Assembly (NCBI GenBank): GCA_031267675.1
Contig: JAIRYT010000024.1
Location: 1-64,000, forward strand
Length of the DNA stretch: 64,000 bases
Direction of reading: 5' to 3'
DNA from: Treponema sp.
GTDB lineage: Bacteria > Spirochaetota > Spirochaetia > Treponematales > Breznakiellaceae
How positions within the stretch are numbered: the stretch's first letter is position 1; each line of letters opens with the position of its first letter. The notes beneath the pieces were generated by a model. That model had not been told where the DNA came from, ran no database searches, and was given only the letters and a program-made list of their open reading frames with translations. Position numbers and translations under genes: made by a program. Shown here one piece after another: positions 1 to 64,000 of this stretch.

Positions 1-1
1 A

Positions 2-343
2 GAACACTTCGGCGGCGCGTTCCCCCCGTGGATTGCCCCGGAACAGGCCGCGGTAATCCCCGTGGCGGAAGAGTTTAACGAATACGCGAAAACGGTTGCC
101 GCGGAATTAAAGGCCCGCGATATACGGGTAAGCGCCGAACTTGGCGACAGCCGCCTTAACGCCAAAATCCGCGAATGCCAGAACCGGAAAATCCCCTACA
201 TGCTGGTAGCCGGCCAGCGCGAACGCGACGAAGGCACCGTCGCAATCCGCCTGCGGGACGGCAGACAGCTTGACCCGATGAAGGCCGCCGCGTTTGCCGA
301 CTACCTGGAAGAAAAGGTACGCTCGCGGAGTTTGGAACTATAG
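2..343 (+). CDS. thrS: Threonyl-tRNA synthetase, C-terminal end (partial)
   Basis: The reading frame is open from the window edge and encodes about 113 residues that resemble the class II anticodon-binding domain at the end of ThrRS. The visible text runs from EHFGGAFPPWIAP through AELGDSRLNAKIRE to IPYMLVAGQRE, all typical of this domain. The enzyme charges tRNA-Thr in the cytoplasm. The catalytic and editing domains lie outside the window. The stop is TAG at 341-343. A downstream GTG at 62 is internal, not a start. Confidence 0.93.
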   Translation, partial: EHFGGAFPPWIAPEQAAVIPVAEEFNEYAKTVAAELKARDIRVSAELGDSRLNAKIRECQNRKIPYMLVAGQRERDEGTVAIRLRDGRQLDPMKAAAFADYLEEKVRSRSLEL

Positions 344-392
344 CGGAGCTGTAAAAATTATAAGCTCATAACAAATATTATGGAGGCAAGAA

Positions 393-849
393 ATGAAGAG
401 GATGGCGATTTTTGGCGTATTATTTTTTATCGGGTTTACTGCTTTTGGACAAAACAGTAATATTGACCGCAACATTAATACTTACTTTTCGTATATTGGA
501 AAAAGAGTTCCCGGCGGATTTGAAAATTCCGCCGAAAACGCACGCAAAAATCATTGAAAGTGACGCCGGCAGTGACGTATTGGCCCTGATTACCGATGAC
601 AGAGACAGGGTAATACTTGTGGTTTTTGGCAGGGGGAATAATAATATTTATGATGCAAACAGATGGACCGCATCATATTATGCATTTTTGGAAGAAAACG
701 GATATGCATTTTTTCAAAAATACGACATAGGAATATTATTTAAGAAAGGCAGTAATTACGCGCTAATAAATTATCCGCTGGAACAGGAAGGCGGCAGTTT
801 TGTTTCACAACTGCTTTTTCTAAAAGATACCAAGGTCCTGCAGCAGTAA
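393..849 (+). pseudogene. Secreted hypothetical protein interrupted by a frameshift
   Basis: An ATG at 393 follows a good Shine-Dalgarno (TGGAGG at 380-385) and opens a clear signal peptide, MKRMAIFGVLFFIGFTAFGQ, in one frame. That frame stops near 555. A different frame, open from about 412 to the TAA at 847-849, carries the rest of a plausible soluble domain (for example VLALITDDRDRVILVVFGRG and RWTASYYAFLEENGYAFFQ). The simplest reading is one exported protein of about 150 residues with a frameshift between roughly 480 and 555. I do not recognise the family. A sequencing error would restore the gene; otherwise it is decaying. Confidence 0.55.
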
Positions 850-874
850 TCAGGTACTTTATAATGCGAACCGC

Positions 875-959
875 CTACCGCCGCGCGTAACAGTATAATC
901 CCGCCGGGGCCGCTGGTTTTTGTCTTTGCCCGCAATTCCCCGCAGGGCAAGATCGCCGC
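875..959 (-). repeat. Decayed partial copy of the DUF1848 gene 3' end
   Basis: These 85 bases repeat the 3' end of the DUF1848 gene at 1376-1510 in the same orientation, with about 50 bases missing from the middle. Shared blocks include the terminal 23 bases around the TAG stop and the stretch GCCCGCAATTCCCCGCAGGG. Read on the minus strand it ends in the same YCYARR residues as the intact gene. It abuts the stop codon of the antitoxin gene at 960, so the antitoxin and toxin remnant lie between two copies of this sequence. Confidence 0.8.
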
Positions 960-1268
960 CTAAGCCTCGATCTGAAATCTCCGCAGAAAATCAGGATCAT
1001 CCCGGACAATTTCAAGCAGCCGGCGGGAAGCTCCCTCCGGCTTGTTTCTGCCGTTTTCCCATGCTTCAACGGTCTTGGGGGATACTCCCAGAGACCCGGC
1101 GAACATAACCCGGCTTAATCCTGACCTTTGCCTGATTTGTTTAATGTCCCTGGTGTTGAAAACATCCACCGGCTTTATGGTTAATTTCACTTTTCGGGCC
1201 GTGAGCTTTCCCTGTTGATACGTAACAGCCTCGCTCAGTCCCTCCATGATACTCTCGTATACGCTCAT
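960..1268 (-). CDS. HigA/NadS-like helix-turn-helix antitoxin
   Basis: This encodes 102 residues starting at the ATG MSVYESIMEGL at 1268, preceded by a purine-rich site (GGGGGACAGGAA on the minus strand). A longer frame to 1346 exists, but it overlaps the toxin remnant and lacks a ribosome site. The C-terminal half is an XRE-type helix-turn-helix (RQRSGLSRVMFAGSLGVSP, then TVEAWENGRNKPEGASRRLL), as in antitoxins of the HigA/NadS type. Such proteins bind their own promoter and neutralise a RelE-type toxin. Here the partner upstream is only a remnant, so the antitoxin looks orphaned. Confidence 0.82.
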   Translation of the reverse strand: MSVYESIMEGLSEAVTYQQGKLTARKVKLTIKPVDVFNTRDIKQIRQRSGLSRVMFAGSLGVSPKTVEAWENGRNKPEGASRRLLEIVRDDPDFLRRFQIEA

Positions 1269-1375
1269 TTCCTGTCCCCCATCTCTTTCAAGCCTTGCTC
1301 CAGCTGGGCAATCATTTTGGCGATTTCGTTTCGTTCCGCAGGGCAAAATCGGTAAAAGACTCGAATAGGGTCATC
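1265..1375 (-). pseudogene. RelE/Gp49-type toxin remnant
   Basis: Directly upstream of the antitoxin, with its TGA overlapping the antitoxin ATG (ATGA), is a frame encoding about 36 residues. It begins DDPIRVFYRFCPAERNEIAK and continues AQLEQGLKEMGDRK. This resembles the last strand and C-terminal helix of RelE-superfamily toxins. The N-terminal two thirds are missing: the sequence is cut exactly where the DUF1848 stop codon begins at 1376. The short link between the strand and the helix suggests a further internal deletion. It cannot make a functional toxin. Confidence 0.6.
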
Positions 1376-2206
1376 CTACCGCCGCGCGTAACAGTATACG
1401 CATCCCGCCGGGCAGGGGCCGTAACTCCCTATGTCGGCGGCGGCGGCGCAAAGGCAGTGGGGCCGCTGGTTTTTATCTTTGCCCGCAATTCCCCGCAGGG
1501 CAAGATCGCCGTCTATACAGGCGCCCGGTCTGATGCCCAGCGCGCTCAGATCTTCCGCCTCGGCGCAGCTTTGCATTGTCATGCCGTTGTCCCTGGAAAT
1601 ACCCGGCAAATCGGCGAGCAGACGCCGCAGTTCCGGCGTTATGCGGCCGTCGCCGTCATAGTGGGGCAGTAGTTTAAACTGGTCCGCCGGCATTCTTTCC
1701 AGCGCCGCAAGACGCCGCCGTGACGCGGCATAGTCGTCATAAACGCTTATGATTACCCGCCCGGCGGCCCCATTCAGTTTTGACGCCAGCGCGGCAAAAT
1801 TATCACGGTGAAACTCCGCGTCAGTAACGGTACTGAGCAAAACAGGATCGTAGCGCCAGGCGACACGGGATATGCCGAAACGTTCCGCAAGCCTTCGCAT
1901 CGCATCAATGACCGCATCTTCAGGCGGCGCCTTCGGCTCCAGCATCGCCGGATATCCGGTAATGGTAACCATCACGTAAAAAGGGCAGCCCCGCTTTTCC
2001 ATATCAGCGCCGTGTTCCGCGATGGAAACCGGATCGCGGGTCCAAAACACAAGAGCGTCCACATCGCCGGGCAAGAGGGACACACGGCGTATCTGGGCGG
2101 CGTTAAACGGATTCCGTACTTCGACAAAACCCGCATCGAGCCTTTCCAAAAACCAGTCAAACTGAAAGCGCGGTATGTCACAGCGGCGCGATGCGGAAAT
2201 AATCAT
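1376..2206 (-). CDS. DUF1848 family protein
   Basis: This encodes 276 residues from the ATG at 2206 (MIISASRRCDIPRFQFDWF). An upstream in-frame ATG would add 29 unlikely residues. The opening SASRRCDIP, RNPFN, VFWTRDP and AWRYDPVLLS match the DUF1848 family, whose members end in a cysteine cluster thought to bind metal or an iron-sulfur cluster; here CPAGCVYCYARR. The protein stops right after the cluster, whereas relatives I recall continue some 20-30 residues, so a slight 3' truncation is possible. That fits the duplication seen at its 3' end. The biochemical function is unknown. Confidence 0.85.
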   Translation of the reverse strand: MIISASRRCDIPRFQFDWFLERLDAGFVEVRNPFNAAQIRRVSLLPGDVDALVFWTRDPVSIAEHGADMEKRGCPFYVMVTITGYPAMLEPKAPPEDAVIDAMRRLAERFGISRVAWRYDPVLLSTVTDAEFHRDNFAALASKLNGAAGRVIISVYDDYAASRRRLAALERMPADQFKLLPHYDGDGRITPELRRLLADLPGISRDNGMTMQSCAEAEDLSALGIRPGACIDGDLALRGIAGKDKNQRPHCLCAAAADIGSYGPCPAGCVYCYARR

Positions 2207-2212
2207 TAAATT

Positions 2213-2356
2213 ATGATACCCAAAAAAGAAAACCAAGGACAATACCCGGAGCGTTATGCGCCATTGGATCATAAAGACGCATTTGGGTATCAAATAAAAT
2301 TACTAAAAAATAAAGATACTGATGAACATTATCTTGAGGAGATTAAAAAAGAATAA
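2213..2356 (+). CDS. Small charged hypothetical protein (47 aa)
   Basis: A short open frame runs divergently from the DUF1848 gene. It begins ATG MIPKKENQGQYPERYAPLDH and ends EIKKE. Its codon content is AT-rich like the downstream envelope genes, and the product is hydrophilic. There is no strong ribosome-binding site, because the ATG lies only seven bases from the divergent start. It may be a real small protein or the end of a lost gene; no family is recognised. Confidence 0.35.
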   Translation: MIPKKENQGQYPERYAPLDHKDAFGYQIKLLKNKDTDEHYLEEIKKE

Positions 2357-2481
2357 TCTAACACCGTCTAACAATAAAGAAAAAGGAATTGTATATTATT
2401 GCCATAAACGATATTCCCGCAGAATAATAGTTGCGCCGCGTAATGTTCCGGGTGTATGCGGCGTTTTGACTTTCTAATTAA

Positions 2482-3084
2482 TTACTGTATCATTAGCAGT
2501 AAAAAACCAGGGGGCAAAATAAGCTGCAACCCTAAATAAACGCTATGCCGGCCATTAATGTTACGATATCCCGTTTCAATACCAAACAGGCGAAAGCAAT
2601 ACATATGCATTGAAAATCTTATTCCAACAGTATATATTGGTTCATCCCTTGTGAATTCTTCAAAGTTAAAAAGATTTAAAAAATTTACTTTCATGAATGG
2701 GCCAAATATCTGCCTGTCTTTTTCAGAGGACTTTGCAATTTTTAGTAAATTCCAGTACATAGTAAATCCGCCAAAAGTCAAAATATGGTCTTTTGTAATT
2801 CCATTATACCAATATCGAAAAGGATCTACTTCGACTCCCAGCCCCGTTTGTTGTCCTTCAAAAACAAGGTATAATATGTTTGCGCCAAAATCAAAAGATA
2901 TTTTTTCATAGCCATTCATGGAAAAATCCATCGTTCCGAATGTCCAATACAAATTTATATGTTTTGTATGAATTCCCTGAAAAAGATCATATGTATCTTC
3001 ATAATCGTTTGGATCGGCATATACTATACAATTCGCCGATACCAATAAAATTCCAGTTATCAATACGCTTCTCAAAATTTTCAT
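2482..3084 (-). CDS. Predicted outer-membrane or periplasmic protein
   Basis: This encodes 200 residues with an N-terminal signal peptide (MKILRSVLITGILLVSANC, cleavage probably near Ala23). The mature part is rich in aromatic, alternating strands (INLYWTFGTMDFSMNGYEK, ANILYLVFEGQQ, SVYLGLQLILPPGF), consistent with a small beta-barrel or lipocalin-like envelope protein. No family is recognised. There is no Shine-Dalgarno before the ATG. A sigma70-like promoter ends six bases upstream, predicting a leaderless message. The gene is much more AT-rich than the ribosomal region, as are its neighbours. Confidence 0.75.
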   Translation of the reverse strand: MKILRSVLITGILLVSANCIVYADPNDYEDTYDLFQGIHTKHINLYWTFGTMDFSMNGYEKISFDFGANILYLVFEGQQTGLGVEVDPFRYWYNGITKDHILTFGGFTMYWNLLKIAKSSEKDRQIFGPFMKVNFLNLFNFEEFTRDEPIYTVGIRFSMHMYCFRLFGIETGYRNINGRHSVYLGLQLILPPGFLLLMIQ

Positions 3085-3090
3085 AATTGC

Positions 3091-3119
3091 ATTATAAACA
3101 AGGGTATATAGTTTGTCAC
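3091..3119 (-). promoter_or_regulatory. Sigma70-like promoter, predicted leaderless
   Basis: On the minus strand, GTGACA (3114-3119) is followed by a 17-base spacer and TATAAT (3091-3096). Only six bases (GCAATT) separate the -10 box from the ATG at 3084. Transcription would start at or within a base or two of the start codon, and no ribosome-binding site is present. Confidence 0.6.
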
Positions 3120-3138
3120 TATTATCCGGTCTGTAGAT

Positions 3139-3240
3139 TCATTCTATTCTGTAACACCGTCCAAATATCAACAGCCATACCGTAGAAAAAAATCCACTTT
3201 CCGCGTGGTTGCGGATTATATTTGCAAATATTTTTGGCAT
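3139..3240 (-). CDS. Small ORF (33 aa) with strong ribosome-binding site
   Basis: An ATG lies ten bases after the stop of the DUF2059 gene and is preceded by AGGAGGCG, the best Shine-Dalgarno in this neighbourhood. The 33 codons encode MPKIFANIIRNHAESGFF and then a short hydrophobic stretch (STVWLLIFG). It could be a small membrane peptide translated from the DUF2059 message, or the 5' stump of a deleted gene. No homologue is recognised. Confidence 0.35.
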   Translation of the reverse strand: MPKIFANIIRNHAESGFFSTVWLLIFGRCYRIE

Positions 3241-3252
3241 ATTTTTCGCCTC

Positions 3253-3693
3253 CTAATTTTTTACATATCCCTCCCGTATTAATTCATCCACGATATCCTG
3301 GCTTAATTTCTCGCCCCATTTTTGCCCAATAGCCATTGTTTCCTGAACCAAAAGAGGAGTAACTTCAACCATTTTTTTTCCTAATGATGATTCATAAAAC
3401 GCTATCAACTGTTTTATTTCATCATGCGTATAAAATTTATCGTATGCGGGAATACACGCGTATAACAAATCGTCAACATTTAATTTTTCATTAAACTTGA
3501 TCCAAAATTCATCCGGTATATCAGGAACCAACTGCCGGAATTGCGGTATCATGGCATTCATTACCTGATTTGCCAATTTGTCCGAACCTGAAACCCTGAG
3601 TAATTTAAGTATATCATCGTTTTTTGTTTGGCCATAAATGCCAAAGGCGCTCATTCCTATTGTAAAAATAAGGGCAAAAGCAAGTTTTTTCAT
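3253..3693 (-). CDS. Exported DUF2059 family protein
   Basis: This encodes 146 residues. A signal peptide (MKKLAFALIFTIGMSAFGIYG) is followed by an all-helical DUF2059-type domain. The diagnostic parts are KLLRVSGSDKLANQVMNAM near the start and YDKFYTHDEIKQLIAFYESS, then GKKMVEVTPLLVQE. DUF2059 proteins are small periplasmic proteins of unknown function. A 33-codon frame with a strong ribosome site follows immediately, so the two may share a message. The start is the only in-frame ATG that includes the signal peptide and is preceded by GGAGGCGGG. Confidence 0.85.
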   Translation of the reverse strand: MKKLAFALIFTIGMSAFGIYGQTKNDDILKLLRVSGSDKLANQVMNAMIPQFRQLVPDIPDEFWIKFNEKLNVDDLLYACIPAYDKFYTHDEIKQLIAFYESSLGKKMVEVTPLLVQETMAIGQKWGEKLSQDIVDELIREGYVKN

Positions 3694-3871
3694 ATCCCGC
3701 CTCCGTTGGGCATTTTAACGTATATTCTTACGGTATGTCAATATAACGCATTGCGTTTCCGCCGGCTCCTTTGTCCGGATTGTCGCTCCGCTCCATGGTC
3801 CGGCAGCCTGTTTACGAAGCGGTCCCGGCCTTGCTTCATCGTATTCAGGTCAGCGCCGCATACAGCAGGCC

Positions 3872-3900
3872 TTGCCGTAATCAGCCAAATCGCCTATACT
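3872..3900 (+). promoter_or_regulatory. Sigma70-like promoter of the transketolase-galE operon
   Basis: TTGCCG (3872-3877), a 17-base spacer and TATACT (3895-3900) lie about 40 bases upstream of the transketolase start at 3940, predicting a leader of roughly 33 bases. The 170 bases before it (3700-3871) show no further gene. Confidence 0.5.
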
Positions 3901-3939
3901 GACTCCAGGCGGCGCGACCGCCAAACAGGAAGGTAATAG

Positions 3940-4767
3940 ATGGATAAAGCGTTGTTGGACACGCTCAAGGCAAAAGCCAAAGAGATTCGAAAACTTACCA
4001 TAGAGGAGATTGGCAACCTCGGTTCCGGTCATATCGGGGGGGCGATGTCTATCGCCGATCTGCTCGCCCTGCTTTACTATCACCGGATGAAGGTGGATCC
4101 CTCAAACCCCGCGTGGGAAGGCAGGGACCGGCTGGTGGTCTCCAAGGGCCACGCGGGACCGGTCGTATACGCGGCGCTGGCCTCAAAGGGGTTTTTTCCG
4201 CTGGATTGGCTTAAAACCCTCAATAAAGGCGGGACAAGGCTCCCCAGCCACTGCGACCGCGTACTTACCCCGGGCGTCGACATGACCGCCGGCTCGCTGG
4301 GTCAGGGTTTTTCGGCGGCGCTCGGTATGGCGCTCGGCCTCAGGATGGACGGCAAACCAAATACGGTATACGCCGTCATAGGAGACGGCGAATCCGACGA
4401 AGGCCAAATTTGGGAGGCGGCGCTGTTTGGCGCGGCCAGGGGAATTTCCAATATTGTCGCCTTCACCGACTTTAACAAACAGCAGCTTGACGGATATGTA
4501 AAGGATATTCTTGATCTGGGCGACCTTGCCGCCAAATGGTCGGCCTTTGGCTGGTATACCCAGGAAGTTGACGGACACGACATCGAAGCATTGGATAACG
4601 CGGTTGAAAAGGCCCTTGCCCAAAAAGAAAAACCGTCAATGATTGTAATGAACACCATCAAGGGAAAGGGTTGTTCCTTTGCGGAAGGCGTCGAAAAAAA
4701 CCACAGTATGACCTTTGACATGGACAAGGCAAAAGAAGCCATCGCGGCGCTGGAAGCTGCGGTATAA
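3940..4767 (+). CDS. Transketolase, N-terminal (TPP-binding) subunit
   Basis: This encodes 275 residues equivalent to the first half of transketolase, the form in which the enzyme is split into two polypeptides. The thiamine pyrophosphate motif is visible as GDGESDEGQIWEAALFGAA followed by FTDFN (residues about 147-180). SGHIGGAMSIADLLALLYYH and KGHAGPVVYAAL are the substrate- and cofactor-contacting segments. The complex moves two-carbon ketol units in the non-oxidative pentose phosphate pathway. The second subunit starts nine bases downstream. The ATG follows an AGGAAGG ribosome site. Confidence 0.93.
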   Translation: MDKALLDTLKAKAKEIRKLTIEEIGNLGSGHIGGAMSIADLLALLYYHRMKVDPSNPAWEGRDRLVVSKGHAGPVVYAALASKGFFPLDWLKTLNKGGTRLPSHCDRVLTPGVDMTAGSLGQGFSAALGMALGLRMDGKPNTVYAVIGDGESDEGQIWEAALFGAARGISNIVAFTDFNKQQLDGYVKDILDLGDLAAKWSAFGWYTQEVDGHDIEALDNAVEKALAQKEKPSMIVMNTIKGKGCSFAEGVEKNHSMTFDMDKAKEAIAALEAAV

Positions 4768-4776
4768 GGGGTAATA

Positions 4777-5721
4777 ATGATAACCAACGAATTAAAGGAA
4801 ATGCGGGCAGCCTATGTGGAAACCGTAAGCGGACTGGCCCAAAAAAATAAAAACATCGTGGTTCTGGAAGCGGACCTGATGAATTGCACCAATACGGGGA
4901 GTTTTAAAAAAGCGTACCCGGACCAATTTTTTAATGTTGGCATTGCCGAAGCGAATATGGTAGGCGTCGCCGCAGGTCTTTCTGCGGCGGGAAAAATTCC
5001 CTTTGCTTCGACCTTTGGCTGTTTTTCTTCGCGGCGGGTCCATGATCAGTTCTTTATTTCGGGCAACTACGCCCGCCTAAACGTCAAGCTTATCGGCATG
5101 GATCCGGGTGTTACCGCCGCGATGAACGGCGGCACTCACATGCCCTTTGAGGATCTTGCCCTGATGAGGGTAATTCCCGGACTGGCGATTATTGAACCCT
5201 CCGACTATTACAGTACTGCGGCTCTGGTAAAGGAAGCCGCCGCCTGTTACGGCTGTGTGTACATACGGTTTCCGCGAAAAGCGGTGCCGGTGTTATATTC
5301 AGCCGGCGAAACATTTAAATTCGGCCAGGCAAAGTTATATAAAGAAGGAAAGGATCTTTGCTTTGTCTGCCTGGGAAGCCTTATGGTAAACGAAGCTCTC
5401 AAAGCCCGCGAAGAACTTGCCCCGCTGGGGATTGATGCGGGAATCCTTGACGTGCTTTCGCTTAAGCCGCTGGACGCCCAGGCGATTCTTTCCCAGGCTG
5501 CCGCGGTAAAGGCAATAATCAGCTGTGAAAACGCCCAGATTGCCGGCGGTTTGGGGAGCGCGGTGGCGGAGCTCATCGCCGAAAACGGCTGCGGCTGCAA
5601 ATTCGCCCGCATCGGCATACGCGATGAATTCGGCGAGGTCGGGTCGCAGGATTATCTTGCAAAGCGCTTTGGTCTTACCGCTGACAAGCTGGTCGAAAAA
5701 GCCAGGCAGCTTCTGGGATGA
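4777..5721 (+). CDS. Transketolase, C-terminal subunit
   Basis: This encodes 314 residues covering the pyrimidine-binding and C-terminal domains of transketolase. The catalytic glutamate region is NVGIAEANMVGVAAGLSAAG, and PFASTFGCFSSRRVHDQ follows it. A C-terminal Rossmann-like domain (LKAREELAPLGIDAGILDVL) completes it. It pairs with the product of the gene just upstream to form the active heterotetramer. Its stop overlaps the start of galE by four bases (ATGA), implying translational coupling. Confidence 0.93.
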   Translation: MITNELKEMRAAYVETVSGLAQKNKNIVVLEADLMNCTNTGSFKKAYPDQFFNVGIAEANMVGVAAGLSAAGKIPFASTFGCFSSRRVHDQFFISGNYARLNVKLIGMDPGVTAAMNGGTHMPFEDLALMRVIPGLAIIEPSDYYSTAALVKEAAACYGCVYIRFPRKAVPVLYSAGETFKFGQAKLYKEGKDLCFVCLGSLMVNEALKAREELAPLGIDAGILDVLSLKPLDAQAILSQAAAVKAIISCENAQIAGGLGSAVAELIAENGCGCKFARIGIRDEFGEVGSQDYLAKRFGLTADKLVEKARQLLG

Positions 5722-6689
5722 AGGTACTGGTAATAGGCGGCGCGGGCTATATTGGCAGCCATGTAGCCCGCCGGCTGCTCGACAGCGGTCATACCGTTAC
5801 CGTCTTTGACAATCTTTCCTCCGGGCTGCGGATCAATCTTTTTCCCGGCGCGGCGTTTATTCACGGCGATATACTCCGTTATGAACAGTTGCGCGCCGCA
5901 ATGCGGGAAACAGGCGCCCAGGCCGCCGTGTATCTGGCCGCGTTCAAAGCGGTCGGCGAATCAATGGTAAAACCTGAAAAGTATTCGGTAAACAACATCA
6001 TCGGAACCATTCACCTGCTTAACGCGGCCTGTGAGACGGGGCTTAAAAACATCATCTTTTCATCAAGCGCCGCCGTTTACGGGGAGCCGAAATACCTGCC
6101 CATTGACGAAAAACACCCCACAAATCCCGAAAACTACTACGGGTTTACCAAACTTGAAATCGAAAAATTTTTGGGCTGGTATGATCGTCTTAAAGGAATA
6201 CGCTGCGCGATTCTTCGGTATTTTAACGCCGCCGGGTACGATGTAGACGGCAGGATCAAGGGCCTTGAACAAAATCCGGCAAATTTGATACCGGCAATCA
6301 TGGAAGCGGCCTGCGGTATGCGCAGGGAGCTCCAGATATTCGGCAGCGATTACGATACCCCCGACGGCACCTGTATACGGGACTATATTCATGTAAGCGA
6401 TCTGGCCGCCGCCCACGTTCTGGCGCTGGACTATGTTAGCGGCAACGACAAAAGCCTTACCGTAAATCTGGGCAGCGAAACCGGCAGTTCGGTCACCGAA
6501 GTCCTCGAAACGGCCCGCCGCGTTACCGGCAGGGAGATTCCCGCAAAAATCACGGGCCGCCGCGCCGGGGATCCGGCAAGACTTACCGCATCGGCGGCTT
6601 TGGCGCGCGATCTGCTTGGCTGGAAGGCCCGGTATTCGGACATGGAAACCCTGATCAGGACAAGCTGGGCGGCGTACCATACAAATTAA
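5718..6689 (+). CDS. galE: UDP-glucose 4-epimerase
   Basis: This encodes 323 residues of an extended short-chain dehydrogenase. The NAD-binding loop GGAGYIGSH is at residues 7-15, the catalytic Ser region is SSSAAVYGEP and the YxxxK pair is YYGFTK. The enzyme interconverts UDP-glucose and UDP-galactose, supplying galactose for envelope glycans. The length is slightly under the usual 330-340. It is translationally coupled to the transketolase subunit by an ATGA overlap. Related NDP-sugar epimerases cannot be fully excluded, but the GalE-like FGSDYDTPDGTCIRDYIHV segment favours this call. Confidence 0.92.
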   Translation: MKVLVIGGAGYIGSHVARRLLDSGHTVTVFDNLSSGLRINLFPGAAFIHGDILRYEQLRAAMRETGAQAAVYLAAFKAVGESMVKPEKYSVNNIIGTIHLLNAACETGLKNIIFSSSAAVYGEPKYLPIDEKHPTNPENYYGFTKLEIEKFLGWYDRLKGIRCAILRYFNAAGYDVDGRIKGLEQNPANLIPAIMEAACGMRRELQIFGSDYDTPDGTCIRDYIHVSDLAAAHVLALDYVSGNDKSLTVNLGSETGSSVTEVLETARRVTGREIPAKITGRRAGDPARLTASAALARDLLGWKARYSDMETLIRTSWAAYHTN

Positions 6690-6749
6690 CCGTTTGCGGG
6701 GAAAAAACAGCAAAAAACCCAAAAATTTGGCGAATTTTGCGCAAGACCC

Positions 6750-6778
6750 TTGACGCGTTCTGATATTTTTGATAGCGT
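6750..6778 (+). promoter_or_regulatory. Candidate promoter of the ribosomal superoperon
   Basis: TTGACG (6750-6755), a 17-base spacer and TAGCGT (6773-6778) lie about 190 bases upstream of rpsL. The -35 box is close to consensus and the -10 box is weaker. No other good candidate was seen between galE and rpsL. Confidence 0.45.
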
Positions 6779-6782
6779 GTAG

Positions 6783-6892
6783 ATCCTTTGGTAAGGATAC
6801 GGTTTGTCCGTTTTCTATAGTGTTCTGGCTCCAGCTATTTTATCGAACGATAGTGCGATTATAGGGAGTTCTCGAGACCGTCCGGAACGGTC
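6783..6892 (+). promoter_or_regulatory. Structured leader of rpsL with three short hairpins
   Basis: The untranslated region before rpsL holds three small inverted repeats: ATCCTT/AAGGAT (6783-6798), TATCG/CGATA (6841-6852) and GACCGT/ACGGTC (6876-6892). Ribosomal operons are often controlled by leader structures that bind a ribosomal protein. No poly-U terminator is visible, so translational rather than attenuation control would be the guess. The hairpins are short and could be chance. Confidence 0.3.
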
Positions 6893-6945
6893 AAATTTGG
6901 CGTTCGGCCCGGATGGATGGGATGGAATGGACGTATGGAGGAATG

Positions 6946-7320
6946 GTGCCTACTATTAATCAGTTGGTTCGCTTTGGACGGCAGCAAGTCGGTTCCAAGA
7001 CGAAGTCCCCGGCTCTGCAGTCCTGCCCTCAAAAGCGCGGGGTTTGTACCCGTGTTATGACGGTTACCCCCAAAAAGCCCAATTCGGCCCTTCGCAAGGT
7101 AGCGCGTGTAAGGCTTTCGCACGGAACCGAGGTAACGGCCTATATTCCGGGGATCGGGCACAATCTGCAGGAACACTCGGTGGTTCTTGTGCGCGGCGGT
7201 CGTGTCAAGGACCTTCCCGGTGTACGTTATCACATTATCCGGGGCGCAAAGGACACGCTCGGTGTAGAAGACCGCAAGCGCAGCCGTTCCAAATACGGCG
7301 CAAAGCGGCCCAAGGCGTAG
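6946..7320 (+). CDS. rpsL: 30S ribosomal protein S12
   Basis: This encodes 124 residues beginning [15 protein letters not shown] and containing the near-invariant [15 protein letters not shown] and [18 protein letters not shown] segments of the decoding centre. The start chosen is GTG at 6946, which reads PTINQL as in relatives. The ATG at 6943 directly abuts the GGAGGA ribosome site and is too close to it, and ATG at 6913 adds residues not seen in S12. It is the first gene of the ribosomal cluster. Confidence 0.95.
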
Positions 7321-7332
7321 GAATGCAGGATT

Positions 7333-7803
7333 ATGGGAAGAAAAAAGAAGACTGTTGATCGCGGCATTTTGCCCGATCCAAAATATAATTCCATGGTGGT
7401 TTCCAAGTTTGTAAACCGCATGATGTGGCAGGGCAAACGCTCTGTTTCGCTGCGCATTGTTCACAAGGCGCTGGGCGTGCTTCAGGCAAAGGTTGACAAG
7501 GAACCGCTGGAAGTGTTTTTAAAGGCGATTGATAACGTTAAGCCCACGGTCGAGGTTAAATCCCGCCGTGTCGGGGGCGCTACCTATCAGGTGCCGGTGG
7601 AAATCCGCGAAACCCGCCGCGAGGCGCTGGGGATGCGCTGGTTGATCAATGCCGCCAGGGCCCGCAACGGTCATGGCATGGGCGACTGCCTTGCGTCGGA
7701 ACTGTTGGACGCGTATAATAGCACCGGCGCCGCCTTTAAAAAAAGGGAAGATACCCATAAGATGGCCGAAGCCAACAAGGCGTTCGCCCATTATCGCTGG
7801 TAG
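7333..7803 (+). CDS. rpsG: 30S ribosomal protein S7
   Basis: This encodes 156 residues, the standard length for S7, starting [16 protein letters not shown]. The [14 protein letters not shown] and [16 protein letters not shown] segments are characteristic. S7 nucleates assembly of the 30S head and contacts the E-site tRNA. It follows rpsL by 12 bases. In many bacteria fusA comes next, but here a 215-base gap leads directly to tuf. Confidence 0.96.
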
Positions 7804-8018
7804 ATTTCGCGTCGAATCTGGTTTTTGCGGCCGGGGAGGAGGACTTCGCCGGATCGCATTATTCCAAACCGATCATCAGTTTTGGTGAGATAGGTGGAAC
7901 GATAGTAAGTTTTCTTATCTGTCTTTTCCCCGTCAAAGCAATCTGTCTCTTCGGTTAAAAAATCGAACCGCTTCGAAAGGATCTTTCGGGGCTGGATCAA
8001 AATTGTTGGAGGAAGAAA
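7804..8018 (+). other. Non-coding gap between rpsG and tuf
   Basis: These 215 bases replace the position where fusA stands in the classical str operon. I see no open frame with a ribosome site, no convincing terminator and no clear promoter. It may serve as the tuf leader. TTGGAGGAAGAAA at its end is the tuf ribosome site. Confidence 0.5.
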
Positions 8019-9218
8019 ATGGCAAAGGACAAGTTTAACCGGACCAAAACCCACATGAACGTAGGAACTATCGGGCACGTGGACCATGGAAAAACGACCC
8101 TTTCGGCAGCTATCACCATGTACTGCGGAAAGAAGTACGGCGACAAGGTTATGAAGTTTGACGATATTGATAACGCACCCGAAGAAAAAGCACGTGGTAT
8201 CACTATCAATACTCGCCACCTTGAGTATCAGTCGGAAAAGCGGCACTATGCCCACATCGATTGTCCGGGACACGCCGACTATATCAAAAACATGATCACC
8301 GGCGCGGCGCAAATGGACGGCGCGGTTCTTGTAGTGTCCGCTCCCGACTCGGTTATGCCCCAAACCCGCGAGCATATCATTCTTGCCCGTCAGGTAGGCG
8401 TTCCCAACATCATTGTTTTTCTTAATAAAGTCGACCTGGTAGACGATCCCGACCTTCTTGAAATTGTAGAAGAAGAAGTCAAAGACGTGCTTACCGCCAA
8501 CGGATTCCCCGGCGGCGAAATTCCCATCATCAAAGGCTCGGCTTTTAAGGCGATGGAAGCCCTTAACAAGGGCGAAGAAAACGACGACACCAAGTGCATC
8601 CAGGATCTGCTTGACGCGATGGATACCTATTACCCCGATCCGGTCCGCGACGACGACAAGCCCTTTATCATGCCGATAGAAGATGTATTCACCATTCAGG
8701 GGCGCGGCACGGTCGTTACCGGAAAAGTGGAACGCGGCCAGCTTAAGCTTAACGAAGAAATCGAAATTGTCGGTATTAAACCCACCAAAAAGACCGTGGT
8801 TACCGGCATTGAAATGTTTAACAAACTCCTTGATCAGGCGCAGTCCGGCGACAACATCGGCGCCCTGCTTCGGGGTATCGACAAGAAAGAAGTGGAACGC
8901 GGTCAGGTGCTCGCCAAACCCGGTTCCATTACCCCCCACCGTAAATTCAGGGGCCAGATATACTGCCTCTCAAAAGAAGAAGGCGGAAGGCACAGCCCCT
9001 TCTTTACCGGTTACCGGCCCCAGTTCTATTTCCGGACTACCGACATTACCGGTACGGTAAAGCTGCCCGAAGGTAAAGAAATGGTTATGCCCGGCGATAA
9101 CACCGAAATTTTTGGCGAGTTGATCCATCCTATCGCGATGGAAAAGGGACTGCGCTTTGCTATCCGCGAGGGCGGCAAAACCGTCGCGTCCGGTCAGGTT
9201 GTAGAAGTTATTGAATAG
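8019..9218 (+). CDS. tuf: Translation elongation factor Tu
   Basis: This encodes 399 residues with all GTPase motifs: P-loop GHVDHGKTT (residues about 20-28), the switch [14 protein letters not shown] and NKVD. EF-Tu delivers aminoacyl-tRNA to the ribosomal A site. Domain II and III segments ([27 protein letters not shown]) are intact. Tuf sits between rpsG and rpsJ, joining the str and S10 clusters. Confidence 0.97.
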
Positions 9219-9281
9219 GAACTGACGGCTCCGGCGGTTCCAGAAACCGGCCGGAGGCTGTCAGAATAATGCGGAGGAATG

Positions 9282-9590
9282 ATGACAAAGGACCGAATTC
9301 GCGTAAAGCTGCGCGGTTTCGACGTTGAATTAATCGATCAAAGCGCGAAATCAATCGTTTCGACGGTGCAGAAGGCGGGGGCGAAGGTAACCGGGCCCAT
9401 TCCGCTTCCGACCCGCATTAACAAGATAACGGTGCTTCGTTCACCTCACGTGAACAAAAAGAGCCGTGAGCAGTTTGAGATGCGTACGCATAAGCGTTTG
9501 ATTGATATTATCGATCCCTCGCCGGAGGTAATGGATTCTTTGATGAAGCTGGAGCTTCCCGCCGGTGTTGATGTGGAAATAAAGCAGTAG
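9282..9590 (+). CDS. rpsJ: 30S ribosomal protein S10
   Basis: This encodes 102 residues beginning [40 protein letters not shown] and [13 protein letters not shown] are typical. Two ATG codons are adjacent at 9279 and 9282. The second is chosen because the first directly abuts the GGAGGA ribosome site, the same arrangement as at rpsL. S10 also acts in transcription antitermination with NusB. It opens the S10 block. Confidence 0.95.
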
Positions 9591-9632
9591 CGGGTTTTCG
9601 TTCGTTTCTAATTATTTTGCTGGAGTTTAGTC

Positions 9633-10286
9633 ATGTTGGGTCTTATGGCCAAAAAAGTAGGGATGACACAGATATTTGACGAGGAAGGCAACCTCGTACC
9701 GGTAACGGTATTGCGCGTTGATCCGAACACGGTCATAGCCCTTAAAAGCGCGGAAAAAGACGGCTACCAGGCGGTAGTTGTCGGTGTGGACGAGATGAAA
9801 CCCTGCGATCCGGCAAGTAAAAAACGCCGCCGGAGCAGCATGGCGAGCAAGCCCTACGCGGGGCAGTTCCCCGAAGGGATAAGTCCCAAAAAGACGCTAA
9901 AGGAATTCCGCGACTTTGAAAAAGAGGTAAACGCGGGCGACAGTCTGGGCGCGGAGCTTTTCGAAGGCTGCCGTTATGTCGATGTAACGGGAATCAGCAA
10001 GGGAAAGGGTTTCCAGGGGGTTGTAAAGCGCTATAAATTTGGAGGCGGTCGAAAGACACACGGTTCCAAGTTTCACCGCGAGCCGGGTTCGACCGGACAG
10101 AGCACCTATCCCCACAAGACGTTCAAGAACATGAAACTTCCCGGCCGCATGGGAAGGGAACAGGTTACGGTGCTTAGCCAGCGGCTGGTAAAGGTCGATG
10201 CGGGAAACCAGCTTCTTATGGTCCGGGGCGCTGTTCCGGGCGTGAATAAAAGCATAGTGGTCGTCAGAGCGGCGGTCAAGAAGTAA
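9633..10286 (+). CDS. rplC: 50S ribosomal protein L3
   Basis: This encodes 217 residues starting MLGLMAKKVGMTQIFDEEGN. The central GKGFQGVVKRYKFGGGRKTH and the HGSKFHREPGSTGQ loop reach towards the peptidyl transferase centre. L3 is an early assembly protein of the 50S subunit. It lies eight bases ahead of rplD in the usual S10 order. Confidence 0.96.
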   Translation: MLGLMAKKVGMTQIFDEEGNLVPVTVLRVDPNTVIALKSAEKDGYQAVVVGVDEMKPCDPASKKRRRSSMASKPYAGQFPEGISPKKTLKEFRDFEKEVNAGDSLGAELFEGCRYVDVTGISKGKGFQGVVKRYKFGGGRKTHGSKFHREPGSTGQSTYPHKTFKNMKLPGRMGREQVTVLSQRLVKVDAGNQLLMVRGAVPGVNKSIVVVRAAVKK

Positions 10287-10293
10287 GGGAGAT

Positions 10294-10959
10294 ATGATGA
10301 ACCGGACGGTATATTCCCTGGAAGGAAAGGAACTGCGGAGCATTGAACTGGATGACGCGGTTTTTGGACTTCCCATAAATGACGATCTTATCTGGTACGC
10401 GATCACAAACGAGCTCGCCAACAAGCGGCTTGGGACGGCGTCGACCAAAGACCGCGGCGAAGTGCACGGTTCCAACGCAAAACCGTATAAACAGAAAGGA
10501 ACAGGCCGCGCCCGCCGGGGCGACAAAAAAAGCCCCCTTTTGGTAGGCGGCGGCGTTATTTTCGGACCCAGGCCCCGCGATTTTTCGTACTCAATTCCCA
10601 AAAAAGCAAAACGTATGGCGCTTAAAACAATTCTGAGCCTTAAGGCGCAAAGCGACACCTTAAAAATAATTGAAGATTTTTCCGTTGAATCGGGAAAAAC
10701 AAAGGATCTGGTAAAGCTTTTGGGCAATTTTGGAAAGGCGGAGCGCACCGTGCTCATTCTTAAAGACGACGATCCCGTCCTTAAGCGGGCGGCTTCGAAT
10801 ATCCCCTGGCTTTCCTATCTTTCCTATAACCGCCTTCGGGCCCACGATCTGTTCTACGGAAGGCGGGTGCTTATGCTGGAAACAGCGGCAAAAAACCTGA
10901 ACGAATTTTACGGCGATAACGCCGGTTCGGCGCCCGAGGCAAGCGAGGCTGCGTCATGA
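10294..10959 (+). CDS. rplD: 50S ribosomal protein L4
   Basis: This encodes 221 residues. The conserved exit-tunnel loop KGTGRARRGDKKSPLLVGGG lies near residues 68-87, followed by FGPRPRDFSYSIPKKAKRMA. In Escherichia coli L4 represses its own S10 operon by binding the leader; whether that applies here is unknown. The last codons (PEASEAAS) form a short extra tail. The stop overlaps the rplW start by four bases. Confidence 0.95.
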   Translation: MMNRTVYSLEGKELRSIELDDAVFGLPINDDLIWYAITNELANKRLGTASTKDRGEVHGSNAKPYKQKGTGRARRGDKKSPLLVGGGVIFGPRPRDFSYSIPKKAKRMALKTILSLKAQSDTLKIIEDFSVESGKTKDLVKLLGNFGKAERTVLILKDDDPVLKRAASNIPWLSYLSYNRLRAHDLFYGRRVLMLETAAKNLNEFYGDNAGSAPEASEAAS

Positions 10960-11246
10960 GTTTTAATTACGAGTCAATTTTAATAGAGCCGGTGCTTTCC
11001 GAAAAGGCTAATATTCTGCGGGAACAGGGCAAGTATGTATTTAAGGTCGATCCACGGGCAAATAAAATCCAAATAAAGGAAGCGCTGCGCAGATTATTTA
11101 ACGTGCATCCGGTTTCCTGTACGGTTATGGTCGTCGGCGGCAAACCCAAGCGGCTGCGGAACCGCCCCGGTTATACTTCTACCTGGAAAAAGGCGGTGGT
11201 GCGCCTTGCCAAAGATGAAAAGATCGGCATTTTTGAGGGCGTATAA
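10956..11246 (+). CDS. rplW: 50S ribosomal protein L23
   Basis: This encodes 96 residues starting [20 protein letters not shown]. The C-terminal part [20 protein letters not shown] is the rRNA-binding region. L23 sits at the tunnel exit and docks trigger factor and SRP. It begins inside the rplD stop (ATGA overlap) and ends two bases before rplB. Confidence 0.95.
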
Positions 11247-11248
11247 GT

Positions 11249-12079
11249 ATGGGCATCAAAACATATAAACCAATAACCGCAGGAATGCGGCAATGGACCA
11301 GTCTTGATTTTTCGGACCTTACCAAAGGGGCCAGTCCCGAAAAGTCCCTTACCTCGGGGCGAAAGGAACGGGCGGGCCGCGATTCAAACGGCCGGATCAG
11401 CGTACGCCATAAAGGCGGCGGACACAAACGGCGTTACCGCGACATTGATTTTAAACGCGACAAAATCGGTGTTCCGGGCAAAGTGGTCACCATTGAATAC
11501 GATCCCAACCGCAGCGCCAACATCGCGCTGGTTAATTATGTCGACGGCGACAAGCGTTACATTATCGCCCCCAAGGGGCTTGCGGCCGGCGCGGTAGTGG
11601 CCGCCGGCCCCGCCGCCGCCATTGAGCCGGGGAACGCCCTGCCGCTGGAGAATATTCCGCTGGGTTTTACGGTTCATAATGTGGAGATGACTTTGGGCAA
11701 GGGCGGTCAGATGGTCCGTTCCGCCGGCGCGGGCGCGTTAATCGCCGCCAAAGAAGGCGACTACGTTACCCTTAAACTGCCTTCCGGCGAAATGCGCATG
11801 ATCTTTAAAAAATGCTACGCGACCATCGGAACAGTAGGCAACGAGGATCACATGAACGTGACCCTGGGCAAGGCCGGACGCAAGCGCTGGCTTGGCGTAC
11901 GTCCCACTGTCCGGGGCATGGTAATGAATCCGGTCGACCATCCTCACGGAGGCGGCGAGGGAAAGAACAAGGGTATACATCCGGTAAGCCCCTGGGGACA
12001 ACCAACCAAGGGCTTTAAGACACGGAGCAAACATAAGCCTTCTTCGCGGTTTATTGTAAGCCGCCGCAAGAAGAAGTAA
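11249..12079 (+). CDS. rplB: 50S ribosomal protein L2
   Basis: This encodes 276 residues. The C-terminal [16 protein letters not shown] loop includes the histidine close to the peptidyl transferase centre. The N-terminal [19 protein letters not shown] is the OB-fold rRNA-binding segment. L2 supports subunit association and tRNA binding. Length and order are normal. Confidence 0.96.
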
Positions 12080-12121
12080 CGGCGGTTCAGGAACCGCCAA
12101 ACCCAAGGAGAGGAATAGCAG

Positions 12122-12403
12122 GTGTCGAGGTCGATTAAAAAGGGGCCCTTTATCGAAAAGAGCCTTTACAAAAAGGTGCTTGAGATGAGTAAAGCGGGGG
12201 ACCGGAAAATGATTAAGACCTATTCCCGGTGCTCGACGATTATCCCCGAAATGGTCGGCGGTACCATTTCTGTCTATAACGGCAAGGTCTGGGTGCCCGT
12301 ATATATTACGGAAAACCTGGTAGGCCACAAACTGGGGGAATTTTCCCCCACCCGTATCTTTAGGGGCCACAGCGGTTCCGACAAGAAAGCGGCAAAAAAG
12401 TAG
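12122..12403 (+). CDS. rpsS: 30S ribosomal protein S19
   Basis: This encodes 93 residues from a GTG start, [20 protein letters not shown], preceded by [29 protein letters not shown] and [20 protein letters not shown] are diagnostic. S19 lies in the 30S head with S13. The gap to rplB is 42 bases and shows nothing else. Confidence 0.95.
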
Positions 12404-12409
12404 GACTTT

Positions 12410-12778
12410 ATGGAAGCAAAGAGCGGATACAAAGCGGTAAGTAAATTTATTATTACCTCTCCCTATAAGGTTCGGCCGGTCGCCGATCTGGTGCGGCGCA
12501 AACCGTATCCCGAGGCAATGGCCCTGCTGGAAGCCATGCCCCACAAGGGCGCGAAGCTTGTCGGTAAAACCGTGCGCTCCGCCGCTTTTAACGCGCTTGG
12601 GCGGAACAAAAAACTTGACGAAGATATGCTCTATATCCGCGATATACTCATCGACGACGGCCCCCGCCTTAAGCGGGTGTGGTTTCGCGCGCGGGGAAGG
12701 GCGGACATGCTCCTTAAAAGGCTCTGCCACATTACGGTGGTGGTTGACGAAATGAGCGCTGTAAAGGCGGGTAATTAA
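12410..12778 (+). CDS. rplV: 50S ribosomal protein L22
   Basis: This encodes 122 residues. L22 lines the peptide exit tunnel; the beta-hairpin segment is [20 protein letters not shown], followed by CHITVVVDE. The start [20 protein letters not shown] is typical. Its last base is also the first base of the rpsC ATG, so the two are coupled. Confidence 0.95.
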
Positions 12779-13518
12779 TGGGACAGAAAGTAAATCCTAT
12801 CGGACTGCGGCTGGGGATCAATAAAACCTGGGGATCGCGCTGGTATGTGGACCCCCGCGAATACACGGCGACTTTACACGAAGATCTAAGGCTGCGCGCG
12901 CTTTTAATGCGTATGCCCGAGTGCAAGGGCGCGGATATCGCCGAACTTGAAATTATCCGCCATCCCCAGCGGATTACCATTGTAATACACACCGCCCGCC
13001 CCGGCGTCATTATCGGGGTCAAGGGCGCGAACATAGAAAAGATCGGCGCGGAACTGCAAAAGAGTATACAGCCGCGTCCCGGAGCAAAGGGCGATCAGAT
13101 TCCTTCCCGGAAGGTGCAGATTAAAATTAAAGAAGTCCGTAACGCCGACAACAACGCCCAGATTGTGGCGCAGAATATAGCGCGGCAGCTTTTGGCGCGG
13201 GGGAGCTTTCGCCGTACCATGAAGCAGGCGGTCAGTAACGCCATTAAAAAAGGCAACGCCCAGGGAATTAAGGTGCGGCTTTCGGGCCGTCTGGGCGGCG
13301 CGGAAATGTCGCGTACCGAAGAATCAAAAGAAGGCCGTATTCCCCTTCATACGCTGCGGGCGGATGTCGACTATGGTTTTGCCGAAGCGCATACCACGTT
13401 CGGCGCAATCGGCGTCAAGGTATGGGTTTTTAACGGAATGAAGTACGGCAAAGAGCAAAAGGAGGATGCGGGAGCCCTGGTGCGCAAGCGCCGCGAACGG
13501 ACCCCCGCAAGGAGTTAG
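12778..13518 (+). CDS. rpsC: 30S ribosomal protein S3
   Basis: This encodes 246 residues beginning [21 protein letters not shown] type II KH domain with the GXXG loop ([15 protein letters not shown]) spans roughly residues 40-110. The C-terminal [20 protein letters not shown], then [12 protein letters not shown] is typical. S3 lines the mRNA entry channel. A short charged C-terminal tail is present. Confidence 0.96.
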
Positions 13519-13519
13519 T

Positions 13520-13942
13520 ATGCTGAGTCCCAAGCGCGTCAGGCGCCGCAAAGTACAGCGGGGCAGTATGCCGGGTAACGCGACCCGGGGGAATAGTGTC
13601 GTATTTGGAGATTTTGGCCTCATTGCTCTGGACCGTATGTGGATCACAAACCGGCAGATAGAGGCGGCCCGTGTCGCCATGAACCGCCATGTAAAACGGG
13701 GCGGCAAACTCTGGATACGGATATTTCCCGACAAGCCGTTTTCCAAAAAGCCCGCGGAAACCCGTATGGGCAAGGGAAAGGGCGCGCCGGAATACTGGGT
13801 GGCGGTTGTTAAACCCGGCACGGTAATGTTTGAGCTTGGCGGCATCGATAAAAAGCTCGCGGAAGAAGCAATGGATTTGGCCGGCTCAAAGCTTCCCATC
13901 AAAACAAAGTTTGTCGCTCGCGCGGACTTTGAGCTGGCATAG
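13520..13942 (+). CDS. rplP: 50S ribosomal protein L16
   Basis: This encodes 140 residues from the ATG at 13520 ([17 protein letters not shown]), one base after the rpsC stop. A longer frame from 13466 is only read-through of the rpsC region. The [20 protein letters not shown] and [15 protein letters not shown] stretches are characteristic. L16 contacts tRNA in the A site of the 50S subunit. Confidence 0.95.
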
Positions 13943-13952
13943 GACAAAGATA

Positions 13953-14174
13953 ATGAAGAATTCGTTCAGGAACCTGTCTTTTCAGGAACTCAAGGTAAAG
14001 CGGGACGAGCTTAACCGAAAGTATATGGAACTGCGTTTTCAGATGGTGGTAGGTCATGTTGACAATCCGCTCCAGAAGCGGACAATGCGCCGGCAAATCG
14101 CCCGCCTTAACACCTTAATCGGCCAGCAGGTAAAAGCCCAGGCGGTAGCAAGCATTGTTGAGAAGAAGGCATAA
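13953..14174 (+). CDS. rpmC: 50S ribosomal protein L29
   Basis: This encodes 73 residues from the ATG at 13953 (MKNSFRNLSFQELKVKRDEL). The two-helix hairpin of L29 is visible, with LRFQMVVGHVDNPLQKRTMR at the turn. L29 sits near the tunnel exit beside L23. Upstream in-frame codons belong to the rplP region and are ignored. Confidence 0.93.
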   Translation: MKNSFRNLSFQELKVKRDELNRKYMELRFQMVVGHVDNPLQKRTMRRQIARLNTLIGQQVKAQAVASIVEKKA

Positions 14175-14176
14175 AC

Positions 14177-14449
14177 ATGGAAGATACGGCAAAAAAACCG
14201 CGGAGCGGTAAAAAAGAGTTTGTAGGAATCGTTAAAAGCGACAAAATGGACAAGTCCATTGTAGTGTCGGTAGAAAGCAAGGCCCTGCATCCGCTTTATA
14301 AAAAGTATGTTACCCGGATTAAGCACCTTAAAGCCCACGACGGCGCCAATGACGCAAAAACAGGCGACCGGGTGCGGGTAATAGAGTGCCGGCCCATCAG
14401 CAAAGAAAAATGCTGGAAGCTTGTCGAAATTCTTGAGCGGGCAAGGTAA
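14177..14449 (+). CDS. rpsQ: 30S ribosomal protein S17
   Basis: This encodes 90 residues with the OB-fold core [20 protein letters not shown], then [18 protein letters not shown] and [21 protein letters not shown]17 binds 16S rRNA early in assembly. It starts two bases after rpmC. Confidence 0.95.
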
Positions 14450-14459
14450 GGAGCGGAAG

Positions 14460-14831
14460 ATGGTTCAGGTAGAAACGTTCCTGAATGTGGCCGACAATTC
14501 AGGAGCCAAAATTGTTCAGGTCATAAAAGTTCTGGGCGGCTCAAAGCGTAAATACGCCGGAATCGGCGATATAGTGGTGGTCGCCGTCAAGGATGCGCTG
14601 CCGGTGTCTACGATAAAAAAGGGCACCGTCGAAAAAGCGGTTATTGTGCGGACGCACAAAGAATACCGCCGCGCCGATGGAACCTATATTCGTTTTGACG
14701 ACAACGCGTGCGTAATTATTGACGCGGCGCTTAATCCCAAGGGCAAGCGTGTTTTTGGACCGGTCGCGCGGGAACTGCGGGAGCGTTCCGAATTTATGAA
14801 GATCGTTTCACTCGCGCCGGAAGTTTTGTAG
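14460..14831 (+). CDS. rplN: 50S ribosomal protein L14
   Basis: This encodes 123 residues from the ATG at 14460 ([20 protein letters not shown]), preceded by AAGGAGCGG. The in-frame TTG at 14421 is within rpsQ and is not used. [20 protein letters not shown] and [11 protein letters not shown] are typical. L14 forms intersubunit bridges and is the binding site of the silencing factor RsfS. Confidence 0.95.
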
Positions 14832-14837
14832 GGGTAG

Positions 14838-15185
14838 ATGATGGCAGACAAGGCTGAGCATAAGTTTAAGATACGCAAAGAAGACACGGTGGAGATCATC
14901 GCGGGCAAGGACAAGGGTAAACGCGGGCGTATACTCAGGATTCTTCGCGCAAAAGATCGGGTGCTGGTAGAAGGGCTCAACATGGTAAAAAAAACCATGC
15001 GCCGTAAAAACCAGCAGGACAGGGGCGGCATTGCGGATATCGAATCTCCCATACACGCGTCCAACGTGATGATCGTATGCAAGAAGTGCGGGCCGACGCG
15101 GATCGGGTATAAAATAACCGAAGCCGCTGCGGGCAAAAAGCCGCTTAAAACTAGGGTGTGCAGAAAGTGCGGAGAGGTATTATGA
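14838..15185 (+). CDS. rplX: 50S ribosomal protein L24
   Basis: This encodes 115 residues with a KOW motif ([20 protein letters not shown]) and the segment [20 protein letters not shown]. Two adjacent ATG codons (14838, 14841) could start it; the second is better spaced from the GGGGT site. The C-terminal part holds two CxxC pairs ([10 protein letters not shown] and CRKCGEVL), suggesting a zinc site. The stop overlaps the rplE ATG. Confidence 0.93.
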
Positions 15186-15736
15186 GCGAAAAATACGAAC
15201 CACGGCTCAAAAAAATATACCGTGACACGGTTGCTCCGGAGCTGTTTAAGGAATTTAACTATTCCTCGCCCATGCAGACTCCCCGCCTTAAAAAAATAGT
15301 GGTAAGCATGGGCGTGGGTGAGGCGTTGACCAACAAGAAAATTCTTGACGCGGCCATTGACGACCTTACCCTTATTACCGGGCAGAAGGCGGTTAAAACA
15401 AAGGCGCGCAAGAGTATCGCGAATTTTAAAATTCGCGAGGGCCAGGAAATCGGCGCAAAGGTTACCCTGCGCGGAAAAATGATGTACGAGTTTCTTGACC
15501 GCCTTGTTAATGTCGCGCTGCCCCGGGTAAAGGATTTTAGGGGAATCAGCGGGAACGCCTTTGACGGACACGGAAATTATGCTTTGGGAATTATTGAGCA
15601 GATCATTTTTCCCGAGATTGATTTTGATAAAATTGAACGGGTTGCGGGACTCAACATTGTCATTGTGACGACCGCGCGAACAGATGCGGAAGCGAAAGCG
15701 TTCCTTGCCAAGTTCGGCATGCCCTTTAGAAAGTGA
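15182..15736 (+). CDS. rplE: 50S ribosomal protein L5
   Basis: This encodes 184 residues from the ATG at 15182 ([20 protein letters not shown]), whose first bases overlap the rplX stop. [39 protein letters not shown] and [19 protein letters not shown] are diagnostic. L5 carries 5S rRNA into the 50S subunit. Confidence 0.96.
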
Positions 15737-15743
15737 GGTATTC

Positions 15744-15929
15744 ATGGCAAGAAAAGCAATGATTATAAAGGCTTTACGGACGCCTAAATATAAAACGCGA
15801 AAGGTAAACCGCTGCCGGATTTGCGGTCGGGCCCGGGGTTTCCTTCGTAAATTTGAGATGTGCCGCCTTTGCTTCCGCAAATTGGCAAGTGAAGGATTAA
15901 TTCCGGGCGTCACTAAATCAAGCTGGTAG
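15744..15929 (+). CDS. rpsN: 30S ribosomal protein S14, zinc-binding type
   Basis: This encodes 61 residues from the ATG at 15744 ([20 protein letters not shown]). The paired CRICGRARG and MCRLCFRK motifs place it in the short zinc-dependent S14 class rather than the 100-residue zinc-free form. The 15684 in-frame start belongs to rplE. Confidence 0.95.
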
Positions 15930-15938
15930 GAGGCAAGG

Positions 15939-16337
15939 ATGAGCGTTTCAGATCCTGTTGCGGATATGCTGACCAAAATCCGGAATGCCGGAATGGCGAA
16001 GCACGAAAAAGTTGATATCCCTACCTCAAAACTTAAACTTGAGATCGTCAAGATCTTGAAGACAGAAGGGTATATCAAGAACTTTAAAAAGGTTAGTCAG
16101 GAAGGGGCAAACACGATTAGGGTGTTCCTTAAATATGATGACGAAACAGGGCCGGTAATCCATGGCATGGAAAAGGTAAGCAAGCCCGGCCGGCGGGTAT
16201 ACACGGGCTACCAGAGTATGCCCCGTGTATTTAACGGATACGGGACACTGATTGTTTCCACCTCCAAGGGCGTGACCACCGGAAAAAAGGCCGCCGAAAA
16301 AAAGGTTGGCGGCGAAATTATCTGTACCGTTTGGTAA
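15939..16337 (+). CDS. rpsH: 30S ribosomal protein S8
   Basis: This encodes 132 residues starting [20 protein letters not shown]. The C-terminal [17 protein letters not shown] and [10 protein letters not shown] are near-invariant. S8 organises the 16S central domain and in E. coli represses the spc operon. Ribosome site GGAGGCAAGG precedes the ATG. Confidence 0.96.
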
Positions 16338-16349
16338 CAAGGAAGAAGT

Positions 16350-16889
16350 ATGTCGCGTATAGGAAAAATACCGGTCAAGGTTCCCTCGGGTGTCAAGGTA
16401 AGTTTTGCCGATTCGGTAATGACTGTGGAAGGGCCCAGGGGAAAACTTACCCAGGGCTACCACCCGGTTATTGTTTTTGAGGCCAAAGAGGGAGAAGTGG
16501 CGGTAAGCCGCGCGAACGAGGAAAAGCAAACCAGGGCTTTTCACGGCTTGTACCGGAATCTGCTCAACAACATGGTGATCGGGGTTTCTTCGGGCTTTAC
16601 CAAGGCGCTGGTGATTACCGGAGTCGGCTACCGCGCCGAAGTCCAGGGAAAACTGCTGGTGATGAACCTGGGGTATTCGTCGGAAATCTATGTAGGTATT
16701 CCCGATGACTTAACGGTAAGCGCCGACGCCGGCGGCAAGGTAACGGTCGGCGGCATCGACAAACAGCGGGTCGGCGAGTTTGCCGCCCAGATTCGTAAAC
16801 TTAGGCTCCCGGAACCCTACAAGGGCAAGGGAATTCGGTACGAGAATGAACAGATTAGAAGGAAGGTCGGTAAATCCGGCGTTAAATAG
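16350..16889 (+). CDS. rplF: 50S ribosomal protein L6
   Basis: This encodes 179 residues starting [20 protein letters not shown]. Both L6 folds are present: [15 protein letters not shown] and, near the end, [21 protein letters not shown]6 lies at the factor-binding site near the sarcin-ricin loop. Confidence 0.96.
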
Positions 16890-16907
16890 GGCAAAACAGG
16901 ATAGAAT

Positions 16908-17270
16908 ATGTTGCGTAAGATGTTGGAAAAAGACCGGAAACGGCAAAAGCGAAAGACCCATATCAGAAAAACCCTTGTTGGGACAAAGGCGCGTCCGAGG
17001 CTTAGCGTGAACAGAAGCAACAAGGCGCTCTATATGCAGGTCATTGACGATGAACAGGGACACACCCTTGTTTCGGCTTCAACTCTGGAAAAAGACATGC
17101 GGAACCTTAAGCCGAATTTGGGCGGGGCCGCACAGCTTGGAGAAATAATGGGGAAACGGCTGATGGAAAAAAATATTACCACTGTCGTTTTTGATCGCAA
17201 CGGATATTTGTATCATGGTCTGGTAAAGGCTATGGCCGACGGCGCCCGCAAAGCCGGCGTACAGTTTTAG
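16908..17270 (+). CDS. rplR: 50S ribosomal protein L18
   Basis: This encodes 120 residues ([20 protein letters not shown]). [20 protein letters not shown], then [20 protein letters not shown] and ARKAGVQF are typical. L18 binds 5S rRNA with L5. It is followed eight bases later by rpsE. Confidence 0.95.
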
Positions 17271-17278
17271 GGGACCTC

Positions 17279-17812
17279 ATGGAACATTCAAGAGAGGGCG
17301 GTCGCAGGGACCGTGACCGAAGGGAAGAAAAAGACAAGGAATTTGTCGAAAAGCTCGTAAAATTAAACCGCACCGCAAAAGTGGTCAAGGGCGGCCGGCG
17401 TTTTTCGTTTTCCGCGCTTACCGTCGTGGGGGACCGCAAGGGAAGGGTCGGGTTTGGTTTTGGCAAGGCGAACGATGTCTCCGAGGCTATCCGTAAAAGT
17501 ATCGACAAGGCAAAGCGGGGCCTGGTAAAACTTCCCATAAAGAACGGGACCATTCCCCACGAAATCCAGGGGATTTTTAAGGCATCCAAAGTACATTTAA
17601 AACCGGCCTGTTCGGGTACCGGCATTATCGCCGGCGGTCCTGTGCGGGCGATAATGGAAGCCGGCGGCATTACCGACATTCTTTCAAAATCAATCGGCGC
17701 TTCGAGCCAGTACAATGTCGTTAAAGCGACCTTTGACGGAATTAGCCGGATGATGGACGCAAAGGCGCTTGCCAGGGCCCGGGGTAAATCACTTGAGGAG
17801 CTCTGGGGATGA
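17279..17812 (+). CDS. rpsE: 30S ribosomal protein S5
   Basis: This encodes 177 residues. A charged N-terminal tail ([20 protein letters not shown]) precedes the double-stranded RNA-binding domain ([20 protein letters not shown]) and the second domain with [16 protein letters not shown]5 helps ensure decoding accuracy. Its stop overlaps the rpmD ATG by four bases. Confidence 0.96.
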
Positions 17813-18015
17813 CCAAACTAAAGATTACCCTGGTGCGAAGTACAATCGGTTGTCTTCCCGCCCAGCGGGCCACGGTGCGTTGTTTGGGACTGCGCAAGAT
17901 AGGTTCTTCCTCTGTTCAGGATAGTTCCCCGGCGATAAAGGGAATGATACAAAAGGTCTCCCATCTGGTTAAAGTGGAAGAGCAAAACGTAGGGGACGAA
18001 TATGCACGAGTTTGA
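17809..18015 (+). CDS. rpmD: 50S ribosomal protein L30
   Basis: This encodes 68 residues: [20 protein letters not shown], then [17 protein letters not shown] and [16 protein letters not shown]. This is the normal L30 fold and length plus a few residues. It overlaps rpsE by four bases and rplO by fourteen, so all three are probably coupled. Confidence 0.94.
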
Positions 18016-18574
18016 TTTACACGCCCCCGAGGGCGCAAACAAAAAAAAGCGGATTCTGGGCCGGGGCGCGGGTTCCGGCCGGGGCACCACGGCAGGCAAG
18101 GGAAACAAGGGCCAGCAGGCGCGTTCGGGCGGCAAGACGTATATTGGTTTTGAGGGCGGGCAAATGCCGCTCTACCGGCGCATAGCCCAGCGGGGTTTTT
18201 CAAATTATCCTTTCAAGAAGGAATACCAGGTGGTAAACCTGGGCGAAATCGAAAAACGCTACGAGAACGGCGAAACGGTCGATGCGGCAAGTCTTGCCGT
18301 CAAGGGACTGGTAAAAGGCAAGGTTCCGGTAAAGATTCTGGGTGTAGGCGATGTAACAAAGAAACTTACCGTAAAGGCTGCCGCGATTTCGGCTTCCGCC
18401 AAAGAAAAAATCGAAAAGGCCGGAGGCAGCGTGGAAGCGCAGGCCGGCGGCGGCGGAACAGCGGCGGCGGTGGAAGGAAAGCCGGGTAAACGGCAAAAGC
18501 GCAAGGCCAAAGCGGTAGCGGCGGCGATTGCGCGCTCGAACAGGGGCAAATCAGAAAGGGAAAAACAGGAATAG
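18002..18574 (+). CDS. rplO: 50S ribosomal protein L15 with Ala/Gly/Lys-rich tail
   Basis: This encodes 190 residues, longer than the usual ~145. The core is normal: [20 protein letters not shown], then [20 protein letters not shown] and [20 protein letters not shown]. About 45 residues follow, rich in Gly, Ala and Lys ([20 protein letters not shown]), which are probably disordered and RNA-binding. It starts inside rpmD and ends three bases before secY. Confidence 0.94.
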
Positions 18575-18577
18575 GTA

Positions 18578-19909
18578 ATGGCAAATCCACTGGTTGACAT
18601 ATTCAGGGTTAAGGAACTCCGGGAGCGGATACTCTATACCGTGCTCCTCCTCCTCGTCTTCCGTTTGGGGGCGGTGCTTCCCATTCCCGGAATCAATGCG
18701 CAGGTGCTTACCGATTTTTTTAGCTCCCAGCAAAATTCGGGCAACGCCATTGTCGACTACCTTAACTTCTTTGCCGGCGGCGCCTTTTCCAATTTTTCGG
18801 TATTTATGCTGGGAATTATGCCGTACATCTCCATGTCGATCATCATGCAGCTGCTGCTTATTGTGTTTCCCTCGTTAAAGAAGCTGTCGCAGGAAGAGGG
18901 CGGCCGTAAAAAAATCCAGAGTTACCAGCGTATCGGTACGGTTGCGGTTTGTATTGTACAAAGCTTTGCCGTTACCCAGTATGCCCAGTATATCGCGCGG
19001 CAGCGGGAAGGCCTCTTTACCATAACAAACTTTTATATGTTTGCCGCGGTCGCCGTTCTTACGGTGACGACGGGGACCATGTTTTTAATGTGGCTTGGCG
19101 AGCAGATTACCAAGCGGGGAATCGGCAACGGGATCAGTCTGCTTATTTTTGCCGGTATCGTGGCGCGGCTCCCGACCGCGGTATACGAACTGGTTCAGCA
19201 GGTTGGGCGGGGCGAACAAAACCCGGTGTTTGTTGTCGTGGTCTTTATCATGTTTGTCGCCATTATCGGGCTGGTGGTGTTTGAACAGCAGGGCCAGCGA
19301 AAGATTTCGGTCCACTATGCAAAGCGTATCGTCGGGCGGCGGATGTACGGCGCGCAGAACACCTATATTCCCTTTAAAATCAATCCGTCCGGCGTAATTC
19401 CCGTTATTTTTGCTTCATCGCTCCTTACCTTTCCCCTGCAGATTGCCTCTACCGTGGGAAAGAACTACCCCTGGCTGGATAATATTTCGCAGGTGTTGAG
19501 CCCCCGGGGGCTTCTTTACAATATTCTCTATGTAATTTTAATCATTTTCTTTGCGTACTTTTATACCCAGGTAAGCCTTAACCCGATAGAAATCGCCAAG
19601 CAAATCCGTGAAAACGGCGGCTCGATTCCCGGAATTAGGACCGACCGCATCGAAGAGCACCTTACCAAAATACTTAACCGTATCGTGCTTCCCGGTTCGC
19701 TTTATTTGGCGTTTATCGCCGTTGTTCCAACGGTAATTCAGATATTGTTTAACTTTCCGCCGTCGATTTCCTATCTTATGGGTGGAACGTCGCTGCTGAT
19801 TTTGGTAGGAGTAGACCTGGACACCATGAGCCAGGTCGAGAGCTTGTTAAAAATGCACCATCATGAAGGGCTGACCAAAAAGGGACGCCTGCGGGGCAGG
19901 AATTTATAG
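18578..19909 (+). CDS. secY: Protein translocase subunit SecY
   Basis: This encodes 443 residues with ten predicted membrane segments. The plug and TM2 region (NFFAGGAFSNFSVFMLGIMP, YISMSIIMQLL), GIGNGISLLIFAGI, FAYFYTQVSLNPIEIAKQIR and the final LLILVGVDLDTMSQVE, KKGRLRGR are diagnostic. It forms the inner-membrane channel with SecE and SecG. In many bacteria adk, map and infA follow, but here rpmJ comes next. Confidence 0.96.
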   Translation: MANPLVDIFRVKELRERILYTVLLLLVFRLGAVLPIPGINAQVLTDFFSSQQNSGNAIVDYLNFFAGGAFSNFSVFMLGIMPYISMSIIMQLLLIVFPSLKKLSQEEGGRKKIQSYQRIGTVAVCIVQSFAVTQYAQYIARQREGLFTITNFYMFAAVAVLTVTTGTMFLMWLGEQITKRGIGNGISLLIFAGIVARLPTAVYELVQQVGRGEQNPVFVVVVFIMFVAIIGLVVFEQQGQRKISVHYAKRIVGRRMYGAQNTYIPFKINPSGVIPVIFASSLLTFPLQIASTVGKNYPWLDNISQVLSPRGLLYNILYVILIIFFAYFYTQVSLNPIEIAKQIRENGGSIPGIRTDRIEEHLTKILNRIVLPGSLYLAFIAVVPTVIQILFNFPPSISYLMGGTSLLILVGVDLDTMSQVESLLKMHHHEGLTKKGRLRGRNL

Positions 19910-19989
19910 GCTGTGTTAATGTATAGACGAAAACCGCTAAAACCCCTACAATGGGCAAATTCGGCTGTTTTAAGGAGACAAGGATAAGG

Positions 19990-20103
19990 ATGAAAGTCAG
20001 GACAAGCGTAAAACCGATCTGCGACAAGTGCAAGGTTATTAAACGGAATGGTATTATCCGTATTATTTGCAAAAATCCCAAGCACAAGCAGAAACAGGGG
20101 TAA
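19990..20103 (+). CDS. rpmJ: 50S ribosomal protein L36
   Basis: This encodes 37 residues: [20 protein letters not shown], then [16 protein letters not shown]. The C-x2-C...C...H pattern is the zinc-binding form of L36. The gene is short but has a ribosome site (AGGATAAGG) and sits in the expected place between secY and rpsM. The 80 bases before it show no other gene. Confidence 0.93.
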
Positions 20104-20106
20104 TAA

Positions 20107-20472
20107 ATGGCACGTATCGCCGGGGTTGACCTCCCCAATAAGCACGTAAATATAGCGCTGACCTATGTATTCGGGGTGGGCCGGTCGAGCGCCGATGAGA
20201 TCTGCGCCAAGGCAAAAATCGACCCCCAGCGCCTTATAAACGATCTTGGTCCCGAAGAGCTTAATACGCTGCGTCAGCTTCTTGAAAGCGATTATAAGGT
20301 AGAGGGCCGGCTGCGGACCGAAGTAGCCCTTAATATCAAGCGGCTTATGGACATAGGCTGTTACCGGGGGCTGCGGCATCGCAAGGGCCTGCCCCTGCGC
20401 GGTCAGCGGACGCGTACCAACGCCCGCACGCGAAAGGGCAAAAAGAAGACGGTAGCCGGCAAGAAGAAATAG
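20107..20472 (+). CDS. rpsM: 30S ribosomal protein S13
   Basis: This encodes 121 residues starting [20 protein letters not shown]. The helix-two-turn-helix and the C-terminal tail [20 protein letters not shown] are typical. S13 forms bridges to the 50S subunit and contacts P-site tRNA. It opens the alpha block, three bases after rpmJ. Confidence 0.96.
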
Positions 20473-20539
20473 CGCGGGAACCGTATTGATAGATTACATA
20501 GCGCCGGTTACATAATGATCGGCGAATTTGGAGGAGTTT

Positions 20540-20929
20540 GTGGCAACAGCGACCAAGACCAGAAAACGAAAGGAAAAGAAGTCGGTATACGAAGGCAATG
20601 TGTATATTCAGGCGACTTTTAACAATACTATTGTAACGATTACCGATCTTATGGGTAACGCCATTTCCTGGGCAAGTTCGGGAGGTCTGGGGTTTCGGGG
20701 GGCGAAAAAATCAACGCCCTTTGCCGCCCAAACCGTTACCGAAACGGCGGCCCAAAAAGCCCTGCAGGTAGGGCTGCGCGAAGTGCATGTATTTGTAAAA
20801 GGCCCCGGCATTGGCCGTGAGTCGGCAATCCGCCAGCTCGGGGTACTGGGTATAAAGGTAAAGTCGATAAACGACGTGACTCCCATACCCCATAACGGCT
20901 GCAGACCACGAAAAACGCGGCGCATATAA
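20540..20929 (+). CDS. rpsK: 30S ribosomal protein S11
   Basis: This encodes 129 residues from GTG at 20540 ([20 protein letters not shown]), eight bases after TTGGAGGAG. An upstream TTG at 20528 lies within that ribosome site and is rejected. [20 protein letters not shown] and [19 protein letters not shown] are diagnostic. S11 shapes the 30S platform. Confidence 0.95.
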
Positions 20930-20949
20930 TCGTAAGGAGAATCTGATAG

Positions 20950-21585
20950 ATGGCAAGATATACTGGTCCTGTGTGCCGCCTTTGCCGGGCGGAAGGGAAA
21001 AAGCTCATGCTCAAGGGCGATCGCTGTAAAAGCGATAAGTGCGCGATAAACCGCAGGCGGCCCGCTCCCGGCAAGGATCCAAAAGGCCGGATTGGCAAAC
21101 GCAGCGACTATGGAATTCAACTGCGCGAAAAACAAAAGCTTAAACGAATATATGGAATGCAGGAAAAGCAGTTTAGCCTTTTCTTTGAGCGCGCGTTACG
21201 GATGGCTGGAATTACCGGCGAAAACCTCTTTGTGCTTCTTGAACGCAGGCTGGATAATGTGGTGTATCGTTTGCGCTTTGCTTCGAGCCGGTCACAGGCG
21301 CGGCAGATTGTGCTGCACGGCCACATAACCGTAAACGGAAAGCGCATAAACGTGCCTTCCTGTCTGGTTAAGGCGGAAGATGTAATTGAAGTGCGGGAAG
21401 GAAGCAAAGGCCTTGTGGTGATTAAAGAATCGCTAAAGGAATTTGGCAAGTCGGGGGTAATGCCCTGGCTTAATCTGGATCCTGACGCGATGAAAGGTAC
21501 GTTCCTTGTACCGCCAAGGCGGAGCGATATTACCGACCTTGCGGATGTCAAGGAGCAGATGATTGTCGAATACTATTCTAAGTAA
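20950..21585 (+). CDS. rpsD: 30S ribosomal protein S4, zinc-binding type
   Basis: This encodes 211 residues. The N-terminal CRLCRAEGKKLMLKGDRCKS, then DKCAINRR supplies four cysteines of the zinc-binding S4 class. The S4 RNA-binding domain is near residues 95-160 (LERRLDNVVYRLRFASSRSQ, ARQIVLHGHITVNGKRINVP). S4 initiates 30S assembly and in E. coli represses the alpha operon. Confidence 0.96.
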   Translation: MARYTGPVCRLCRAEGKKLMLKGDRCKSDKCAINRRRPAPGKDPKGRIGKRSDYGIQLREKQKLKRIYGMQEKQFSLFFERALRMAGITGENLFVLLERRLDNVVYRLRFASSRSQARQIVLHGHITVNGKRINVPSCLVKAEDVIEVREGSKGLVVIKESLKEFGKSGVMPWLNLDPDAMKGTFLVPPRRSDITDLADVKEQMIVEYYSK

Positions 21586-21594
21586 GGAGGTTCC

Positions 21595-22686
21595 ATGGCT
21601 CGCAAGAATCTTTTAAAGGGAATAAAGCGCCCGAAAGGTATAACCTTTGAGCACGGTGAACTTAGGCCAAATTACGGCCGGTTTATCGCAGCTCCCTTTG
21701 AACCGGGATTTGGTACAACTGTGGGAAACACCTTGCGCCGGGTTTTGCTTTCTTCGATACAGGGATACGCGATTAGTTCTGTACGGATTACCAGCTATGA
21801 CGCCGGCGGCAATGGTCATGTAATCTCCAGTGAATTTGAAACAATTCCCAATATTATCGAAGATACCATCGAGGTAATCAACAACCTTAAACAAATACGG
21901 CTGCGGCTTCCCGACAACATGGAAGCAAACACCGTTCTTTATGAATGGTCGGGAAAGAAAGATATTCGCAGCGATGACTTTGACAAGGAAGGCCAGATCG
22001 AGGTTTTGAGTACGGGAATCCATGTGATGACCCTGATGGACAACGCCCGTATCGAGATCGAACTGCAGGTTGACCTTGGCCGCGGGTATGTTCCTTCCGA
22101 GGTTAATGAGCGGCTTATCGATATAATCGGCACCATTCCCCTGGACGCGGTGTATTCGCCCATAAAGAAGGTTAAGTACGCGGTAGAACCGACGCGTGTC
22201 GGCCAGCGCAGTGACTTTGACAAACTGGTGCTTGAAGTGTGGACCGACGGAACGGTAAAACCCGATGACGCGCTGGCAGAGGCGGCAAAGATAGCCAAAG
22301 ATCATTTTTCGGTGTTTATCAATTTTGACGAAAATAACCTGGGCATCGATTTGGATGACGACCCCGATGACGAGCGGATTAGGCTGATATTGAGTACGCC
22401 TGTCGAGGAACTGGAACTTTCCGTACGCTCGTCGAACTGTCTTAAAAACGCCAACATCAAGACCATCGGCGAACTGACGCGAAAAACCGAAGATGACATT
22501 GCCAAGACGCGGAATTTTGGAAAGAAGTCGCTCCAGGAAATCAAAGAAAAGTTACAGGAGTGGAACCTTGGCCTGGGCATTACCGATATGAACGTGCTCA
22601 GGAACGCCGTAAGGGTCGCGCCCAGCGGAAAGCGCCCAAGCGAGGGCGAAGAACTGGACGAAAAGGAAGACGAAGATGAAGCATAG
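21595..22686 (+). CDS. rpoA: RNA polymerase alpha subunit
   Basis: This encodes 363 residues, somewhat longer than the usual ~330. The N-terminal assembly domain ([20 protein letters not shown]) and the C-terminal domain with helix-hairpin-helix ([40 protein letters not shown]) are present. The end is an acidic extension ([15 protein letters not shown]). It overlaps rplQ by eleven bases. Confidence 0.97.
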
Positions 22687-23113
22687 AAGAGGCTTTAACC
22701 CGCTGGAGCGCATGAGCGCCCACCGGAAAGCCCTGCACCGCAGTATGGTTACGTCGCTCTTTAATTATGAGCGGATCAAAACAACCAAAGCAAAAGCGCT
22801 GGCGGTAAGGCGCTCCGCCGAACGGCTGATAACGCGGGCGCGGGAAGATTCTGTCCATAACCGGCGCATTGCCTCGAGCAGGCTTTATGACGAGGGTGTT
22901 GTTCACAAACTGTTTACCGTAATCGGCCCGCGTATGAAAGACCGCGCCGGCGGCTATACGCGTATTATCAAGCTTGGCGAACGCTACGGCGACGCAGCCG
23001 AAATGGTAATTCTTGAACTGGTGGATTATGTCCTTAAAGACGAAAGCGACAAAAAGGCCAAAAAGGCGGAAAAAAAGGCCGCCCGAAAAAAAGACGACGA
23101 AGGCAAAAAATAG
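22676..23113 (+). CDS. rplQ: 50S ribosomal protein L17
   Basis: This encodes 145 residues starting [20 protein letters not shown]. The core ([40 protein letters not shown]) is normal. A Lys/Glu/Asp-rich tail ([20 protein letters not shown]) extends it. Its ATG lies inside rpoA, so it is probably translated by coupling. Confidence 0.95.
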
Positions 23114-23151
23114 GGAAAGCGAGCTTTCCGCTTATTAAAGAGGATTAAAGG

Positions 23152-23457
23152 ATGTCTAAAGCACACAGAGGAAAGGGAATTCGGGAGCTGGTCGCCCGCG
23201 GCCGCGGCGAATGCCCTGTTTGTCATAGATCGAAGGTAAAGGTGCTCTACGAACTTGAAGGGGGAGCGCTCAAGGTCAAGGTTTGCAAAACCTGCAAGGC
23301 GGCGATTGCCCACGGCAAAAAACAGCTGCCGGCGGCCGCGCCGGTTCAGGCCGAGGTTAAAGCGGTAGAATCCCCGGCGGCTGTTCCGCCTGAGCCGGAA
23401 GCGGCAAAAGAAACCCCGGCGGCGGAAACTTCGCCGGCGGCGGATGCTTCTGAATAG
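23152..23457 (+). CDS. Zinc-ribbon protein with Ala/Pro/Glu-rich tail
   Basis: This encodes 101 residues. The N-terminal 50 hold a zinc ribbon: CPVCHRSKVKVLYELEGGAL, then KVKVCKTCKAAIAHGKKQ. The rest is a low-complexity tail of Ala, Pro and Glu (EAAKETPAAETSPAADASE). It lies 38 bases after rplQ with its own GAGGATTAAAGG site and appears to be the last gene of the superoperon. Its function is unknown; position and basic N-terminus suggest a ribosome- or RNA-associated protein. Confidence 0.8.
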   Translation: MSKAHRGKGIRELVARGRGECPVCHRSKVKVLYELEGGALKVKVCKTCKAAIAHGKKQLPAAAPVQAEVKAVESPAAVPPEPEAAKETPAAETSPAADASE

Positions 23458-23483
23458 GTTTTGCTTCGGTGGCTATACCAAGC

Positions 23484-23556
23484 GCCAAAGTAGCTCAGTC
23501 GGTAGAGCGACGCTCTCGTAAAGCGTAGGTCTGGGGTCCGATTCCCCACTTTGGCT
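23484..23556 (+). tRNA. tRNA-Thr (anticodon CGT)
   Basis: A 73-base cloverleaf: acceptor stem GCCAAAG/CTTTGGC, D arm with AGCTCAGTCGGTAGAGC, anticodon stem ACGCT/AGCGT around the loop CTCGTAA (anticodon CGT, reading ACG threonine codons), and T arm GGGGTCCGATTCCCC. CCA is not encoded. A run of T (TTTTTTT) begins four bases after the end and could terminate transcription. Confidence 0.94.
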
Positions 23557-23608
23557 GGGTTTTTTTAACAGACCAGGCCAAAATTCGTCATTTTGGGGGC
23601 TTTAGGGC

Positions 23609-23635
23609 TTGACATTTTTGAGCGGAAGTTATAAT
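23609..23635 (+). promoter_or_regulatory. Promoter of cfpA with perfect consensus hexamers
   Basis: TTGACA (23609-23614) and TATAAT (23630-23635) match the sigma70 consensus at all twelve positions, with a short 15-base spacer. The site lies about 107 bases upstream of cfpA. A strong promoter fits the abundance of the filament protein in treponemes. Confidence 0.75.
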
Positions 23636-23647
23636 CTGTTATTTGAG

Positions 23648-23679
23648 GTACAAGTTTTAAGCTCACATGAGCCTTGTAC
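23648..23679 (+). promoter_or_regulatory. Hairpin in the cfpA 5' untranslated region
   Basis: GTACAAG (23648-23654) pairs with CTTGTAC (23673-23679), enclosing an inner GCTCA/TGAGC stem (23661-23672). This would form shortly after the predicted transcription start. It could stabilise the message or regulate it. Just downstream, ATCGATGCA occurs twice. Confidence 0.5.
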
Positions 23680-23742
23680 AATCGATGCACCTGTAAGATA
23701 TCGATGCAGTCGATAAAAAACATATTTTAAAGGAAGGATAGA

Positions 23743-25767
23743 ATGGGAAGCATTGACCTGCCAAAAAGTCCTAATGTGTTCCACCCGGAGAAGCCCAGTG
23801 CCGTTGGGTCCAGGAACTCTCTGGCTCAGGAATACCGCGATCAGCAAGCCGAAGTAAACCAGCTTCTTGAAGAAGAAGCCAATAAGGTTGTCCATCACAT
23901 TAACTCAAAGCTGCCCAAGGATGTTCTTGAACGCATTGATGTCATGGGCGGTTTGAAAGAAAAACTGTACAACTACTTTAATCAGAATTACCAGAACATG
24001 TTTAACCGTTACATGGTAACGAGCGAAGACGAAATGGTAAAAAAGGTTCGTAACTTCGTTGATAAAGAGGAAACCAAGGTACTCGCCAGGTATACTCCAA
24101 AAGAAGTAGCCAACCTTCTTGACGAAGTCGGCGGCGCGGACAAATTCAATACCGGCGAAATCGAAAAGTCCATGATCAACATGTACGGCCACCTGCAGGG
24201 TCATATCCAGCGGGGCGTTAATGATCTGGAAAACCTTACCAACAGCATTCTGCGTCAAAAGACCGATACCGGCGCCTTTATCCGGGGCGAGAACGCCTAT
24301 TCAATCGTAAAATGCGCCTTTAAGGACAATATTTACAAGCCCAAGACCGTTACTGATGTAAAGCTTTCTGTCAATATTCTGGATTCGGAGCTGATTAGCC
24401 CGATCTACCATTACCAGGTAACCGTAGAATATTTGATTAAGGAACTCCTTTCCAAATATATCATTGATTCGATTGATAAAGATATCGAAAAACTTAAAGA
24501 CGAGCGGATCGATCAGGGCCTTGAAGAGCTTTCCGACAGCGAGATTATCTTCTCCAAGATGGGTAAAATCGAAAATTATACCGACGACAGCGCCGAGGAT
24601 CCCGCGTCCAAGCGGTACTCGCTGATTTCCAAGGTAATCATGGACCGTCTGTCCGGCCTGCGCGCCGAAATTGACCCCGCCGAGTATGATCAGCTCAATA
24701 TCCGTGAAAATCTTAAAAAGATTATCGATATTGAAAATATCAGGACCCGCGGCTTTAATACGGCGGTAAACTCGATTACCAGCATCCTTGACACCTCAAA
24801 AATGGGCTATCAGTATATCGAAAACTTTAAGAACGCCCGCGAACTCATTATTCGCGAGTACGAAGACACCGATACCGAGCAGCTTCCCGATGAACGCTAT
24901 CAGGTGCGGATGCGCTACTATGATTCCGCCCAGCTTATCGAAGAGCGGAAGGCCTATGACGTACAGATGAAGAGCTTTGAAAATGAAGTTCAGCACCTGT
25001 GGGATGTTCTTACGGTAATTTACGAGGGTCTTAAGCCGGCATTTAGGGTGACCGACTTTGCGGATCTGGCCAAGAAGCAGAAAAACAGAATTCGCAAGCA
25101 GATCAAGGCAAAGACGGGCGAGCCGATGTATGACAACATCGCCAAGGTCTGGGACGAAATTACCTTTATCAAAACCGGCGAGACAGAAGTTGAGCGGATG
25201 AACAGGACCTACATCTACGAAAAGAACAAGGTTCATCAGAAGCTGATTCTTATGCGTAACAAAATGAAGGCAATGTACGATTACCGTTACCCGGTAGAAC
25301 GCCGCGTTATGGAAGACCGGCTGGGAATTATGGAGCGGGAATTCAACAAATTTGACTACATGATTAACCCGTATCATATCCAGCCCGGACTGCTGCTTGA
25401 CGTGGATATTACTTCCTGCAAACGCAAGAAAGTTACCCTTAACGGCATGGCCAACGTGCTTAACGAATTCCTTCACGGTGTTTCAAAGGGCTTCCAGGAC
25501 GCGGCTTTTGCTTCCTTTAGCAGAAGGCGTTCGACAATCCGCGATGATATTGCCCAGTCCTTTGCCGATGCGGGCATTGAAGACGCCGCCGGTTCACCGG
25601 CTACCCCCGCGCAGGCGTATCTGGATATGCTTAACACCGATGATGCCGCGCCGGCGCTGCCGGCTAAATCATCGGCCAGGCGTGTAGCCAGCGCCAAGCC
25701 CAAGAAAGCTTCCGGCGGACGCGCGAAAGCGGGCGCCAAGGGCCGGGGCGGACTGCGCCAGATTTAA
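23743..25767 (+). CDS. cfpA: Cytoplasmic filament protein CfpA
   Basis: This encodes 674 residues, close to the ~678 of the Treponema pallidum protein. CfpA forms the ribbon of cytoplasmic filaments that runs under the inner membrane beneath the flagella in treponemes. Sequence signs are the start [20 protein letters not shown], long helical segments without membrane spans, [20 protein letters not shown] and [20 protein letters not shown]-like text near 560. The last 50 residues are Ala/Lys/Arg-rich. It has its own consensus promoter, a ribosome site (AAAGGAAGG) and a terminator, so it is monocistronic. This gene is the best taxonomic marker in the window. Confidence 0.92.
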
Positions 25768-25781
25768 CACTTTGGTTAGCT

Positions 25782-25812
25782 AAAAAACCCCGATGTAAAT
25801 CGGGGTTTTTTT
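25782..25812 (+). terminator. Rho-independent terminator after cfpA
   Basis: CCCCGAT (25788-25794), a four-base loop and ATCGGGG (25799-25805) form a perfect stem flanked by six A upstream and seven T downstream. The A and T tracts can extend the stem. It lies 15 bases after the cfpA stop. Confidence 0.93.
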
Positions 25813-26154
25813 GCGAAATTTTCCTGCGGGGCTGATTTGCGGGCCTTTCGGCAGCGTCAGAACCCCTATGCCTATGCTGTGCTGTGCTGTCTGCGCATAG
25901 GCGCGAATCGGTCTGAGTGTTCGCGTCCGCCGCCTTATGGAACCCCTGCGGCTACGTTCGGCTTCCGGACCTTCTATGTACCTGCGGATTTTTTTACCTC
26001 AAAGTCGAAAAAGTCGAAGAAGTTTACGAAGAAAAAAAATACTTATTCGATGTCGCGATTAAATCTCTTCCGTTTCCGGCGCATATCTCGCTGCGGCAGG
26101 AATGTCTTGACCATTTCATTATATTTTGCTGTTCATCACTTGCCGTTTCCGGCG
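25813..26154. other. Intergenic region without a supported gene
   Basis: About 340 bases separate the cfpA terminator from the convergent kinase gene. Short frames exist on the plus strand but have no ribosome site and no recognisable product. A purine-rich stretch near 26000-26040 repeats GTCGAA/GAAGAA units. CCGTTTCCGGCGC occurs twice (around 26068 and 26145). Confidence 0.5.
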
Positions 26155-28806
26155 CTAGTGTAAATAACTTCGAAGTACGGTAATTACTTCGGCGAAGTCC
26201 AGGGGTTTTCCGATGTGGCCGTTCATTCCGGCTTTAAGGCATTTTTCGATATCCTGGCGGAATACATTTGCGGTCATGGCGATAATGGGGACTGTCTTTG
26301 CCTGCGGAATGTCGAGGGCTCTGATTATCCGGGTCGCTTCGTGGCCGTCAACTTCGGGCATGTGAACGTCCATAAAAATCAGATCGTACGAGGGGTCGGC
26401 CTCAAAGGCGGCGACCGCTTCGACGCCGTTTTCTGCGCAGTCAATGGCGAGCTTTGTTGGTTCAAGCAGCGCCAGTACAATTTCGCGGTTGATCGCCACA
26501 TCTTCGGCAAGAAGAATGTGAAAGGCGGAAAAATTATCGCTTGGCAAAACAGTTTCCGGCTTTTCATCGCCGGCGCGGCTGCTTCCACGCGTGATTTTAA
26601 AATTAAACATAAACGTGGAGCCTTCGCCCGGTTTTGAAGATACGGAGATGGAGCCTCCCATAAGTTCAAGAATTCGCTTGGAAATGGCGAGTCCCAGTCC
26701 GGTGCCTCCAAAACGGCGCGAGATGCTTGAATCTGCCTGCTGGAACGAGGTAAACAGGCCTTTCTGATGCTGTTCGCTAATCCCAATGCCGGTGTCCGTT
26801 ACCATTCCCTCCATTACCAGATCATCGCCTCCGGCGCCGAGTGTTTTTAGGGAAAGGCTTATTTTTCCTCCCTCGGGGGTAAATTTAACGGCGTTTGAAA
26901 GCAGATTGGTAAGCACCTGGGCAATGTGTTGCCGGTCGCCGACAAGCGAGGGCGGAATGGAAGGATCAATATGCTGTTCAAAGTTTTGGTGCTTTTCTTC
27001 GATGCGCGACAAAATAACATTGTTTATCTGCTGCATAAGTTTTTCAAAACTGAATTCCTGGGTGTCAAGGTTAAACTTGTTTGCCTCTATTTTTGACATA
27101 TCAAGTACGTCGTTGATAACGCCCAAAAGATGGTTGGACGCGTTATCAATTTTGTCAAGACAATAATCCTTGCGCTCAATTTCGACCGCGGACTTTGCAA
27201 GATTGGTCATGCCGATAATTGCGTTCATCGGGGTGCGCATTTCGTGGCTCATGTTGGCAAGGAAATTGGTTTTGGCGGTGCTGGCGGCTTCGGCTTCGAG
27301 CCGGGCGCGGGTAAGGGCGGTAATATCGCTTATGATCATGATAACCGACTGCTCTTCCAAAATGCGCTGCAGGCTTACGCTGTAGTTGTATTCATCAATC
27401 ACGATGCCGGCGGTATAGGCGCCCAGGCTTTCCCGGGGGTCAAAGAGGGCGTGCCAGTCCGGTTTTTCAAGCAGCGTCGAAAGTAGTTTGGGATCGCGGG
27501 GAGCAAGTTTGTGCCGCTCAAGAATGTTTGCCATGCCGCTGTTTATATAAATGGGCGCCGCTTCCGCGTTAAACAGGGCAAGGGCCGCAGGCATAATATT
27601 AAGATGGGAACAAAATACTTCCATCATGGAATTTATACCCGCCATGATTCGATAATAATCGCCCTGATACGTTTTCATGCCGGCCCGTTCGTTAAGCATG
27701 CCGGTCCGCGCCGCTTTGGTGAGCTGTCCAATATCGGTAATAACCCGCCTGATTGAGCGCGACATTACAAAGAACGCTTCTCCCAATCTGCCAATTTCGT
27801 CCTGGCGCTTGATAAGCCCCCGGGGCAGTTCCTCTCCAAAGCTCCCCTCCGCAAGCTTGCGGGCGTTTTCGGTAATGGCGAAAAGGGGAATGCTTAACAT
27901 CCGCCTAAGGGCTGCGATAAAAACAAGCGTAAAAGAAAAAAGCGCGGCAAAGGTAATTAACACGCTTGTTATGAGCGCGTTGCGCAGCGGGGCAAGAAAG
28001 CCCGAACGGGGCGCCTGTATTCCCAGCGACCAGTTTGTACCCCTGATGGGGGAATAGCCCAAAAAACTTTTACCGTTAAAACCCTTTACAATAAATGAAC
28101 CGGTCTGGCCTTCGCTCATAAGGGTAAGCACATTGGAATTTTCCGCACCAAAACTATCTTCCATGTTCTGGTGCGAAAAAACGCGGCCCTGTTCACGATG
28201 GGCGACGAGCATTCCGCTTTCATTTATGATGAACGATGATCCGCCCGCGCCTACGTTAATATTGTTTAAAATATCAGAAAGAACGTCGTAACGGTAACTT
28301 CCGACAAGGTAATGGAACGAACCGTCGCCTGAGGGAAGCGGCAGGCCCATGGCTATCTCAAGGCCCTTGGTTCCAAGAGAGGTGTCTTCAATTGCAAGAT
28401 TGCGGGTTTCCTTAATCATCGTGTAGATTTTACGGTTCATGATGTTTCGGGGGCCTGCGCCTGTTCCGGTAAAAAGCAGTCCGTTTTCCAGATAAATTCC
28501 AAGCCAGACAAATTCGATGCCCGAGCTGACGCTTTCAAGTTCTTCGCGTATTGTTGCGGCGTTTTGGGACTCGTCAAAGAACGTGTTTGAATCGCGGATT
28601 AAAAAAAAGCGGTCAGTAAGGGTATGCAGATTGCCGCTCACATCCTGGGCGGCGGCACGGGCGGTAGCTTCGAGCATTTGGAGGAGTATGCGGTCGGTAA
28701 GGGTGTTCATGGAAAACGCCATCACCAGGACCAGCGCGGCGCTCATTACCAGGACCATTGGTATGGCCGCGACGGCAATGCGGGTAGAAATACTCCGGGT
28801 CTTCAC
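26155..28806 (-). CDS. Membrane hybrid sensor histidine kinase with receiver domain
   Basis: This encodes 883 residues. A membrane span near 12-34 is followed by a large periplasmic sensor region of dCache type (to about 290), a second span, a HAMP segment and a PAS-like region near 410-500. Then come the HisKA box ([19 protein letters not shown], His about 521), the ATPase N and G boxes ([27 protein letters not shown]) and a C-terminal receiver domain with phospho-acceptor Asp about 813 ([13 protein letters not shown]). It would phosphorylate its own receiver; no HPt or output regulator is adjacent. Its start overlaps the lipoprotein gene by four bases, so the two probably sense together. 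Confidence 0.93.
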
Positions 28807-29306
28807 GGGGCGTTACCTGACGGCGAAGGCGAATGTACACCGCTCCCGGCCTGTTCGGGGAATGTGACAAAAACGACCTGTTTGTCGCCTCGGTACGCCT
28901 GTTCCATGGCGGCGTTGGCAAGAAGCTTAAAATAAGACCACGATTCGGTCGCGCCGGAAATGGCGGTGATGGAATCGGGTATTTGCATTTTCAAGAGGCC
29001 TTCGGCATAGCTTCTGGTGTATTCATCGGGGTATGTTCCGCTGACGCGGCTCATGGTCCGCAGGTAATCGGAGTCCCAGGATTTAATAAAGCCGCTGGAA
29101 TTTTTGGCGTTGTATTCTACCGTGACAATGCTGCCGGAATTTACATAGATACTGACAAATTCTTTCCAGCCATAGGAGTCAAAATCCAGCGCCTCGGCGG
29201 TGTAGTAACCGTCCTTCATAACATTGTCGCGGGCGCACGAGAAGAAGATAAGGCACGTCATCAAGACTGCAAACCAGCCGGCAGATCGGGCGAAAACGGA
29301 ATTCAT
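28803..29306 (-). CDS. Lipoprotein with FMN-binding-like domain
   Basis: This encodes 167 residues. The N-terminus has a hydrophobic stretch ending in a lipobox-like FFSCA, so it is probably lipid-anchored. The domain reads [20 protein letters not shown], then [20 protein letters not shown] and ends [13 protein letters not shown]. This pattern resembles the FMN-binding domain of NqrC/RnfG and related extracellular flavoproteins, in which the threonine of SGAT is covalently flavinylated by ApbE. Flavinylation here is inference. It shares a four-base overlap with the hybrid kinase, suggesting a redox or electron-acceptor input to the kinase. A leaderless-type promoter precedes it. Confidence 0.75.
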
Positions 29307-29312
29307 GGGTTA

Positions 29313-29341
29313 ACTATAGCGTACATACAACGTATCGCCAA
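29313..29341 (-). promoter_or_regulatory. Sigma70-like promoter, predicted leaderless
   Basis: On the minus strand, TTGGCG (29336-29341), a 17-base spacer and TATAGT (29313-29318) lie upstream of the lipoprotein. The -10 box is six bases (TAACCC) from the ATG at 29306. There is no Shine-Dalgarno, so the message would start at or next to the ATG. Confidence 0.6.
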
Positions 29342-29342
29342 T

Positions 29343-29984
29343 CTACACTTTTTTGCGGCGTGAGGCGACAAAACGCGAAAAATCGTTTATATTTTTTACA
29401 ACAATTGTTTTATCATAGAGCTCCATGCGGCGCTGGTTGACGAAGTGATCGATAAGCGCCCTTGCCTGGGTAACGCTCATTCCCGCCCAGTGGGCGACAT
29501 CCTCGACATTGGTGGGGAACTCGCGGCGTTCGGTTGTTTTATCAATGGTTGAATTAAATTCATCCATCATAAGAAAAACATCGGCTATCTTTGCCTGGTC
29601 GTCGTCCAGGGTAAGGATCATAAAACGGCGCTTGCTGTCGTAAATGCGCTTGGTAAACATTTTAAGAAGCTTGAGCGCTATCTGGGGGTTTCCCATCATA
29701 AGGATTTCAAAGTTTTGGCGGTTAAATTCCAGCACCTTTACCGTATCCAGGGCGATAGCCGTCGCCGACCGGGGGGAATTTTCAAGTATCGCCATTTCGC
29801 CGAACATTTCCGAAGGTTGAAGAATGTCCAGCGTCTTTTCGATATCGCCGATTATTTTTACCAGTTCGACCCTGCCGGATTGAATAAGGTAGAATGTATC
29901 GCCGGGTTCAAATTCCGAAAAGATCATTTCGCCGGGTTGAAAGATTCTGGCAAAGCGGCCAAAAGCGGCCATATCCATCGCCAT
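29343..29984 (-). CDS. Crp-like cyclic nucleotide-binding regulator
   Basis: This encodes 213 residues. An N-terminal cNMP-binding beta-roll (FEPGDTFYLIQSGRVELVKI, then EMFGEMAILENSPRSATAIA) covers about residues 10-125. A dimerisation helix follows, then a C-terminal winged-helix-like part (TNVEDVAHWAGMSVTQARAL). The EMAILENSPRSATA box is the phosphate-binding cassette region. It is the third gene of a minus-strand run and begins one base after its cNMP/TPR neighbour, with ribosome site TAGGAG. It probably responds to a cyclic nucleotide and binds DNA. The ligand is unknown. Confidence 0.85.
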   Translation of the reverse strand: MAMDMAAFGRFARIFQPGEMIFSEFEPGDTFYLIQSGRVELVKIIGDIEKTLDILQPSEMFGEMAILENSPRSATAIALDTVKVLEFNRQNFEILMMGNPQIALKLLKMFTKRIYDSKRRFMILTLDDDQAKIADVFLMMDEFNSTIDKTTERREFPTNVEDVAHWAGMSVTQARALIDHFVNQRRMELYDKTIVVKNINDFSRFVASRRKKV

Positions 29985-29985
29985 G

Positions 29986-30993
29986 CTAATCTCCTATCAG
30001 GGCCTTAAGCGCCCGTTTTGCTTTAATATTTACGGCATCGTCGTCATCGGTGGTCATGGTAAGAATTTTTTTATAGAAAGTCGCCGCCTGGTTTTTGCGG
30101 CCCAGTTTTTCGTAACTGTAGCCCATAAATAAAAGTCCGCTTCCCAGATCGGGGTGCCGGGGATATTTGGTAATCATGCCGGTAAAGTATTTTATACAGT
30201 CGTCAAATTTATTAAGCAGATAAAGACAGCGGCCGATTTCGTAGGTGCTCTTGGCCGCGTACTCCGGATCATCCCCCGCGTCGACAATTTTTTTAAAGCC
30301 AAGGTACGCCGCCTGGTACTTTTCCTGGCTAATCATGCTTATCGCGTCATAATACGCTTTGGCGGCGTCGCCCAGGCGGGGAGCGGGGGGCGGCTCAAAA
30401 TCGGCCATTACCGAAACCGGCTTGTCTTCCGGAACGCTTACCGCCTGGGGCATTTGGGAACCGCCGTTTGATTCGGCTATTTCCAGATTTTTGGCGGCCT
30501 GGGCGGCGTTTTTGCCCGAGGGATAGTAGGTAAGATAACGGGAAAACACATAACGCGCCTGAAAAAAGCGTTTGTTTTTTAGGTAATACACGCCCACATT
30601 AAAGAGGCCGGCCTCCTGGTTTATTTCCTCGGTATTTTCCATAAGGTTGGACACCTGGCGGTGAATGCGCCTAAGCTGGTTCGAAAAAACCTTGAGCATC
30701 TTCATAATGATGCGGGTATTTGCCTGGGCAAGCGCTTCAAATTCCGGCGGCGTAAACGCCATAATGGAGGTGTCCTGAATGGCAATGGCGTTTTCTTCGC
30801 GCGGATAACGTCCCAGGGCCGACTTAACGCCAAAGAATTCGCCGGGCTGTACCAGATCGTGAACATCTTCGCCTGTTTCGATATCCTGGTAACTTAAGTT
30901 TACCTTGCCCGATTGAACGATAAAGATTTTGTCGGCATTGTCTCCCTGAAAGTAGATTACCGAACCTGAACGGAACTGAAACGGTTTGGGCAT
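29986..30993 (-). CDS. cNMP-binding protein with TPR repeats
   Basis: This encodes 335 residues. Residues about 1-120 form a cNMP-binding domain (YFQGDNADKIFIVQSGKVNL, then GEFFGVKSALGRYPREENAI). After a linker with VFSNQLRRIHRQVSNL, the rest carries TPR-type helices (AAYLGFKKIVDAGDDPEYAA, LLFMGYSYEKLGRKNQAATF). There is no helix-turn-helix, so it is more likely a ligand-controlled scaffold than a transcription factor. It starts four bases from the amidohydrolase stop and is followed after one base by a Crp-like regulator, so the pair is likely co-expressed. Confidence 0.85.
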   Translation of the reverse strand: MPKPFQFRSGSVIYFQGDNADKIFIVQSGKVNLSYQDIETGEDVHDLVQPGEFFGVKSALGRYPREENAIAIQDTSIMAFTPPEFEALAQANTRIIMKMLKVFSNQLRRIHRQVSNLMENTEEINQEAGLFNVGVYYLKNKRFFQARYVFSRYLTYYPSGKNAAQAAKNLEIAESNGGSQMPQAVSVPEDKPVSVMADFEPPPAPRLGDAAKAYYDAISMISQEKYQAAYLGFKKIVDAGDDPEYAAKSTYEIGRCLYLLNKFDDCIKYFTGMITKYPRHPDLGSGLLFMGYSYEKLGRKNQAATFYKKILTMTTDDDDAVNIKAKRALKALIGD

Positions 30994-30996
30994 TTG

Positions 30997-32226
30997 CTAA
31001 TCCCCCGGCTCAAAGGGAAGATAGTCAAGCTCTTTTTTGAAGCCGATTTTTTTTCGGCATTCGCGGTAGAGCCCGGCGGGATCGCCCTTTACAAACATGG
31101 ACCGCCCGTCTACGGTAATTTGGGTATAATCCGCGGGGAGCTTGCCGTCGCACAGATCAAGAAAACGCGTTTCACCAAAGACCGGCATGCCTTCCAGGAC
31201 AAGCAGTTCGATATCATTCATCGAAGAAGCAACCAGATTTTCGTACGGATCGTCATTATTTTGTTTGAGCACCAGAATGTCTGCCAGTTTGCCTTCATCA
31301 AGCACCCCTGTTTTTTCTTCCATCCAAAACGCTTTTGCCGCGTTGGCGGTAACCATCAAAAAAATGGTTTTTGCGGAAAGTTCTTCGCCGTAGAGCCGGC
31401 GGTACAACTGGCGGTCGTACTTAATTTCTTCAAGCAGATTCGCCGAGCCGGTGGCGGAGGAGTCTGTACCGATACACACATTTACGCCCGCGTTAAGCAG
31501 CTTGCGGATTTTGCAGGTAACGTTGAACATAAACATATTTGAAAACCCGCACCAGGAGACGCTTGCCCCGGCGGCGGCGATTTTTTTAATATCGCTGTCG
31601 CTTAATCCTATGCAGTGAACAAACAGGCAGTGATTGTCAAGGAACTTGTTTGCTTCCATATAATCTACGGCGTTAAGCGATTCTTCGTCAAAGCCTTCGG
31701 AAAGGTGGGTTATAAAGGGCCAGGAGTTTTGAACAGCGCGTTCATGTTCCACGGCCAGGCCGTCGCCCCATTTAAGGTCGTAGGAAGAAGATTCGTGGGC
31801 AAGTCCGTATTCAAGGATTGCGCGTACAGGCAGTGTAGGGAGTATTTCGGCGTTAAATTTTTGGGGAAAGTGGTCGTTCACAGTGGTAACGCCGGAAAAC
31901 AGGCATTTATAACCGGAAAGCGCGTAGAGATCTTCGCGGCTAAGCCGGGAGCGTTCTTTAAAGGTTTCCGAAGCCTTAAGGTCGTTGTCCCAGGGAGGCC
32001 AGGTAAAATAGAATTGCCCGCGCCTGGGTCCCACAGCCGGGCGGTAGTTCCCCTGAAGATGATCATGGGTATTGATAAGGCCGGGGTACACACAGGAAGC
32101 GCCCTTTAAGTCCACCGTAACTCTTCCCGAATCGGCGATAACCCTGTCTTTTACGCCCAGTGAAGCTTTGAGGGGTTTTTTGTTTCCGCTTACGATGATC
32201 CCATTGCGTAAAAGAAAATCAGACAA
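30997..32226 (-). CDS. Amidohydrolase family metallo-enzyme
   Basis: This encodes about 409 residues if started at the TTG at 32226, which follows a GGTGGG site. An ATG at 32391 would add 55 residues without family support and would overlap the divergent PHP gene. The metal-binding motif GLINTHDHL, the later HCIG and GTDSSATG segments and the small C-terminal beta domain (EGKLADILVLKQ) place it in the cytosine deaminase/chlorohydrolase-like branch, which removes amino groups from ring compounds. The substrate is not predictable. Some positions differ from typical enzymes (HDH rather than HTH in the first motif). Confidence 0.82.
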   Translation of the reverse strand: MSDFLLRNGIIVSGNKKPLKASLGVKDRVIADSGRVTVDLKGASCVYPGLINTHDHLQGNYRPAVGPRRGQFYFTWPPWDNDLKASETFKERSRLSREDLYALSGYKCLFSGVTTVNDHFPQKFNAEILPTLPVRAILEYGLAHESSSYDLKWGDGLAVEHERAVQNSWPFITHLSEGFDEESLNAVDYMEANKFLDNHCLFVHCIGLSDSDIKKIAAAGASVSWCGFSNMFMFNVTCKIRKLLNAGVNVCIGTDSSATGSANLLEEIKYDRQLYRRLYGEELSAKTIFLMVTANAAKAFWMEEKTGVLDEGKLADILVLKQNNDDPYENLVASSMNDIELLVLEGMPVFGETRFLDLCDGKLPADYTQITVDGRSMFVKGDPAGLYRECRKKIGFKKELDYLPFEPGD

Positions 32227-32374
32227 TACTAACCCACCTTCACCTTTATTGTACGATTCACGCGCCAATCCGTCAATTCCACCTGAATGAAGCGGAGACC
32301 ATACGCGGGAAAAAGAACCATATGCAAGTATCGGCTGTCCTGTCTTTTTCCTGAAGCTTCTGGCATAATAAGGA

Positions 32375-33244
32375 ATGATCGATTTGCACACCCATTCAGC
32401 CGCTTCCGACGGAGATTTGACGCCGGTACAGCTTGTGGAATTTGCCGTACAGCGCGGTCTTTCCGCGTTTGCGCTGACGGATCATGACACGATCGCGGGG
32501 CTTTTGGACGCCGAAACAGCGGCAAAACGGCGGGGAATTCGTTTTATTCCCGGGGTTGAACTTGAAATTCAGACAGAAAGCTTTGATGGAGACGAGGTAT
32601 ATACCAAAATTCCGCCGGTTAAAGGGGAATTTCATCTTTTGGGCCTGAATATAACAAAAATTCTGCCGGAATTTACGGCGGAACTGGCGTATTTAAAGGC
32701 GGCGCGCGAAAAGCGAAACCTCCTTATACTGGAAAAAATGCGGGAGGCGGGCATTGAGGCTTCGTACGAAGAGATTGCCGCCTGTGCGGGCGGCGGCATT
32801 ATCGGCAGGCCCCATTTTGGCGCGTATTTGATCAAACGGCGCGTTGTACGCAGCATAAAACAGGCTTTTGACCGCTATTTGGGAAAGGGCCGGCCGTTCT
32901 ATGCGCCCAGGGCCGGGGTGGAATTTTCGCGCGCGCTGGAACTGATTCACAGGGCAGGGGGAAGGGCGGTGCTGGCGCATCCCATGTCGCTGTATTTATC
33001 GTGGGGCAGGCTTCCCGATTATATTGCCTGTCTGGCGGTCAACGGCCTTGACGGTATCGAGGCCTGGCATCCGACAGCCATTCCCAATGCCTGCCGCCGC
33101 CTTGAATCGCTGGGGCGGGATTTGGGTCTGGGTATAAGCGCCGGAAGCGACTTTCACGGTTCGGCCCGTCCCGAACGCCGGCTGGGGATAAGTTCCGGCG
33201 GCAGGAAGATAGGCGACGAATTTTTAGCGGTCATTGACTCGTAA
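32375..33244 (+). CDS. PHP-domain phosphoesterase (YciV/RNase AM-like)
   Basis: This encodes 289 residues. Metal ligands are visible in order: DLHTHSAASDGDLTP at the N-terminus, LTDHDT, GVELEI, GRPHFG, AHPMS and SAGSDFHG near the end. The family hydrolyses 3',5'-bisphosphate nucleotides or trims RNA 5' ends. The ATG follows AAGGA. The end overlaps the uvrC 3' end on the opposite strand by 14 bases. The gene is divergent from the amidohydrolase. Confidence 0.9.
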   Translation: MIDLHTHSAASDGDLTPVQLVEFAVQRGLSAFALTDHDTIAGLLDAETAAKRRGIRFIPGVELEIQTESFDGDEVYTKIPPVKGEFHLLGLNITKILPEFTAELAYLKAAREKRNLLILEKMREAGIEASYEEIAACAGGGIIGRPHFGAYLIKRRVVRSIKQAFDRYLGKGRPFYAPRAGVEFSRALELIHRAGGRAVLAHPMSLYLSWGRLPDYIACLAVNGLDGIEAWHPTAIPNACRRLESLGRDLGLGISAGSDFHGSARPERRLGISSGGRKIGDEFLAVIDS

Positions 33245-35162
33245 GGGCCGCTTCGGCAAGGTCCGCGGTGTCCCCGGAGCCGATCCGCGCGCGGGCCTCT
33301 ACGGGTGCCTTTTCTTTAAGGGCAAGGGCCACGGCCGCGCGCGCCGCTTCGGCTGTTTCAGCCGAACAGCGGATTATGTTGGCGATGGTTTCGCTGTCCG
33401 CCTCGGCGATTTCTTCCAGGCTGCCAAAATGCCGCATCAGCGCGGCGGCCCGGCGTTTGCCGATTCCCTTTACCGATTCCACTATTTCAAGCCGCAGACT
33501 TTTGGAACGAAGCAGCTGGTTTAGGCCGGTCGCGAAACGGTGGGTTTCGTCGCGTACCTGTTGAAGTAATTTAAGGGCGTCGCTGCGGCGCGAAAGTTTT
33601 ACGGGCTGCCGCGCGCCGGGGAGCCAGATTTCCTCGTCGCGTTTGGCAAGTCCGGCGACGCCGCAGTGTATTTCCAGTTTTTCAAGAACGGCTTTGGCGG
33701 CGTTTACCTGGCCAATGCCGCCGTCAATCAGTATTAAACCGGGCAGGGGCTGTTTTTCTTCAAGCAGCCGTGAATAACGCCGTTCCACCGCTTCGCGTAT
33801 CGCGGCAAAGTCGTCGACAATGCCGATCACGGAACGGAGCCGGAAGTGGCGGTAATTCTTTTTGTCGGGCGCGCCGTTTTTAAACGAGACAAGCGAAGCG
33901 ACCGGGTATTTTCCATCAAGCTGGGCGATGTCGAAGCCTTCGATTGTTTCCGGTTTTTGCTCAAGCCCCAGTACGTTTTTTAGTTCTTCCAGCGCGGGTC
34001 CGCCGGCCCGCTCGCGTACACGGCGGTGCAAATCTTCCAGCGCGTTTTGCCGTACCATTGCCAGAATGGCCCCGTGGTGCCGTTCTTCCGGCGCGACAAA
34101 TAAACGCGGCGCAAGGGGAAACTGTTCCGTAAACCAGGTCATAAGCGAAGCGGGATCCCATGTTTCAGTGTCCGGATCGGCGGTATAACGCGCCTCCTGT
34201 TCAGCGGCATACGCCGGGTCGCCGGCGGCAGAGAGCGCCTGCACATAAATTTGGGCGGGCGGCGGATTGTCGCGGTGGTAATAGGCCATGATAAAGCTTT
34301 CCAGCGCTTCCCCTTCGTCAGAGGCGCAGCGGGCGCGGTACAATTCCCTGCCGGTCAGCTTGCCGCCGCGCATGGAAAAAACAGAAAAACAGGCAAGCAC
34401 GCCTTCGCAGGACCAGGCGATATAATCCCGTGACAGCGGGTCAAAATCAATCACGTCGCTTGATTCGCCAAAACCGGCGATTTGGCTAATCGCGTTGCGG
34501 ATTTTGGCGGCCTGTTCAAAATGCAGGGCGGCGGATTCCCTCTTCATTTCGTTTTCAAGACGGGAAAGCAGGCTGGCGGTGTTTCCCTCAAGGAGATCCC
34601 GTACCTGCTGTACATACACGTTATACTCAGACGCGCCAACGCGGCCGCAGCAGGGAGCGCGGCAGCGGCCGATATGGTAATACATACAGGGCGCGCTGCG
34701 TTTTTTTAGGGTGCGGCACTTTCGCAGGGGAAAGAGCCGGTCGACCATTTCGAGCATTTTGTCGATTGCGCCAATATTGGAAAAGGGTCCAAAATAGGAG
34801 GAACCGTCCTCGATAATATGGCGGGTGCGGAACACGCGGGGAAACGGCAGCGTGGTAAGGCGTATCATGGGATAGGTTTTGCCGTCTTTAAGACTGATGT
34901 TATATTTTGGGTTGTGTTGTTTTATAAGGGTGTTTTCAAGAAGCAGCGCCTCGTATTCATTTTTGACACTGATTGTTTCAAGCCCTGCCGCGCGGTCAAG
35001 AAGCGTCCGGGTTTTGATATCTTTGGCGCCGGCAAAATAGGAGCCAAGGCGTTTTCGCAGTACGCGGGCTTTTCCCACATAGATAATGTTGTTTTCTCCA
35101 TCGCGAAAAATATACACGCCGGAGGTGAGCGGCGCTTCCGCCGCGATTTTTTTCAAATTCAT
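33231..35162 (-). CDS. uvrC: Excinuclease ABC subunit C
   Basis: This encodes 643 residues, slightly over the typical 600-620. The order of domains is GIY-YIG nuclease (GVYIFRDGENNIIYVGKARV, residues about 17-36), a cysteine-containing loop (CMYYHIGRCRAPCCGR), the UVR segment near 205, the RNase H-like endonuclease with ILIDGGIGQVNAA, and two helix-hairpin-helix motifs (VKGIGKRRAAALMRHFGSLE). UvrC makes both incisions in nucleotide excision repair. The last ~20 residues are variable. Confidence 0.95.
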   Translation of the reverse strand: MNLKKIAAEAPLTSGVYIFRDGENNIIYVGKARVLRKRLGSYFAGAKDIKTRTLLDRAAGLETISVKNEYEALLLENTLIKQHNPKYNISLKDGKTYPMIRLTTLPFPRVFRTRHIIEDGSSYFGPFSNIGAIDKMLEMVDRLFPLRKCRTLKKRSAPCMYYHIGRCRAPCCGRVGASEYNVYVQQVRDLLEGNTASLLSRLENEMKRESAALHFEQAAKIRNAISQIAGFGESSDVIDFDPLSRDYIAWSCEGVLACFSVFSMRGGKLTGRELYRARCASDEGEALESFIMAYYHRDNPPPAQIYVQALSAAGDPAYAAEQEARYTADPDTETWDPASLMTWFTEQFPLAPRLFVAPEERHHGAILAMVRQNALEDLHRRVRERAGGPALEELKNVLGLEQKPETIEGFDIAQLDGKYPVASLVSFKNGAPDKKNYRHFRLRSVIGIVDDFAAIREAVERRYSRLLEEKQPLPGLILIDGGIGQVNAAKAVLEKLEIHCGVAGLAKRDEEIWLPGARQPVKLSRRSDALKLLQQVRDETHRFATGLNQLLRSKSLRLEIVESVKGIGKRRAAALMRHFGSLEEIAEADSETIANIIRCSAETAEAARAAVALALKEKAPVEARARIGSGDTADLAEAALTSQ

Positions 35163-35192
35163 GGGTTAAACGGCCGATATTCTATAAACGAT

Positions 35193-36878
35193 ATGTGCAA
35201 AAAAATTTTCATAACGCTGTTATTCTACTGCGTTTTTACCCAAACTGCCAGTCTGGCCGCTTCCGAGCGGACGCTGTATCTGGGCGGACAGGCCGGCTGG
35301 AAGATGATAGAAAAACGTACCCAGGTGGAGGAGTTTCAGGCGGTGCGGCCCCGTTCCGTGCTTGCGCTTTCTTCCGCCTGGACCGCTTCGTCGTCAAATG
35401 GAGCCTCGGAGCAGGCGCCGGGTTATGACGAAGTGCTGGCGCTTTACAGTCAAATCCGTAACTTTCCCGCCCGCGAGTCCGCCCTGGATGCGGCGCTCAG
35501 TTTTGACGAAGACGGTCCGCGCGGGTACCGGGACAGCATGGGAAATTATGCGGTCGAAATTTCTGACGGCGTACTGGCATCGGGGAAACGCTGGGCGCGT
35601 TATGGAAACGGCGCTGCGGTGTTTGCCGGCGGGGAACAGGAAGTTGTTTTACGTCCGCTTCGAAACGCCCTGTTTGCGCCGGGCCGCAGTGTACGGAATT
35701 TTAGCATCGAATTTTGGCTGTACCCGAATACCCTTGAAAACGGGGAGCAGATTCTTGCCTGGAGAAGTTTTGGCAAACAGCGGATATATTGCGAGGCGCA
35801 AAAAAACCGGCTTCAATGGAGCTTTCAGGATTTTTTTGCCGCGCCGGACGAAAGGAAACTGGATATTACGATAACGAGCCGTACGGTGGTGGTTCCCCGA
35901 AAATGGAGCCATCATTTAATCAGATATAACGCCGATACCGGCTTGCTTGAGTATGTTATAAACGGCCGCGTGGAAGACGCGGCCTATACAACGGCAAGCG
36001 CCAGGGAAAACGGCGATGTCTACACGCCGCTTTTAAGCCGCGACGGACGCTTTGAGCTGGGCGGCCGCTTTTCGGGAATGCTTGATGAATTTAGAATTTA
36101 TAAACGCGTTATTGAAGCGCCGGGAAGAACGGCGCTTGAGGAGCAAAACAGGACAGCGCTGGAATTGCCGGAGCTTTCAAAGTTTCCCCGCGGCGGCGGC
36201 CGCATTGAAACACAGGCCGTCGATCTGGGCGAAGCGGGAAGCAGGCTGCTGCGCATTGAGGCGAGCGGCGGGACCCTTGGAGGCGCGGCGGGCCGCCGGA
36301 TGACGGTAAAAAATACGTATACCGGCGGGGGAAATTTTCGCTTTGCCGACCATTCCGCCGTACAATTTTTTGTACGTTCCGGCGAAGAGCCGTACCGCCT
36401 TGCCGAACAGGCGTGGATTCCCGTTATGCCGTCCGCCGCCATTACCGCGGCGCAGGGCCGCTATGTTCAAATTGCCGCGGCGTTTTATCCTTCGGGGGAT
36501 TGTGAAAGTTCCCCGTATCTGGAAACAATTAAACTGGTTTACGACAGCAATGATCCGCCCTGGCCGCCTTCCATGGTTGTCGCCCGAGCGCAGGACGGCG
36601 CGGTGGAACTTTCCTGGCGGAGCAGCCCCGACAGCGACACGCGGGGTTATCTTGTTTACTACGGAACAAAAAGCGGCGTATATTACGGCGAGGGATCTCC
36701 GGGGGCTTCGCCGCTTGACGCGGGAAACCGTACCAGTCTTCGCATTGACGGCCTGCGTAACGGCGTATTGTATTTCTTTGCGGTGGCGGCATACGATGGA
36801 AAAGGGCCGGTTGGTTTTCATGAGGGAAAATTCTCAAAAGAAACAGTCGCGCGGCCCCTTAGGTCCAGCGTAAATTGA
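35193..36878 (+). CDS. Secreted LamG-like / fibronectin type III protein
   Basis: This encodes 561 residues from the ATG at 35193 (MCKKIFITLLFYCVFTQTAS), which gives a signal peptide ending near AASA-like text. Upstream in-frame ATGs belong to the opposite-strand uvrC. Residues about 120-300 resemble a concanavalin/LamG domain (FSIEFWLYPNTLENGEQILA, then KWSHHLIRYNADTGLLEYVI, and FSGMLDEFRIYKR). A C-terminal fibronectin type III domain follows (PPSMVVARAQDGAVELSWRS to VLYFFAVAAYDGKG). It is probably an outer surface or periplasmic carbohydrate- or protein-binding factor. No Shine-Dalgarno is present, and TATAAA lies four bases before the ATG. Confidence 0.75.
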   Translation: MCKKIFITLLFYCVFTQTASLAASERTLYLGGQAGWKMIEKRTQVEEFQAVRPRSVLALSSAWTASSSNGASEQAPGYDEVLALYSQIRNFPARESALDAALSFDEDGPRGYRDSMGNYAVEISDGVLASGKRWARYGNGAAVFAGGEQEVVLRPLRNALFAPGRSVRNFSIEFWLYPNTLENGEQILAWRSFGKQRIYCEAQKNRLQWSFQDFFAAPDERKLDITITSRTVVVPRKWSHHLIRYNADTGLLEYVINGRVEDAAYTTASARENGDVYTPLLSRDGRFELGGRFSGMLDEFRIYKRVIEAPGRTALEEQNRTALELPELSKFPRGGGRIETQAVDLGEAGSRLLRIEASGGTLGGAAGRRMTVKNTYTGGGNFRFADHSAVQFFVRSGEEPYRLAEQAWIPVMPSAAITAAQGRYVQIAAAFYPSGDCESSPYLETIKLVYDSNDPPWPPSMVVARAQDGAVELSWRSSPDSDTRGYLVYYGTKSGVYYGEGSPGASPLDAGNRTSLRIDGLRNGVLYFFAVAAYDGKGPVGFHEGKFSKETVARPLRSSVN

Positions 36879-36908
36879 GCGTACATGCATCGTACATGTA
36901 TATATAAT
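36875..36908 (+). promoter_or_regulatory. Promoter region with CGTACATG direct repeat
   Basis: TTGAGC (36875-36880), an 18-base spacer and TATATA (36899-36904, overlapping TATAAT at 36903-36908) could drive the TPR gene. The spacer holds CGTACATG twice (36880-36887 and 36891-36898) separated by CAT, which may be an operator. All of this is inferred from pattern alone. Confidence 0.4.
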
Positions 36909-36922
36909 GTGCAGGGGAGAAG

Positions 36923-39900
36923 ATGAGTCCTGACGCAGCGGATATTTTTGACAGGGCTCAGGGTTCATCTCGGGTAGGGGATCATGAGGAAGCGGAACGG
37001 CTTCTAAAACTCTACCTGGTAAAAGAACCCGGAGACCGCAAAGCCCATCTCCTTCTTGGGGCGACGCTTGCCAAAGAGGGAAAAACCGTCGCGGCTACGG
37101 ACGAATTTACCACCATGCTGGCGAAAGATCCCCGCGATGTGGAAGCGCTCAACAATCTTGCCGTGCTTTACCGGCGGCAGGATAAATTACAGGACGCGCT
37201 GGGCGTTCTTATGGAAGCGATCGATATTGATCCGACCCGCGCGGAGTTTCACTATAATATAGGCAACATTCATAAACAACTGGGGAATTTAAAGGCCGCT
37301 TCAATGGCGTACGCCAGGGTGGTTGAATTAAATCCCGAATATGTACACGCCTACAATAATCTGGGCACCATTCATGAACAGCTGCATGAATATGAAAAAG
37401 CCTACAATATGTTTCGCAAGGGGCTTTCGCTTGATCACAATAATCCCACCCTGCATTTTAATTATGGCGTAGCGCTTGAAGCAAACGGCAAGCTGAATGA
37501 CGCGCTTGCCGAATACAAGGCGGCGGTTCGCAGCAAACCCGGCTGGTACCAGGCCATGAACAATATGGGGATTGTTCTTTTTAAACAGGGACAGCATTCA
37601 AAAGCGATGGATACCTTTAACCGTATCCTTCACGCCGATCCCCATAATGCGGAAGCGCTTAACAATATGGGCGTCGTGCAGGCCGATCAGGGAAAAATAA
37701 AAGACGCGGTCGCAAATTACCGGCGGGCCATTGAATGCGATCCGCGCTATATAAAAGCGGTTGTCAATCTGGAGCAGGTCCTTGAAAATTCAGGGGATTT
37801 TGCCGATGCGGTACTGGAACTTGAAAAACTCAGCAAGCTTGTACCCAACAGCGCGGACCTTCACGGACGGCTTGCGGCGCTGTATTTAAAACTTGACCGT
37901 TATCCTGAAGCGTTAAACGAATCAAACGCCGCGCTTGAATGGGAACCCGAAAATATTCAGGCGCTGCGCATAAAAGGCGCTACTGAACGGATGATGGGTA
38001 ATGACGGCGAAGCAAAAAAAGCGTTTCAAAAAATTCTTTCGCTTGATCCGGGAAATTACATGTTCCAGCTTGATCTGGCGGATATTCATTTTAAACACCG
38101 GGAATACAAACAGGCGGAAGCGCGGATTATGGCGTATCTGCAGCGCCGTCCGAATGACCGCAGCGCCAAAATGCTTTTGGGCCGTGTATACGCGGCAATG
38201 GGAAACCGTACTCACGCGATTCAAATATTCGACGAACTTTTAAAGGCCGATCCCAATGATACCGAAGCGCTGACAATGGCGGCAGAACTTCACAAAGACG
38301 CCGGTGAAACGGAAAAGGCGCTGCGTACTGCGGACAAGCTGGTAAACCTTCAGGGAAAACGGGCGACATCGAACGATTTGGACGACCTGAATAAGTCGCT
38401 TAGTTTTTATGAAAAAGCGGTCAAGGCGTATTCTTCGGACACCACCGATTTGTGGGATAAAAATCTAAAACTGTTTTCCGAAGCGACCGCCGGCGATAAA
38501 AAACCGGAAGAAGAAGACCTGTTTCTTGGCGCGGCGGAAAAAACTCCCTTTATCGATGAAGAAACGGAATCGATATTTATTGAAGATTCTGAACCGGAAG
38601 ACGATGTGGATTTATTTTTGGAAGACGAGCTTCCCCTGCTGGAAGAAGAAGCGCTTCCCGATATGTCGCTGAACAGTTTGGTTGACAGCGGATCGCGGCG
38701 GGGCGCTGACGCGGCGGGTGAGAGCGCGCCCGCGAAAAACGAACCGTCATTTGATCCGTTCGGTTCCGGCGCGTTCGGGCCCGAACCGCAGATGCCCCGG
38801 CAGCCCCAGATGCCGCAGTCGAGGCCCGAACAACTATACCCGCCGGCGCAGGAAATGCCGCAGCAAACGCCGGCGCCGCAGGCCCAGCAGCCGCCGCCGG
38901 TGCAGCAGGAGCAACAATCGCCGATGCAGCCGGAAATGCCGCAACAATCGCCGGTGCAGCCGCAAACGCCGCAGCCAACGCCGCAGGCCCAGCAGCCGCC
39001 GCCGATGCAGCAGGAAATGCCGCAACAGCAACCGCCTCCGCAAACGCAGCAATATCCGCCGCCGCAACAACAGCAAGCGCCGGCGGAAACGCAGCAATAC
39101 CCGCCGACACCAACGCCGCCGGCGCAGCAGTACCCGCAGTCTCCGGAAACGCCGCAACAGCACGCGCCGGAAATACCTCGGCAGCAACCACCGCAATATC
39201 CGCCTCGGCAGCAGCCGCAAACGCCGCCGCCGCAGCAAATGCCGCAGCAACAACCGCCGCGTCAACAAGCGCCCAATATGCCTGACGATTCATATTTGCC
39301 GCCCATCGATGAGGAAGAGGAAGAGGACGAGACGGTTTCTTTTGTTGACGACGGCGAGGAAACAGCCGAAACATGGGACAAAGATATCGGCGAAGAAGCG
39401 GAGAACATTGAACCCCGGACATCTGAGCCGGAAGAAGATACCGGCGGCGAAGAGCCGGAAAATTTTGAACCGGAAATACCAACGCCGGAAGAAGAACCCG
39501 AGGGCGAAATACCGTTACTGGAGTTTGGCGGCGAGACAGGCGAATTCCCCTCTGACGGCGAAGAAGTGTTGTTTGGCGACGCCGAAACCGAAAACCTTGA
39601 AGCGCCGGCGGAAACACCGGCCGGAGCCGAAGAAAAAGAAAAAGAAAAAGCGGAAATGGAAGCGGAAAAACCGCCTGAATTTGAAGAACCAAAAACAGAA
39701 GCGCCCGAAAATTCGCCGGAAAAAGAAAATAAATTGACCAAAAGTTCAATTATTGATTTAATGAAATATCTAAAAGGTCTGGCCGGGGATCTTCCCGATA
39801 CAAAGCGCGAAAACTTTATGAAGAGCGACGCCCGCCTTTCGATGGAATATGTGATCAATACACTTGACGGAAAAGAAGGCCTGTTTAAGGGAGTGCGGCA

Positions 39901-40126
39901 AAAAAAGCCCGAACGCAGGGGAAGCGACCGCCGTTCCCTGCCTGCGGGAGGCGACCGCCGCAATCCGTATCCTGACAGGGAAAAAGTCGCCGGAACACTT
40001 TCGTATCTGGGCGAACTTTCTTCCGGTCTTTCGGATAAAAATTTATTTGCCGCCCTTAAACAAAAAGTTCAGCGTATCATGGCGCGCATTAAAAATGTCA
40101 CCGACAAAAGGAAGAAAGATGCCTGA
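36923..40126 (+). CDS. Large TPR protein with Pro/Gln-rich and acidic linkers
   Basis: This encodes 1067 residues with no signal peptide. Residues about 15-500 are a long row of tetratricopeptide repeats (VEALNNLAVLYRRQDKLQDA, AYNNLGTIHEQLHEYEKAYN, AEALNNMGVVQADQGKIKDA). Residues about 615-790 are almost only Pro and Gln with Ala, Tyr and Met (QQPPPVQQEQQSPMQPEMPQ), and 790-930 are strongly acidic. The last 120 residues are helical and basic (LMKYLKGLAGDLPDTKR). It is probably a cytoplasmic scaffold. The stop overlaps the HDOD gene by eight bases, linking it to signalling. The low-complexity DNA (38790-39280) is prone to length change. Confidence 0.88.
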   Translation: MSPDAADIFDRAQGSSRVGDHEEAERLLKLYLVKEPGDRKAHLLLGATLAKEGKTVAATDEFTTMLAKDPRDVEALNNLAVLYRRQDKLQDALGVLMEAIDIDPTRAEFHYNIGNIHKQLGNLKAASMAYARVVELNPEYVHAYNNLGTIHEQLHEYEKAYNMFRKGLSLDHNNPTLHFNYGVALEANGKLNDALAEYKAAVRSKPGWYQAMNNMGIVLFKQGQHSKAMDTFNRILHADPHNAEALNNMGVVQADQGKIKDAVANYRRAIECDPRYIKAVVNLEQVLENSGDFADAVLELEKLSKLVPNSADLHGRLAALYLKLDRYPEALNESNAALEWEPENIQALRIKGATERMMGNDGEAKKAFQKILSLDPGNYMFQLDLADIHFKHREYKQAEARIMAYLQRRPNDRSAKMLLGRVYAAMGNRTHAIQIFDELLKADPNDTEALTMAAELHKDAGETEKALRTADKLVNLQGKRATSNDLDDLNKSLSFYEKAVKAYSSDTTDLWDKNLKLFSEATAGDKKPEEEDLFLGAAEKTPFIDEETESIFIEDSEPEDDVDLFLEDELPLLEEEALPDMSLNSLVDSGSRRGADAAGESAPAKNEPSFDPFGSGAFGPEPQMPRQPQMPQSRPEQLYPPAQEMPQQTPAPQAQQPPPVQQEQQSPMQPEMPQQSPVQPQTPQPTPQAQQPPPMQQEMPQQQPPPQTQQYPPPQQQQAPAETQQYPPTPTPPAQQYPQSPETPQQHAPEIPRQQPPQYPPRQQPQTPPPQQMPQQQPPRQQAPNMPDDSYLPPIDEEEEEDETVSFVDDGEETAETWDKDIGEEAENIEPRTSEPEEDTGGEEPENFEPEIPTPEEEPEGEIPLLEFGGETGEFPSDGEEVLFGDAETENLEAPAETPAGAEEKEKEKAEMEAEKPPEFEEPKTEAPENSPEKENKLTKSSIIDLMKYLKGLAGDLPDTKRENFMKSDARLSMEYVINTLDGKEGLFKGVRQKKPERRGSDRRSLPAGGDRRNPYPDREKVAGTLSYLGELSSGLSDKNLFAALKQKVQRIMARIKNVTDKRKKDA

Positions 40127-40979
40127 CATAAACGGAAAAATCGACGCCTATATAAAAAGCATGCCGAGTCTTCCAACATCGGTGGCAAAGGTGCTGGAAA
40201 TTTGCAATAACCCGCAGACGTCTCCGGCGGACCTAAACCATGTTATTTCACTTGACCCTGTTTTGGTTGGAAGGGTTCTTAAGCTGATAAACTCCGCCTA
40301 TTACGGATTGGGGCAGCAGGTTACCAATTTGGTGCGGGCGATTATTATGCTGGGAATTAACACGGTAAAAAATCTCGCCCTGTCCAGCGCGGTATTGGGA
40401 AACCTTTCTTCGAGCAAGGCCCAGGCAGGACTCGATATGGAAGGTTTTTGGCGGCATTCACTTTGCGTGGGAGTGGCGGCAAAAATAATCGCCAAAAAAC
40501 GAAGTGTCGATTTAAAGCAAATCGAAGAATATTTTACCGCGGGCCTTCTTCATGATATTGGAAAAATTCCGTTAAACGGCGTGCTTTTAAAAGATTATAT
40601 GCTTGCCATAAGCAATTCGGACCGCGATCGTATTTCGCTGGTACGCGCCGAAGACGCCGTACTGGGAATTAACCACTGTACCGCCGGAGCGCTTCTTGTC
40701 AAAGCCTGGAAACTGGAAGGCGCTGTCGGGGACGGCATTGTGTATCATCATAATCACATAGATTATGACGGCGGGCACCGCGAACTGCTCTACACCGTGA
40801 TACTCGCAAACCGTTTCGCGTCAATGATGGAAATTGGTTTTTCGGGCGACCGGTATCCGGAAAAACCCGGTCCTTCCATTTGGGAAGCGCTGTCTCTTGG
40901 CCCCGAATTTTTTGAAGAAATGGAGCCGGAAGTAAACAGGGAAATCGAACGGGCCCAGGTTTTTCTTAAACTGCAATGA
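40119..40979 (+). CDS. HDOD-domain signalling protein
   Basis: This encodes 286 residues from the ATG at 40119 inside the end of the TPR gene. The HDOD features are MPSLPTSVAKVLEICNNPQT, then LDPVLVGRVLKLINSAYYG and AIIMLGINTVKNLALSSAVL. FTAGLLHDIGKIPLN retains an HD pair. HDOD proteins act in regulation of motility, stress and cell cycle and usually lack proven catalysis. Coupling to the TPR scaffold suggests they work together. Confidence 0.9.
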   Translation: MPDINGKIDAYIKSMPSLPTSVAKVLEICNNPQTSPADLNHVISLDPVLVGRVLKLINSAYYGLGQQVTNLVRAIIMLGINTVKNLALSSAVLGNLSSSKAQAGLDMEGFWRHSLCVGVAAKIIAKKRSVDLKQIEEYFTAGLLHDIGKIPLNGVLLKDYMLAISNSDRDRISLVRAEDAVLGINHCTAGALLVKAWKLEGAVGDGIVYHHNHIDYDGGHRELLYTVILANRFASMMEIGFSGDRYPEKPGPSIWEALSLGPEFFEEMEPEVNREIERAQVFLKLQ

Positions 40980-40989
40980 GACTATACAA

Positions 40990-41904
40990 ATGTTAAGTGT
41001 ACGTATATGGGGCTCCAGAGGCTCCATTCCCTGTCCGGGAAGAAACACGGTAATTTTTGGCGGCAACACAAGCTGCCTTGAAATCAGGGCCGATAAAAAA
41101 CTCATAATTATTGATTTTGGAACAGGAATAAAACCGCTCGGCGACTGGCTTATGGGAAATGATTTTAAAAAGGGCCCCATTGACGCTGATATTTTTATTA
41201 CGCATACCCACTGGGACCACATTATGGGGTTTCCCATGTTTACGCCCCTGTTTATTCCGACAAGCAGGCTGCGCATACGCGGACCTGTTTCGTACGAAGA
41301 CGAAACGCTGGAACAGATTATCGGCGGCCAGCTTACCTACCGGTATTGGCCTGTACGCGTCAGCGAACTTTCCGCCCACATTGAATATTCGCAGATAAAG
41401 GAAACTTCTCTTGATCTGGGAGACGGCCTTTGGGTTACCACAAAATATTTAAATCACCCCATTTTATGCCTGGGTTACCGTTTTGAATACAAGGGAAAAG
41501 TGATCGTGACCGCGTACGATAATGAGCCGTTCCGCAATCTTTTTCCAACTGATCCTTCCGATCCCCTTTATGATGAAGCAGCCGCGCGTGAAGGAGATTC
41601 CGCCGCGCGGGAAGAAAATGAAAAAGTCCTAAACTTTTTTACCGGCGCGGATATTTTAATTCATGACACCCAGTATACGGCAAAAGAATATACGGCCCAT
41701 TTGGGATGGGGTCATACTTCGTTTGAAGCGGCGATAAACAACGCAAACCGCGCGTCGGTAAAAAAGCTGGTTTTGTTTCACCATGATCCGAACCGCGGCG
41801 ATGAAGAACTGGGTAAACTTGAAAGGGCCTATCAGCGGCAGATTGCCGGAAAAACAAACATGCGGATTATGGCGGCGCGGGAAGGACTGGAACTGGAAGC
41901 GTAG
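40990..41904 (+). CDS. Metallo-beta-lactamase-fold hydrolase
   Basis: This encodes 304 residues. The metal site is HTHWDHIMGFP (residues about 74-84), with later ligands in ADILIHDTQYTAKEY, LGWGHTSFEAAI and LVLFHHDPNR. It starts MLSVRIWGSRGSIPCPGRNT, as in a branch of small-molecule or nucleotide phosphodiesterase-like MBL proteins often found near signalling genes. It lies ten bases after the HDOD gene. The substrate is unknown; cyclic nucleotides are a reasonable guess given two cNMP-binding proteins nearby. Confidence 0.87.
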   Translation: MLSVRIWGSRGSIPCPGRNTVIFGGNTSCLEIRADKKLIIIDFGTGIKPLGDWLMGNDFKKGPIDADIFITHTHWDHIMGFPMFTPLFIPTSRLRIRGPVSYEDETLEQIIGGQLTYRYWPVRVSELSAHIEYSQIKETSLDLGDGLWVTTKYLNHPILCLGYRFEYKGKVIVTAYDNEPFRNLFPTDPSDPLYDEAAAREGDSAAREENEKVLNFFTGADILIHDTQYTAKEYTAHLGWGHTSFEAAINNANRASVKKLVLFHHDPNRGDEELGKLERAYQRQIAGKTNMRIMAAREGLELEA

Positions 41905-41921
41905 CTTGGGTTTTGGCTTTG

Positions 41922-42620
41922 TTATTCCGCCTGAAATTCCCAAATATCTTTTTCCGCCTTGCTGTCTTCGCCGTGAAGGTCTTCGATGATCAGGTAATTA
42001 TCGCTCGCGACGCGGATCCGCGCCCTGCCCGCATTTTGCCAGTTAAACCAGCTGTATTCAAAAACGGTTCCATTCCCGTCCGCGCCGGCGCGCCACAGCG
42101 CGGAAGCGAACCTGCCCCGCTGTGACAGCGGGTTGCCGTCCAGATATTCAACGCGGTACGAACCGTCGCGATCAATGTAAAAAATACAGGCAAAGGCGCT
42201 TTTTCCGGAATCTTCGCCATTAACCCGTACCGCCCTCCATTTTTTTCCAAAAACTTCCTCCGGCAGGGCAGATACAAGTGTTGCCGCGTTTTCGGGACGA
42301 ATAATCACGTCGTAAAATCCGGCGCTTTCAATTTTTGAAAGAACCACGCACATGTCCGAAACGCTTACGCCCGGAACAATTACTCTGGTAAGATCGCGAT
42401 AGGTTTCAAAAACCGGTTTTAGGCCCGCCCGCGAAAGCCGTTGAAAAACCGCCTGGGCGTTGCTGTTGATTTTAAACGCGCCAACCTGCAGCTGATAGCG
42501 CAGGGAACTGCCGGCGGATATTTTTCCGGTGATTCGGAGCCGGTTCTGTCCAAAACAAAGGCCCGAAAGAAAAATCAAAACAAAGGCAAGCGAAACACAC
42601 TTTAGACGAGTGGTTGACAT
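41922..42620 (-). CDS. Exported SPOR-domain-like protein
   Basis: This encodes 232 residues from the ATG at 42620, which follows GGAGGGGGG. A signal peptide (RLKCVSLAFVLIFLSGLCFG) is followed by a SPOR-type repeat (YQLQVGAFKINSNAQAVFQR, then LTRVIVPGVSVSDMCVVLSK) at residues about 40-110. SPOR domains bind denuded peptidoglycan glycan. The C-terminal half (RDGSYRVEYLDGNPLSQRGR) is of unknown fold. It lies 68 bases after the last APE-type gene in the same direction and might be read from that operon. Confidence 0.75.
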   Translation of the reverse strand: MSTTRLKCVSLAFVLIFLSGLCFGQNRLRITGKISAGSSLRYQLQVGAFKINSNAQAVFQRLSRAGLKPVFETYRDLTRVIVPGVSVSDMCVVLSKIESAGFYDVIIRPENAATLVSALPEEVFGKKWRAVRVNGEDSGKSAFACIFYIDRDGSYRVEYLDGNPLSQRGRFASALWRAGADGNGTVFEYSWFNWQNAGRARIRVASDNYLIIEDLHGEDSKAEKDIWEFQAE

Positions 42621-42688
42621 TTCAAGCCCCCCTCCAGGCAGTTTAATACTATTTTTGCCAAAATGCAAGGAAACGGTAAAACGGCCTG

Positions 42689-43948
42689 TTATTCCCGGAA
42701 GCGCTTAAAGATAAGCGACGTGTTGATTCCCCCAAACGCAAAATTATTGCTCATCACATATTCGGTGTCGATGTTTTGGCCTTTGCCGGTGATGTAGCCA
42801 AGTTTGCCGCACTGTTCGTCACGTTCATAAAAATTGATGTTTGGGGCGAACCAGCCTTCCCTCATCATATTGATTGTGATCCATGCTTCGATTGAACCGC
42901 AGGCGCCCAGGGTATGACCGATGTAGTTTTTAAGCGTGCTTGCGGGAACGGGTCTGCCAAAAACCATTTCGGTGGCGATGCTTTCGGCAATGTCGCCGGG
43001 GCCGGTGGCTGTTCCGTGGGTGTTTACATAGCCTATGTCGAGGGGCGAAATGCCCGCATCTTCCAGCGCAAGGCGCATTGCGCCGGCCATTGTTTCTTTG
43101 TTGGGCTGGGTGATGTGCGTGCCGTCCGTGTTGGTGCCAAAGCCCGCTACTTCGGCAAAAATGGGCGCGCCCCGTTTGCGCGCATGTTCGTATTCTTCAA
43201 GGATCAGGGTTCCGGCCCCTTCACCAATGACAAGACCGTCGCGGTTTTTGTCGTAGGCGGCGGGGGTAATTTCCGGCCGGTCATTTTTGGTGCTTGTCGC
43301 AAAGAGGGTGTCAAAAACCGCGGCGTCGGCCGGACTCAATTCATCGGCTCCGCCTGAAATCATAATATCCTGAATTCCGTTTTGAATTATTTCATACGCG
43401 TTGCCTATTGCCATACTCCCCGAAGTGCATGCGGTATTTACCGTAACAAGTCTTCCGGTAAGGCCGTAAAAAATTTCAAGATTTGCCGCGCAGGTTTGCG
43501 GCATGGACTTTACATAGGTTGTCGCGCTCATGTGTTTTATGTCGTGGTCAACAAGGAGGGTAAAAAATTCTACCAATGGATCAACGCTCCCCATTGAGGA
43601 GCCGTATGCGACGCCGCAGCGGCCTTTTGGTATTTCGTCCGCGCAATTTTCTCCGCCCGCGCCGCTCAGGCCCGCCATTTGCATGGCCATGTCGCTCGCA
43701 TAAAGGGCAAGCATCGCGACCCGGCCCGTGCCGCGAATTTTCTTGCGGGGATACTGCGGAAAGGTACAGTCAACCGGAACGGCAAGGCGGGTGTTCATTT
43801 TTTCGTAGACATCCCATTCACGCATTGTCTTGACGCAGTTCTTTCCGGTTTTAAGCCGCTCGAGTATTACCGGCCATTCGGTGCCCAGGGCGCTGACTAC
43901 CGCTCCGCCGGTTACAACGACGCGTTTTTTATTGATCACAGTGGTCAT
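42689..43948 (-). CDS. Beta-ketoacyl-ACP synthase (ApeR-like position)
   Basis: This encodes 419 residues of a FabF-type thiolase fold. The catalytic Cys is in VNTACTSGSMA, the two His in YVNTHGTATGPGD and YIGHTLGACGS, and SNNFAFGGINTSL closes the active site, so it looks fully active. Such enzymes extend acyl-ACP by decarboxylative condensation with malonyl-ACP. It is the last of the chain of overlapping biosynthetic genes and overlaps the ketoreductase by four bases. By position it matches the terminal ketosynthase of APE clusters, which may make the saturated or primer part of the chain. Confidence 0.93.
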   Translation of the reverse strand: MTTVINKKRVVVTGGAVVSALGTEWPVILERLKTGKNCVKTMREWDVYEKMNTRLAVPVDCTFPQYPRKKIRGTGRVAMLALYASDMAMQMAGLSGAGGENCADEIPKGRCGVAYGSSMGSVDPLVEFFTLLVDHDIKHMSATTYVKSMPQTCAANLEIFYGLTGRLVTVNTACTSGSMAIGNAYEIIQNGIQDIMISGGADELSPADAAVFDTLFATSTKNDRPEITPAAYDKNRDGLVIGEGAGTLILEEYEHARKRGAPIFAEVAGFGTNTDGTHITQPNKETMAGAMRLALEDAGISPLDIGYVNTHGTATGPGDIAESIATEMVFGRPVPASTLKNYIGHTLGACGSIEAWITINMMREGWFAPNINFYERDEQCGKLGYITGKGQNIDTEYVMSNNFAFGGINTSLIFKRFRE

Positions 43949-44691
43949 ATAATACCGCCGTTTACCGAAATTACCTGGCGGGTAATATACGCGGCTTCTT
44001 CTGAAAGCAGAAAAACGGCAAGCGCCGCAACTTCTTCCGGCCTGCCCACGCGTCCCATGGGAACCGCCTGCAGCATTAGATCCAGCGGAGAATCTTTGAT
44101 CATTTCGGTTTCGATAATTCCCGGGGCGATGCAGTTTACCGTAATTGACCGCGACGCAAGTTCGACCGCCAGCGCTTTTGTGGCGCCGATAATTCCCGCC
44201 TTGGACGCGCTGTAATTTACCTGGCCGCGGTTTCCCATAATTCCCGAAACAGAAGACAGCGTTATTATCCGGCCCTGCTTTTTCCGGGCCAGCGGCAGAA
44301 TCAGCGGCTGGAGTACATTGTAAAAACTGTCAAGGTTTGTTTGAATAACGGAATCCCATTCCGCGCCGTCCAGCGCGGCAAAGGTATTGTCGGCGCAGAT
44401 TCCGGCGTTGCAGATTACGCCCCAGGGGACGCCGTTTTCCTTAAGCCACGCGTCAAGCGCCGCGCGGGTTTCTTTGCGGTTTTTTATATCAAAGCGAATA
44501 AGCCGGGCGTCCGCGCCGGGGTGGTTTTTATGTTCGGCGCGCAGTTCCGTTAGCAGCGACTGCGCGGCGTCCTCGCTGTTGTGATAGTGGGCGCTGACGG
44601 AATAGCCCGCCTTGGCGGCGGCCAGCGCTGTTGCCCGCCCTATGCCTCTGCTCGCGCCGGTAATAAGCACGTTTCTGTTATGATTGTCCAT
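43945..44691 (-). CDS. 3-oxoacyl-ACP reductase, FabG-type (ApeQ-like)
   Basis: This encodes 248 residues from the ATG at 44691 (MDNHNRNVLITGASRGIGRA). The cofactor loop GASRGIG, NAG, and the catalytic set SSVSGIMGNRGQVNYSASKA (Ser, Tyr, Lys) are intact. It would reduce the beta-keto group of the growing chain with NADPH. A start at 44721 would run further into the dehydratase gene and lacks support. It overlaps both neighbours, showing coupled translation in the cluster. Confidence 0.92.
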   Translation of the reverse strand: MDNHNRNVLITGASRGIGRATALAAAKAGYSVSAHYHNSEDAAQSLLTELRAEHKNHPGADARLIRFDIKNRKETRAALDAWLKENGVPWGVICNAGICADNTFAALDGAEWDSVIQTNLDSFYNVLQPLILPLARKKQGRIITLSSVSGIMGNRGQVNYSASKAGIIGATKALAVELASRSITVNCIAPGIIETEMIKDSPLDLMLQAVPMGRVGRPEEVAALAVFLLSEEAAYITRQVISVNGGII

Positions 44692-45166
44692 GAGGCTCCC
44701 GCTGTTTGATAAGCGCTTCAATATCGTCTGTTTCCGCGACAGTAAGCACCGCGCGGGCGACTGTTTCTTCGTTCCTGCCTACACGGCAGCGGAACGAAAA
44801 AACATTGTTTACCACTGTTTCTTCATTTACCTCGACGCGGGCAACGGCGCCTTCTTCCAGCGCGCCGTCCGCCGCTTCCATGCCCGAAACAGAAAGTATA
44901 AAACCGCAGCGCGGCGTTTGGTTCCGCCGCCTGGCGTACATTCCCGACAGGGCGGAAATGCCCTGCGCCATAAGTTCAAACGACGCCCAGGCGGGAAACC
45001 CGCCGTACCAGGAATCAAAAAAAAGCGACTGCCTGGTAATATCGTATTCGGCAACCAGTGAATGGCGCTCAAGATCACAGGAAATAATACGGCTGAGCCA
45101 CAACATTTTACCCCGGTGGGGAACCAGGTTTTCCAGTGTTTTGCCTTCTATTACTGACATCATCAA
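44678..45166 (-). CDS. Hotdog-fold 3-hydroxyacyl-ACP dehydratase (ApeP-like)
   Basis: This encodes 162 residues. LENLVPHRGKMLWLSRII contains the presumed catalytic His, and YGGFPAWASFELMAQGISAL the hotdog helix with the acidic partner. This matches the ApeP/FabZ-like dehydratases of APE clusters, which introduce each double bond of a polyene. It begins within the ketosynthase stop (four-base overlap) and ends within the ketoreductase start. Confidence 0.87.
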   Translation of the reverse strand: MMMSVIEGKTLENLVPHRGKMLWLSRIISCDLERHSLVAEYDITRQSLFFDSWYGGFPAWASFELMAQGISALSGMYARRRNQTPRCGFILSVSGMEAADGALEEGAVARVEVNEETVVNNVFSFRCRVGRNEETVARAVLTVAETDDIEALIKQREPHGQS

Positions 45167-46347
45167 TTGTATCCGTGATCCCTGCTGATAATCAAGCTGA
45201 CATTGCAGCCCCCAAACGCAAAGGAATTACTCATACAATAGCGTATTTCTGTGGAAGGGGAAAGCGCTTTGTCAACAAGGGCGGTTTTCTTTAGTGCGGG
45301 ATCGGGAACGCCGTCCCAGCGGTGAAGGGGAAGCGCCGGGTTTTTTGTCTGCGCCAGTACCGCGTAACAAATTGCCAGTTCCAGCGCGCCGGCCGCTCCC
45401 AGGGTATGGCCGGTTACCGGTTTTGTCGAACTGGCCGGCGCTCCGCATTCGCCAAATACGGCCGCCATCGCAGAGGCTTCGGCGCTGTCGTTAAGCGGCG
45501 TTCCTGTTCCGTGCAGGTTTACGTACGAAATGCCGCCGCCCGCGATACCGGCCGATTCAAGGGCGGATCTCATTGCAGCTTCGGCGCCCTTTCCCGATGG
45601 ATCGGGGGCGGTCATGTGAAAGGCGTCGGCGCTTTCTCCGTATCCCGACAGCACCATGCCGCCGTCCAGCGGCTCTTTTGAAACGACAAAAAACGCGGCC
45701 CCTTCGCCAAGCGTAATTCCCTTTCGGTTTTTGCTAAAGGGATTGGTAATTTCGCCGGAAACCGCTTCCAGCGCGGAAAATCCAAGCAAGACAGTGTCCG
45801 AGACAATGTCCACGCCGCCGGCAATTACCGCGCCGCATACTCCGCTTTGGACCAGATCGGCGGCGCGGGCAAGGGCGCTCGCGCTGGACGCGCAGGCGGT
45901 GCTGACGGCGAGCGCCGGGCCGCCCGCGCCAAAGAAGCCGGCGGTAAAATCGGCGGGAGGCGCGGCGCTTTGGAAGTCAAGTTCATAGCCGGAAGGAAAA
46001 CCGCCGCCGGCAAAAAACGCGCGGTGGGCCGGTACGGACCATTCGGTGCCGTTATCGCAGGAACCAACGCATACGCCGACGCGCGGCGCGCCCCAGCGTC
46101 CGAGCGCCCGTTCAACGGCCGGCCGTATCTGTTCCAGCGCCGCCGCGCAGAGCGAAAAAACGCGCGTAGTATGCGTCAAAGGCAGCCGGCAGCGTCCGGC
46201 AAGGAACTGTTTTTTTACCGCGGCGTTTTCTGTTTTGTATACCTGTATGCCGCTTTTACTTTGGGGATCGGTACAGGCGTTAAACAGATCGTCCAGGGAA
46301 TTACCCGCGCAGGAGACAAGTCCCGGACGGGAAAGGTATAGCCGCAT
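45163..46347 (-). CDS. Beta-ketoacyl-ACP synthase (ApeO-like position)
   Basis: This encodes 394 residues. The nucleophile is in VSTACASSASAL, and both His are present (YVNLHGTGTPLND, VTGHTLGAAGALEL), with SNSFAFGGCNVSL at the end. It is more diverged than the other ketosynthase. In characterised APE pathways the ApeO ketosynthase works with a chain-length-factor partner, ApeC; no such partner with a lost Cys is visible in this window. The start overlaps the lipoprotein stop by one base (TGATG). Confidence 0.9.
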   Translation of the reverse strand: MRLYLSRPGLVSCAGNSLDDLFNACTDPQSKSGIQVYKTENAAVKKQFLAGRCRLPLTHTTRVFSLCAAALEQIRPAVERALGRWGAPRVGVCVGSCDNGTEWSVPAHRAFFAGGGFPSGYELDFQSAAPPADFTAGFFGAGGPALAVSTACASSASALARAADLVQSGVCGAVIAGGVDIVSDTVLLGFSALEAVSGEITNPFSKNRKGITLGEGAAFFVVSKEPLDGGMVLSGYGESADAFHMTAPDPSGKGAEAAMRSALESAGIAGGGISYVNLHGTGTPLNDSAEASAMAAVFGECGAPASSTKPVTGHTLGAAGALELAICYAVLAQTKNPALPLHRWDGVPDPALKKTALVDKALSPSTEIRYCMSNSFAFGGCNVSLIISRDHGYN

Positions 46348-46928
46348 CAGTTTTCCACGGCTTGATTTTGCGCGGGAGTATTGACGATGGTGTATGAATA
46401 TCCCCTAAGCTTGTTGGTATACGTAACATCTGTATAGGTTTTAATAATTTCGATAATAAGCGCGCCGTCCTCGTATATGCGCCGTATACTGGTTCCGGGA
46501 ATTTCGCCGGCATCGCTTTTAATTGTTAATCCCGCAAGCGCCTTTTGCAGTTCTTCGACGCGGTAATAGCATAACTGGAAATCCGCGGCAAAATATTCGG
46601 CTTTTATATTTTTGGGAAGATACGGCGAGGAAATTGCCGCCGCACCGCTGTGGTATTCAAATTCGCCGAGGCTGGCGCCAAAATTGTTAAAAAAAAGCAT
46701 TGAAATACCTTTCGCGTCTGCCTGTACCCAGGCGCCCGCCGTAAATTCAGTGTCGCCGTACCGGGCGGTGATACGCTGTTCCGTATCAAGCGCCTCCTCG
46801 ATGTATGCCGGATCGAGCAGCGTAAAACTTCCCCTTTCGCCCAGGAGTATTTCTTTGTCAAAAGAAACGTTCCCGCAGGAAAAAAGAAAAACAGCGGCAA
46901 AAAGAAAAGAAATTTTTAACGTGGTCAC
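46347..46928 (-). CDS. DUF3261-like lipoprotein of the APE cluster (ApeN-like)
   Basis: This encodes 193 residues from a GTG at 46928 that overlaps the exporter stop (GTGA) and follows GGAGG. The N-terminus TTLKISFLFAAVFLFSCGN has a spirochete-type lipobox ending at Cys. The mature part (FLPKNIKAEYF-like strands, DFQLCYYRVEELQKALAG) fits the DUF3261 lipoproteins that accompany the MMPL exporter and LolA-like carrier in APE clusters. It probably acts in placing the lipid in the outer membrane. Confidence 0.75.
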   Translation of the reverse strand: MTTLKISFLFAAVFLFSCGNVSFDKEILLGERGSFTLLDPAYIEEALDTEQRITARYGDTEFTAGAWVQADAKGISMLFFNNFGASLGEFEYHSGAAAISSPYLPKNIKAEYFAADFQLCYYRVEELQKALAGLTIKSDAGEIPGTSIRRIYEDGALIIEIIKTYTDVTYTNKLRGYSYTIVNTPAQNQAVEN

Positions 46929-49342
46929 TGGGGCCTCCAAAAAACCTGCGCGCTCTTAAACAGCATCGCGGCGCAAAACGCGGCGCTTAACGCGGGAAAA
47001 ACAGCGGCGGCAAAAATATAGACCGGCGTAAAGGAACTTGCCAGGAGCGCTCCGAAAGAAAGCGCGGTAGTAAGGAACGAAAGAATAACCGCGCCAGCCG
47101 CTGATTTTTTTGTTGGAGCGGAATCTTCGGTTAGGTAAAAGATATAATCAAGGCCAAGGCCGAAGGCAAGCATAATTCCGACCGCGCTAAAGAACGAAAG
47201 CGATTCGCCGATACACACAAGAACGGCAAAGCCCCAGCTTACCAGAATGAGCGGCACCGCGGCGATTTTAAGTACGTCAACGGCGAATCTTTGCCAGCCG
47301 TAGTGTCCGGCAGGTTTTTTTAAAAAGCGATAGTAGAGGCAGACAGCTGCGATAATTACCGCATAGGCGGCGGCAAGAAGGCGGAACATGACAATCGTAA
47401 GGGAATCCAGTTCCCTGTCAATATCGCCGGCCCTGTCAACAAGCGCGGCCCATTCAAATGTTGACGCGGCCTTTTCAAGCGCTTCCCGGTCGCCGGCATT
47501 CGGCGAAAGCGGCATAAGACAGTGGTAAAAGACGGGACCCGCCGCGCCCTCTACCGCGCCGATAAACAGGGAGCGGTAAAGCTGCTGTATGGTTTCCGGA
47601 AGTTCCGCTTCTGCGGCGGCAAAATAATTCCGGCGGGCTTCAAAGGCGTCGAGGTAGGGCGCGGCGAGGGGAGGGAGTCCCAGCGACATAAATTGAATTT
47701 CGGCAAAGGGAATCAGGGCCCCGGCGGCGTTGTAGCTTCGCCGCTGTTTAAGGCGCGAGGGAATAAAGCGTGAAATTCCCAAATAGCCGCCGCCATAGGC
47801 TTCGGCAAAGGCTTCTTCGCGCTGGAGGGTTTCTTCTTCGCTCCTTCCCCTGATAATAACGTACGATGGGAATGACGAATAATTAAAAAGCCGCGAAACG
47901 ATTTTTTCTGATTCCATCAGGGCGGGAGGCATTGAATAAAGGCGGCTTATCGTATTTTTTATGGTTACATTGCGCCGGTTATGGACAAGCAAAAGAAGCG
48001 GCGTAATAACAAGAAACGCCAGCGCGATTAAAAGAGGCGCCCGTTTCCACCGTTTGGGGGCGTTGCCGGCTGTATGTTCCCGCCGTAAAAACGCGTTCCG
48101 CGTCCGGGTTCCGGGCGGCAATGCCGGAAAAAGGCAAAGGGCGCTTAGATAACTGGAAAAAAGCCCCGCCGCGGAAAAAAGGGCAAATTCCTTAAGTATG
48201 GTAAAGGGGGTAAAGAAAAGGACGCAAAACGCCACCAGCGACGAAAAAAAACTTAAACTTACGCCGCGTATAATGCGGGCGCGGCTTTCAATGCCGGAAA
48301 GCCCTTCGCGCCGGCGCATAAAAAAATGCACCGAATAGTCGACGCAGATTCCAATTAACGAAACGCCGAATACAAAGGTAAGGATATTGATTTCTCCAAA
48401 AACCAGAAACACCAGCGCGGTTCCCGAAAACACAGAAGCCGCGCAGGCAAAAAGAATCATAAGGACCGGGAACAGCGAGCGAAAAACAACAACAAACATA
48501 ACAAGAATCAGTATCAGGGTTACCGTGCTGATAAACGCGATTTCTTTTTGCGCGCTGCTCGAACTTTCGTAGCTGTGAAAGGGAATGCCGGAATATAAAA
48601 AGCGCGTGTTTGACGCCGCGTTTGTTTTGCGGACATTCTGCAAAACGGTGTCCGCCGCGCCGTACATAAAACGTACGCCGCTTTGGCGGTTTGCAAGAGA
48701 CGCGCCGTTTTCGCTTAATACGCCGCGAATCATCACATAGGATTTTCCCTCAAAATTCGCGCTTAGTACGCTGTCGCGCGGCGCCATGTTTCCGCCGCCG
48801 GCCAGGGCGGCCGACGCAAAGCGGTTAAGGATTCGCGCGGAAAGCAAAAAAGGATCGCGGTCAAGCTGATCCAGCGGAACAAGCGAAAAAGCGCCGTACG
48901 CGTGCGCGAGCGCTTCATCGGCAATATTTTTCGCGTTGCCGCTTTCAAGTTCCGCTATGGTGTCATTGTCAAGAAGCTGGTAGCGGTAGGTTTCAATATA
49001 CGAACCAATGCTATCCATAAAATCGCCTGTGTATAACGAAACTTCTTCAAACGCCGCGTTCCCTTCAAGGTTTGCGTACAGGCTTGCCGCCGCATCCCGC
49101 GCGCCGGCAAAGGTGTCTGCTTCCGCCATAACAATAAAGGAACGGCTGCCGCGTTTGACAAAAAGCTGGTCCGCTTCATAAAAATCGCCGTCCATTGTCT
49201 TTGGCATAATGCTTTGCAGATTGGTTTCAACTTTGGGAATATGTCCAAAAAAAATCAGGGCGCACAGCGCAGCGGCGCTTATGCCGTGAAACAGAAACCA
49301 AACGGCTTTTGCGTTAACGGGAAAAACAGGCTTTTTCATCAT
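46925..49342 (-). CDS. MMPL/RND-type lipid exporter of the APE cluster (ApeM-like)
   Basis: This encodes about 805 residues from the ATG at 49342 (next ATG 49339). Two six-span bundles, each after a large periplasmic loop, are visible: IAFISTVTLILILVMFVVVF with GVSLIGICVDYSVHFFMRRR in the first, and SAVGIMLAFGLGLDYIFYLT in the second. The VDYSVHF and LDYIFYL segments are typical of MMPL transporters, which move lipids or polyketide lipids out of the inner membrane using proton flow. It overlaps the LolA-like gene by 29 bases and the lipoprotein by four. Confidence 0.9.
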   Translation of the reverse strand: MMKKPVFPVNAKAVWFLFHGISAAALCALIFFGHIPKVETNLQSIMPKTMDGDFYEADQLFVKRGSRSFIVMAEADTFAGARDAAASLYANLEGNAAFEEVSLYTGDFMDSIGSYIETYRYQLLDNDTIAELESGNAKNIADEALAHAYGAFSLVPLDQLDRDPFLLSARILNRFASAALAGGGNMAPRDSVLSANFEGKSYVMIRGVLSENGASLANRQSGVRFMYGAADTVLQNVRKTNAASNTRFLYSGIPFHSYESSSSAQKEIAFISTVTLILILVMFVVVFRSLFPVLMILFACAASVFSGTALVFLVFGEINILTFVFGVSLIGICVDYSVHFFMRRREGLSGIESRARIIRGVSLSFFSSLVAFCVLFFTPFTILKEFALFSAAGLFSSYLSALCLFPALPPGTRTRNAFLRREHTAGNAPKRWKRAPLLIALAFLVITPLLLLVHNRRNVTIKNTISRLYSMPPALMESEKIVSRLFNYSSFPSYVIIRGRSEEETLQREEAFAEAYGGGYLGISRFIPSRLKQRRSYNAAGALIPFAEIQFMSLGLPPLAAPYLDAFEARRNYFAAAEAELPETIQQLYRSLFIGAVEGAAGPVFYHCLMPLSPNAGDREALEKAASTFEWAALVDRAGDIDRELDSLTIVMFRLLAAAYAVIIAAVCLYYRFLKKPAGHYGWQRFAVDVLKIAAVPLILVSWGFAVLVCIGESLSFFSAVGIMLAFGLGLDYIFYLTEDSAPTKKSAAGAVILSFLTTALSFGALLASSFTPVYIFAAAVFPALSAAFCAAMLFKSAQVFWRPQ

Positions 49343-49976
49343 CGGTAAGCGACTGGGCGAATTGCTGGTTTGAAAGCGCATAGCTGATGGTATCGCCCTT
49401 TTGTTCCTGAAAGAACAGTGAAGCAATATGCGTGCCGCTTGATCCTTTTATAATAATTGCCGGGGCAAATTGTTTAATCAGGGGATCGCGGGGAATAAGC
49501 CCCAAAGACCACGCGCCGTTTGATTCGGCAAAGTATACTTCAAAACCTTCTTCAAGCGCTTTCGCGTCTCCGGAAAATACGGCGCTCATTGTTTCCGCTA
49601 TGCGGACAAACGCGGCGTTTCCCGCTGTTTCCAGCCGCGTCTTTTTGCCGCCGTTTATTTCTACCAGATAATCCCTTCCTACCGCGGTGATTGACGGATA
49701 GGGTTTTCGCGTATCCCAAATCATTCCCTCTCGCGAAATGGTAAATACGCCGCTTGAAACAAGCGTTCTGCCAAGGCTCTTGATGGTTCTGGTTTGTACA
49801 AAATCGCCCCGGACTACCGGCTGCGACGAAATTCCCCGGCATATTTCCCTAAAGCGCGGACGGTTTGCGCTGTTTAAGGGGCTCTTAAAAATTCCTTCCT
49901 GAACATCGGGAAGCTGCGCGGCGGCAAACGGCGCAAACAGTACCAAAAACAGGACGCTGACGCGGGTTACATTCAT
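49314..49976 (-). CDS. LolA-like periplasmic carrier (ApeL-like)
   Basis: This encodes 220 residues from the ATG at 49976 (MNVTRVSVLFLVLFAPFAAA, a signal peptide). GDFVQTRTIKSLGRTLVSSG, then FTISREGMIWDTRKPYPSIT matches the half-barrel of LolA-family proteins, which ferry lipids across the periplasm. LolA-like proteins are a fixed part of APE clusters and are thought to carry the product or its lipid. A start at 50051 would precede the signal peptide and is rejected. Confidence 0.87.
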   Translation of the reverse strand: MNVTRVSVLFLVLFAPFAAAQLPDVQEGIFKSPLNSANRPRFREICRGISSQPVVRGDFVQTRTIKSLGRTLVSSGVFTISREGMIWDTRKPYPSITAVGRDYLVEINGGKKTRLETAGNAAFVRIAETMSAVFSGDAKALEEGFEVYFAESNGAWSLGLIPRDPLIKQFAPAIIIKGSSGTHIASLFFQEQKGDTISYALSNQQFAQSLTDDEKACFSR

Positions 49977-49989
49977 TTTTCTGTTTTCC

Positions 49990-50409
49990 TTATGATAATA
50001 ATTTTTCCACACGGTCGATAAAAACGGCGGGGCAGGCGAAACAGGATTCATTTTTTTTGATGCAAAACGCCATTTGGGTGCTTGTTCCTTTTGTGGTTAT
50101 GGTTCCTTCTTTGTCGTAAAATTCATATTTGATCCTGATGCAGTTTTCGTATTCGTCAAGAATCGCCTTTGCGCGGACCGTATCGCCAAAGCGAAGGGGG
50201 CGTATATATTTGAGTGATATGCCGGTCACCGGAAACGCATAGCCCGATTCTTTCATGGCGGAGTATCCGTAACCAATCTTGTCAAGCAGGGCGCAGCGGG
50301 CTTTTTCCATGTATTTAACATAGTTTCCGTGCCACACCAGCTCCATAGCGTCAACATCGTAAAATTCCACCGTAAAAATAATTTCAGCTGTCAGTTGACG
50401 GGGATCCAT
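49990..50409 (-). CDS. 4-hydroxybenzoyl-CoA thioesterase family protein (ApeK-like)
   Basis: This encodes 139 residues from the ATG at 50409 (MDPRQLTAEIIFTVEFYDVD), preceded by GGAGG. The hotdog motif FYDVDAMELVWHGNYVKYME contains the catalytic Asp. In APE pathways a thioesterase of this type releases or edits acyl-ACP. Longer frames upstream belong to the acyltransferase gene, which it overlaps by 26 bases. Confidence 0.9.
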   Translation of the reverse strand: MDPRQLTAEIIFTVEFYDVDAMELVWHGNYVKYMEKARCALLDKIGYGYSAMKESGYAFPVTGISLKYIRPLRFGDTVRAKAILDEYENCIRIKYEFYDKEGTITTKGTSTQMAFCIKKNESCFACPAVFIDRVEKLLS

Positions 50410-51370
50410 ACGGCCTCCAAAAATCATAAAAATTATACCACTGATGGGGGTTCCGCAAACAGTATGTTTCAAGAAGGGACGCAAAACGGCGGGCGGCGTC
50501 ATTGATCCACGCGCGCGAAACGCCTGGGCTTTCTTTGCGGAGCCGATGAACATGCATGTTATATTCACTTGAAATTGAAAGCGCTCCCCGGCGAAGCGCG
50601 AAAACGGCATAGACGGGCGCTTCAAGCAGCGACGCCAGAATAAACGGCCCCTGGGGGAACGGCGCGGGGCTTCCCAAAAAGGAAATCATAAACGGTTCAT
50701 GGCGCTTGTGCGCGTGTTTCTGGCCGTCCGGTTTGGGCGTCCGGTCGGCGGCAATAACTACCAGGCCGCCGTCCACGATATGCCGCAAAAGCATGGTGAC
50801 GACGCCGGCGTTTATGCCGGCGGAATCAATAATCCGCAGGCGGGAACGCGGGTTTAATTCGGCGAGCATGCGGGCATAATGGGGCGTAATTTTTGAATCA
50901 AGCACCGAAATTACCGGAATGTCCCGTGATACGCCGGTGCGCGAATAATCGGCCAGGGCGCGGAGCAGTTCCGAATTACCCAAGTGAGAAGTAAGCAGCA
51001 CCGCGCCTTCTTTTTTTTCAAGGCGGTCAATCAGCTGCGGTATATCGTCGTTTTGAAAATGGATATGCGTAAAATCAATTTTGCCTCCCCATGCCTGGAC
51101 TTTTTCGGTAATGGTAATCGCAAAGGCAATCACCTGTTTAAGGCTTTGTAAAGCGTTAAACCGCTTGATCGCGCCGGCCGCGGCGGCATGCGCAAGATAG
51201 CGGCGTGATTGTTCACGCACGTTTTTTGCGGCAAGGAAAAAACAAAAACCAACCGGAAACGCCAACAGGCGAAGCAGGAGCGGCGGCAAAAGTTTAAACA
51301 GAAACAGCAGCAGTTTAAGCTGCCGGTAACCGGCAACTTCGTTCTGCCCGGTCCAGTGCTGATCGTTCAT
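50384..51370 (-). CDS. Lysophospholipid acyltransferase-like enzyme of the APE cluster
   Basis: This encodes 328 residues. A hydrophobic N-terminal stretch (LLLFLFKLLPPLLLRLLAFP) anchors it. The HX4E catalytic motif is in LLTSHLGNSELL, and VVIAADRTPKPDGQ and GSPAPFPQGPFILASLLEAP are the later LPLAT blocks. It would attach the polyene acyl chain to a lipid head group. In well-studied APE clusters I recall this domain fused to the glycosyltransferase; here they are separate genes overlapping by four bases. Confidence 0.88.
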   Translation of the reverse strand: MNDQHWTGQNEVAGYRQLKLLLFLFKLLPPLLLRLLAFPVGFCFFLAAKNVREQSRRYLAHAAAAGAIKRFNALQSLKQVIAFAITITEKVQAWGGKIDFTHIHFQNDDIPQLIDRLEKKEGAVLLTSHLGNSELLRALADYSRTGVSRDIPVISVLDSKITPHYARMLAELNPRSRLRIIDSAGINAGVVTMLLRHIVDGGLVVIAADRTPKPDGQKHAHKRHEPFMISFLGSPAPFPQGPFILASLLEAPVYAVFALRRGALSISSEYNMHVHRLRKESPGVSRAWINDAARRFASLLETYCLRNPHQWYNFYDFWRPYGSPSTDS

Positions 51371-52146
51371 GTTTGGTCTTCCCGGCGTGATTTACATTTT
51401 CGCGCGACGAGCAGCGGCAGGCGTATAATCATGCCAAAGAAAAGCCGCGAAAACGAAAACGATATGCGTACATTGTCGGCAACCATGCGAAAGTGTGAAA
51501 TACCGTCCGCAGGATAATTTACCCTGACCGGAAAAAAAACAAGCGGAACGCCCGCCCATACAAAGCGTACAAGTATTTCGGGATCGAAGGCCATGCGTTT
51601 ATCGATCCAGGTGTTCTGTATGACGCGGAGCGAAGCGTCAACAGGATAAACGCGAAAACCGCAAAGACTGTCTTTAATGTCGTTTGACAATGTACAGACC
51701 CGCGACCAAAAGCGCGAAACCTCCCGGCCCTTTAGGCGGGCAGGGGGAACGCTTTCGTTGTATTCGGGCCTGCCGCAGATCGCCGCCCGGGGATTTTTTT
51801 GCGCCTGTTCAAGAAAAAAACGGCAGCGCGAAACATCGTGCTGGGCGTCTGCGTCTATTTGCAGCACATGGCTCAGCCCCCTGTCGCGGGCATAAAAAAA
51901 TCCGGCGATAAGCGCCGCGCCTTTTCCTGAATTCTTTTTAAGACACAGCGAACTTGCCAGGGGAAAGGCGGTCAGGGTTTCCGCAAGCTGTTGTTTTGTT
52001 TCATCATCGCTTCCATCGTCAACAATAATAACGGGAAGATCAAATTCAACAAGCGAGGCGACAACTTTTTTGATTGTCCGCCCGTGGTTGTACAGCGGAA
52101 CAAGAAAACCGGCTTTGAAAATCATATCCGGTTCGGTGTTATTCAT
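51367..52146 (-). CDS. Family 2 glycosyltransferase of the APE cluster
   Basis: This encodes 259 residues from the ATG at 52146 (MNNTEPDMIFKAGFLVPLYN), which overlaps the end of the ligase fusion by eight bases. The GT-A features are VPLYNHGRTIKKVVASL, IIVDDGSDDET, NSGKGAALIAGF and the DXD-like LQIDADAQHD. It probably adds a sugar to the lipid part of the product. There is no extra membrane domain. A start at 52254 would lie within the upstream gene and is not favoured. Confidence 0.9.
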   Translation of the reverse strand: MNNTEPDMIFKAGFLVPLYNHGRTIKKVVASLVEFDLPVIIVDDGSDDETKQQLAETLTAFPLASSLCLKKNSGKGAALIAGFFYARDRGLSHVLQIDADAQHDVSRCRFFLEQAQKNPRAAICGRPEYNESVPPARLKGREVSRFWSRVCTLSNDIKDSLCGFRVYPVDASLRVIQNTWIDKRMAFDPEILVRFVWAGVPLVFFPVRVNYPADGISHFRMVADNVRISFSFSRLFFGMIIRLPLLVARKCKSRREDQT

Positions 52147-54540
52147 CCGCTGCCGGCGGATACATAAAAATTGTCCCCGAAGAATAACGCAGGGAAGGAT
52201 CGCGGGATGATTCAAACGAAAACGCAAGTTCATTATTTTTACGCCGGTAGTCAAGCGTTAGATAAACGGTAATGGCGGGCGGTATAATATTGCTGAATTT
52301 GACGCGCCTGAAAGAGGATATAAAACGGCCGCAGCGAAAAGCAAAATCCGCGCAGCGTACCACAAGATCGATCTGGGCGACGGCGGGCAGTATTTTATAC
52401 GCGGGAAAATGCCCGTCAAAACAGGGGCAGCCGCCTGAAACCGAAAGCGAAAACCGGGCGGAATCCCCGGCGTCTGATTTTTTGGTTAAAACGCAGTCGA
52501 TACCTTCATGGGCCTTGAGCCGAAGCTGCCCGGCGGGATTTTCGGGATTGTTGAGATTGTTGAGATCGGGAGGGGAACCGGGATTTTCAAAGAGCGCGCG
52601 GATAACTTCGCCCTGGGCCTTACCCTGCGGATTGCGGGGAATGGCTGTAAGGTAACGCCATTTTTTGGGAACCAGAACCGGTTCAAAAAACCGCAGTAAA
52701 TAGTCGCGGAACCACTGGTTAATGCGGCGTTTTTCCATTCCGCCAAATTTTTGCGTTCCTTCTTCGTTAAACGACAACGCCGCCGCAAGGTACTGCCGGT
52801 TTCCCTTCATGGTGATTGATACGGCGTCGCTGACAAAACCCGACTGCAAAAGCCGCGTTTCTACTTCGGTCAGCGAGATGCGTTTTTCTTCTATTTTGAC
52901 AATTGAATCGGCTCTGCCGTTAAGCAGGAAGCGGCCGTCGTCAAAAATTTTGGCAAGATCGCCGGTGGTGAACCCCGCCGGATCTTTTATATAAACGGAT
53001 TTAATTACCAGGCAGCCCTGGTCGTTAAGCCAAATTTTTGCGTTGTCAAACGGCGTCCATTCGGGCCCCGCGTTTGACTGCCTAAAGGCGATGCCCGCTG
53101 TTTCGGTGCTGCCGTATACTTCAACCGGCCAAAACCCGAAACATGTTTCGGTTTTGGCCGCTACCTCCACCGGAAGCGCGCCGCCGGAAGTAAATATCCA
53201 GGGCGATAAAAGCTTTCCGGCGCCTTTGCCGCAGCGTTTTAGAAACGCCGGCACCGTAACAAAAAGGTACGAAGTATCGCGCAATTCTTCCATTGTTTCG
53301 GGATATTCAATGCGCCCTCGGCGAAAGGGAACGCCTGCGGTAAAAGGAAGCATTACCGAAAAAAGAAGGCCGTAAATGTGATGGGGGCTTACCGAAGAAC
53401 ATACCTTGCGCGAAAGAAATTCTTCGCCCCATTTTGAAAGTATGAACGCGTTGTCTTCTTCAAATTCGGTAAGCCGCTGGCTTACCGCTTTGGGACTGCC
53501 GGTAGTTCCCGAAGTGTACATAATGATTTCTGTCGCGGCGGCGTCAATGGGCGGCGCTTCCTCCGCCTCTTCCGTCCCGTCCGCGCGTACGATATCAGGC
53601 ACATAGAAACTTTTTACCGGCGTTCTTTGACCCGCTTCGGCATTGTCGGTAATAAAAGCGGCGTCATGACCGCCGGTTATTTCGGCGATATAGCCGGGAG
53701 CGATGTTTGCGCTAAGGAGCACGGTTTTTTTGCACTGGAGCAGCGCGGTAAAGCCAAGCAAAAAGTACCAGTAGTCGTTACAGTGAAGAATCCAGCGTTC
53801 CGCTTTTTCACCGTTGATAAGGGCGCGGAGCCTGGCGGTTCCCCGTAAAAAATCATCCCAGCTTTGATGAAGGCCTTCGCTGTAACGCCCGCTAAAGCAC
53901 ACGCACGCGCCGCCGCTTCGTGAATCCGCGGTAAAGCGCGAAAGGGGAACTGCTTTGGGAAGGCGCTTTTGAACCATTTTTCGTACGCCGTATTCTACCG
54001 CAAAAAGCGTCCCCATGAGAATATAGGAGACGCCGCCGTTGTAGACCGCCCAGATTTCTTCGCTTCCCCACAGGATTGTGTAAAGCGCGGCGCTTCCGTT
54101 AAGGATAAAAAACGCGCACCAGATCGCCGTTACCGTACGACAATATGCTTCAACGTGTTTTTTTGCGAGCGGGGAAACTTTTTTTTGCAGGCGATCCGCC
54201 ATCACGGCAAAACGGAAGACCATGGAAGGCGGACGCAAAAGCGTGTAACCGAACGCTCCCAGTAAAACGGCGGTAACGCAGAACGGATACAGTTTAAGGA
54301 TGAACGATTTGCCGCTTACAAAGGCAAACGCGCCGGCGGCGGCAAGCAGCAGGGCGTGAAACGCGGGCTTTTTTTTTTCGCGCCGGTAACAGAAATAAAA
54401 AAAACAACGCCGCAGCCAAGGACGGCAAGCGAAACAATACGCAGGGGAATTTTAAAAATCACCAGACCGCAGAATATCAACAGGGGATAAAGCGCGGCGG
54501 CCGTTACGGGAATGATTTTACGGATACTTTTGATGTTCAC
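52139..54540 (-). CDS. COG4648-like membrane domain / acyl ligase / dehydratase fusion, needs -1 frameshift
   Basis: From a GTG at 54540 the zero frame encodes 57 residues with two membrane spans (PVTAAALYPLLIFCGLVIFK, VSLAVLGCGVVFFISVTGAK) and then runs into a stop 18 codons later. Slipping -1 on ten A (54369-54378) gives one continuous product of 800 residues: further spans (ALLLAAAGAFAFVSG, YPFCVTAVLLGAFGY), an ANL adenylating domain (YTSGTTGSPKAV, YGSTETAG, TGDLAKIFDDGRFLLNGRAD, Lys in NPQGKAQGE), and a C-terminal FabZ-like hotdog (CPCFDGHFPAYKILPAV). This joins what APE clusters carry as three genes (membrane protein, ligase, dehydratase). Without slippage, translation from the TTG at 54238 could make the ligase part alone. 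Confidence 0.82.
54369..54378 (-). promoter_or_regulatory. Ten-A slippery run, candidate frameshift or phase-variation site
   Basis: Ten A followed by G on the coding strand. In the zero frame it reads AAA AAA AAA AGC; after a -1 slip AAA AAG continues the long frame. A-rich runs of this kind support ribosomal or transcriptional slippage, and their length changes readily in replication. No Shine-Dalgarno-like stimulator is visible just upstream. Confidence 0.5.
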
Positions 54541-54785
54541 TCCCTGACCAGCGGATAAAGAACCTCAACTACATCCTGAACAGTCCGTACATTTTTAAAC
54601 TGTTCGCTTTCGACTTTACCCGAAAGAAGCGGCTTCATTTTGACGATAAGATCAACCGCATCGATGGAATCAAGGTCAAGATCGCCAAGCAAATCCGCCT
54701 CGGGCGTTACGACGCTGTCTTCCAGGTCAAATTCTTCCATTAAGACTGTTTTTAGCTTTTTAAAAACAACTTCTTTTTTTGTCAC
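54537..54785 (-). CDS. Acyl carrier protein (second in the APE operon)
   Basis: This encodes 82 residues: EADLLGDLDLDSIDAVDLIV contains the Ser that receives phosphopantetheine. It is acidic and helical, as usual for ACPs. It overlaps both the first ACP gene and the following fusion gene by four bases (GTGA). Two distinct ACPs are typical of APE clusters (ApeE and ApeF). Confidence 0.93.
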   Translation of the reverse strand: MTKKEVVFKKLKTVLMEEFDLEDSVVTPEADLLGDLDLDSIDAVDLIVKMKPLLSGKVESEQFKNVRTVQDVVEVLYPLVRE

Positions 54786-55045
54786 GTGCTTTTCTCCGAA
54801 GCAAAAATATAGGCGGCAAGGGCGTTAACCGAAGCGAAGTTCTTTTTATTGTCCGCGCTTTCGGCAGAAAAGGTAACGCCGAATTTTTTCTTGAGCGCGA
54901 CTCCCAGTTCCAGCGCGTCGATCGAATCAAGTCCCAAACCGGAACCAAAGATTGGCTCGGAATCCACGATGTCTTCCGCTTTTACATCTTCCAGTTCAAG
55001 GGCGCTGACAATAAGCTCTTTGATTTTTCGCTTAAGCTCGTCCAT
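54782..55045 (-). CDS. Acyl carrier protein (first gene of the APE operon)
   Basis: This encodes 87 residues from the ATG at 55045 (MDELKRKIKELIVSALELED). The phosphopantetheine site is GSGLGLDSIDALELGVALKK. A start at 55081 lies upstream of the predicted transcription start and is rejected. There is no Shine-Dalgarno; the promoter -10 box ends six bases before the ATG, so translation is probably leaderless. It carries the growing chain for the ketosynthases downstream. Confidence 0.93.
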   Translation of the reverse strand: MDELKRKIKELIVSALELEDVKAEDIVDSEPIFGSGLGLDSIDALELGVALKKKFGVTFSAESADNKKNFASVNALAAYIFASEKST

Positions 55046-55051
55046 GGAGAG

Positions 55052-55081
55052 ATTGTACCAGCAGTGCGGGGAAAAAGTCAA
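55052..55081 (-). promoter_or_regulatory. Promoter of the APE-type operon, predicted leaderless
   Basis: On the minus strand TTGACT (55076-55081), an 18-base spacer and TACAAT (55052-55057) are followed by six bases and the ATG at 55045. It is the only good promoter seen before the operon, whose genes nearly all overlap. It would drive about 12.4 kb. Confidence 0.65.
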
Positions 55082-55783
55082 GCCGGCCGGTCGGGGATAA
55101 TCGGCGAAGGCCGCGGACCAATACTGTGTAATTCGTAATTCGCGGACTTTTTCTTACGTTCCTGTTCAAACCACAGGGCCGGGTACATAGACCGCAATAC
55201 GGCGCAAAAAACAGGAAGAGTGTCCGCGAATGACGCGAATGCGCGCGAATGGACGAATGCGCGCGAATGGATTCGAGGTGTATGATTTAGCGGACACAGC
55301 CGGAAATTGACCGTTTCCGCCCCCGGAACGGAAGCTTTGACCGCGATATTGCCGAACTACCAAAAGCCTGCCGGGCGCCGGATAGCCTGTACAGGAATCT
55401 GACATTTTACCCCGCGCCCGTCCGGCTCTGCCGGCCGCAAGGTTTACCGGTCTCAGACGGAGCGCCAGCCCGCATGGGCTTTGGGGGACAACTCATTTTC
55501 TTCCGCTGTTATGACAAGATACCCGTATTTGCCAGCCTGTTGCGGGCATTTTGTAACAGCCCGGCAGTAAACGGCATTTGGGCCGCGAGGTACTGTAATT
55601 CCAGCCCCGCCTTTGTTTGCGGGCGGCCGAAATGCGGGTAAGCCGTGGGAACAAGGCCGCGGACCGGCCGCCCGGGCGAACGAACCAAGGGGGCGGCCCG
55701 CTTTACCGGCCTGTTGTGCGGCATAAAATCCGCAAAACGGCCCAAAATACTCCGCAAAAAGAATAAACTACGAAGGAAGCTAT
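55082..55783. other. Intergenic region without a supported gene
   Basis: About 700 bases upstream of the APE operon contain the repeat at 55220-55297 and otherwise no frame with a ribosome site and a credible product. A minus-strand frame at 55509-55757 is open but has no recognisable content. The stretch looks like decayed sequence or dispersed repeats at the border of the accessory patch. Confidence 0.5.
55220..55297. repeat. Tandem 18-base repeat bracketed by an 8-base inverted repeat
   Basis: CGAATGCGCGCGAATGGA occurs twice in direct tandem (55236-55253 and 55254-55271), and CGCGAATG occurs again just before. The block is bracketed by GTGTCCGC (55220-55227) and its inverse GCGGACAC (55290-55297). 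A genome-wide dispersed repeat is possible. The reading frame through it gives a repetitive, non-genuine peptide. Confidence 0.7.
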
Positions 55784-55873
55784 ATGTCGATGAAAAGAAT
55801 TTTTTTACTAACGGCTATGGCTGGTTTAGGTACAAGTACTTTTGTACAAATGTATCATTATTCCAAGCTTTTA
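55784..55873 (+). pseudogene. Possible 5' stump of a lost gene
   Basis: A strong ribosome site (GAAGGAAG) precedes the ATG at 55784, and the first 30 codons read as a signal-like N-terminus (MSMKRIFLLTAMAGLGTSTF). Beyond about 55870 the frame runs antisense into the mazF remnant and becomes a low-complexity string of Phe and Tyr. The gene body therefore seems to have been lost. No family is recognised. Confidence 0.3.
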
Positions 55874-56036
55874 TCATTTATTTATCAATATGTTTATCTT
55901 TTCTATTACTTCGTTTGTTTCTCTTTTTGTCGACTTTATTATATATTCTTTTTCCTTTTTGCTCATGTCCTTTTTGAGGATCAAAATTTAACCATACAAT
56001 ATCACCCCGATCCGGTATATAATTATCGTTTACCAT
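55874..56036 (-). pseudogene. mazF toxin remnant with large internal deletion
   Basis: The start MVNDNYIPDRGDIVWLNFDP, then QKGHEQKGKR is a clear MazF N-terminus, overlapping the mazE stop (ATGGTAA). The C-terminal helix of MazF (KRETNEVIEKINILINK) follows at once but in another frame. The middle ~60 residues, including most of the RNA-cleaving groove, are missing. The zero frame gives only a short basic tail. No active endoribonuclease can be made. Confidence 0.75.
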
Positions 56037-56266
56037 ACTTCATTTCCTACCGGTCCATTGGTCTCGACTTCACCGTGAATGTTTTTTTCATTTATTTTAT
56101 TTAACATCTCCGATAATTTGTTTCTCTCTTTTGGCTTAATGATTATTTCATTTCCCTTGTCTTTAATATCTACAAAAGATCCGTCCTTTAGTGATAATTC
56201 CCTAACGATCAGATTGGGTATTCTGATTCCCAGACTGTTACCCCATTTTTTAACAATTGCCTCCAT
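56030..56266 (-). CDS. mazE: MazE-type antitoxin (AbrB fold)
   Basis: This encodes 78 residues from the ATG at 56266 (MEAIVKKWGNSLGIRIPNLI). VRELSLKDGSFVDIKDKGNE and IIIKPKERNKLSEMLNKINE complete the swapped-hairpin DNA-binding domain and the toxin-wrapping tail. It would bind its own promoter and MazF. The neighbouring mazF is deleted, so the antitoxin has no cognate toxin here. A 56308 start lies upstream of the predicted message start. Confidence 0.9.
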   Translation of the reverse strand: MEAIVKKWGNSLGIRIPNLIVRELSLKDGSFVDIKDKGNEIIIKPKERNKLSEMLNKINEKNIHGEVETNGPVGNEVW

Positions 56267-56286
56267 AATTTGAAACCCCCATTGTA

Positions 56287-56315
56287 AATATATACTATGT
56301 TTATACATTTGTCAA
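56287..56315 (-). promoter_or_regulatory. Promoter of the mazE locus
   Basis: On the minus strand TTGACA (56310-56315), a 17-base spacer and TATATT (56287-56292) lie 20 bases before the mazE ATG, with a GGGGG site between. The palindromic AT-rich text across the -10 region could be the antitoxin operator. Confidence 0.65.
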
Positions 56316-56542
56316 CTATTTTCAAAATATTTTGGAGGTATTGCGCATAACAGGTCTGTTTATTTCGCCGCCAGCCGGCTCGGCCTCCTCGCCTTGGTCG
56401 CCGCGCTCCCACGGCTCATTCCGGTACATTTTGCCAACCATGGTCTTGCGCCGCAAGCCCTTATTCGGGCTGCCAAAACATCGTAAACAGCCGTCCTGTT
56501 GTGCGGTACGGCTAAAATTGGTTAAAAGAATGATAAAAGCCA

Positions 56543-56571
56543 TTGACAAATTAAAATGGTCATGATAAACT
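56543..56571 (+). promoter_or_regulatory. Promoter of the DinB-like gene
   Basis: TTGACA (56543-56548), a 17-base spacer and TAAACT (56566-56571) lie 19 bases upstream of the ATG at 56591. CGGAGGATAAA between them is the ribosome site. The 56316-56542 stretch before it holds no supported gene. Confidence 0.6.
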
Positions 56572-56590
56572 ACCGCCATCGGAGGATAAA

Positions 56591-57100
56591 ATGGATAAAA
56601 GCATATTTGAACATTTGTCAAAATATAACAAAGAAGTAAATAAAGAAATGAATGAGATAATAAAAACTCTTTCCGGCGGGGAATGGGATAAACAGTTTGC
56701 GGGGTATTTTAAGTCAATACATGAATTATGTTCACATATATTTATTGCCGATCATAAAATGTTTAAAAGATTTAGGCATATTCCAAAGAATATTGGCGGC
56801 ACCTATTTTGAAAAAGAACAAACGTATGAAAAGACATTATTTAAAAATATAAGTGAATATATTGACAAGAGAGCAGAATTGGATAATATAATTATTGATT
56901 ATGTAAAAGAGTTTTCACAAAATGATTTGGATAAAGATATGGAATATACAAGATCAAACGGGATAACATTAAATAAAAAATTAAAATTATTATTAATGAC
57001 CATTTTTAATCACGAAACATATAACAGGGGGATGATTTCATTGTATTTGGAAATGTTGGGGAAAGAAAACGATTATAGCAGATTTATTGACTATGTGTAA
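56591..57100 (+). CDS. DinB/YfiT-like four-helix protein
   Basis: This encodes 169 residues. The start MDKSIFEHLSKYNKEVNKEM and histidines in SIHELCSHIFIADH and TIFNHETYNRGMISLYLEML match the metal-binding four-helix bundle of the DinB superfamily. Members are often thiol-dependent transferases or stress proteins. The gene is much more AT-rich than the ribosomal and envelope regions, suggesting recent acquisition. It has its own promoter and ribosome site. Confidence 0.82.
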   Translation: MDKSIFEHLSKYNKEVNKEMNEIIKTLSGGEWDKQFAGYFKSIHELCSHIFIADHKMFKRFRHIPKNIGGTYFEKEQTYEKTLFKNISEYIDKRAELDNIIIDYVKEFSQNDLDKDMEYTRSNGITLNKKLKLLLMTIFNHETYNRGMISLYLEMLGKENDYSRFIDYV

Positions 57101-57184
57101 AAATTTGCGTACGCCGCAAGGTCGTATAAAGGATAGGGGGTGTAAAAGACATGAAGTTTAAATCGTTATTAATATTTTCAAAGC

Positions 57185-57382
57185 ATGATATTTGAAAACA
57201 GCAGTTCTTTAAGTGAAGAATATTATGAAGAAAAATATAACCAGATAAAGGAATCGTTCCTTGAATTTATTAATTGCCCGGTACCAAATGAGTTAGAAGA
57301 AACATTTGAATTAATAGGCTGGGAGAATAATGGAAATCAAAAGTTTTGGATTAAAATTATTAGACATAATAAACATAAATGA
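57185..57382 (+). CDS. Small hypothetical protein (65 aa)
   Basis: AT-rich frame MIFENSSSLSEEYYEEKYNQ to KFWIKIIRHNKHK. It has no ribosome site. A second ATG frame starting at 57151 with a better site gives only MKFKSLLIFSKHDI before a stop, so the two may be parts of one frameshifted gene. Unrecognised. Confidence 0.35.
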   Translation: MIFENSSSLSEEYYEEKYNQIKESFLEFINCPVPNELEETFELIGWENNGNQKFWIKIIRHNKHK

Positions 57383-57443
57383 TGTAAATATAATAAATAG
57401 CCGCTATAATGATTTGGACAGGGCCGGTGCCTAAGCAGCCGGG

Positions 57444-57533
57444 AACATTTTCAGATATATCGGTATTTTGTAAAAAAGCCTTTGGGAGCCGTATTCCCTG
57501 GCTGTTTCCCCGTTTAACAATTGTCGTTGTCAT
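57444..57533 (-). pseudogene. Truncated AbrB/MazE-type antitoxin
   Basis: From the ATG at 57533 (site AAGGACAG) the frame reads MTTTIVKRGNSQGIRLPKAF, then LQNTDISENV, the N-terminal half of an AbrB-fold antitoxin. After about 30 residues the similarity ends and no toxin gene follows. It is a second, broken antitoxin 1.3 kb from the mazE gene. Confidence 0.7.
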
Positions 57534-57674
57534 AATTTCTGTCCTTAATTTACGGGATATACTAAGTATAGCCCATGTACAGTTATGGAGTCAACTGTCA
57601 ACGGGTAAGCCTGCCGGATATTACGGTGATAGTACCATTGACCAAGGCGCCGGTTGGACTTATGCTGGAAGAAG

Positions 57675-57930
57675 ATGAGTACATTCAACGAAACAATCAC
57701 CCTGACCAATGGACGTGACGCCGTTAATGCCAAGACCGGGCTTATCCCGTCGGGGGTGTAACATTACCGTAGATGCCTGTGTGGACACCGGCTCGTGGTT
57801 CCTGGTTGTCAACGAGAAAATACGGGCGGCCCTGGGGCTGGAGATAATCGGCGATGAGAGCGCTGCCCTTGCCAATGGCAGTGAAACAGGTGTCAGGATA
57901 AACGGTGAAAGTATCAATGGGGTGCGATAA
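57675..57930 (+). pseudogene. Retropepsin-like (clan AA) aspartyl protease, broken
   Basis: The N-terminus MSTFNETITLTNGRDAVNAK is open from the ATG at 57675 to a stop at 57759-57761. The next frame continues ITVDACVDTGSWFLVVNEKI, with the catalytic Asp in VDTG, then RAALGLEIIGDESAALANGS, and ends abruptly at 57930. A frameshift near 57755 and loss of the C-terminal third make it a pseudogene. Intact relatives are small cytoplasmic proteases, which I recall near toxin-antitoxin genes in treponemes. Confidence 0.65.
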
Positions 57931-57948
57931 CATGAGGACAGGAATAAA

Positions 57949-58329
57949 ATGACCAATGAAGAAAAATATGTCTATTGGCTGACTCATGCCAGGTATGACA
58001 TGGATACGGCGGTCGCCATGTTTACAAGCGGCAGATGGTTTTATGTTGTAATTATGTGCCAACAGGCTATCGAGAAACTGGTCAAGGGACTCTATACCAT
58101 GTACATTAATGACACGGTACCGCGGGTGCATAATATAAAAACGCTTTTCGAACGCTTTGGGGACAAGCTGACTGTTCATGTTTCACCGGAAGTGTATCAG
58201 CTTTTTGATATTCTCTCCAGTCATTATTTGAGCAACCGTTATCCAGATTTTATGAATGACCCTGCAAAAAATGTCGATGAAACAAATGCAAAAAACATTC
58301 TGGACAAATCAAAGGAGGTTTTTCAATAA
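57949..58329 (+). CDS. HEPN-domain protein (toxin-like partner)
   Basis: This encodes 126 residues: YVYWLTHARYDMDTAVAMFT, then WFYVVIMCQQAIEKLVKGLY and YLSNRYPDFMNDPAKN. This is the helical HEPN fold that pairs with a minimal nucleotidyltransferase in a common two-gene toxin-antitoxin arrangement. The classical RX4-6H RNase motif is not obvious, so it may act through its partner. A ribosome site (GAGGACAGG) precedes the ATG. The stop overlaps the proposed MNT start. Confidence 0.85.
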   Translation: MTNEEKYVYWLTHARYDMDTAVAMFTSGRWFYVVIMCQQAIEKLVKGLYTMYINDTVPRVHNIKTLFERFGDKLTVHVSPEVYQLFDILSSHYLSNRYPDFMNDPAKNVDETNAKNILDKSKEVFQ

Positions 58330-58637
58330 ACATTGAAACCCTGACCGTTACCGCAAGGAACTATGCCGCTGATGTCAAAAAAGCCATGCCGGTAAGCAAG
58401 GCGGTTCTCTTTGGTTCATACTCCAAAGGTACGGCCACCGAGTTAAGTGATATAGACATTTGTTTCTTTCTTGATAGTTTTAACGGAAAAAGACGTATAG
58501 ACATAATTATCGAATTGCTTGGAATGGCGGGTAAATACAGAGGCGTTTTCTTTGAACCGATTGCGTTCCCTGTTTCAGAAATCGAACGGGATAACCCTTT
58601 TGTCCGGGAAATATTGGCATGGGGCATTGAATTATAA
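58326..58637 (+). CDS. Minimal nucleotidyltransferase (MNT), non-canonical start
   Basis: The nucleotidyltransferase core is KAVLFGSYSKGTATELSDID, with the GS...DXD motif. The natural N-terminal helix is encoded upstream (NIETLTVTARNYAADVKKAM), but no ATG, GTG or TTG precedes it. The strong AAAGGAGG site at 58311-58318 points to an ATA codon at 58326 that overlaps the HEPN TAA as ATAA, where a normal operon would have ATGA. ATT at 58332 is also possible. The ATG at 58386 would remove the helix. MNT enzymes AMPylate the HEPN partner. Confidence 0.72.
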   Translation: MNIETLTVTARNYAADVKKAMPVSKAVLFGSYSKGTATELSDIDICFFLDSFNGKRRIDIIIELLGMAGKYRGVFFEPIAFPVSEIERDNPFVREILAWGIEL

Positions 58638-58647
58638 AAACCAGCGC

Positions 58648-59841
58648 CTAAAACCGGAACAACAGGCAGGTCATATCGTCCCGCTGGGGAGTGGTTTGCC
58701 GGAACTCTTCCAGCGCCGGAATAAGAAGGGTGTCCAGATCCCGTTCTGTGGCGCGGCTTTGGCGCACCAGTTCCAAAAGGCGTTCGTCGCCAAATTCTTC
58801 GCCGCCGGGGTTGTCCTGTTCGGTAATGCCGTCGGTGTAGACAAGAAGCGCGTCGCCGGACTGTATCTTCATGTGAAAGAGAACCGGCTCTATGGAAGGG
58901 TCAAGTCCTATGGGCAGATTTACCCGGGCCTTTTCCAGGCGGTGAAAGGCTTCGCCCCGTAAAAGCGCTGTGTGGGAATGGCCCATGTCGGCAAATTGAA
59001 GCCGCCGGGTATCCGCGTCATAGATCATAAAAAAACCGGTCAGGTATTTTTCCATGTGAAAGGCGCTTACGATGGCCCGGTTTAAATGGACAATAAGATC
59101 CGCCAAACCGTTCCGTATGGTATAGGCCCTCAAAAATCCCCAGGCCATGGACACTACCAGCGAGGCGGCAATGCCTTTGCCGGAAACATCGCAAAGGGCC
59201 GCAAAAAACCGGCGCTTTCCCAGGTTTCTGATAAAATAAAAATCGCCGCCCACACCCTTTGCCGGAAGGGACCAGGCGTTTACTCCTGCCGTCTTGTCCA
59301 AAACCTTGTCGGCGCCGGCCAAAAAGCGCTCCTGCAGCAGGCTCGCCATGGCGATATCGCTGTTGGTCATATCGACAAAATAATTGGACAGATCCTGAAG
59401 CGACAGCATGCCGGTAAATATCCCGCCGGAACCGGTAAGGACCATAAAACTGTTTCCCATTTCGGGCGTTCCCTTTTTTAGGGCGGCGCTTAAAAACGGC
59501 GACACCGTAAAAATATTGGTGTCCCCCGAAAACACCGGAACCTCCTCACGGATTTCCCCGGCAGGGCGCTTTGCCATCAGATCCCAGCCAAAGCGCTTTC
59601 CCAGCAGCAAAAAAAGTTTATCGCGCCGTATTACGCCCAGGGGCCTGGCGGCGTCGTCAACCACGCACACGGCGGTAATGCTCAGGTCCCCCTCCAGCAT
59701 GTCCGCAAGTTCCGCGATAGTTCTTTCCGCCTGAACCGTTTTAAAATACCGCGCCAGTTTTTGCATGGAATTGGGATACGAGCGGGTCTGGATTTCGCCT
59801 GTTTCCTCCGGAGGATCCGCCGGGGCCATATCGCTTTGCAT
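58648..59841 (-). CDS. SpoIIE-type PP2C phosphatase with CBS domains
   Basis: This encodes 397 residues. Residues about 25-165 hold two CBS-type repeats (ITAVCVVDDAARPLGVIRRD, GGIFTGMLSLQDL), which usually bind adenine nucleotides. The rest is a SpoIIE/RsbU phosphatase domain with metal-binding GVGGDFYFI, CDVSGKGIAASLV and DMGHSHTALL, and the end TPQRDDMTCLLFRF. It would dephosphorylate a STAS protein. Divergent to the STAS gene, it likely belongs to the same partner-switching system. Confidence 0.92.
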   Translation of the reverse strand: MQSDMAPADPPEETGEIQTRSYPNSMQKLARYFKTVQAERTIAELADMLEGDLSITAVCVVDDAARPLGVIRRDKLFLLLGKRFGWDLMAKRPAGEIREEVPVFSGDTNIFTVSPFLSAALKKGTPEMGNSFMVLTGSGGIFTGMLSLQDLSNYFVDMTNSDIAMASLLQERFLAGADKVLDKTAGVNAWSLPAKGVGGDFYFIRNLGKRRFFAALCDVSGKGIAASLVVSMAWGFLRAYTIRNGLADLIVHLNRAIVSAFHMEKYLTGFFMIYDADTRRLQFADMGHSHTALLRGEAFHRLEKARVNLPIGLDPSIEPVLFHMKIQSGDALLVYTDGITEQDNPGGEEFGDERLLELVRQSRATERDLDTLLIPALEEFRQTTPQRDDMTCLLFRF

Positions 59842-59952
59842 AAACGGAATGTAAGGGTTTTCTGTTAAAATTTTGTTAAATTCAGCGCGCTAACGGATTT
59901 TTAACCGCTTTATAACTTTTTGCTAAAACGGGGTTCGTATTATAGCGGTAAA
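59842..59952. promoter_or_regulatory. Divergent promoter region of the partner-switching module
   Basis: The 111 bases between the phosphatase and STAS genes are AT-rich. On the plus strand TATTAT (59938-59943) lies nine bases before the STAS ATG, but no good -35 box was seen. On the minus strand the phosphatase lacks a Shine-Dalgarno, and TTACAT lies seven bases before its ATG. Both messages may have very short leaders. Confidence 0.35.
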
Positions 59953-60264
59953 ATGAATATACACTTTTTGGAAAATAAAAACGACCGTTCCCTTACCGCC
60001 AGGATAACGGGCGACTGCGATCTGTACAATGCCCAGCATCTGTTCCATGACATAACCGAAAAGATGAACGAAGCGTACCAGGCCGTCTGCGTCGATCTTT
60101 CCGGCGTACCCTATCTGGACAGTTCCGGGATATGGGCGGTTATTAGAATTATCCAGCACGCAAAAACAAACAGCATAGCGCTGACCTTTCGGGGGATCAC
60201 CGGAGCGGTGCGCAAGGTTATGCGCCTTTCAAACATACTCAGCATCATCCGGGAAGAGGCATGA
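59953..60264 (+). CDS. STAS-domain anti-sigma antagonist-like protein
   Basis: This encodes 103 residues from the ATG at 59953 (MNIHFLENKNDRSLTARITG). VDLSGVPYLDSSGIWAVIRI carries the conserved DSSG with the Ser that is phosphorylated by a partner kinase. It overlaps the kinase gene by four bases and faces the SpoIIE phosphatase, so the three form a classic switch. Confidence 0.92.
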   Translation: MNIHFLENKNDRSLTARITGDCDLYNAQHLFHDITEKMNEAYQAVCVDLSGVPYLDSSGIWAVIRIIQHAKTNSIALTFRGITGAVRKVMRLSNILSIIREEA

Positions 60265-60815
60265 AAAACATCATTACCCGAAAACTGATTGTTGACGAAA
60301 ACAACGAGCTCTTTGACGCCCAGGGGATGAAGTATGTTGAATTAAAAAGCGATTTTTCAAAGATTCGGGAATACAGCGCCGCCATACTGGAACGCTGCCC
60401 CAAAGCGTTTCTTGAAGAAGGTCTTTTGGAACAGCAGTTGTCGGAGATACTCAAAAACGGAATCAAACACGGCAACAAATGCGACTCTTCAAAAAAAATA
60501 AAGGTCTGGTACGACCTGCGAAACCGGGTGCGTTTTATTGTCCAGGACGAGGGAACGGGTTTCCAGCGGCTTGACACGTGGAATGAATTTTACCGCCGGC
60601 GGCAGGCGGCCCTTGGAGCGGGGAATTTTGACCTCTTCCTTACGATGGCCTCTTACCGCGGACCGGAAAGCGACGAAAACGACGGAGGTAACAGTTTAAT
60701 AGCGGCGCTGGAATTCTGGAACGGCGGTATGATCTACAACGAGGTAAAAAACAAAGTCGGCGTAGTGCGGTGGTTTCCTCACGGTACCGCCGTACTCAAT
60801 CGGGCAAACGGATAA
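60261..60815 (+). CDS. RsbW/SpoIIAB-like HATPase serine kinase
   Basis: This encodes 184 residues. The GHKL N box LSEILKNGIKHGNK and G1 box VQDEGTGF, then GAGNFDLFLTMAS identify an anti-sigma-type kinase. It would phosphorylate the STAS protein and, when free, bind a target. No sigma factor is in the window, so the target is unknown. Confidence 0.88.
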   Translation: MKNIITRKLIVDENNELFDAQGMKYVELKSDFSKIREYSAAILERCPKAFLEEGLLEQQLSEILKNGIKHGNKCDSSKKIKVWYDLRNRVRFIVQDEGTGFQRLDTWNEFYRRRQAALGAGNFDLFLTMASYRGPESDENDGGNSLIAALEFWNGGMIYNEVKNKVGVVRWFPHGTAVLNRANG

Positions 60816-60856
60816 GGGAATTCCGCCCTTATTCCGGATACGACGGAGGGCGAAAC

Positions 60857-62074
60857 ATGATTGGAACAAGCGGCGGCACTTTACCGAACAGGGGATGCCA
60901 GACAAAACAGAATCAGGCAAGACGGCGGAACGCGGTGTTCTGTGTTCCGTCACGGATAATTCTTAATGAACGGGGAACCTCTTTTTTTACCGCCCACGAC
61001 AGGCCGCTCCACCGCTTTGAGACCGCGGACGGGGAACGGCAGTTTGGCTTTCATCTTGAAAGGGCGGGGTATTCCTGGCTCAAGGAACTTATTCTTAACA
61101 GCTATCTAAAAAAAATCGAAGTCCAGGTAAAGGATGCCGCCGCTTCGCGGAGCCATCTTGAGGACGTTGTTAAACTGGTGTTTTTTTCCATGTTCCGGCA
61201 CCGCATCAATACGTCAATTCTGGGGTATATCTACGATTCGCCGATGATACGGGCCTGGAACCGGGGCAACCCGAAAAAATCCATAGGCCCCGGCCTTAAG
61301 ATACCGGAAGGCCCTCTTGTGAATCTGCTTAATTCCAGAATCCCCGGCGGCCTTGAGGAACTCAAGGCGGAATTGTATCACGAGGTTGTAAGAACGCTTC
61401 CGGCCGGGCATCAGGATGACTCAATGGATAAACGCCATTTTATCGCCGAAGTCGTTTCCCGTATCAATCCCCTGATTCTCTTTGTGCTGGCCGGCAGCGG
61501 CGGCGCGGACAAGTTTATGCTGATGCAAAATATCTCGCGGGGAATACTTGAATTTATACACCGCCTTGATATTGTAAACCTGGCCGCCCTGCTTACCATA
61601 GAGCTGGTTTCCGCGGCGGAACGATCCGCCCTGGTCCGGATGCTGGAAGACGCGGAGAATGTTACCGGCATACTGGAAGACCCCGGCAGACGAAAATCCG
61701 TTATGGAAGAAAAGCGTTTCAGGGGTTCTACCGTGGTGGCGGCCATACCCGCCGATATTCCGCAGGAAAACCGGCGGCTGCGTTTTCGTATTTCGGTGTA
61801 CAACGACGGGGCCGATGCGGACGCGGAACGCAAGCTGATGGAAGATTTTACCGTGCGCCATTTTACCTTTAAGGACGGCCTGGATCTGGAAGAATTTTTT
61901 AAAACCCCCCGGAGCCGGCGGGAAAACAGCGTCTACGAAGACAGCGGCCTTTGTTTTAATTATCTTAATACGCTGCGGGATCAATGCCGGAAACATAAAA
62001 TCCTGATGGATGCCGCCATAAAAAATTCCCACTCGGGAAAATCGGTGGTTACCAGCCTCTGGTTTGGTTTTTAG
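60857..62074 (+). CDS. Hypothetical protein linked to the partner-switching module
   Basis: This encodes 405 residues from the ATG at 60857 with a GGAGGGCG site. The first ~25 residues are basic and unstructured (MIGTSGGTLPNRGCQTKQNQ). A helical central part follows (WLKELILNSYLKKIEVQVKD, ILFVLAGSGGADKFMLMQNI, IVNLAALLTIELVSAAERSA). It has no signal peptide, no clear membrane span and no family I recognise. It begins 41 bases after the kinase gene and is likely co-expressed, so it may be the output or a target. Confidence 0.75.
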   Translation: MIGTSGGTLPNRGCQTKQNQARRRNAVFCVPSRIILNERGTSFFTAHDRPLHRFETADGERQFGFHLERAGYSWLKELILNSYLKKIEVQVKDAAASRSHLEDVVKLVFFSMFRHRINTSILGYIYDSPMIRAWNRGNPKKSIGPGLKIPEGPLVNLLNSRIPGGLEELKAELYHEVVRTLPAGHQDDSMDKRHFIAEVVSRINPLILFVLAGSGGADKFMLMQNISRGILEFIHRLDIVNLAALLTIELVSAAERSALVRMLEDAENVTGILEDPGRRKSVMEEKRFRGSTVVAAIPADIPQENRRLRFRISVYNDGADADAERKLMEDFTVRHFTFKDGLDLEEFFKTPRSRRENSVYEDSGLCFNYLNTLRDQCRKHKILMDAAIKNSHSGKSVVTSLWFGF

Positions 62075-62086
62075 CTTTGGGCGCCG

Positions 62087-62115
62087 CCTTTGTGGTTGAT
62101 AATGTACCACAAAGG
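62087..62115 (+). terminator. Perfect 10-base inverted repeat
   Basis: CCTTTGTGGT (62087-62096) and ACCACAAAGG (62106-62115) form a hairpin with a nine-base loop, 13 bases after the hypothetical gene. There is no T tract, so it is either a factor-dependent terminator, an RNA-stability element or a dimer-protein operator ahead of the next gene. Confidence 0.4.
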
Positions 62116-62126
62116 AATCGGCATAA

Positions 62127-62160
62127 TTGACATAATTGACAACCAAACACTAATTATAGT
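62127..62160 (+). promoter_or_regulatory. Candidate promoter with repeated CATAATTGA
   Basis: TTGACA occurs at 62127-62132 and again at 62136-62141 through the direct repeat CATAATTGA. With the first copy, TAATTA at 62151-62156 is at 18 bases; TATAGT at 62155-62160 is the better hexamer but is spaced less well from either copy. It lies just before the coiled-coil nuclease-like gene. Confidence 0.4.
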
Positions 62161-62171
62161 ACGTTTTCTCC

Positions 62172-62813
62172 ATGGCTGAAGATATTCTACGTGAACCGGT
62201 GATGGGTCTGACTTTTGAAAAGGTCTGGGCGATGTTTCAGGAAACGGCCCTTCAGATGAAGGAGACCGATCGCAAAATGCAGGAAACGGACCTCAAAATG
62301 CAGGAAACCGACCGTAAAATGCAGGAAACCGACCGCATCGTAAAGGAAACGGCCCTCCAAATGAAAGAGACTGATCGCAAGATTAGTAAACTGGGCAGCC
62401 GTATCGGCGATCTGGTGGAAGAGCTGATCGTTCCCAATATTCTGGAAAAGTTTAACAAGCTGGGCTATGTTTTCGGGAAGGTCGCCCCCAATGTGCGTTA
62501 CCGGGATTCAACAGGCGTGTATGTCGCCGAAGTCGACATGCTCCTTGAAAACGGGGACGCCGTCCTGGCGGTAGAAGTAAAGACGACGTTAACCGATAAC
62601 GACGTGCGCGAGCACGTACAGCGGATGGAAAAACTGCGGCGCTATGCCGACGAACACGCGGATACGCGAAAGCTCCTGGGGGCGGTGGCCGGGGCTATAG
62701 CTTCGGAGGCGGTAAAATCCTTCGCCATCAAGAGCGGCTTTTTTGTTCTGGAGCAATCGGGGGATACGATACGGATCAGCGTTCCCGAAGGCTTCAGACC
62801 CAAAGAGTGGTGA
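62172..62813 (+). CDS. Coiled-coil repeat protein with PD-(D/E)XK nuclease-like domain
   Basis: This encodes 213 residues. Residues about 30-75 are a heptad array of KETDRKMQETDLKMQETDRK type, encoded by 21-base DNA repeats, forming a coiled coil. The C-terminal part (VAEVDMLLENGDAVLAVEVK, then TTLTDNDVREHVQRMEKL) has the D...ExK pattern of PD-(D/E)XK enzymes and matches the DUF3782-like class. Function is unknown; many relatives occur in multiple copies per genome. Confidence 0.8.
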   Translation: MAEDILREPVMGLTFEKVWAMFQETALQMKETDRKMQETDLKMQETDRKMQETDRIVKETALQMKETDRKISKLGSRIGDLVEELIVPNILEKFNKLGYVFGKVAPNVRYRDSTGVYVAEVDMLLENGDAVLAVEVKTTLTDNDVREHVQRMEKLRRYADEHADTRKLLGAVAGAIASEAVKSFAIKSGFFVLEQSGDTIRISVPEGFRPKEW

Positions 62814-62820
62814 TTGTTCG

Positions 62821-63414
62821 GTGTTCAACAGCATCGCCGGCCGGGTAACGGAAAAAAGCGCCGATTCCATTTGTGTGGAAACCGGCGGCGTTGAGTGGAG
62901 TATGACAATTCCCGCAACCGACCTTGGCCTTTTTGAAACAGGAAAAAACGCACGGGTTTTTACCTGGCTTTACCACAAAGAAGACGCCATGAAACTCTAC
63001 GGTTTTGCCAGCGAAAAACGGCGGGCGACCTTTCTGGAACTGTTAAAAGTAGAGGGAATCGGCCCGCGCGGCGCGGTAAAAATAATGAGCGGGATCGATC
63101 AGGAGCAGCTGGAAACGGCGCTGGAAACCGAAGACCTAAGCCGCCTTGAAGCGGTTCCCGGATTGGGAAAAAAGACCGCGCAAAAAATGCTGCTTGCCCT
63201 AAAAGGGAAACTCCACTTCGATTCAGGCGGCGCAAAAGCTGCTGGCGTGTACGGCGAACTTGCCGAGGCGCTTGCCGGAATGGGCTACGAAAAAAGGGCG
63301 GCTGCGGAAGTATTGGCGCAGCTTGAAAAAACGCTGGATCAAAAACTTGGAGGCAAGGAACGGGAACAGGAATTGTTCAGGCAGGCGATTGTCGCCCTTT
63401 CAAGCGGAGCGTAG
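62821..63414 (+). CDS. ruvA: Holliday junction DNA helicase subunit RuvA
   Basis: This encodes 197 residues from a GTG at 62821 ([20 protein letters not shown]). An OB fold, the two helix-hairpin-helix motifs ([38 protein letters not shown]) and the C-terminal RuvB-binding domain ([20 protein letters not shown]) are present. It binds the four-way junction and recruits RuvB, whose gene follows two bases later. Confidence 0.93.
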
Positions 63415-63416
63415 CA

Positions 63417-64000
63417 GTGGCAAAAAAAAATCCCCCGCCGGAAACATTTGCGGAACGCGGGCGGACAACAGCGGGCGGCTCCCTTGCGGACAAAGGCAGC
63501 GCCCGCCCCGAATGGCAGGACGGCGACGAGAACGAACCGAATCTGCGCCCGCACAGTCTCCTCGAATTTGTAGGGCAGACGGCAATGAAAGAAAATCTTG
63601 CCGTATTTATCCGCGCCGCAAAGGAACGGGGCGAAAGTCTGGATCATCTTTTTTTAACGGGGCCCCCGGGTCTGGGAAAGACGACGCTGGCCCAGGTGGT
63701 CGCCCGCGAACTGGCGGTTGATTTTAAGGTAACAAGCGCTCCGGCGCTGGACAAGCCCAAGGACCTGGCCGGAATCCTTACCACCGTAGGCGAAAACACC
63801 GTTTTTTTTATTGACGAAATTCACCGGCTAAAACCGGCGATAGAAGAAATGCTCTACATCGCAATGGAAGATTACGAACTTGACTGGATCATCGGCCAGG
63901 GCCCCAGCGCGCGGACAATCAGAATACCTATACATCCGTTTACCCTTGTCGGGGCGACGACAAAGGCGGGGAATGTGTCAAGTCCGCTGGTAAGCCGCTT
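63417..64000 (+). CDS. ruvB: Holliday junction helicase RuvB, N-terminal part
   Basis: This begins with GTG at 63417 and is cut by the window end after about 194 codons. The Walker A motif [20 protein letters not shown], Walker [20 protein letters not shown] and sensor 1 region LVGATTKAG are clear. A long Pro/Gly-rich N-terminal extension (about 45 residues) precedes the usual [11 protein letters not shown] start. RuvB is the AAA+ motor of branch migration. Confidence 0.95.

Follow-up and report, generated by a model that had tools for sequence, protein, structure and literature searches.

How is a biosynthetic gene expressed when a run of ten A divides it between two reading frames? This question is raised by an aryl-polyene operon in the window, i.e., the whole stretch of 64,000 nucleotides analysed here, where the fused ApeG-ApeH-ApeI gene lies on the minus strand. 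T10 on the plus strand at 54369-54378 is read there as AAAAAAAAAAG, in the context GGCGCG AAAAAAAAAA GCCCGCG (54378-54369), and the gene is divided at this run. A first-pass annotation had described such a division of a membrane/ligase/dehydratase fusion, and we have confirmed it on the minus strand and found an A10 at the orthologous place in relatives. The zero frame opens, as had been proposed, with an in-phase GTG (54540) that is coupled to the ACP gene by overlapping its stop as GTGA. It encodes the two expected membrane spans, both hydrophobic, in an ORF of 74 residues, and soon stops at 54316, 17 residues past three Lys codons, i.e., about 17 codons after the run. The -1 frame is open from 5' of the run as far as a stop at 52139 and holds all the conserved downstream sequence, that is, the further spans, the whole AMP-binding ligase (a PF00501 match with E 6.9e-16) and, at the C-terminus, an ApeI-like domain (PF22818, E 1e-4, short of the Pfam cut-off). 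The protein of this frame is roughly 46-73% identical to its homologues in relatives.

Judged from their domain families, the genes around the A10 run form an aryl-polyene cluster, and an aryl polyene lipid is the predicted product. An ACP pair, ligase, glycosyltransferase/acyltransferase, thioesterase, LolA-like carrier, MMPL exporter, DUF3261 protein, ketosynthase, ApeP, ketoreductase and second ketosynthase follow one another in this order (Table 1). The aryl polyene cluster of E. coli, listed as E/F/G/H/I/J/K/L/M/N/O/P/Q/R (PMC8253772), has the same gene set in the same order, whereas here G, H and I are fused and broken by A10. A standalone ApeG-like membrane protein is encoded elsewhere in the window's genome (G000, locus L145, C109:28215-28610); it is ~34% identical to the fused ApeG part, and its neighbour gene resembles CDP-alcohol phosphatidyltransferase.

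Table 1. Features of the interrupted gene and its cluster (positions in the window), and frame states of the two genes with A10 runs in related genomes
Feature	Position, or genomes	Strand	Remark
A10 run (AAAAAAAAAAG), putative slippage site	54369..54378	-	orthologous A10 in 16 further genomes
Zero-frame ORF, GTG to stop, 74 aa	54316..54540	-	first two ApeG-like membrane spans and short non-conserved tail
-1 frame continuation, to stop	52139..54370	-	rest of ApeG-like membrane part, ApeH-like AMP-binding ligase, C-terminal ApeI-like dehydratase domain
First acyl carrier protein of operon	54782..55045	-	PF00550
Acyl carrier protein, stop overlaps GTG start (GTGA)	54537..54785	-	PF00550
Glycosyltransferase family 2 (ApeJ N-terminal-like)	51367..52254	-	PF00535
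Lipid A-type acyltransferase (ApeJ C-terminal-like)	50384..51370	-	PF03279
Thioesterase (ApeK-like)	49990..50625	-	PF13279
LolA-like carrier (ApeL-like)	49314..50051	-	PF03548
MMPL/RND exporter (ApeM-like)	46925..49426	-	PF03176
DUF3261 protein (ApeN-like)	46347..46940	-	PF11659
Ketosynthase (ApeO-like)	45163..46347	-	PF00109/PF02801; best NCBIfam NF006618, slightly below cut-off
ApeP dehydratase	44678..45166	-	PF22817
Ketoreductase (ApeQ-like)	43945..44721	-	PF13561
Ketosynthase (ApeR-like)	42689..43948	-	NF006587, above its cut-off
Aryl-polyene gene, A10, -1 needed	G000, G001 (g1); G059 (g6); G049, G080 (g49); G054 (g54); G008 (g8); G230, G250, G245 (g45); G189 (g42); G207 (g10); G043 (g43)
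Aryl-polyene gene, A10, +1 needed	G248 (g45)
Aryl-polyene gene, A10, in frame	G088, G205 (g57); G044 (g44)
Aryl-polyene gene, A11, in frame	G002		same context
Aryl-polyene gene, A9, in frame	G244
Second gene, -1 needed	G008 (L165/L176), G044 (L169), G052 (L170), G025 (L177)
Second gene, +1 needed	G051 (L175), G042 (L183), G054 (L191)
Second gene, in frame	G049, G080, G036, G030, G033		loci L154/L167, L161, L171, L174, L192

We have searched the -1 frame protein in 149 and then 200 related genomes, plus GTDB contigs, the last yielding named relatives from Treponema and Spirochaetaceae. Most orthologues run through the region as a single continuous frame, including those of cultured or named Treponema (T. 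socranskii, T. porcinum and T. bryantii). In one family, A10 occupies the corresponding Lys-rich loop, between membrane spans, in 17 genomes from 11 genera; 13 of them need -1 to reach the downstream frame, one needs +1, and three are in frame, though these counts share ancestry and are thus non-independent, and the genomes are mostly draft assemblies. Reading the run length in relatives, as the first-pass annotation had suggested, gives, where the run is present, a mostly constant A10 with a varying frame, an in-frame A11 once (G002) and an in-frame A9 once (G244). Among the orthologues compared, no out-of-frame member has A7, A8, A9 or A11 in the Lys-rich loop; G032 (L038), whose A9 lies in a gene with another N-terminal arrangement, was left aside. 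From the run, the zero frame stays open for 9-34 codons in the shifted relatives and for 113 in the +1 case. These data make a sequencing or assembly error, with the true run in frame, very improbable. Homopolymers are error-prone and most of these genomes are drafts, but an A10 that requires -1 recurs at this place in 13 separate assemblies of 9 genera, runs longer than 10 have been assembled elsewhere in the related genomes, and the single-contig genome G030 also has A10, at a second gene described below.

How unusual such a run is depends on the measure. Against dinucleotide-shuffled sequence, which is expected to hold 3.96 T10/A10 runs per window, a single one is nothing unusual. Actually, A/T runs in the window drop ~2.5-fold per added base, and runs of at least 9 are fewer than this trend predicts. 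The whole 2.49-Mb genome has ~90 A9 runs, only two A10 runs and none longer, and its other A10 (C98:2323-2332) adjoins an intergenic terminator-like repeat. That is, A10 is rare when set against real run counts, and is otherwise nearly absent from coding DNA. Most related genomes have roughly 2 to 20 A10 runs, and one has more. A coincidence of site was rejected, since an A10 at the same place would arise by chance at ~1e-4 to 2e-5 per genome.

We have further compared substitution rates in two shifted pairs, G000/G001 and G049/G080 (dN 0.12-0.42, dS 0.46-1.6). On both sides of the run dN/dS is ~0.2-0.5, with the lower values after it, similar to the in-frame pair G088/G205. Such ratios indicate purifying selection before and after the run in the shifted genomes, and the unchanged A10 in both members of pairs with so diverged synonymous sites appears notable. 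As to start codons, in 13 of the 14 shifted genomes the downstream frame has no ATG, GTG or TTG ahead of the run. In the window's genome the first one comes 46 codons past the run, beyond the conserved LKLYP motif, while some other shifted genomes have an earlier TTG or GTG after the run, at no conserved place, so that re-initiation is not a general answer. A split or dying gene, its downstream part being made by re-initiation or being a pseudogene, is thus hardly credible: the zero frame does stop soon after the run, but the conserved post-run LKLYP segment has no start codon ahead of it in the window's genome or in several other shifted ones, selection is not relaxed, and continuous orthologues are common, also in cultured Treponema.

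Most continuous orthologues also have Lys-rich sequence in this loop (e.g., SKKK), often including A7-A8, and Lys codons are therefore the probable origin of the run. In a 42-row tree, it is present in the early-branching G207 and G054/G008 and in several later members, with at least 7 changes between run and no run. An old run that was repeatedly lost would be the simplest reading, although the number of changes fits gain or loss equally. Two other Treponema assemblies (L074 and L079) have a long charged Lys/Asn/Glu-rich insertion at the same loop, with A9 in frame.

Sampling 54 loci with A/T runs of at least 10 elsewhere in the related genomes has led to a second, unrelated gene, to which 3 of the 54 runs belong; the remainder are mostly intergenic. 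Its product is a spirochaete protein with a membrane anchor, an acidic middle and a C-terminal LDxxFKxLVDSV motif, and has no Pfam match. In 12 genomes this gene has A10 (A11 in one) ~80-150 codons before the C-terminus, a position judged by distance and context rather than by residue-level alignment; four of these need -1, three need +1 and five are in frame. No such run was found in the second gene of G000 and G001.

Overall, we consider it rather probable that the A10 run of the aryl-polyene gene is an old, selectively kept site of transcriptional slippage. RNA polymerase copying T10 would generate mRNA of mixed run length (A9, A10, A11 and others). From the templated A10 message the 74-residue two-span stub would be translated, whereas a message that has gained one A or lost two would bring the downstream codons into frame and yield the complete ApeG-ApeH-ApeI protein of ~800 residues. 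One slippery run could thereby feed all three frames, and lineages would need to keep only the run, as its frame relative to the flanks could drift. The probable effect would be to set or damp the amount of starter ligase and membrane partner in aryl-polyene synthesis; the run may serve to lower the dose, may fix a ratio, or may be a tolerated relic. We infer from sequence comparison that the slip is made by RNA polymerase and not by the ribosome, and its efficiency and regulatory role likewise.

Several observations are consistent with this. Of the properties that mark programmed transcriptional slippage (PTR), an A/T run of at least 8-9 bases stands at the frame transition (A10), and the run is conserved across orthologues beyond chance (17 genomes, 11 genera, with shared ancestry only partly removed). 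Its length agrees with the 9-10 bp hybrid and with the threshold of nine A/T bases reported for bacterial slippage (PMC1088944, PMC5009743), and thus points to RNA polymerase. According to Antonov and colleagues (PMC3711429), a variable shift direction among orthologues is a sign of transcriptional realignment and is absent under ribosomal frameshifting; the ratio of -1 to +1 is 13:1 for the aryl-polyene gene and 4:3 for the second gene. On the other hand, many orthologues of the aryl-polyene gene do without the run, which we have counted against a slippage site.

Programmed -1 ribosomal frameshifting, in which tandem tRNA-Lys slips one base back on A_AAA_AAA within the run, seems unlikely. 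The heptamer does lie in the zero frame (within GCG AAA AAA AAA AGC), 13 of the 14 shifted aryl-polyene orthologues need -1, and in G001, from which only part of the tRNA set was recovered, tRNA-Lys(UUU) was found and tRNA-Lys(CUU) was not. However, the direction is not always -1, as G248 and 3 of the 12 second-gene genomes need +1. Seven A's would suffice for a ribosome, yet no shifted orthologue is found at A7-A9, and the shifted sites use A10/A11 instead. Moreover, in-frame A10 orthologues keep the run with no need of a -1 shift, and no shifted genome has an SD-like motif upstream or a strong stem downstream, where folding is only weakly better than that of shuffled sequences (z mostly -1 to -2). 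It should be said that the choice of mechanism leans on the single +1 orthologue (G248) and the second gene, as the 13 of 14 at -1 would alone also fit ribosomal frameshifting.

Phase variation, in which replication slippage would toggle the gene between on (e.g., A11) and off (A10) from cell to cell, appears more improbable still. In its favour, envelope components are a usual class for phase variation, A10 can mutate, and G002 has an in-frame A11 in the same context. But the run length is 10 in 28 of the 31 homologous sites whatever the frame, and in this between-species comparison it is the flanking bases, not the repeat length, that set on and off states apart. The dN/dS values of the shifted genomes are not relaxed. 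Clearly coding runs elsewhere are few and unshifted, those sampled (L147, L150, L162 and L211) being all in frame. MutS homologues are also encoded in the clade, though the window's genome, which is 88% complete, has only a lower-scoring MutS-family match, the stronger one being found in relatives. Of the four readings put forward by the first-pass annotation, recoding in general thus stands and an assembly error falls away; the occurrence of both shift directions favours transcriptional slippage over -1 ribosomal frameshifting, and the constancy of A10 across different frames favours it over phase variation.

Slippage at A9 or A10 is already known from Thermus dnaX, Shigella secretion genes, transposases and ant endosymbionts (PMC3017870); the unusual part here is the frame-agnostic conservation in two genes. 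Thermus thermophilus dnaX slips at A9 (PMC1088944, PMC5009743), and two-ORF dnaX genes with A10 are known in nine species (PMC3711429). These resemble our case in having 9-10 A in a chromosomal gene and one template for three frames, but gene and phylum are different, and the long form of Thermus is in the templated frame, whereas the templated frame here usually gives the short form. In Blochmannia and Buchnera, poly(A) frameshifts rescued by slippage (PMC3017870 and references therein) are likewise kept across species with no gene decay; those genomes, however, are very AT-rich and have >100 coding poly(A) tracts of at least 9, while this genome has 2.5 Mb, its window has 51% GC, and its coding DNA is nearly free of A10. 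Shigella mxiE and spa13 also need slippage for the full product, and IS630-type transposases with +1 and -1 members also show no conserved direction (PMC5009743, PMC3711429), but the present site is in neither a mobile element nor a secretion gene. In the open-access literature, outside which most subscription papers lie, we have come across no spirochaete gene described as having a slippage site.

More tentatively, and somewhat short of probable, this spirochaete family may deliberately use A10, irrespective of frame, as a device for expressing two or more unrelated chromosomal genes, where selection would keep the run, flank indels would move the frame, and a set fraction of transcripts would yield each product. 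The data suggest family-wide RNA polymerase slippage in bacteria that are neither AT-rich nor reduced endosymbionts. Read in the templated frame, the aryl-polyene gene comes out interrupted in 14 genomes, and annotation pipelines would be inclined to label genes of this kind as broken. With orthologues that carry the same run in each of the three phases, nature offers a series in which it is directly testable whether the run is kept for regulation or merely tolerated.

A third shifted gene, at T10 of L164, was considered among the sampled runs and rejected, as two overlapping genes with no shift are found there; from their sequence we take them, by eye, to be Mu-like phage head genes. Outside clear coding sequence, A12 and A14 runs at L152 (G049) and L159 (G080), and also a run at L223 (G044), are followed by a similar GAGTCAAGRGG motif in different genera, possibly as a shared regulatory or repeat element.
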